The notes beneath the pieces were generated by a model, which was not told the origin of the DNA, did no database searches, and saw only the letters and a program-made list of their open reading frames with translations. From a virus, in IMG/VR virus record IMGVR_UViG_3300030099_002608, positions 1 to 25,044 of that record: a DNA stretch of 25,044 bases; one strand, 5' to 3'. Below, in pieces: positions 1 to 25,044 of the stretch (positions are counted from its first letter, which is position 1; every line of letters starts with the position of its first letter). A program made the position numbers and the translations under genes.

Positions 1-1
1 A

Positions 2-19
2 ATCGCTGACGCCGACTGA
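2..19 (+). CDS. 3' end of an upstream gene (partial, hypothetical)
   Basis: The first bases read Ile-Ala-Asp-Ala-Asp-stop in frame 2, ending in a TGA whose last base is the first base of the ATG of the next gene (TGATG at 17-21). This tight overlap is the same style used through the window, so an upstream gene probably ends here. Only five codons are visible and no product can be inferred. Confidence 0.35.
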   Translation: MADAD

Positions 20-219
20 TGAAGCTGGCGATGGAACCCGTACTCAAGACACAGATGGAACTCGAAGCGCACGAGAAGGAGTGTGCTATCCGGTATGCTG
101 CTGTCCAAGAGAAACTCGACAGCTTGGACAAGCGCATGTGGCGGCTTGAGGCGATGATTATGGGGAGTACGGTCTTGGTCGTAGCTATGGTCGTCTCCGT
201 ATTTATGGGAATTAGGTAA
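19..219 (+). CDS. Small coiled-coil protein with C-terminal membrane anchor (XhlA-like, possible holin-type)
   Basis: The 66-aa protein has a charged amphipathic N-terminal half (residues 1-44, containing EAHEKECAIRY and LDSLDKRMWRLE) and one hydrophobic span at about 45-65 (MIMGSTVLVVAMVVSVFMGI). Helix followed by a C-terminal membrane anchor is the architecture of XhlA-type hemolysin/holin-accessory proteins, and similar small proteins are common in marine phages. The ATG at 19 overlaps a probable upstream stop; an in-frame ATG at 31 is an alternative start, and no strong SD decides between them. The next gene starts 2 bases after the stop, so it belongs to the virion operon. A lysis role is inference; it could also be a virion-associated membrane protein. 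Confidence 0.75.
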   Translation: MKLAMEPVLKTQMELEAHEKECAIRYAAVQEKLDSLDKRMWRLEAMIMGSTVLVVAMVVSVFMGIR

Positions 220-221
220 TA

Positions 222-1550
222 ATGGCTCAAATAGCACAAGAACAATCTGACGCACTAGCCCAGCTTGCTACCACACCTGCTGCATTGACAACCACCCCTA
301 TACTGCAGGGTGAAGGTCCGGGCGAAACCTTAGAAGCACCTTTGGCCGAAGGAGAGGGAACTACAGTCGATCCTACTCTGATGGATACGGCATCTATACC
401 TACCATACAGACCCCTACCGCAACTCCGGGTGCAGGACAAGTAGCAACCACAGCGACATCACTTTCCGGCCTTGAGGCTCGTACTTTTGCTGGGGCAACA
501 TCCCAGTTCAACATGAATAACTTGATTGATGTTGATGACGTATCAAGTCAAACCCTCTCTTCCGGTGCTTTAGCTGATGCTGCGACACAAGAATTATCAG
601 AAAAAGCTACTGTAAAGTATCAGCTATCAGAGTTGTTTTCCGGAATAGAAGAGGGCAAACCTCTCCCTGCGTGGGCATCTCCTGCAGTGCGCAAAGTCAC
701 TGCTGTCATGCAACAGAGAGGCTTGGGTGCATCCTCTATGGCCGCAGCAGCCATGACCCAAGCTGTCATGGAGTCAGGGGTGTCGATTGCATCCCAAGAT
801 GCTCAGATGTACGGGGCAATACAGCTTAAAAACCTCGACAATCAGCAGCAAGCTGCCCTGCAAAATGCGCTGCAAGTAGCGGCGATGGACAGACAAAACG
901 CTGACGCTAGAACTAAAGCAGCCATATCGAATGCACAAGCACTGCTGTCGATTGACTTGAAAGAGCTTGACGCACAGCAGCAGTCTAACTCACTGCGTTA
1001 CAGTGCAATCACACAGGCTGCACTGGCAGACTCTGCGGCAGAGAACGCCCGTGTGCAGTTGAATGCAAAGAATGAACTTCAAGTAGAAGAATTTTTTACT
1101 GAACTTGGCGTGCAAATTGACACTGCCAACATCAACAGGGATGTCGCTCTGCGCCAGTTCAATGCCAACCAAGCAAACGCCTACAAAGAATTCAACGCCA
1201 CAGTCAACGATCAACGAGAAAAATTCAACGCAAACATGAAGTTTGCAATCGATCAGTCAAACGCGCAGTGGCGAAGGACTATCAATACAGCGAACACTGC
1301 TACCCTCAATGAAGCAAATAGGATAAATGTTCAGAACACATTCAATGCTAGTCAGACGGCATTGAACCAGTTGTGGCAGCAGTACAGAGACAACGCTACG
1401 TTTAACTTTACAGCCTCTCAGAGTGAGTTGCAAAGAAAGCACGAGGCGGCACTCAAAGCTCTCGAAGTATCGGCTAACAAAGAAATGTATAGCGACCAGC
1501 AAAAGTCTGACATTGCAAAAACGATAATCAAAGTTATAGGAGCGTGGTAA
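222..1550 (+). CDS. Probable virion protein, alanine/glutamine/asparagine-rich helical
   Basis: The 442-aa protein has a low-complexity N-terminal third (residues 1-100, rich in Ala, Thr, Pro and Gly, probably flexible) and a long helical remainder rich in Ala, Gln and Asn. Residues 270-400 show a recurring Phe/Tyr-Asn-Ala pattern (RQFNANQANAYKEFNA, EKFNANMKFA, NTFNASQTALNQ) typical of extended helical bundles. There is no signal peptide, membrane span or catalytic motif. It heads a run of large plus-strand genes of particle type, so an internal (ejected) or tail-associated virion protein is likely, but this rests on position and composition. I do not recognise a named family. Confidence 0.75.
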   Translation: MAQIAQEQSDALAQLATTPAALTTTPILQGEGPGETLEAPLAEGEGTTVDPTLMDTASIPTIQTPTATPGAGQVATTATSLSGLEARTFAGATSQFNMNNLIDVDDVSSQTLSSGALADAATQELSEKATVKYQLSELFSGIEEGKPLPAWASPAVRKVTAVMQQRGLGASSMAAAAMTQAVMESGVSIASQDAQMYGAIQLKNLDNQQQAALQNALQVAAMDRQNADARTKAAISNAQALLSIDLKELDAQQQSNSLRYSAITQAALADSAAENARVQLNAKNELQVEEFFTELGVQIDTANINRDVALRQFNANQANAYKEFNATVNDQREKFNANMKFAIDQSNAQWRRTINTANTATLNEANRINVQNTFNASQTALNQLWQQYRDNATFNFTASQSELQRKHEAALKALEVSANKEMYSDQQKSDIAKTIIKVIGAW

Positions 1551-1551
1551 A

Positions 1552-1962
1552 ATGGCGTTCGGTTTAGGTGACGGTGTAGGTAATTTTTTTGATGTTGCGT
1601 TTAAGTTTATTCAAACAGGTGCGAAGGTTTTAGAAGAAGAAGAAGAAAAGGGATTTGTCCAGAAACGGGAAAAACTTAGGCTTGACTCCAACATACCCAT
1701 GCCTAGAGCGCAGCTTCGTGAGATGGACGCCCCTATCGGTATGAAACCTGCTACCATACAGGCCGCTGCACGTTTCTTTGCAAACAATCAGGCACGGGAC
1801 ACAAACATCAATTCTATCAAGGCAGAGAGATTTAAACCTTCTAGGAGCCGTAAGATTGCTCCCACGGGTACGACTATGAATGTATCCTACAACGCCTCTC
1901 CCTCAGTGGGTAGCGCCCGCACAGCGCGTGTAAATCGATCAACATTTCGTTCTAGGGTATAA
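1552..1962 (+). CDS. Hypothetical protein in virion gene block
   Basis: The 136-aa protein has a Gly/Phe-rich N-terminus (GLGDGVGNFFDVAFKF), an acidic patch (LEEEEEKG at about 27-34) and a basic, Ser/Arg-rich C-terminal half ending RSTFRSRV. The ATG follows the upstream stop by one base, with AGGAG about 10 bases upstream as a usable SD. Charge is strongly polarised, acidic then basic, which would suit a protein contacting both DNA or acidic partners and other virion proteins. No family recognised. Its place between larger virion-type genes suggests a minor structural or assembly protein. Confidence 0.7.
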   Translation: MAFGLGDGVGNFFDVAFKFIQTGAKVLEEEEEKGFVQKREKLRLDSNIPMPRAQLREMDAPIGMKPATIQAAARFFANNQARDTNINSIKAERFKPSRSRKIAPTGTTMNVSYNASPSVGSARTARVNRSTFRSRV

Positions 1963-1964
1963 AT

Positions 1965-2597
1965 ATGTTTCAGGGTGCTGATAAGACCGAATTCAGGAGA
2001 GGCAACTTGGAGTCTCGCGACAGGTTTGCTGCCGCTCCTCCGGGCATATCCTTGACAACTGACAACGAGAAGTGGCCGTGGGGTAACCCGCCACAGGAAG
2101 TTGATGTCGATGTGATCCTAGAACAAGCTACGGGTCGCATTGAAGACGACGATATATTCCGGGATGAACTTTTCAAGATACTGGCAGCAGGCATAAGTGT
2201 CGAACACATCGTAGAGGCGTGGGTTATCGACGGTTTTGAAGAGGGCAAATTTTCCCTTGATGCTGGACTCTTAGCAAAGGCACCTCTCGCTATGTACATT
2301 GCTTACATTGCAGAAGAAAACGATGTTCCGTATCGTATGTTTGAGCGCGAGGATATCAACGAGGATCGTCGCATGGACAACAGGGATTACCTGAATGTCA
2401 TGAAGACGAACAATCCGAACATGTTTGCAGTTCTGAAAGAAAACATGAACAAGCTGGTTCGAACCGGACTAGATGCGCTGGACGAGGTGCAAAACAGTCC
2501 GCCACAACAGCAGCCTCAACAGCAGGAACGAGGCGGTTTTATGACACAAGAAGCGCCACCTGAAGAGGTGCAAGAAGAAGAAGGAGGAGATTCATAA
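1965..2597 (+). CDS. Conserved phage virion-associated protein (hypothetical)
   Basis: The 210-aa protein begins with a segment containing APPGISLTTDNEKWPWGNPP (about residues 24-43). I have seen similar PPG-SLT-x-WPWxxPP segments in small conserved structural-block proteins of marine cyanophages and pelagiphages. A helical middle part (about 50-165) is followed by a Gln/Pro-rich and then Glu-rich disordered tail (PPQQQPQQQE, then EEVQEEEGGDS). The stop TAA overlaps the ATG of the next gene (TAATG). Exact role unknown; family resemblance is from memory and has not been searched. Confidence 0.72.
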   Translation: MFQGADKTEFRRGNLESRDRFAAAPPGISLTTDNEKWPWGNPPQEVDVDVILEQATGRIEDDDIFRDELFKILAAGISVEHIVEAWVIDGFEEGKFSLDAGLLAKAPLAMYIAYIAEENDVPYRMFEREDINEDRRMDNRDYLNVMKTNNPNMFAVLKENMNKLVRTGLDALDEVQNSPPQQQPQQQERGGFMTQEAPPEEVQEEEGGDS

Positions 2598-5500
2598 TGG
2601 ACCCTATTACTTATGGCGTCGTTATGGGCTTGGGTGAGTCTTTTCTTGCGGGTAAAAAGGCGCTATCAGAAGCTGCAAAAGAAAAGGCAGAGAAAGAGGC
2701 AGAAGTCAGACAGAATAGTCTGGATACGTTTGTCACGTTCTATACTAGCAAGGACAACAGACGAGTTGCTCAAAATCAGCTTGAAACGCGAAGTCCTGTA
2801 TTCTTAGGTCTTTTAAATCAACTTCCCGCCCACAGTCAAGCCGCCATAATCGGAAATGCTCTCGGTGATCTCAGTCTCACCGATACAGAATCCCAGTATC
2901 TCACTGCCATAAACGGAACTAATGGCACAGAAATTGCACGCAGTCTTGTTGTGGACATGAATGTTCAAAATAGTTTAATGAAAAGTCCTACAGGCAAGGG
3001 GGTGTGGAGCTTAATTACATCTAAAGCTGCAGGCGGTCTTTCTGTGGCAGAGCGAGACTTGTTTAATTCTCTTCCAGAGGATGAACAACAACGGTATGAT
3101 CAAGCGCAAACGCTTCTTGTCAACTATCCCAGAGACAGTGTCTTCGGCTCTATTCTTGCTCAGATACGAGAGCCTGTAAGCAGCGGATACGTGCCGCTTG
3201 ACACAGAGTTTTTCAACAGCATCAAGAGTCTGCTTCCTAGTCAAAGCGGTAAAGATGACGACGAGACACCAGTTCTTGCTCAAGGAACTTTAAAGGCTCT
3301 GGGAGCAGCGAGAAAAAGAATTCTTCCGTACGTAGAAGCCCCCATAATTACCACACCAGAGGACCCGGAAGGAAGCCCCGATCCTAACTTTGTGCCCGAT
3401 CAGAGGGCATTCAAGGACCTTCTTGCCATTGATATTCTACTAGGACAATACGGCACGTCAAACGGACTTGATGCAGATGCGGATGCAGAAACCATATCTG
3501 AACGTCTGCAAAGGATCGTAGACTCACTCCCGTCCAGTGAAATAGCAGATAAAAGCGCTAGAAGAAATTTTGCGCAAATGTCTCTAATTAGTCTTATGGG
3601 AGCGGCCTCAACGGACGAGGGAGGTCTTCCCACAGAAGCTCAAAAGCAATTCAGGAAGATGCTAGAGCTTACCGAAGAAAACGGTGCCGGAACTCCCGGT
3701 GCGTTCAGCGCGGAAGACTTAGATAATTTCAACGTAATTACTTCGATTTCTGAGATGGCAAACGAGATCGATAAAAATCGCAGTATATATGGTGGGGGTC
3801 TGGCTGTCGATACGAAAAAGTCAAGGCAAGAGGACCCCGCAGGCTGGTTGTTTGCGATAGATGCCGCGATAAAAAAGGGTCAATTCACGGACATGACTGG
3901 CGATGAACAGCAAGAGTTTATAAGCCACTTGACAGAGGCGTTAATTACAGATGCTGACCAGCGAAGAAATATGAAAAATGAAGCAGGTGAGTCCACTCCT
4001 GCTCCCGGCCGTGCCTACAGACAAATTTTCAAAAACATATACAAAGCTATTCCTACAGAAATGGACACCATCCTAAATAACATGGGGTTCACAGCGGTAA
4101 ACGAAACTGCCTCAGGGGCACCTAATGTACCGGCAGCGCAAGTTACTGCCATAGGCACGCCTCTTCCAGAAACACAGCTTCTGCTTGAAACTGGTCAGGT
4201 CATCAACATCAATGAACACGCCGTCAAGTTTGCAAACAGCATGGGTATGACAACTCACGCCATGTTCAAGACTGATCTACACTTCGGACTTTTGGACTTC
4301 GGATCATCAGACCCTGCACGCTTGTATAAAGCGGCAAACAGTGTCAAAAATTCAGGGATTTTTGCAAACAGAAGGGATCAAGCACTATCACAAGACTCTG
4401 CTGTAAAACTCGCTCAAATATTTGCAGCACAGGGCATAACGGATATGGCGGATCAGATTCGAGTTGTATCCACTGTCATGAGCAGCGACATTCCGCAAAA
4501 GTTTCAACCGGCTAAATATGACTATGCTATGTCAGAACAGAACTTCAATGCGTTCATGATGCAGGCTACAGGCGGACAGATCAATCTCAAGGACATCTCA
4601 AAGTTAAGAACGAACACGAACGACTTTTTAAATGTTGCTACGGAAGTCAGAGGATACTTGGAGAATCTTGGTGAAGGTTCCAGATTTACTGATAATCTCT
4701 CTGCATTCATTCTAAATATAGGTGGCGTAAAAGGAAACCTTGTGTCTCAAGCATTTCAGGGTGGATCAAACTTGCTTCAAGAATTGGGCATTTTCAAAGA
4801 AGCGGATATTCGTGCTGCAGACGGATTCACGGCAGCAGAACAGGCTAGAATGGTGCAGGACGTAGCGGATGAATTCTTTAAGAGTGAATTCCTAGAAAAC
4901 AATGCATTGCTCAAGCAGGCGCTTGTCACGCTAGCATACAACTATGCAAAGACTATGGACCCGTCTGGACGCATCTCCGAACGAGACTTTCAGGCTGCTC
5001 TAGATGCGGTTGCTGCGGGTGATCTAGACGTTCGTGAGACTCAAATTGCAGTTGTTGAAAACCTCATCTCTAAGGCACGAGAAAACTTAGGGTTCTTTGA
5101 CGGCGTCTTTGCTGTGGGTGTAGAGAGTGCAGCAGGCGGTCAAACGTATCGTCCTACCACTGCTACGATACAGAAGGCTCGTTCCATGCGGTACTATCGC
5201 CAGATACAACAGAATACGATGGGCATCGAAAAGGTTACGATGTACACTCAAGATGTTGCAAACTTTGGCACTGGCATCGGTGGTGCATTCCCCAGTAAAA
5301 AAATGAAAGACAAGTACACATTCTTACCTGCCACAGGTCTAGGCACACAAGCCGTGCAGGACAGGATATTTAGGGTTCAGTTGAAGAAGAGGGACGGTAC
5401 ATCCGGTGACTTTATACCCGGTGTTCCTCTCTACATAGACGGCAACGGCGTCATACTCACGCAGGCTCGAATGCAACCATATCTCATGGGAGCCACATAA
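2597..5500 (+). CDS. Large virion protein (967 aa), probable internal/ejection protein
   Basis: The 967-aa protein is mostly soluble and helical with mixed charge; the N-terminal 40 residues contain a charged helix (KKALSEAAKEKAEKEAEVRQ). There are no signal peptide, clear membrane spans or recognisable catalytic motif by eye. It starts at an ATG overlapping the previous TAA and is followed with no gap by an even larger gene. In T7-like and related marine podoviruses, pairs of very long proteins after the tail genes are usually internal core/ejection proteins that travel into the host with the DNA. That assignment is inference from size, order and composition. Confidence 0.75.
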   Translation: MDPITYGVVMGLGESFLAGKKALSEAAKEKAEKEAEVRQNSLDTFVTFYTSKDNRRVAQNQLETRSPVFLGLLNQLPAHSQAAIIGNALGDLSLTDTESQYLTAINGTNGTEIARSLVVDMNVQNSLMKSPTGKGVWSLITSKAAGGLSVAERDLFNSLPEDEQQRYDQAQTLLVNYPRDSVFGSILAQIREPVSSGYVPLDTEFFNSIKSLLPSQSGKDDDETPVLAQGTLKALGAARKRILPYVEAPIITTPEDPEGSPDPNFVPDQRAFKDLLAIDILLGQYGTSNGLDADADAETISERLQRIVDSLPSSEIADKSARRNFAQMSLISLMGAASTDEGGLPTEAQKQFRKMLELTEENGAGTPGAFSAEDLDNFNVITSISEMANEIDKNRSIYGGGLAVDTKKSRQEDPAGWLFAIDAAIKKGQFTDMTGDEQQEFISHLTEALITDADQRRNMKNEAGESTPAPGRAYRQIFKNIYKAIPTEMDTILNNMGFTAVNETASGAPNVPAAQVTAIGTPLPETQLLLETGQVININEHAVKFANSMGMTTHAMFKTDLHFGLLDFGSSDPARLYKAANSVKNSGIFANRRDQALSQDSAVKLAQIFAAQGITDMADQIRVVSTVMSSDIPQKFQPAKYDYAMSEQNFNAFMMQATGGQINLKDISKLRTNTNDFLNVATEVRGYLENLGEGSRFTDNLSAFILNIGGVKGNLVSQAFQGGSNLLQELGIFKEADIRAADGFTAAEQARMVQDVADEFFKSEFLENNALLKQALVTLAYNYAKTMDPSGRISERDFQAALDAVAAGDLDVRETQIAVVENLISKARENLGFFDGVFAVGVESAAGGQTYRPTTATIQKARSMRYYRQIQQNTMGIEKVTMYTQDVANFGTGIGGAFPSKKMKDKYTFLPATGLGTQAVQDRIFRVQLKKRDGTSGDFIPGVPLYIDGNGVILTQARMQPYLMGAT

Positions 5501-8500
5501 ATGACAGATTTTAGTCTAGACTCCTTGATACCTACATACGAGCAGTTTATTGCCGATAAAGGACCAGAGATAGAGGCAGTAACAACTGAAGCATCTGCCG
5601 ACATCATGAACGATTCCTTCGAGCAGGCGCTGTCAGGCGAACTCGACATGAACCTTATGTTCTCCGGAGAGAATAACACTCCTTTGCCGGTGATAGATAA
5701 CACTCTGTACGCTTCAGTCAAAGAGGCAAAGAAGGCAGAGGATGATGGAACCGCCTCTCCGGAACAAGTCGCTTTGCTGCAACAGACGAGGGACCCTAAC
5801 GGAGAAGTGCGTCAAAACTTTAACACGTACTACACCTTCAGCGACATGCCGCTGGAACCGATCATCACGGGCGGTAACTACCCTATCGATCCGAGAGATG
5901 GTCAAATGATCCCCGGACCAAGTCTGCCCTCGCCTATCGATATACCTGTGCTTTCCGGAATGAAGGAATTCATCACTGGTGCGCGAGCATTCAGCCCTAC
6001 ATATGCTGCGGCTGAAACTAAGGCAGAAGATGGAAGGGTTCTTGTAGAGTGGATGGCTACACGACGCGATGCGCCCTCATCCCCCGTCATTCGTGATGTT
6101 CTCACGCAAGCCCTGAAAACCGACATGGTCGATCTCGTAGGGGAAGGTATATACAACATTGCCAACAGCATAGAAGCGGGAGTAAGGTACCATCTTCCTA
6201 ATTTTACTAGACAATCTATAGACTGGGCAACAGGCTTAGTAAATATTGACACAGATTTTGCACGTAATGAAGACGAATTAAGGCAGGACCTAGAGACTTT
6301 TAGGAACAGTGCAATTTTTGGGGACCGGCAACAATTTGTAAATAATATCATCCGAGATCAACTCCGGTTACGTCTAGGTGAAGAAGAGTTTAATCGTCTG
6401 GGATTCAATGAAAAAGTAACTATCGATGGCGTAGAGAGGTTCAAGAAAAACTTTGTATCAGCCGAGTTTGCAGACGGACTCCTAGAGGCTGTATTTGATA
6501 GTAAGAGTTTGCCTGAAAAAGTAGGCAAATTAGTTGTAGAAGGTTACGGTGTTTACAACCTCGTTGCACGCCCCGTAACATTCATAAACAATTCTCAACG
6601 AGCGATTCGACGGAATATCATAAGACGAAAAGGTGAACCCGTTCCATTCACTCTTGAGTCCACAGTCACGGCTACGGCTATGGCTGAAACGATGTCAGCG
6701 GCGCGAGGAGTGCCCGTACAGCAGATAGCTAAAGAACTCGCTCTTGAAAACACAACTGCAAAGTGGTGGCACAGGTGGCGGGCAAACTCCATAGCACAGG
6801 CCATAGGTGACAAAGCTGCGTATAAAACTATCAGCAGCAGTCTGGCGGAAAACTCTGCCAAGATCGATGACTTAAAACTGCAACTCAAGCAGGCCAAGAT
6901 GGAGAAAAATTCGGCCAAGATTGCAACTATAAGTAACGAGTTGAGCAGGCAGCGTGCCCTCAGTAACTGGGGCACTATACGTAGGCTTGCTCCCGGACTT
7001 CGCAGGTATGGCATCCATCCTACATTCGACGTAACTATGGGCCTAGCCATGATTACAGGGCGTAACATGGCAGAGGGGCCAATAGGAGAATTTTACGGTG
7101 CCGTCACATTCATGGGCTTATATGGAGCTAAATCTTTTTTTCAGTACAAAGTTCCTCTCGTTGGTAACTTTGCCGACAACATGGCTTTTAAGACGCGGGC
7201 AAATACAGAAAAACTTGTCAGCAGTGCATTTGCTCTCACGGGCGCAGCAAAACGAGGCTTTGCAGAGGGGTGGCTAATCAATCCTAACTTAAAGACTGTT
7301 CTCTTTGCTGACGACGCTGCTAAAAGCAGGATGACATCCACAGAACTGAAAGCTATGCGTGACATGGCAGAGGGCTTCATGGGGATGCCTGTCGCAGAGC
7401 GTCAGGTCATAGTAGACTCTCTAGACCAGTCATTTCAAGACATAGATACAGTTATAGGTCCTATCAGCGAGTATCTTGAACCAAATCAAGTCGCAAAACT
7501 ACGACAGACTCTCTCCATGTCTATGGCACAAGCTAGCGGAGCCAGCACCTTCTTTGCAATAGCTAGGGCAATGGACCTTCAAACGTCGGGACTAACAGCA
7601 AAAGATATACAGACGGTAAACAGCAAGCTCAAGAATAAAATATCGCAACAAGTTGATGGCGAAAGACAGGTTGCTGCACTGGGAGCTATCGTGGAATCTC
7701 TGGATACTCAGATTATGGAGATATCCGAAACGATTTCTCGTACGACGGATGCTCCACCAGAAGTGGTTCGCGCGAGACAGGAAGCGTTAGATCGTTTGAA
7801 AATACTGGCGGGATCATTCGAGGGAAGCTACGACTTTGCTGTAAAAGAACTGAATGACATGATTGCAGATGACTTGCAACAGTCGCGACAAATCATAGAA
7901 GAACTTAAAAATCCAGTAAATGTTTTTGATAGAGATGCAGCGCTCCTGTCGGGGCAGGTAGATACTCTCATAGAAATTCAGAACAGGTTTGACAATCGTT
8001 ACCGACAGAACACCGCTAACAAGGGTGGCTTCGTAGAAGTTGCTAGTCCGAATGATCCTAATAACGTATCCATGTTGCGTCTCGGTGATGACGGCAGCAG
8101 TCGTGTCGCAGCAGAAGCGGGGCTACGACAGCAAACGGATGTTGTCAAAGAGAGTATCGTAAAGCTTCAGACCGCAATTATCACAACCGTTGAACGATCT
8201 AGACTGCCAAGCGATTCCGCAGACATTAGGCTTGCAGCAAGCGCAACCATATCAGACCTGCACAAGCTTACGAATCTAAGTGGCAAGCAGTTAGTAGATG
8301 ACTTCTACGCTAAGATACCTGAAGTTAAAAATATTGAACTCGACGTTATGGGAAGCAACCTGCTTCGTTTCTTCGAAGAATTCAAGACATCTGCAGACGA
8401 CAGCATAACGCGACAACTTGATCCACGCACCTTCGACGCTCTAGGTGGTCGTATGGGTGTGAACATGATTGAATCCCTAGACGGTGCAGCGGGAAGAGGT

Positions 8501-10516
8501 CTGCGTCTGTTTTTCTCAAATGAAGATGTTCTAGCTAGAGTAGCAGATAACTACAGGGAACTAGACATAAGCGTAGTAACTGCAGACGATGCTATTCGTG
8601 TCTATAAAGAAATGTACTACGGTGCTGATCCTCAAGAACTAGCTAAGATGGGCGTAAAAAACTGGGAAGAAATCACGGACCTAAAGCTTGCTCTCCGAAT
8701 GATGGAAGACCCGGAACTGGACGTTCTCAACGCATCCACTCTTAGGTTTATCGCATCTCCGAAAGAACTTGAAACACTCCGACAGAGTATGAAGAAATTC
8801 ACCACGAGTAACAATGATGAGGTATCTAAATTTGCAAAACTCGTACTGGGACAGATCGATAACACCTTTGAAAACTGGGGTCAGGGATTGAATGAGGATG
8901 CCTATAACGCAGTTGCAAGAGCGAGGATGGCACATAGAGTAGATGCGCAACGTAATGATCAGGGCACATTCGGATACAAGATAGACAAAGCGACAGCAAG
9001 CACTGCCAGAATAGAAGAAGGCGCTGTGGTTACAGGCACTAGCCGCGATATAGCAGGGCTTTTGAATCCTCTGGTAGACGCTGTTATGAATCCGACAGTG
9101 GACTCACCCCGAATAATCAAACAAGAAATGGAATCACTTCTGGCTACGTTTGCTCCCGTAACGTCGTCGCTGCCTGAATCCGTACTCACTGCCAGCCCTG
9201 CGGCAGGCAAGCTTCGCATCATGGAAGCTGAAGAGCTATCTCAAGCTGTCACATCTGTCATGGACGGTGAATCGTACGATAGGTTGCGTGCTATCGTGAC
9301 CGTTGCACTAAAAAATGCTTTCTTCGAGCAAAGTAATATTAAAGGTATAAAAGCCTTTGCTGACAAAAATAAAATTCCCACGCTTCCCCCAGACAACGCG
9401 CCAAGAGCGATCCAGTATCCAGAGGCTGACTTTGACAATGTGTATGACTACCTAGCTTCCATTCAGGATTCGTTCATCGTGAATGTGCAACTGGCTGATG
9501 GCTCAGTTCTCAAGGGACAGCGTCTGTTCGACATAGAGGACATCCTCATGCAGGACAGGAGTATAACGGACGTAGTGAACGCAATTCCAGAGTACAGACA
9601 AGCACACGCAGACTTGCTGTCTCTTGCCAAGACAGAACTCGAAGGAATTGAACAAGGTGCAGAGGCTGTAAGAACACAGGAAATGAACACTCTCAAGCAG
9701 TTGCTTGGTGGTGCAGACTCCACAGTCGGAGATGGCTTCGTGGCAAATGTGCTTGAATCCACAAATGCAAAAGCTATGGACAAATTTCTTGATAGCACTA
9801 AAAGACTTGTAGGAACAGACGAGCAAATCACCGGAACCATGCAGGCTCTGTTCAGTGAAACCTTGAAGTCTGTGGGAGGATATGGTCCGGGACGAAGAAA
9901 AATCAAACTATTTGACGGTACAGAAGTGCCCACGGATTCTTATGGACGCCCTGATCAAGCCTTTGCACTTCTCGATGATGCACTGTCGGGAGGAAGTCAA
10001 GCAGGCAGAAACTTCAAACAATTAGCGGATGCTGCGGGCGTCACTCAAGAACAGCTAGAAACACTTCACGCCGTATTCCGTTTGTCCACCAAGATCAGCG
10101 GAGAAAGATTGGTAGCAGATGCAGCGGCGGGCACATTGAAACAAACTACGAAGGGTTTCACACTCGACAACGCCCTCTCAAAAGCCTTCAACCTTGCTAG
10201 AGGAATGGTCAGCACGGAATACGTTGCAGCAGAAGTCGCTATCAGATACGCCGCTCTCGCAAAGGGCAGGACGCTGGAGTTCTTGGTAAAAGACCCACGC
10301 TCCGCAGAAATCGTAAGGAACCTGTTGAACGATCCGACAAATGTGGACCCACCTGATGCACTATACTTTGCACAGAGTCTTATCAAGTTTGTAGGAAGAG
10401 ACATTCCACGCGGACTGCTTGAAATCGACGCGACGGACAGCGACTACATAATGGAATACTGGAAGAGTCAGGGCATGGTTTTCGATGTGGATGACCGTGG
10501 TGAACCTACAAGATAG
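5501..10516 (+). CDS. Giant virion protein (1671 aa), probable DNA-ejection/internal core protein
   Basis: At 1671 aa this is the longest gene in the window, over 5 kb. It is largely helical with coiled-coil stretches, for example residues 440-490 (LKLQLKQAKMEKNSAKIATI) and several Gln/Glu-rich helices around 700-830. A Gly/Ala/Met-rich moderately hydrophobic stretch at about residues 500-550 (TFDVTMGLAMITGRNMAEGP and following) could insert into membrane. I looked for lytic transglycosylase, peptidase and RNA polymerase signatures and saw none. The start directly follows the previous stop. Size and position match the gp16-like internal virion proteins of podoviruses, but no sequence motif proves it. 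Other possibilities are a tail-tip or tape-measure-like protein. Confidence 0.78.
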   Translation: MTDFSLDSLIPTYEQFIADKGPEIEAVTTEASADIMNDSFEQALSGELDMNLMFSGENNTPLPVIDNTLYASVKEAKKAEDDGTASPEQVALLQQTRDPNGEVRQNFNTYYTFSDMPLEPIITGGNYPIDPRDGQMIPGPSLPSPIDIPVLSGMKEFITGARAFSPTYAAAETKAEDGRVLVEWMATRRDAPSSPVIRDVLTQALKTDMVDLVGEGIYNIANSIEAGVRYHLPNFTRQSIDWATGLVNIDTDFARNEDELRQDLETFRNSAIFGDRQQFVNNIIRDQLRLRLGEEEFNRLGFNEKVTIDGVERFKKNFVSAEFADGLLEAVFDSKSLPEKVGKLVVEGYGVYNLVARPVTFINNSQRAIRRNIIRRKGEPVPFTLESTVTATAMAETMSAARGVPVQQIAKELALENTTAKWWHRWRANSIAQAIGDKAAYKTISSSLAENSAKIDDLKLQLKQAKMEKNSAKIATISNELSRQRALSNWGTIRRLAPGLRRYGIHPTFDVTMGLAMITGRNMAEGPIGEFYGAVTFMGLYGAKSFFQYKVPLVGNFADNMAFKTRANTEKLVSSAFALTGAAKRGFAEGWLINPNLKTVLFADDAAKSRMTSTELKAMRDMAEGFMGMPVAERQVIVDSLDQSFQDIDTVIGPISEYLEPNQVAKLRQTLSMSMAQASGASTFFAIARAMDLQTSGLTAKDIQTVNSKLKNKISQQVDGERQVAALGAIVESLDTQIMEISETISRTTDAPPEVVRARQEALDRLKILAGSFEGSYDFAVKELNDMIADDLQQSRQIIEELKNPVNVFDRDAALLSGQVDTLIEIQNRFDNRYRQNTANKGGFVEVASPNDPNNVSMLRLGDDGSSRVAAEAGLRQQTDVVKESIVKLQTAIITTVERSRLPSDSADIRLAASATISDLHKLTNLSGKQLVDDFYAKIPEVKNIELDVMGSNLLRFFEEFKTSADDSITRQLDPRTFDALGGRMGVNMIESLDGAAGRGLRLFFSNEDVLARVADNYRELDISVVTADDAIRVYKEMYYGADPQELAKMGVKNWEEITDLKLALRMMEDPELDVLNASTLRFIASPKELETLRQSMKKFTTSNNDEVSKFAKLVLGQIDNTFENWGQGLNEDAYNAVARARMAHRVDAQRNDQGTFGYKIDKATASTARIEEGAVVTGTSRDIAGLLNPLVDAVMNPTVDSPRIIKQEMESLLATFAPVTSSLPESVLTASPAAGKLRIMEAEELSQAVTSVMDGESYDRLRAIVTVALKNAFFEQSNIKGIKAFADKNKIPTLPPDNAPRAIQYPEADFDNVYDYLASIQDSFIVNVQLADGSVLKGQRLFDIEDILMQDRSITDVVNAIPEYRQAHADLLSLAKTELEGIEQGAEAVRTQEMNTLKQLLGGADSTVGDGFVANVLESTNAKAMDKFLDSTKRLVGTDEQITGTMQALFSETLKSVGGYGPGRRKIKLFDGTEVPTDSYGRPDQAFALLDDALSGGSQAGRNFKQLADAAGVTQEQLETLHAVFRLSTKISGERLVADAAAGTLKQTTKGFTLDNALSKAFNLARGMVSTEYVAAEVAIRYAALAKGRTLEFLVKDPRSAEIVRNLLNDPTNVDPPDALYFAQSLIKFVGRDIPRGLLEIDATDSDYIMEYWKSQGMVFDVDDRGEPTR

Positions 10517-10534
10517 TCAAGGGAGAAATAGACT

Positions 10535-10720
10535 ATGATGAAAAAAACATATATGAATGGTCAGCGTAAGGGCATGATGTACGGCGGAAACATCCGGAAG
10601 CCGCAGATGGCTATGGGTGGATCGATGAAGCCTGTGCCAAAAGAAAACAAGGGGCTGGCAAAGCTACCAACCCCCGTCCGTAATAGAATGGGCTTCATGC
10701 ACCACGGTGGCAAGGTCTAG
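10535..10720 (+). CDS. Small basic Gly/Met-rich protein (61 aa)
   Basis: The 61-aa protein has about ten Met, eleven Gly and many Lys/Arg, with almost no acidic residues; motifs include GMMYGGNIRK, MAMGGSMKP and a terminal HHGGKV. Small Gly/Met/Lys-rich proteins of this kind are common next to structural genes in marine phages, usually without assigned function; DNA or virion binding is a guess from charge. AAGGGAG ends 9 bases before the first of two consecutive ATG codons, supporting the start at 10535. Its TAG stop lies in a palindrome and overlaps the stop of the convergent minus-strand gene. Confidence 0.75.
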   Translation: MMKKTYMNGQRKGMMYGGNIRKPQMAMGGSMKPVPKENKGLAKLPTPVRNRMGFMHHGGKV

Positions 10721-10730
10721 ATATATCTAG
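10717..10730. repeat. 14-bp perfect palindrome at convergent gene junction
   Basis: CTAGATATATCTAG is its own reverse complement. Its left CTAG provides the TAG stop of the plus-strand gene (10718-10720) and, on the other strand, the TAG stop of the minus-strand gene (10719-10717). No T-run or GC-rich stem accompanies it, so it is not a standard intrinsic terminator. Confidence 0.8.
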
Positions 10731-10932
10731 CTGACTTGTCTATCGCCTCGTCTGACCAAGACTTCAAATATCTCAACAGGGTTGCTATGGAATGCCCCCC
10801 ATCGTATTCCGGCAACCCGTTGTTTATTACGCCCTCAAATTCTTCGGGCTTCACGGATTCACACAAAAGTTCAACTCTTCCGTCGTTTAGTAAATTTGCT
10901 TCAAATTTAAACAGCGATGCTTTGTTTGACAT
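10717..10932 (-). CDS. Hypothetical small protein at the 3' end of the replication operon
   Basis: The 71-aa protein begins MSNKASLFKF; a short beta-rich N-terminal half (KFEANLLNDGRVELLCE) is followed by a helix ending in LLRYLKSWSDEA. I chose ATG at 10932; a GTG at 10944 in the same frame would add four residues. It overlaps the end of the upstream nuclease gene by 26 bases and ends at the palindrome shared with the plus-strand block. A similar-length reading frame exists on the plus strand, but it begins with TTG without an SD and breaks the operon pattern. No family recognised. Confidence 0.6.
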   Translation of the reverse strand: MSNKASLFKFEANLLNDGRVELLCESVKPEEFEGVINNGLPEYDGGHSIATLLRYLKSWSDEAIDKSARYI

Positions 10933-11428
10933 CAGACAACTCACTAATAGGTAGGTTGTAGCAATCAGCCTTGAATAGAAAGCCGTTTGCGGGGTCTACG
11001 TCACCCCGTTTATACTTTGTTGCTTTTGTGTAGAAGTCAGTCTTATTTATTTCGCCCAAGACCCACGCACGTGTGCCGTACTCTTGGCCCCCTATCCTGA
11101 TCCGTACAAAAATGTACGAGTCACAATCCTGCTTCGATCCGTGTGCGGCTACTGAACAGTCGTAGTGAGGAAACGGACGAGTGCGGCACCGCTTCGTCTT
11201 CACGTCGATACGCCTACCGTCTAGGAGTAGATCATAGTCGTGCGTATTCGCCTCTGTAGCCCCTGTGAGGTCGGCTACGATAAGCTCGCCTATGGCACCT
11301 ACCACATGACTAGCACTGCCCGTGATACTGCCCTGTAGGACGCCTACGGTGGCAGTTTTCTTTTTTGCACGTTCAACTAACTCAGGCGTTATCTTTACTT
11401 CGATCAACGATCTTTCTCCACTCTTCAT
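10907..11428 (-). CDS. PD-(D/E)XK-like endonuclease
   Basis: The 173-aa protein contains the layout of a small PD-(D/E)XK nuclease: a helix with Glu48 (VVGAIGELIVADL), Asp66 in HDYDLLLDG, and the core Asp75-Val-Lys77 in RRIDVKTKR, followed by a strand (DCDSYIFVRI). In this superfamily these acidic residues bind the metal and the Lys assists cleavage. It is distinct from the two other PD-(D/E)XK-type genes of the operon. The substrate is not predictable; host DNA degradation, phage DNA processing or a restriction-like role are options. ATG at 11428 is the first usual start after the upstream stop; the frame is open for 27 codons upstream but has no ATG, GTG or TTG. Confidence 0.75.
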   Translation of the reverse strand: MKSGERSLIEVKITPELVERAKKKTATVGVLQGSITGSASHVVGAIGELIVADLTGATEANTHDYDLLLDGRRIDVKTKRCRTRPFPHYDCSVAAHGSKQDCDSYIFVRIRIGGQEYGTRAWVLGEINKTDFYTKATKYKRGDVDPANGFLFKADCYNLPISELSDVKQSIAV

Positions 11429-11509
11429 AGCAGGGATGATTCCGGGGGGGATTGTATTGAACCCATCCCTTACCCTGCTTCCATACGGGGGGTTTATTTT
11501 TTTTATCTG

Positions 11510-11710
11510 TCACAGATTAGTATCCTTTTTGTGGCATTCCACAGAAAAAGTAAAGTATTCGTTGTCTTCCCAGCGCGTCCAGCTGTCAGCCATCATTTCA
11601 CACTGTGTTTCGGTCATGTCCTGATTAAGAACAATCTGATTGCCAACATACTGCCACTCATCACCCGTGAACCCCCACACGCTAATCACTAATACAAATA
11701 TTTTACCCAT
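11510..11710 (-). CDS. Small exported protein with two cysteines (hypothetical)
   Basis: The 66-aa protein starts MGKIFVLVISVWGF, a short positively charged then hydrophobic segment resembling a signal peptide. The mature part is acidic and aromatic (GDEWQYVGN, DSWTRWEDNEYF) with Cys37 and Cys59, which could form a disulfide in the periplasm. No lipobox is seen, so it is not an obvious outer-membrane spanin. The start at 11710 is supported by GAGGGC seven bases upstream; the frame continues upstream but that part overlaps the preceding small gene. Its ATG overlaps the stop of the 46-aa membrane protein upstream by 8 bases (ATGGGTAA). Function unknown; export with its membrane neighbour suggests an envelope role. 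Confidence 0.7.
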   Translation of the reverse strand: MGKIFVLVISVWGFTGDEWQYVGNQIVLNQDMTETQCEMMADSWTRWEDNEYFTFSVECHKKDTNL

Positions 11711-11843
11711 CACTGCCCTCACGTTTTCTGTCCTGTTTGAATCTGTGTTTGAAGAACACCACAAGATTTATGACGGTGTTGACAGTGATAGCCCCTATGA
11801 GCCACCACTGCCACCACGTAGGCATGTCTCCCCCGTCGGTCAT
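11703..11843 (-). CDS. 46-aa single-span membrane protein (hypothetical)
   Basis: This short gene lies between the ribonucleotide reductase and the exported protein. It begins with an ATG overlapping the NrdJ stop (ATGA, 11843-11840) and ends in a TAA inside the start of the next gene. The protein starts MTDGGDMPTWWQWWL, has a hydrophobic span (about residues 13-31, containing GAITVNTVINLVVFF) and ends in a strongly basic tail (KHRFKQDRKREGSDG). By the positive-inside rule the C-terminus faces the cytoplasm. The precise overlap on both sides and the clean membrane topology support a real gene. A holin or other envelope function is possible but not shown. Confidence 0.75.
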   Translation of the reverse strand: MTDGGDMPTWWQWWLIGAITVNTVINLVVFFKHRFKQDRKREGSDG

Positions 11844-13768
11844 GCCGCATTCAAGTCCACTACTTCACACACACCTGCCGTACATGCAAGCTCACGAGAG
11901 CCGGATGTGTTGTCCTCTCGCTCATACTCAGACAGAGCCTGCCAGTCGATATCAAGGCGACCATACGCTTGCTGCCACTCCAGATAGTCTTCACGTTCAA
12001 TGTCCTGATAGGGTGCCTGTTGATAAGTGTGATCACTGTGCGGAAGAAACGATACACCGGACGCTACATCAAAGTTTTCGTAAATCCACGCACCAACATC
12101 CATCCACTCGTCTTCCTTGACTGTGATGGTCACAGACGGCTTGTGTTCACACCAGTGAATAGCATACGCCTTCCACAACTCTAGCTGTTCGATAGCCGTC
12201 ATCTGTGTTCGCGTAACAGCCGAGTCAGGCGATTTCATGGCAAACGAGAAGACAGTGGTTGAGTCCGGCTTCATCACATCGGCTTCATTGTACACCCCTT
12301 GCTCCTTGAGGAACTGTGTCAGTGGGTCCTTGTTGTCACCACGAACGGTGCGGATGTAGTAATCGTTGTGCCTAGCGTGAATGCCGCTTGCAGCGTCCAC
12401 CAGTTGCGATACAGTACCCGACGGCTTTACACAGGTGATAGCAGCCGACTGAGGAATACCAAGCGCGTTCGCGTACTTTAGATTCGCGTCTACGGCGACT
12501 TGTTTCATTTCTTCGAGCCAGCGAGGGGAATCGACGGTCTTGGATAAAATTGAGTGATCCATGATACCAGTCAAGGATACGCCCAGCAAGCGTTCGTCTT
12601 CGGTGTTTGTTTTCCATACTTTCCTCAGATACTTGAAGTCAGTCAGTGTGGACTGCAGAGTGCCCAAGATGGTTGCAAGGCGCACCTTGCGCTTCAAAGA
12701 TTCCAGTGTATCGTTTTCACGCACAACAACCTCTGACAGGTTGCAAAACTGATACGGACGCAGGATGATCTCTGAACAGGGGTTTGTGCCCCACATGTGA
12801 CCCGTCTCACGTCGCTCGTTACGGGCAACCTGTGCATCAGCCGCACCACGATTGAAGATGCCACGCTCACCAGACTTGGACTCGTACAGGGCGAGCCACT
12901 CGCGCATAAAGGTACCCATCTCTGGCTTGCCCTTATAGGCAACAGAGTTGTTAGCCAGCGCACGCTGACCCTCGTTTTCCCACCATGCACCAGACTTGGC
13001 GTGTGCCATCTGATCGTCATTCAAGTTCGACAGAGAGATCAGGGCAGAGCGACGAACTCCACCAACCACCACGATCTCACCGATCTTGCACATCAAGTCG
13101 TGACACTCAATCGGGAAGAGGCGACGACCCTGTGCCTTCTTGAACAGTTCGACAGTAAAGACAAACAGATCGTTGAGCGGCCCCGGCCCAGAGGCACGAC
13201 CACCCATAGTCTTCAAGCGTTCGCCGGATGCGCGTACCTCTGACAAGTCCCACATAGGAATCTGTCCCGCGTAAAGCAGAGCAATCAACTCGCGCAACGA
13301 CTTAGCCCACCCCGGCTTGGAGTCACCAACCTTAATCACAGTGTCCGTGTCGTGCATCGCGTCACTGATGACGGGCAGCTTGTCCACGTTCTCACGCTCA
13401 ACAGAGAAGCCCACACCCGTGCCGCACATCAGGATGTACATGCACTCATCAAACGCACGGGGGCTGTCTACAGGGATGTAGCTACAGTTGTAGCCACAGA
13501 TATTGTCACGAGCGAGAGCCGGTCCCGCAGTCATCATGGCCCGCATCGATGGCATGATCTCCTGCCCCAAGATAGCATCACGAATGTCTTCAATGTCTTT
13601 CGCTGGCAGGTCGTACTGATGCTTGCCCTTTACCTGATAGACCATGAACTTGAGATACCGCTCTACGGTTTCACTCCAGTCCTCACGACGTTGCTTGTCC
13701 TCAAGCCAACGTGCATAGCGAGACTTGTGTATAAATTGTTGGTATGGTGTAGGTAGCATATTATTCAT
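11840..13768 (-). CDS. nrdJ: Class II (adenosylcobalamin-dependent) ribonucleotide reductase, monomeric type
   Basis: The 642-aa enzyme reduces ribonucleoside triphosphates to deoxy forms for phage DNA synthesis, using adenosylcobalamin to make the thiyl radical. Visible hallmarks: active-site Cys95 in CGYNCSY, the finger-loop motif TNPCSEI with Cys331 and Glu333, the partner Cys342 in FCNLSEV, the phosphate-binding loop KPSGTVSQL at about 448-456, and a C-terminal redox pair CTAGVC (Cys629, Cys634). These match the monomeric NrdJ family (Lactobacillus leichmannii type, about 740 aa); this copy is about 100 residues shorter. The start at 13768 has AGGAAG seven bases upstream and overlaps the DUF3310 stop by 8 bases. 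Being B12-dependent, it needs host or environmental cobalamin. Confidence 0.95.
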   Translation of the reverse strand: MNNMLPTPYQQFIHKSRYARWLEDKQRREDWSETVERYLKFMVYQVKGKHQYDLPAKDIEDIRDAILGQEIMPSMRAMMTAGPALARDNICGYNCSYIPVDSPRAFDECMYILMCGTGVGFSVERENVDKLPVISDAMHDTDTVIKVGDSKPGWAKSLRELIALLYAGQIPMWDLSEVRASGERLKTMGGRASGPGPLNDLFVFTVELFKKAQGRRLFPIECHDLMCKIGEIVVVGGVRRSALISLSNLNDDQMAHAKSGAWWENEGQRALANNSVAYKGKPEMGTFMREWLALYESKSGERGIFNRGAADAQVARNERRETGHMWGTNPCSEIILRPYQFCNLSEVVVRENDTLESLKRKVRLATILGTLQSTLTDFKYLRKVWKTNTEDERLLGVSLTGIMDHSILSKTVDSPRWLEEMKQVAVDANLKYANALGIPQSAAITCVKPSGTVSQLVDAASGIHARHNDYYIRTVRGDNKDPLTQFLKEQGVYNEADVMKPDSTTVFSFAMKSPDSAVTRTQMTAIEQLELWKAYAIHWCEHKPSVTITVKEDEWMDVGAWIYENFDVASGVSFLPHSDHTYQQAPYQDIEREDYLEWQQAYGRLDIDWQALSEYEREDNTSGSRELACTAGVCEVVDLNAA

Positions 13769-14057
13769 TGTTATCTTCCTTTGTTGTGATCAGCTTGTCT
13801 AAGTAGAAGCGGGCTTTTTTGAGGTCTTCGATCCCGTTTTTGTAGCGGTATCTCCAGAGGTACTTGAGGATGTTGCCTTGCAAGTAGTGTTCGAAGCCGT
13901 CGCCTGTCGCCGCTTCGATTGCATCAAGGCATTCGATACCTGCCTGATTGTAGTGTGGCGGGTGATTGACGTTATCATGAGTACCTCCGTTTGCCCACGC
14001 GATGTTTGCCATACTTTGCAGGCTTGCCATAGTCTCTTCCGCTGCTTTCTTTTTCAT
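13761..14057 (-). CDS. DUF3310 family protein
   Basis: The 98-aa protein carries the DUF3310 signature: NHPPHYNQAGIECLDAIEA, then LQGNILKYLWRYRYKNG and DLKKARFYLDKLI. This domain is common in phages, often next to nucleotide-metabolism or replication genes; older annotations call it nucleotide kinase-like, but the biochemical role is not settled. I chose ATG at 14057 because GAGGA lies about six bases upstream. A GTG at 14075, which overlaps the MazG stop as GTGA, would add six residues and is a credible alternative. The stop overlaps the NrdJ start within ATGAATAA. Confidence 0.88.
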   Translation of the reverse strand: MKKKAAEETMASLQSMANIAWANGGTHDNVNHPPHYNQAGIECLDAIEAATGDGFEHYLQGNILKYLWRYRYKNGIEDLKKARFYLDKLITTKEDNNE

Positions 14058-14071
14058 ATAATCCTCGTGTC

Positions 14072-14407
14072 TCACCGATTATCTCCATTGCCCGCAATCG
14101 TACCTGCGTTCATACGACACTTCAACTTATAAATATTCATCTCTGCAATCTGTTGCAGACTAAATCCCAAGTCATCTGCTAGAGCGGCGCAGTACCAAAG
14201 AACGTCGCCTATCTCTTTTGCTATCTCACCCTTGAACCGGGGGTCATCGCGGTTGTCGCGAAAAATCTTTTTTACCTTGTCCGCTACCTCGCCTGCCTCA
14301 CCGGCAAGTCCGAGAGCAGGATATGTAATTTTCATTCGTTCAGGATAGATGGCAAACTTGCGAGCCTGCATCTGATAGTTATTAAGGTTCCAGTTTTCTC
14401 TGATCAT
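14072..14407 (-). CDS. mazG: MazG-like nucleoside triphosphate pyrophosphohydrolase
   Basis: The 111-aa protein has the all-alpha NTP pyrophosphatase motif in two halves: Glu37-x2-Glu40 in GLAGEAGEVADKVKK and Glu65-x2-Asp68 in KEIGDVLWY, which coordinate Mg2+ in the family. MazG-type enzymes hydrolyse (d)NTPs to monophosphates; phage copies are proposed to clean or rebalance nucleotide pools or to affect the alarmone response of starved hosts. Single-domain length fits the short MazG group. It starts by an ATGA overlap with the upstream gene and lies two genes upstream of the ribonucleotide reductase, consistent with dNTP metabolism. Confidence 0.9.
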   Translation of the reverse strand: MIRENWNLNNYQMQARKFAIYPERMKITYPALGLAGEAGEVADKVKKIFRDNRDDPRFKGEIAKEIGDVLWYCAALADDLGFSLQQIAEMNIYKLKCRMNAGTIAGNGDNR

Positions 14408-14715
14408 TGTGTCCTACCAAAGTCTATCTTCACTACGTTCGTTCCTTCTTCATGTTCAATCGAAGGACCTTCACTTACATCCCTCATAAGCCTCACCAGA
14501 CCAGATTCCATAATCTTATCGAAGTCTGTCTCCAGCAACTCCATGATGCCATTAATAACAACCGTACCAGCCTCATAGAACTCCTCATCTTCTACAGTTG
14601 TAGTGTCGTACGCCGACACAGAAAAGCTTTCCTCATCAATCTTACGCAGTATGATATACCACCTGTTCGGCATGAGATTTGCTTTTTCAAACTCAGTGTC
14701 ATCAATCGTCGTCAT
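14404..14715 (-). CDS. Hypothetical acidic protein (103 aa)
   Basis: The 103-aa protein is strongly acidic (EESFSVSAYDTTTVEDEEFYE, truncated here to key features: many Asp/Glu, few Lys) with a predicted strand-rich start (NRWYIILRKI) and a helical middle (GIMELLETDFDKIMESG). No family recognised. It overlaps the resolvase stop by 14 bases at its start and the MazG start by 4 bases at its end, so it is translated within the operon. Acidic small proteins in replication operons can be DNA mimics or accessory factors, but nothing here proves either. Confidence 0.7.
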   Translation of the reverse strand: MTTIDDTEFEKANLMPNRWYIILRKIDEESFSVSAYDTTTVEDEEFYEAGTVVINGIMELLETDFDKIMESGLVRLMRDVSEGPSIEHEEGTNVVKIDFGRTQ

Positions 14716-15091
14716 CTTTTAGCCACTCCTCTGGGATCGAACCTTCTGCCCACTTAAATCCATTCTTTTCGGCCCACGCACCGTACGTAGTCTTACTGCC
14801 CTTGTAAATTTTATTTCGTGCATTCAAGAATACGATGCGAATATCTAGATCAGGATGCTGCTCCTTGATCAACTGCATCTTTATTCTGTCGCCCTTGTCG
14901 AAGTATCCCTTTGCCTCGACGATTATGTTGTGCTTCGTCAGATGAAAGTCTGGTGTGTACGTGCGAGGCTTCGGAACATACGTAAGTTTCATTTTCTCGT
15001 ATTCGTACGGAATTTTTTTGTTGCTAAGTTTTTTAGCTATATCTAATTCGAAGTTAGATCGAAATCCTGCTTTTCGATTACCTCTTTTCAT
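14702..15091 (-). CDS. T7 endonuclease I-like Holliday-junction resolvase
   Basis: The 129-aa protein resembles T7 gp3 over most of its length: FRSNFELDIAKKL, then YTPDFHL, IIVEAKGYF, a stretch with REQHP-like KEQHPDLDIRIVF, then KIYKGSKTTYG and IPEEW. Candidate catalytic residues are Glu15, Glu30 or 32, Asp48, Glu59 and Lys61, matching the T7 set Glu20, Glu35, Asp55, Glu65 and Lys67. T7 endonuclease I resolves branched DNA before packaging and helps degrade host DNA. The reading frame extends upstream to 15199, but ATG at 15091 forms an ATGA overlap with the upstream gene and has AGGA about nine bases upstream, so I use it. Confidence 0.92.
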   Translation of the reverse strand: MKRGNRKAGFRSNFELDIAKKLSNKKIPYEYEKMKLTYVPKPRTYTPDFHLTKHNIIVEAKGYFDKGDRIKMQLIKEQHPDLDIRIVFLNARNKIYKGSKTTYGAWAEKNGFKWAEGSIPEEWLKDDDD

Positions 15092-15468
15092 ATTTGCATT
15101 CCTATCGATCCCATTCTTTTTATCACGTACCCTGCCACTCGCGGGGAAAGTTTTTCTATTATAGATAGCTCGTTTGTCAAACGATTCAGTGGAACGCATA
15201 CAATAACTCCGGAATGTGATGCTCTGCCTATCTTCTGTAGCTCTGACTCAAGAGTGGTTATGTCACGCTTTTCAGTGTCAGATGAAAGTGTTCCTAACTC
15301 TGTGTAGTTGTCTCGAAGGGTGAGGGGCAGACCCCTCTCATTCATACGAATACGAATGAGTCTACGATCACCGCCACTTTTTACATGAGATTCGACATAG
15401 ACGTGATGAAGATTACTATTCATCTCCATCAACTCTACCTCGTAATCTCTCACGAAGAGATACGGCAT
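15088..15468 (-). CDS. Hypothetical protein (126 aa) between two nuclease genes
   Basis: The 126-aa protein has an N-terminal beta-like region (YLFVRDYEVELMEM, HHVYVESHVK) and a C-terminal helical part (LTNELSIIEKLSPRVAGYVI). No known motif. The ATG lies one base after the stop of the Cas4/RecB-like nuclease and its own stop overlaps the resolvase start by four bases, so it is probably co-translated with both. A role in DNA processing is suggested by position only. Confidence 0.7.
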   Translation of the reverse strand: MPYLFVRDYEVELMEMNSNLHHVYVESHVKSGGDRRLIRIRMNERGLPLTLRDNYTELGTLSSDTEKRDITTLESELQKIGRASHSGVIVCVPLNRLTNELSIIEKLSPRVAGYVIKRMGSIGMQI

Positions 15469-15469
15469 A

Positions 15470-16363
15470 TCACAGTTCTTTCGTTTTAAGCTTGGTGTAC
15501 CACACTTGTGGTGGAGACTTAGCCTGTGAAGTCACACGGGCATGTAGTTCTGCTTTCGGCCAGCAGTGATGTCGAAAGCCGCAGAGATTACACTCCTTCG
15601 CAAGAACTTTGTTTCCCGTACGCAGGGTCTCACCCTTGCGACGGTATGTTTCGAACTCATCAGGATAGGGCTTAAATTCTTTGACATCTGGATTTGTCAA
15701 AAACTTGACGCGATCAACAGCATCTGCCAGATATTTGGCACGGTCTTCTTCCTGCCATTCCGGAGCCTCGACCACGGCAACCTCACCGCTTGACTTGTTG
15801 ACAACAATCCATCCACCGAACGGCATACCAGTGGCGGCAGAGTACAGGTAACCCTGCATTACATAGCCGAACGGGTCATCATTTTTTAGGGAGTCGTAAC
15901 CGCCGAACCCAGTGAATTTGTTTTTGAACGCCCAGTCGCTTGCAGACTTGATATCCCAGACCTTCTCAGTCCCTGTCTCGTCTCGTATGATAACATCAAG
16001 AGTGCCCCTGATCGTGTGATCACCGAGTTTCAGTTCTACTTCTCTCTGGGCATCAACTATGTCCACGCCTGCTTCCCTCATGACAAGCATGAGGATGGCC
16101 TCAGTGAGGTCACCGAATAGAAAACGAAACAGTGTATTGTACTGCATCGATTCTTTTATGCCGCGCTTCTCCAAGACTTGCTGGCACAGTGGCCTGCCAA
16201 GACCGGACATGCGAATGCGATACTCACCACGCTTTTCGGTGAGTTGTCTTACTACAGAGTGTTGTGTGTCTTTAATAAATGTAGAAATGCCTGCGGGGGA
16301 AACGCTAGTCTCCCCCCGCAGAGCCTTTGACATGTAGTCCTGAATGTTAAGCAGCGTTAGCAT
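15470..16363 (-). CDS. Cas4/RecB-like PD-(D/E)XK exonuclease with predicted Fe-S cluster
   Basis: The 297-aa protein shows the RecB/Cas4 nuclease motifs in order: an early Cys60 (GLGRPLCQQVLEKRG), Glu88 in FGDLTEAIL, Asp123 in RGTLDVII, Asp137-Ile-Lys139 in WDIKSAS, a Q-x3-Y motif at 170-174 (QGYLY), and Cys258, Cys261 and Cys267 in ECNLCGFRHHC. One distant and three clustered cysteines is the pattern that binds a 4Fe-4S cluster in Cas4 and AddB. Phage enzymes of this type are 5'-3' ssDNA or dsDNA exonucleases used in recombination or end processing. No CRISPR genes are nearby. The start overlaps the upstream gene by 17 bases; Met11 (16333), with AGGA just upstream, is an alternative start. 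Confidence 0.88.
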   Translation of the reverse strand: MLTLLNIQDYMSKALRGETSVSPAGISTFIKDTQHSVVRQLTEKRGEYRIRMSGLGRPLCQQVLEKRGIKESMQYNTLFRFLFGDLTEAILMLVMREAGVDIVDAQREVELKLGDHTIRGTLDVIIRDETGTEKVWDIKSASDWAFKNKFTGFGGYDSLKNDDPFGYVMQGYLYSAATGMPFGGWIVVNKSSGEVAVVEAPEWQEEDRAKYLADAVDRVKFLTNPDVKEFKPYPDEFETYRRKGETLRTGNKVLAKECNLCGFRHHCWPKAELHARVTSQAKSPPQVWYTKLKTKEL

Positions 16364-17222
16364 CTTTGAAATCCGCAGCCAGATCGATATCGCTATCGTC
16401 TGACATCAGCTTAGATGCTTCCCTGTATTCATTCATTACGTTTTCGTTGTGAGCCTTTACAGTTTCAGCGAAAGTCCCCAACAGTTCCTTATCGTCGTCC
16501 GTAATAGCTACTGTGCTATCGAACGTAGGCAGAGGCGTCCAGAAAGTGACACTGCCCTTCTTCTGCCGACTGGTACGCAGCAGGATGTTCGTCTGCGCCA
16601 TCAGCTTGTTCTGCTTCGTCAAACTTTGGATGAAGTCTGCGATAGGCCGGAACCCTGACCGCTTAAAGTATGCGATCACAGGTTCATCCACTACCTCGAC
16701 AGGCGTACCATCAGGCGTGTGAAAAGAGCCACTGATGCGACCATAGATTACTTGATTGCAGACTACCGCACGCGAGTTCAAGTAACGAACGTCATCCTTG
16801 TCAAGAGCTTCTTCTTCGTCGCGTGACAGTCGTCCACACTTGTTGCCGCCCTGTGTATCGGGAAACTCACCGCCAAACGAAGTCTTCTGAACGGACTTAC
16901 AAGAAAATCCACCCTTACCTTCATTTGCCTCCGAATCCCACACAGAGTATTCGTAAGTACGCAGCAACGCTCGAAGCTTCACCTCTTTCGCATATATAAA
17001 CTGCCCGTCGAGAAACATCTTCCAGTCGCCCCTTGTAAGGTTGTGACCGTCGTCAGTTTCCTGATCGTAGTTGATATTCAGACGAGGTAGTCCGACCTTC
17101 TCAGTCACGGCACCGCCCTGACCAGTCAGCTTCATCATCTCTTCGACATTATCGCTCGACATTGCTGCCACGATACTATTTAAGTCGTTGTCTAGTGCTT
17201 CTACAACTTCTGTCCCTAACAT
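16347..17222 (-). CDS. Probable single-stranded DNA-binding protein (inferred)
   Basis: The 291-aa protein has no enzyme motif I recognise. It has a mixed alpha/beta body with several aromatic and basic segments (GDWKMFLDGQF, LRALLRTYEYSVW, VTFWTPLPTFDS) and a negatively charged C-terminal region (MSDDSDIDLAADFKDANAA). Acidic tails are typical of phage SSBs such as T7 gp2.5, where they contact polymerase and helicase. It sits directly downstream of the polymerase and upstream of a recombination-type nuclease, the usual place for an SSB. The start at 17222 has AGGAG and GAAGG upstream. SSB function is inference from position, size and tail; a recombination mediator is another option. Confidence 0.6.
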   Translation of the reverse strand: MLGTEVVEALDNDLNSIVAAMSSDNVEEMMKLTGQGGAVTEKVGLPRLNINYDQETDDGHNLTRGDWKMFLDGQFIYAKEVKLRALLRTYEYSVWDSEANEGKGGFSCKSVQKTSFGGEFPDTQGGNKCGRLSRDEEEALDKDDVRYLNSRAVVCNQVIYGRISGSFHTPDGTPVEVVDEPVIAYFKRSGFRPIADFIQSLTKQNKLMAQTNILLRTSRQKKGSVTFWTPLPTFDSTVAITDDDKELLGTFAETVKAHNENVMNEYREASKLMSDDSDIDLAADFKDANAA

Positions 17223-17264
17223 GATCCTTCGATCTCCTTTACATTAAGGGTTGGTAGATTGATC

Positions 17265-18806
17265 TTACTGATCTACTTCGTGCAAGTCAAGCCAATTATC
17301 GCCCATTTTTATCTCAATACCGACAGGCATGTCATAGCGGATGCCGTATCTCCGTATAGTTTCTTCAGGCAGGGACAGCATTGCTTCACGCATCAGACTG
17401 ACACAGATATCTTTTTCATCAGGATGACAGTCAATAACGATAGAGTCGTGGACGGTATTGCAGATGACAGACATCAAACTATTTTTTATAAATAGTTTGT
17501 CCAGTCTGACAAGAGCGGCGGGCAACAGGTCCGCAGTTGCAAATCCCTGCACAGGATAATTGCATATGTTCGTGCGATGTGTCGCCGTGCCATACTTTGT
17601 CCACCGCGCTTCAGGAAAAGCATACTGCCTACCAGAGGGAAGGGTGATTACTCGCTTTTCAACGGCCTCTCGCTGCAGGTCTTCGTGCCACGTGGACACT
17701 CCCCCGTACTTTTCTTTAAAGGCCCTGTAGTAGCGCTGCTGGGCCTCTGTGCCCGTGGTTCCACCGTAGAGTGGCTTGAACGTGTGAGCCTTCGCCTCTT
17801 GCCGCGAACAACCTATGACGCTTGCTGTATAGCTGTGAACATCTGTGCCGTCACGAACATCATCATACGCTTGCTTATCGCTAGCTAGAAATCCTGCGAC
17901 TCTGAACTCCAGTTGCGAGTAGTCGCCCTCAATGATCTTGCCGTTCTCAAAGCGACTCTCGACAACCTTGCGTATTTCGAAGGTATTACCACGTGGCATA
18001 TTCTGAAAGTTCGGGTTACGAGACGAAAGGCGACCCGTCGCAGTAACACATTGCATAAATTCTGGATGTATGATCCCGTAATCATCGACATTGTTTTTCA
18101 TCCCTTCTACAAAGGTGCCCAAGTACATACGCAGTGCATTGTACCGCACATACGCAGATGCAAACTCACGGGCTTGACCCGAAAGTTCTAGTTCACGTTC
18201 AGCCAGTGTGTCCTTGTCTGTCCTGAATCCTGCTGACGCAACATCTCGCACACTACGTGGAACGATCTTAAATCCTGCTACTTCCCTTGTCGGCATGTAC
18301 ACGACACCCTTGCCGCCACAGTAAGTGCAGATGCGAACAGCCTTGCTTGGCGTGCCATCCTTACGCACAGGCCGCACTCTGCCCTGACCCAAGCAGGTAG
18401 CACAACGCTCACCCACTGTTTTATACACAACATCTGTGTTGTTACGAACAGCGATACGAAACTCTTTGCCGGACATTCGAGTACGTTGCTTGGGTTTCAT
18501 CGTGGCACCACGAAGCTCCATGCCCAAGTTGAACAGATTTGACCACGTTCCCTTGTCTTTTACTTTTCGTGAGTACAGAAGCATAGACCTGTCGTCGGGA
18601 CTGGTCAGACTTATGGGAGTGTCACCCATAGCTTCACGAGCCATGTCATTGAGACGCAACTCAAGTTCATCAAGTTCCTCTTGATATTGCTTTTCAATCT
18701 CCTTGAGTGTGTCGATGTTTATACGCAGTCCGTTTCGTTCGATACGGGAAAGCGTATCAGCCATCTCAAAGGACAGGCGAAGGGTGGGCAGTAGACTGTT
18801 CGTCAT
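17265..18806 (-). CDS. polA: Family A DNA polymerase (polymerase domain only) with DnaJ-type zinc insert
   Basis: The 513-aa protein synthesises phage DNA. Motif A is GDYSQLEFR with Asp295. The O-helix runs from Arg335 to Tyr347 (RQEAKAHTFKPLYGG) with Lys339; Phe343 aligns with E. coli Phe762. Motif C is VHDSI with His453-Asp454. There is no 3'-5' exonuclease domain; that activity is encoded by the overlapping upstream gene. Residues 135-167 carry two CxxCxGxG motifs (CATCLGQG and CTYCGGKG), a DnaJ-type zinc-binding insert in the region before the palm, a feature I recall from phage HMO-2011. Start at 18806 chosen because GAGGAA lies about eight bases upstream; upstream Met codons at 18842 would extend into the exonuclease gene. 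Confidence 0.95.
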   Translation of the reverse strand: MTNSLLPTLRLSFEMADTLSRIERNGLRINIDTLKEIEKQYQEELDELELRLNDMAREAMGDTPISLTSPDDRSMLLYSRKVKDKGTWSNLFNLGMELRGATMKPKQRTRMSGKEFRIAVRNNTDVVYKTVGERCATCLGQGRVRPVRKDGTPSKAVRICTYCGGKGVVYMPTREVAGFKIVPRSVRDVASAGFRTDKDTLAERELELSGQAREFASAYVRYNALRMYLGTFVEGMKNNVDDYGIIHPEFMQCVTATGRLSSRNPNFQNMPRGNTFEIRKVVESRFENGKIIEGDYSQLEFRVAGFLASDKQAYDDVRDGTDVHSYTASVIGCSRQEAKAHTFKPLYGGTTGTEAQQRYYRAFKEKYGGVSTWHEDLQREAVEKRVITLPSGRQYAFPEARWTKYGTATHRTNICNYPVQGFATADLLPAALVRLDKLFIKNSLMSVICNTVHDSIVIDCHPDEKDICVSLMREAMLSLPEETIRRYGIRYDMPVGIEIKMGDNWLDLHEVDQ

Positions 18807-19347
18807 TGTATAGTTCCTCAAATGTAGTGCCAAAGGCATCAAGTTGTTTCAGAGCTACTTGCTCCGTGCTTATGACATCAGCGATGCCATACTCTTTTAC
18901 GATCTCCCACGGTATGTCGTAGAACGTCTTTCCCTCGTCCAGATACGGCTGGACAAGGTCTTTCTCTTTTTGCACTGTGTCATACTTTTTTGCAAGAGCA
19001 GCAAGTCCAAGAGGCCAACGTCGCGCCTTCGATAAAATATATTCTGCAACCATCGTATCATAGATGTGTCCCTCGTATATGAAACCGCAGTCACGTATCC
19101 ACTGCAAGTCGAACTTGATATTCTGACCAACAACCAAGTCAGCGTAGTTGAGTGCCAGTTGAAACCCCTCCGTAGCAGCTTGTGTCGGGGGTTCTGTGGA
19201 GTGATAGTAACAGTCATAGACCACCGCACTACCACGCCACTTGTAGCCTACCGACACAAGGCGATTACCAAAGTAGGGTAACGCAGTGGTGCCGCCGTTC
19301 GGTTTGTCCGTGTGAGTTGTCTCCACGTCAAAGGTCAGGACGTTCAT
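18766..19347 (-). CDS. 3'-5' exonuclease (DnaQ/Pol I proofreading domain type)
   Basis: The 193-aa protein has the three exonuclease motifs of the DEDDy group: Exo I Asp7-x-Glu9 in LTFDVETT, Exo II Asp80 in GQNIKFDLQW, and Exo III Tyr153-x3-Asp157 in EYGIADVIS. These residues bind the two metal ions. The protein corresponds to the proofreading domain of Pol I and is encoded separately, overlapping the polymerase gene by 41 bases in another frame. It probably acts as the polymerase's proofreading partner in trans. ATG at 19347 is preceded by GAGGAGGAGT and forms an ATGA overlap with the small gene upstream, so it is preferred to the longer frame starting at 19425. Confidence 0.92.
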   Translation of the reverse strand: MNVLTFDVETTHTDKPNGGTTALPYFGNRLVSVGYKWRGSAVVYDCYYHSTEPPTQAATEGFQLALNYADLVVGQNIKFDLQWIRDCGFIYEGHIYDTMVAEYILSKARRWPLGLAALAKKYDTVQKEKDLVQPYLDEGKTFYDIPWEIVKEYGIADVISTEQVALKQLDAFGTTFEELYNDEQSTAHPSPVL

Positions 19348-19496
19348 TCCGACTCCTCCTCGAACCGTTTCCTTGCAAAATACTCCGCAAACTTTTCGAC
19401 CTGTTCTTCTGAAAGGATAGGCCACCTCTTGCGTGCCGCAACATACTCTTCTTCGTAGAGACGTTCAAGCGCTTCTTCGTTGTGATGATTACTCAT
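19344..19496 (-). CDS. 50-aa charged helical protein (hypothetical)
   Basis: This short gene encodes a highly charged, probably all-helical protein starting MSNHHNEEALERLYEEEYV and ending RKRFEEESE. It starts three bases after the 38-aa membrane protein and ends with an ATGA overlap into the exonuclease gene. Its last codons also contain the SD of the exonuclease gene, so translation of the two is likely coupled. There is no known motif; the middle (RWPILSEEQVEKFAEYFARK) looks like a helix-turn-helix-sized pair of helices, but without DNA-binding signature. An accessory factor for replication is possible. Confidence 0.7.
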   Translation of the reverse strand: MSNHHNEEALERLYEEEYVAARKRWPILSEEQVEKFAEYFARKRFEEESE

Positions 19497-19499
19497 ATT

Positions 19500-19616
19500 C
19501 TACGCCTTTCCCAGCAGGCTCACGAAAAACAATCCCGCCAGCAGTGTAGCCATACCATCACCACCAGTGTTGTTCAGAAGACTTATTGCTATGAAGAGAA
19601 CTATGAAAAATCCCAT
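19500..19616 (-). CDS. 38-aa two-helix membrane hairpin protein (hypothetical)
   Basis: The gene begins with an ATG that shares its A with the helicase TGA stop (TGATG) and ends three bases before the next start. The protein is almost entirely hydrophobic: MGFFIVLFIAISLL, a short polar turn (NNTGGDG) and a second span (MATLLAGLFFVSLLGKA). Two short spans joined by a tight polar turn would form a membrane hairpin. It is an unexpected product inside a replication operon. Candidates are a tiny holin-like protein or an anchor for the replication machinery; neither is shown by sequence. Confidence 0.68.
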   Translation of the reverse strand: MGFFIVLFIAISLLNNTGGDGMATLLAGLFFVSLLGKA

Positions 19617-20845
19617 CAGTAGTACACCCCTCTCTGTACATCTATCTGTGAGTTGATAGGCCCGTGCCAGCCATTGATCTTGTTCTTTGATATGCAGATG
19701 TGACGCACGATATTCTCTACATCACTCGCCCCTGTCTTGCCGATCCCTATGATGATATCAGCCTCGCCAGCCTTGCCAGTCTTCGAGTTGTCCATCATGT
19801 TGTAGTCAATAAATTGACGGTCATGTCCGTCGTTCGATGCTTGACTGACAGCCCACACCAGCATCTTGTTTCGCTTGGCAATCTCACGAGCGTGAACGTA
19901 TGTCTCCTTGAGACGCTCGTCCCCACGATTATACTCTCCGGACACACGAAACTTATCAAGCTGATCCATAAACATGATGTCGGGCTTGTTAAGCTTAGCG
20001 TAGGCGTCGGCTTCTTCGACACCCATGCCGACAGCGGCCATGACCTTGAGATACGGCATGATATCTCTCTCGTACAGAGGACTGTACTTGGCACGGTTTT
20101 CGTCGAGTTCTTTGCGTGTAATATTGAAGAATGACTGGATCAAACGCAACTTGATTTTTTCGGCAGGCTCCTCATTTGCCCAGTAGACAACCTTGTGTCC
20201 CGCTCGTACATACGACGCAGCAAGGAAACAACAGAAGGTAGTCTTGCCCACCTCTGGACGTGCAAAGATGATACCCAAGTTTCCCCGATCAAGGCCAGCC
20301 ACACGCTCACTGATCAGGCCAAACTCAAAAGGGAAGTCAGGCTCTCCGGTATTTGCGTCGAGCAAAGCCTCTAGGTCATCCGTCACTTCTTCGTAAGTGG
20401 TACGATCAGACATGCGTCCGTCTTCCACAGACTCGACCATCGACCTTAGTTCGCCAAAGTCCTCGCTCTCGCCCGTAAATATTTCAATCGCTTTTTCACC
20501 TATAATACGAGCGCGATCACGCAGCCAGAAGTTACGCACCATGTCGAGGTGCATGTCCATGTTATTCGGGTTGCCCTGATCTAGTGTGGCGATAAGCTCT
20601 TGCGCTCGCTCTCGCGTGGAGTCAGGCATCGCAGGGTTTCGATCATTGAACAAGATCGTGAGTTCGCCCACAGTTATGTCGTTCTCGTAAGTCATGTGTG
20701 CATACGATATGACATCGAACACATCACGCATCTCTTTAGTGAACATGTCACGGGTGACCGTGTTTGCCACACGAGAAAAGAAATCAGAACTGAGGCAAAA
20801 GCCCAGTATTTGTTTATCTATCGATATAGGATCGTAGGAAGTCAT
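19616..20845 (-). CDS. DnaB-like replicative helicase
   Basis: The 409-aa protein has a small N-terminal helical domain like DnaB (about 1-105) and a RecA-like C-terminal ATPase domain. Walker A is ARPEVGKTT around Lys201-Thr202, with Ala-Arg-Pro in place of the usual first glycine. A catalytic-glutamate region ANEEP follows at 223-227, Walker B is DIMFMD (Asp294), and the Gln-bearing motif AVSQAS lies at 332-337. It unwinds DNA 5'-3' ahead of the polymerase. The primase is a separate gene upstream that overlaps it by 32 bases, so this is the split version of the T7 gp4 arrangement. Slightly short for DnaB (about 470 aa). Confidence 0.92.
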   Translation of the reverse strand: MTSYDPISIDKQILGFCLSSDFFSRVANTVTRDMFTKEMRDVFDVISYAHMTYENDITVGELTILFNDRNPAMPDSTRERAQELIATLDQGNPNNMDMHLDMVRNFWLRDRARIIGEKAIEIFTGESEDFGELRSMVESVEDGRMSDRTTYEEVTDDLEALLDANTGEPDFPFEFGLISERVAGLDRGNLGIIFARPEVGKTTFCCFLAASYVRAGHKVVYWANEEPAEKIKLRLIQSFFNITRKELDENRAKYSPLYERDIMPYLKVMAAVGMGVEEADAYAKLNKPDIMFMDQLDKFRVSGEYNRGDERLKETYVHAREIAKRNKMLVWAVSQASNDGHDRQFIDYNMMDNSKTGKAGEADIIIGIGKTGASDVENIVRHICISKNKINGWHGPINSQIDVQRGVYY

Positions 20846-21644
20846 TACGTTCGTCCTTCTGCATGTTTTTTAGATCGGTTCTAAGAACCATGAGCTTTGT
20901 CGGCACATGCGTGTGTAGCGCACGCACCATAGTGATAGCCTTGTCAGTAGCATCCTTGTCAAGAGCTACGAACACACGCTCATATTGTTTCAATATTTCG
21001 ATGTGTTCAGCAAGAAGATTAGTACCCAAGAGGGCAACACCTGCCGTAGATTCAGAGACGGAACAAGCACTCGCACAGTCCTCAACGATAATCGCACAGG
21101 CTCCGCTGCCGCAGGTAAACGGGTGCTTACTGCTTGCGTAACGATACCACTTCGGTGACCTGCCGTCTATCGACCTGCCCGCTGCATCTACGACCTTACT
21201 GCCACTTTTAACAAGAAAGACCACGCGGTTACGTTTGAAATCGTACCGAATGTCCGCTCTGCCAGACAAATATGCGTCGTAAGCTTGCACATGTTTTACA
21301 TAAAGTTCAGCGTCTAAGCTACGAGAAAGACTAACAAATGTGTCGGGTATCTCATAGGTATTACTGGTACGAGAAACAGGCAACTGTACTTGCGGGCCAC
21401 GAAAGGCACGCGCTGCATATTCTTTTGTCAGAGTGATGCCTGTTCGACCAGAGACATTACAGTCGGCATGAAAACAATACCACAGACGCTGCATACCATC
21501 ATCCGTAACACTGAACGTGTTTTTGTTTCCGCATACGGGGCAGTCGGATCGGTACTGCGTCAAGGCAGGAAAGTCGAGGGACTCAACATACCCACACAGC
21601 CACGCAGGCGACTTCGATGTTGTGCTGGTTTTATCTACAGACAT
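20814..21644 (-). CDS. DNA primase, T7 gp4-like (zinc-binding plus TOPRIM)
   Basis: The 276-aa protein has a zinc-binding domain with CPVCGNKNTF (Cys35, Cys38) and YCFHADC (Cys57, Cys62, with a nearby His59), then a TOPRIM catalytic core: Glu188 in IIVEDCASA and Asp229/Asp231 in VALDKDATDKA. It makes RNA primers for lagging-strand synthesis and has no helicase domain; the helicase is the next gene and overlaps it. The start at 21644 is chosen although its SD is weak (GGTG). A TTG 66 bases upstream would extend the protein into the promoter-like region and is less likely. It is the first gene of the 11-kb leftward operon. Confidence 0.92.
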   Translation of the reverse strand: MSVDKTSTTSKSPAWLCGYVESLDFPALTQYRSDCPVCGNKNTFSVTDDGMQRLWYCFHADCNVSGRTGITLTKEYAARAFRGPQVQLPVSRTSNTYEIPDTFVSLSRSLDAELYVKHVQAYDAYLSGRADIRYDFKRNRVVFLVKSGSKVVDAAGRSIDGRSPKWYRYASSKHPFTCGSGACAIIVEDCASACSVSESTAGVALLGTNLLAEHIEILKQYERVFVALDKDATDKAITMVRALHTHVPTKLMVLRTDLKNMQKDERNDFLRSYIDR

Positions 21645-21755
21645 GGCACCGGAATAATCGACATGACAAACCGTGTCAATACGAAAAAATATATTGACGA
21701 CGCTTGACAAACCAGATACACATAAAGAACAACAACCTATAGGGGCTTATCTGTT
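21645..21755. promoter_or_regulatory. Divergent control region between the leftward replication operon and rightward small genes
   Basis: This 111-bp AT-rich stretch separates two diverging transcription units. It contains TGACAAACC twice in direct orientation (21664-21672 and 21705-21713, 41 bp apart); the first copy is also the left arm of TGACA-5-TGTCA (21664-21678), an operator-like inverted repeat. TTGAC cores occur on the plus strand at 21694 (TTGACG) and 21704 (TTGACA) and on the minus strand at 21679 (a perfect TTGACA). Only weak -10 candidates are found: TACACA 17 bp from the first plus-strand core, and TATTCC 17 bp from the minus-strand one. Exact promoter positions are uncertain. 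Confidence 0.45.
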
Positions 21756-21896
21756 ATGAAAAAGATAATTAAAATCAACCCTGTAGCCAAACAGTTACGA
21801 AAATATGGTAAACAAATTATACCTGACAAACGTAACAAAGAAAAAGATAAACAAGCCAAGAAGGATATTCGTGATGGGAAGACCAGCGAAGATTGA
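21756..21896 (+). CDS. 46-aa basic protein (conserved in marine phages, unknown function)
   Basis: The first gene of the rightward block encodes a very basic protein: MKKIIKINPVAKQLRKYGKQ and a lysine-rich second half (PDKRNKEKDKQAKK). I recall tiny proteins with an NPxAKxLR segment and a Lys-rich tail in many marine phages, without function assigned. AGGGG lies ten bases before the ATG, a somewhat long SD spacing. It overlaps the next gene by 23 bases. Nucleic-acid or polymerase binding is a guess from charge. Confidence 0.75.
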   Translation: MKKIIKINPVAKQLRKYGKQIIPDKRNKEKDKQAKKDIRDGKTSED

Positions 21897-22098
21897 TGAG
21901 CCGACAAAAACCTACAGTCTGCTAATGTCTGTAAAGCAATACGACAGATTGTCTACACACTCTGAACGACTGCAAAAAAAGAGCAGAGAACAGGTGGCTG
22001 TCTCTGACCTAATGCGGGAAGCTATAGATATCTACTTGGAAGCACTGGATGACGATGACTATGACGGGGGACAGGGTGAAGCACAATCTGAAAACTAA
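21874..22098 (+). CDS. Ribbon-helix-helix-like small protein (possible regulator)
   Basis: The 74-aa protein begins MGRPAKIDEPTKTYSLLMSV, a basic start and a short strand (about 12-20), followed by a helix (KQYDRLSTHSERLQ) and a second helix (AVSDLMREAIDIYLEAL). Strand-helix-helix with a DLxREAIxxYL second helix is typical of CopG/Arc-type DNA-binding dimers. The tail is acidic (DDDDYD). AAGGA about nine bases upstream supports the ATG at 21874; the frame is open further upstream but overlaps the preceding gene. Lying just after the divergent control region, it is a good candidate to repress one of the two promoters; that link is inference. Confidence 0.7.
   Translation: MGRPAKIDEPTKTYSLLMSVKQYDRLSTHSERLQKKSREQVAVSDLMREAIDIYLEALDDDDYDGGQGEAQSEN
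22047..22061 (+). repeat. 15-bp direct repeat over a gene start, copy 1
   Basis: GGATGACGATGACTA occurs here and again at 22446-22460. Both copies cover the start region of a gene, and both encode Met-Thr-Met-Thr in the frame of that gene. Confidence 0.6.
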
Positions 22099-22333
22099 GC
22101 CCCTCGAAATAGGGATTGTGAACCGCTGGCGGTGGGAAGTTGTTGCGCCAGTTTCGTCTGTTCGCATCGGGGAGACAAGTAAAGAACTTGTCAAAAGTAA
22201 GCAGGCTGTGGATTACCTGCGCCTCGTTACCATCTTTGTTGGTAAAAACGAAAAAGAGTGTAAAAGGTGGCTTGACACACACCGTCACATCTTGGTAAAA
22301 CTGGGTATTCCCTACGAAGTTGGTAGCTTGTAG
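22049..22333 (+). CDS. Hypothetical protein (94 aa)
   Basis: The protein has three in-frame Met codons at the start (22049, 22055 and 22061; ATGACGATGACTATGACG), so the true start is uncertain; GGAAG about eight bases before the first favours 22049. It is basic, with a possible beta-alpha-beta body: EIGIVNRWRWEVVAPV, a helix (SKELVKSKQAVDYLRL), a strand (VTIFVG) and a second helix (KECKRWLDTHRHILVKLG). Its 5' end overlaps the RHH-like gene by 50 bases. No family recognised. It is the last gene before a strong intrinsic terminator. Confidence 0.65.
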   Translation: MTMTMTGDRVKHNLKTKPLEIGIVNRWRWEVVAPVSSVRIGETSKELVKSKQAVDYLRLVTIFVGKNEKECKRWLDTHRHILVKLGIPYEVGSL

Positions 22334-22359
22334 GGGGTGACGTTGTTGTGTGTGTGGAG

Positions 22360-22394
22360 AGCAGGGCTGGATTTTTCTGGCCCTGTTCTTTTTT
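22360..22394 (+). terminator. Rho-independent terminator
   Basis: AGCAGGGC (22360-22367) pairs with GCCCTGTT (22380-22387) with one G-T pair, forming an 8-bp GC-rich stem with a 12-base loop, followed by C and six T residues (22389-22394). It would end transcription of the three genes that start at 21756. Confidence 0.85.
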
Positions 22395-22397
22395 GTA

Positions 22398-22426
22398 TTG
22401 ACGCCGTTTCTTTTTATCGATATGGG
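22398..22426 (+). promoter_or_regulatory. Candidate promoter for the second small-gene cluster
   Basis: TTGACG (22398-22403) matches five of six bases of a -35 box and is followed at the ideal 17 bp by TATGGG (22421-22426), a weak -10. It lies immediately after the terminator and before the strong SD of the next gene, where a promoter is needed. The ATTGAC core is shared with the divergent region. Confidence 0.45.
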
Positions 22427-22445
22427 TTATGTATCGCAACAAGGA

Positions 22446-22460
22446 GGATGACGATGACTA
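22446..22460 (+). repeat. 15-bp direct repeat over a gene start, copy 2
   Basis: This is the second copy of GGATGACGATGACTA (first at 22047-22061), overlapping the SD and start codons of the two-span membrane protein gene. Confidence 0.6.
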
Positions 22461-22735
22461 GGTTATATCAACTGGTGATGGACAGCGCAAAGAACCCACT
22501 GTCCAACATCCCCGACCTCAACACCCGACATATGATCATGCAAGTTCTTGCGTGGATGTGGTGTATAATCTTTTCGTCATGGGTGGGATCGATTGTCGTG
22601 TTTGGTGTCAGTGCGCTTGTTCACGCAATCCTGCTTGCTGGCATTTTTATCACGTTGGGTGTGTTTGAGACTGCCAAGCGTAGGCCGCAGTATTTCGGTG
22701 GTTTAGGTCGAGGCAATGGAGGTGAGCATGAGTAA
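22454..22735 (+). CDS. Two-span membrane protein (hypothetical)
   Basis: The 93-aa protein has a soluble start (MTRLYQLVMDSAKNPLSNIP), two hydrophobic segments (about 28-50, containing AWMWCIIFSSWVGSIVVFG, and 52-72, containing HAILLAGIFITLGVF) and a basic, Gly-rich tail (TAKRRPQYFGGLGRG). Both ends are probably cytoplasmic. AGGAGG is six bases before ATG 22454, which decides the start; an ATG at 22448 abuts the SD too closely. It leads the cluster after the terminator and promoter. A holin-like or host-envelope role is possible; no lysis enzyme is adjacent. Confidence 0.75.
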   Translation: MTRLYQLVMDSAKNPLSNIPDLNTRHMIMQVLAWMWCIIFSSWVGSIVVFGVSALVHAILLAGIFITLGVFETAKRRPQYFGGLGRGNGGEHE

Positions 22736-22892
22736 ACTATGGGAAGCCACAGTGATTGTGGAATATGTGTTTGAATGTGACGGCAAAGATTTTGATGAGG
22801 CACACGAGGACGCAGTGCAAACCATATGGGATGCAGACAATATGTCGACTTGGAAAATCCATCTTAGAGAAATGGAAAATAAGCATGAGTAA
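22728..22892 (+). CDS. Hypothetical small protein (54 aa), possible paralogue of the next gene
   Basis: The protein starts MSKLWEATVIVEYVFECDGK, followed by an acidic helix (FDEAHEDAVQTIWDADN) and a strand (TWKIHLREME): a beta-beta-alpha-beta pattern. GGAGGTGAG lies directly upstream of the ATG, inside the previous gene. It overlaps both neighbours by eight bases at ATGAGTAA junctions. Function unknown. Confidence 0.72.
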   Translation: MSKLWEATVIVEYVFECDGKDFDEAHEDAVQTIWDADNMSTWKIHLREMENKHE

Positions 22893-23076
22893 GCGATTTT
22901 TTATCGAAGTTACTTTAGTTTCGTTCGGCGGTAAGCTAACGATTGATGTGTACGCCGGTTCCGAAAAGCAGGCGTGGGAAAAAGTAAACGACCTATTATC
23001 CCGCAGGCTGTGCGAATTAAAAACAGTTGCTGTTTGGAATGATGTCGGTCCTTTATTGGAGAGTGAGAATGAATAA
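22885..23076 (+). CDS. Hypothetical small protein (63 aa)
   Basis: The protein starts MSKRFFIEVTLVSFGGKLTI, then VYAGSEKQAWEKVNDLLSRR and a final strand (CELKTVAVW). This is the same beta-beta-alpha-beta layout as the preceding gene, also starting MSK and also ending in a Glu-rich tail, so the two may be diverged copies. The ATG at 22885 is fixed by the ATGAGTAA overlap with the upstream stop; the open frame extends further upstream over that gene. No function known. Confidence 0.72.
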   Translation: MSKRFFIEVTLVSFGGKLTIDVYAGSEKQAWEKVNDLLSRRLCELKTVAVWNDVGPLLESENE

Positions 23077-23209
23077 ACTGTGGCACAGGGTGAGGGACTA
23101 CTACCTCACGCACGACGGCATAGAGATGTTGTTGCTGGCGTGCATGTGGGGTTCTTTGGCATGGATGGCCTATCACGCTGTCGTCGGTATTGTAAGGAGG
23201 TTCTTCTGA
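23069..23209 (+). CDS. 46-aa single-span membrane protein (hypothetical)
   Basis: The protein has a basic start (MNKLWHRVRDYYLTHDG), one hydrophobic span (about 18-40, containing EMLLLACMWGSLAWMAYHAV) and a short basic end (GIVRRFF). It overlaps the upstream gene by eight bases (ATGAATAA), and its TGA shares a base with the ATG of the zinc-finger protein downstream. It is the fourth tiny membrane protein of the window. No family recognised. Confidence 0.7.
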   Translation: MNKLWHRVRDYYLTHDGIEMLLLACMWGSLAWMAYHAVVGIVRRFF

Positions 23210-23535
23210 TGGAAAACCATGTCGAATCTTGTCACTGCTGGCACTGTGGCGGCTACGGCAAAGTCGCTTACACAAGGGCTGTTCCCGATCCGATCTGCGG
23301 CGGCGACCTTGTCGAGGAGTACGGTCACTGCCACGACTGTGATGGCAGCGGGGGATTGTATCGCGCCAAGCTAACACAGACGACGGTAATCCGTGCCTTC
23401 TTGACACAAGCGAAACACGCTCTGGAAGATATCGAACTTAATTCGACAGACCTTGACACGATCTACAGTAAGATTGATGATCTTGTCGGTGACGTTGAAC
23501 GCTACGAAACAAAGGTAGGTACACGGGATGAATGA
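23209..23535 (+). CDS. Protein with two DnaJ-type CxxCxGxG zinc motifs
   Basis: In this 108-aa protein, CWHCGGYG lies near the start (about residues 10-17, inside SCHCWHCGGYGK) and CHDCDGSG lies at about 42-49, separated by a short charged loop. Two CxxCxGxG repeats form one zinc-binding half of the DnaJ cysteine-rich region. The C-terminal half is helical and acidic (FLTQAKHALEDIE, SKIDDLVGDVERYETK). AAGGAGG eight bases before the ATG is one of the strongest SDs in the window. No J domain is present, so it is not a co-chaperone in the usual sense. The phage polymerase carries the same type of motif pair. Role unknown. Confidence 0.8.
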   Translation: MENHVESCHCWHCGGYGKVAYTRAVPDPICGGDLVEEYGHCHDCDGSGGLYRAKLTQTTVIRAFLTQAKHALEDIELNSTDLDTIYSKIDDLVGDVERYETKVGTRDE

Positions 23536-23674
23536 AAACGACTGGGTAATTGTGTACGCTCCCGACGCTGATGAATGGCAAGTGTCTGATGGCCCTGTCG
23601 GTGAGCGTAGCATGTCATATGATTTTCAAACACGAAAGGAAGCGGAAGAATGGGTAAAGTATCTGACTGGCTAA
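23528..23674 (+). CDS. Hypothetical small protein (48 aa)
   Basis: The protein starts MNENDWVIVYAPDADEWQVS and ends in a helix (TRKEAEEWVKYLTG). It is acidic, with an N-terminal strand and a C-terminal amphipathic helix. The ATG lies in an eight-base overlap with the upstream stop (ATGAATGA), in line with the junctions before it. No family recognised. Confidence 0.65.
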   Translation: MNENDWVIVYAPDADEWQVSDGPVGERSMSYDFQTRKEAEEWVKYLTG

Positions 23675-23820
23675 TCGAAATGGAAGAGGACGCATCGTAC
23701 ATGACGCGCCAAGAGTTCATCGACAAACACGGTGAAACAGTGATCGACATGTACGACGAACTGCAGTTGAAGTGGCAATACGATCACGCCGAACCGGGAG
23801 AGCCTGACGATGTGGGTTGA
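23650..23820 (+). CDS. Hypothetical small acidic protein (56 aa)
   Basis: The protein starts MGKVSDWLIEMEEDASYMTR and continues QEFIDKHGETVIDMYDELQL; it is probably two or three helices, strongly acidic. AAGGAAG about seven bases before the ATG supports the start. It overlaps the previous gene by 25 bases and the next by 11. Nothing in the sequence identifies a function. Confidence 0.68.
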   Translation: MGKVSDWLIEMEEDASYMTRQEFIDKHGETVIDMYDELQLKWQYDHAEPGEPDDVG

Positions 23821-23992
23821 TCCAGAAAACGACCCGAACCTCGAAAGTGTCGTCGACAAACTTGGCACGCTCAATAGACAAATCGACGACGCTTACTGGG
23901 TGGGCGACTTCATCAATCCCAACATCACAAACGAGGCAAAACGCTTACGCAGACTGTTGCTGGAGGGTAAACTGTGGGAACCAAAGTTCTGA
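23810..23992 (+). CDS. Hypothetical small protein (60 aa)
   Basis: The protein starts MWVDPENDPNLESVVDKLGT and ends with a basic helix (EAKRLRRLLLEGKLWEPKF). GGGAGAG about nine bases upstream of the ATG is an adequate SD. It overlaps the preceding stop by 11 bases and the GTG start of the zinc-ribbon gene by 19. No family recognised; helical protein-protein contact is plausible. Confidence 0.68.
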   Translation: MWVDPENDPNLESVVDKLGTLNRQIDDAYWVGDFINPNITNEAKRLRRLLLEGKLWEPKF

Positions 23993-24153
23993 CAAATGAC
24001 AAACGCACGACGCTATCGTTTGATTACGTTTGCGATAAGTGCGGCGAACCGGCCATGACCCGCGAGGGTGACCGGCTCCGCTGTCCGTCCTGTTGGCTGC
24101 GAGAAAAGGGACAACAAATAAAACAGCTTGACCATAGCGGATATCGGCCCTAA
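23974..24153 (+). CDS. Zinc-ribbon protein with GTG start
   Basis: The 59-aa protein has paired CxxC motifs, Cys20/Cys23 in YVCDKCGEP and Cys37/Cys40 in LRCPSCWLR, forming a treble-clef or zinc-ribbon-like site. The C-terminus is basic to neutral (REKGQQIKQLD). GTG at 23974 is chosen because GGAGG lies seven bases upstream; an ATG at 23995 is in a different frame and does not read through these cysteines. Such small zinc ribbons in phages may bind nucleic acid or host transcription proteins; the target is unknown. Confidence 0.75.
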   Translation: MGTKVLTNDKRTTLSFDYVCDKCGEPAMTREGDRLRCPSCWLREKGQQIKQLDHSGYRP

Positions 24154-24195
24154 TGTTGCCGCAACGATTAGGACACACGACAAGGAACAAACGAC

Positions 24196-24441
24196 ATGAA
24201 AAAACGTATACACATAAACCAGCACGTCATCCGCGCCAACAAAAAGAACGGCACGAACGATCCGGCGATCACTGTAAAAACGTATAAGGAAAATTTTTAC
24301 GCTCATCGCGTCGGGATTAGTGGGCCATCGTCTGTTGTTTACTCACCGGATAAGCCGCTAAGTTGTGGCGCTCATGTGTGGATTGAGACTAACGAAACAG
24401 TAATAGCACATGGCGGCAAAAAGGTGAAAATCCTACGATGA
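24196..24441 (+). CDS. Conserved small phage protein (81 aa), unknown function
   Basis: The protein starts MKKRIHINQHVIRANKKNG and contains GPSSVVYSPDKPLSCGAHVW followed by an acidic strand (IETNETVIAHGG). I recall very similar INQHxIRxN and VYSPDKPLxCGAxVW segments in small proteins of many phages and some actinobacterial genomes, all unassigned. AAGGAA nine bases before the ATG fits an SD. Forty-two bases separate it from the zinc-ribbon gene, holding no gene; its stop overlaps the next start as ATGA. Confidence 0.8.
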   Translation: MKKRIHINQHVIRANKKNGTNDPAITVKTYKENFYAHRVGISGPSSVVYSPDKPLSCGAHVWIETNETVIAHGGKKVKILR

Positions 24442-25044
24442 CAAAACAGGCCACGCTAATCGATCACGAAAAGATGATCTACAATATTACCAGCGTCTAC
24501 CGTGACGCCGACGAAACGCAGCATGCGGATGGTTTGTTGTGGTATGACAATGCACAGAAGGCGGCGTATCGTATCGCGTTAAAATATGACGTTCCTGTTT
24601 ATATCGCTGTTGCTGTTATCGCCGCGCTTTCACCTAACAACAAATGGTCACGCAACTTGATAAATGCCGACGCTTTAATCGGTGCCTTTGTTAATGGTGA
24701 CGGCATCGACGCGGTGAAAGTCTGCACATATAACAAGATGAAACAGAAGGCATGGGACATCTTGGCGGCGCGTCCGGACTACGACGGCGCAAAACGTATG
24801 CTGAAAGGGCAAAAGATTACGTCGTTCTTTTGTGACATCATGGGCGAGTTCAACGTGACAATCGATGGACACGCCCGAAACATCGCTTATGGTGAGCGTG
24901 TCAGCTTGAAGGACGACCGGTCGAACATTGGCATCCGTGAATATCGCGCTTTACAAGCTGCATATGAGGCGGCAGCGGAACGGCTCGGCCTCATGCCCTA
25001 CCAACTACAGGCGATCACTTGGCGCGTCTGGCGCGACCGGCACG
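24438..25044 (+). CDS. Conserved phage protein resembling HhH-GPD DNA glycosylases (partial, runs off the window)
   Basis: At least 202 codons are visible with no stop. Key segments: AVIAALSPNNKWSRNLINAD, then CTYNKMKQKAWDIL, LKGQKITSFFCDIMG and VTIDGHARNIAYGER. Read against endonuclease III, these align in order with its LSxxTxxxxxN helix, its KAxxI helix, the GVGxKTA hairpin (here KGQKITS) and the VDTHVxR strand that holds the catalytic Asp (here TIDGHARN). This suggests a base-excision DNA glycosylase or a catalytically altered relative; no Fe-S cysteines can be judged because the C-terminus is missing. I know this as a recurrent unnamed phage family; the glycosylase link is my inference from motif order. 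Confidence 0.75.
   Translation, partial: MTKQATLIDHEKMIYNITSVYRDADETQHADGLLWYDNAQKAAYRIALKYDVPVYIAVAVIAALSPNNKWSRNLINADALIGAFVNGDGIDAVKVCTYNKMKQKAWDILAARPDYDGAKRMLKGQKITSFFCDIMGEFNVTIDGHARNIAYGERVSLKDDRSNIGIREYRALQAAYEAAAERLGLMPYQLQAITWRVWRDRH

Follow-up and report, generated by a model that had tools for sequence, protein, structure and literature searches.

A split family A DNA polymerase gene with a predicted DnaJ-like zinc hairpin at the thumb tip in a virus fragment related to marine phage HMO-2011

Results

The stretch of DNA analysed here (the window) is a 25,044-bp IMG/VR virus record, and the feature of interest is a family A DNA polymerase encoded on its minus strand (Table 1). Pfam recognises the polymerase domain in the 513-aa product (DNA_pol_A, 2e-48), both catalytic aspartates of family A are present, and D295, K339 and H453-D454 fall in columns that are invariant among the relatives. 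Two CxxCxGxG motifs, CATCLGQG (135–142) and CTYCGGKG (160–167), lie N-terminal to D295 of motif A, exactly where the first-pass annotation of this sequence had placed them, and shuffling the protein 200,000 times never produced such a pair. AlphaFold2 modelled the polymerase with a mean pLDDT of 87 and the insert that carries the motifs, taken alone, with 80; in the full model the hairpin reaches 83–91.

The same annotation had called the enzyme proofreading-less, because one open reading frame was read alone. This label does not survive inspection of the neighbouring gene, since a complete DEDDy exonuclease is encoded separately, directly upstream. Its ORF matches Pfam DNA_pol_A_exo1 (3.6e-11) and PHROGs 17, 403 and 192, with the best match to the fused family PHROG 17, and its motifs are intact (DVE, NIKFD and YGIAD for DxE, NxxxD and YxxxD). 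Motifs I and III were found in 64 of the 64 split relatives with a full-length exonuclease, and the strict motif II pattern in 60 of the 64; the other four read N(I/L)KFDI and retain the catalytic aspartate. A Shine-Dalgarno-like stretch followed by ATG, GTG or TTG in the polymerase frame occurs in all 71 close relatives and in 124 of 129 members of a wider set, but the same combination is also present near the boundary in 93 of 161 fused genes, and is thus weak proof of separate translation. Linkage and conservation suggest that the exonuclease acts in trans with the window polymerase.

Table 1. Features of the polymerase locus and of other genes mentioned in the text, in window coordinates
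Feature	Position	Strand	Size or residues	Remarks
Family A DNA polymerase subunit	17265..18806	minus	513 aa	Includes stop; ATG at 18806
Polymerase motifs			A, D295; B, R335-K339-F343; C, H453-D454	
Thumb-tip insert	18276..18563	minus	~96 residues (82–177)	Profile alignment and confident predicted fold
Zinc hairpin (predicted)	18306..18404	minus	Residues 135–167	CATCLGQG...KDG turn...CTYCGGKG
Separate DEDDy 3'-5' exonuclease (proofreading)	18766..19347	minus	193 aa	Next ORF upstream of the polymerase
Overlap of the exonuclease 3' end with the polymerase 5' end	18766..18806	minus	41 nt	Different frames; same arrangement in relatives
Shine-Dalgarno-like GAGGA	18815..18819	minus		Ahead of the polymerase ATG; from sequence
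Very large protein	2597-5500	plus	967 aa	
Very large protein	5501-10516	plus	1671 aa	
Stand-alone protein with DnaJ-like motifs	23209-23535	plus	108 aa	
Uncharacterised phage family PHROG 3842	24438-25043	plus		1.9e-57

When the polymerases of E. coli (Pol I), T7 and related Vibrio and Stenotrophomonas phages are aligned by profile with that of the window, the insert falls cleanly between the equivalents of Q594 and G595 of E. coli Pol I, which mark the thumb tip, and ordinary polymerase sequence resumes at an invariant A177-G178. As had been proposed, the insert is missing from E. coli Pol I and T7 gp5; it is also missing from the related Vibrio and Stenotrophomonas phage polymerases examined, and the related Zobellviridae polymerases have loops of varied length at the insertion point that are devoid of cysteine pairs. 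The segment is not ordinary thumb sequence, a reading that the first-pass annotation had named as fatal to its own. All four cysteines of the hairpin are present in every one of 304 distinct relatives that are long enough, a count that takes in relatives found with search seeds outside the insert, and nearly all preserve the 25-residue spacing. When the insert alone was searched by tblastn against 50,697 phage records, as that annotation had advised, the matches were to HMO-2011-type phages only (12 records at E ≤ 1).

The cysteines are kept more strictly than the first glycine of motif 2. Between the cysteine pairs, the net charge was +3 to +9 in all 236 relatives tested, against +1 in E. coli DnaJ; the K-D-G turn is near-invariant, and the conserved positions beyond the cysteine/glycine framework are mainly basic, while much of the loop varies. 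Phages infecting SAR116, Roseobacter and SAR11 all retain the hairpin. It is also conserved equally in fused and split enzymes, and hence is not a device for holding a detached exonuclease. One contig filed under a Euryarchaeota MAG (L384), which is probably a misbinned phage, has CDECKGNK as its first motif, the last glycine being lost and the cysteines kept.

The Pfam DnaJ central domain (PF00684) aligned with residues 133–170 over profile positions 16–54, at a score of 19.3 that lies below the cut-off of 32.7. Foldseek placed DnaJA2 (probability 1.00), BSD2 and anti-TRAP at the top for the insert model, with UvrA lower, and the E-values are weak because the match extends over only ~40 residues. 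By sequence profile, the nearest solved proteins were lambda-type Q, DnaJ and UvrA, again with weak E-values over ~40 residues; the zinc finger of the lambdoid antiterminator Q and the zinc module of UvrA (the latter recovered by fold as well) belong to different proteins, neither of them a polymerase. Because the profile match covers positions 16–54 and the motif spacing of 25 residues is near the 22 that separate motifs 2 and 3 of E. coli DnaJ, rather than the 53 that separate motifs 1 and 4, we read the core of the insert, from alignment and model, as the inner half of the DnaJ zinc region, comprising motifs 2 and 3, with one C4 site. The four cysteines are predicted to lie on a beta-hairpin at the thumb tip that folds like a DnaJ zinc site, and on this fold match would not be scattered; the zinc module suggested at first pass thus agrees with the structure prediction that had been recommended as its check. 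The hairpin would presumably bind one zinc ion.

The inner zinc site of the DnaJ cysteine-rich domain likewise consists of two CxxCxGxG motifs with a beta-hairpin between them, whereas the window insert is a half domain with a more basic loop, set in a polymerase thumb. Pfam detected no J domain, and there are only two CxxCxGxG motifs compared with four in DnaJ/Hsp40, so the protein is not a DnaJ/Hsp40. Elsewhere in the window, a stand-alone 108-aa protein carries two DnaJ-like motifs, CWHCGGYG and CHDCDGSG, and homologues of it, 68–74% identical, are encoded by four longer contigs from the window's clade.

T7 gp5 provides another case of a large thumb insert in a phage family A polymerase, its thioredoxin-binding domain, and the two inserts flank the same short helix. 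The T7 insert, which we take to span residues 258–333, has no zinc motif and lies N-terminal of the FNPSS helix, which starts at residue 334, just after the insert ends; the window insert, in contrast, lies C-terminal of the FNPSS/NLSST helix. Equivalence of the two was rejected on position, using the profile alignment and a T7 sequence with the thioredoxin-binding domain removed, although a plain multiple alignment had stacked one upon the other.

Relatives were gathered from IMG/VR, phage records and genome collections, and were reduced to 304 distinct polymerases. These comprise 167 fused enzymes, 125 split with a +1 relation, three split with a +2 relation, two in the same frame with a stop, and seven without exonuclease sequence in the locus. 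HMO-2011, HTVC033P and eight CRP phages encode exonuclease, insert and polymerase in one ORF of about 680–715 aa. At the other extreme, the exonuclease and polymerase genes of six loci (L434, L438, L439, L440, L456 and L470) are separated by 177–1243 nt in which other open frames lie. Among these, a 150-residue frame in L456 may encode a nuclease, and L434 and L438–L440 have helix-turn-helix-like frames.

A tree of 102 polymerases places the split forms in one group of 60 representatives, within which the fused L467 and L473 are nested (support 100/99); the deepest branches of the tree are weakly supported (63/15). L162 is broken in the middle of the exonuclease and looks like an isolated indel. 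Leaving it aside, two changes would suffice on this topology, for example one fission and one re-fusion. L467 and L473 are possibly the products of that re-fusion, or neighbouring members might have split independently.

Three studies (PMC9038755; PMC6918029; PMC8528129) describe it as a hallmark of HMO-2011-type marine phages that their DNA polymerase contains part of a DnaJ domain, with two CXXCXGXG motifs. The first of these reports the feature from all isolates and 207 metagenomic genomes, and takes it as a criterion of membership. The portions of these papers available to us assign the insert no function beyond a reference to the role of DnaJ in lambda replication, in keeping with the first-pass remark that the purpose of the zinc module was not known. 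The closest isolate to the window polymerase is Pelagibacter phage HTVC033P, at 48% identity, followed by the CRP phages and HMO-2011 at 38–41%; together with the published hallmark, this supports the HMO-2011 lineage that had been suggested at first pass. The window polymerase carries the two motifs N-terminal to the palm and shares the enzyme type, the thumb insert and the order of the replication module with HMO-2011, CRP-1/2/3 and HTVC033P. It differs from these isolates in that exonuclease and polymerase are separate, overlapping genes instead of a single chain.

The window RNR shares 70% identity with its HMO-2011 counterpart, and the order of the replication module is similar. Since neither a TerL nor a coat gene was identified within the 25-kb fragment, its HMO-2011-type membership is inferred through relatives: among the long contigs of the split clade, 10 of 10 encode an HMO-2011-type TerL (53–57% identity) and 10 of 10 a related coat protein, in one case as a fragment at the contig end. 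The two very large proteins of the window had no tblastn match in the 50,697 phage records and none in PHROGs, and for the 967-aa protein weak relatives occur on two of the clade's longer contigs. The right-hand end of the window encodes a member of the PHROG family given in Table 1.

Discussion

We propose that this locus supplies an HMO-2011-type marine phage with its replicative family A polymerase, which would be made as two proteins, an exonuclease subunit and a polymerase subunit. The overlapping genes would be translated separately, with the polymerase beginning at its own GAGGA and ATG. Zinc would staple a rigid, positively charged beta-hairpin with its conserved K-D-G turn onto the thumb tip, from where the hairpin may contact primer-template duplex lying behind the active site, thereby increasing DNA affinity and processivity. 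Its role would resemble that of the thioredoxin-binding loop that T7 carries at the opposite flank of the short thumb helix. Taken as a whole, we regard this account of a two-subunit polymerase with a zinc-stapled, basic, DNA-holding thumb hairpin as having roughly even chances of being right.

The thumb deletion made in Pol I reportedly removed residues 590–613. Truncation of the thumb lowers both the processivity and the fidelity of Klenow/Pol I (Minnick 1996, as cited in PMC10061031), and placing a thioredoxin-binding domain in the thumb of Taq polymerase raises its processivity (PMC4215692). Contact with DNA is consistent with the nearest modules, which besides DnaJ include the nucleic-acid proteins lambda Q and UvrA, and the zinc finger of lambda Q has been proposed to take part in DNA recognition (PMC9371919). 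Against such contact, DnaJ-type hairpins also bind protein, as in DnaJ, BSD2 and anti-TRAP, and the thumb extension could face away from the DNA.

The two-gene form itself could be questioned if exonuclease and polymerase were joined into one chain by a programmed +1 frameshift at CTT TGA, comparable to that of bacterial RF2, or if the split were a sequencing or assembly error. The sequence CTT TGA G is indeed present in the window and in a few relatives, and the +1 relation prevails in most of the clade. The codon ahead of the exonuclease stop is not conserved, however (GCT, GTT, CTT, ACT and others), +2 relations and same-frame stops occur elsewhere, the genes of six loci stand well apart, and the +1 split is common to 125 distinct polymerases. 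We therefore rejected both frameshifting and error, and give a single chain very little credence. Because the frame relation varies and some members have intergenic gaps of 177–1243 nt, we consider from the compared sequences that the two-gene form is real.

For the hairpin, the main rival to DNA contact is that it serves as a docking site for a replication protein, for instance helicase, SSB or a host factor resembling thioredoxin, any gain in processivity coming through this partner. The zinc modules of DnaJ, BSD2 and anti-TRAP, its top fold matches, work by protein contacts, the T7 thumb insert binds thioredoxin, and in a PolA-SSB pair predicted for C. perfringens the contact is made by the thumb tip (PMC10061031). 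We nevertheless think docking unlikely, given that the conserved positions outside the cysteines and glycines are mainly basic and that the hairpin is kept across SAR116, Roseobacter and SAR11 phages, which makes a host-specific partner less likely, a phage partner being possible. Less likely again is a zinc site that merely staples the thumb extension and makes no contact of its own. It would account for four invariant cysteines in a loop that otherwise largely varies, yet the charge and the K-D-G turn are likewise conserved, and a purely structural loop could be lost, as in the related Vibrio and Stenotrophomonas phage polymerases; we regard this reading as improbable. The J domain is the part of DnaJ that activates DnaK. 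Since this domain is absent here and there is a single zinc site where DnaJ has two, we think it highly improbable that the module recruits the DnaK chaperone system of the host into the replisome of the phage, in the way that DnaJ works for lambda; the idea was raised in PMC9038755 from the role of DnaJ in lambda replication.

Building on the preferred reading of a DNA-holding hairpin, the metal-stapled thumb extension could act alone as a processivity element, taking the part that the thioredoxin loop plays in T7, and in one marine lineage the proofreading domain of this enzyme would have moved between cis and trans (split, separated by genes, re-fused) and would hence be a dissociable subunit. 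We offer this broader idea tentatively, as a possibility that we think less likely than not. The group is a natural experiment on one enzyme, whose proofreading occurs in cis, in trans, or with other genes in between. Both the split/fused set and the thumb-tip hairpin are relevant to the way in which phage replisomes acquire processivity and fidelity.

In the sea, phages of the HMO-2011 type are dominant and widespread (PMC9038755), and their polymerase serves as a marker gene. The DNAP phylogeny published there kept only sequences longer than 540 aa, and would therefore miss the split form, which has about 510 residues. We found no description of a split exonuclease and polymerase in HMO-2011-type phages in the open-access literature; as far as that literature shows, the two-gene enzyme is apparently undescribed, while the insert itself was already known. 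Stand-alone proofreading exonucleases next to a separate polymerase are likewise represented by PHROGs 403 and 192 ("DNA polymerase exonuclease subunit"), but the window exonuclease is still closest to the fused family, and its kind of split occurs only in a single HMO-2011-type clade, where fused members are nested. In Zobellviridae-type phages (L366 3001-5111; L367 2995-5119; L092 1766-3859), the polymerase is split at another place, with exonuclease plus thumb in one gene and the palm in a second.
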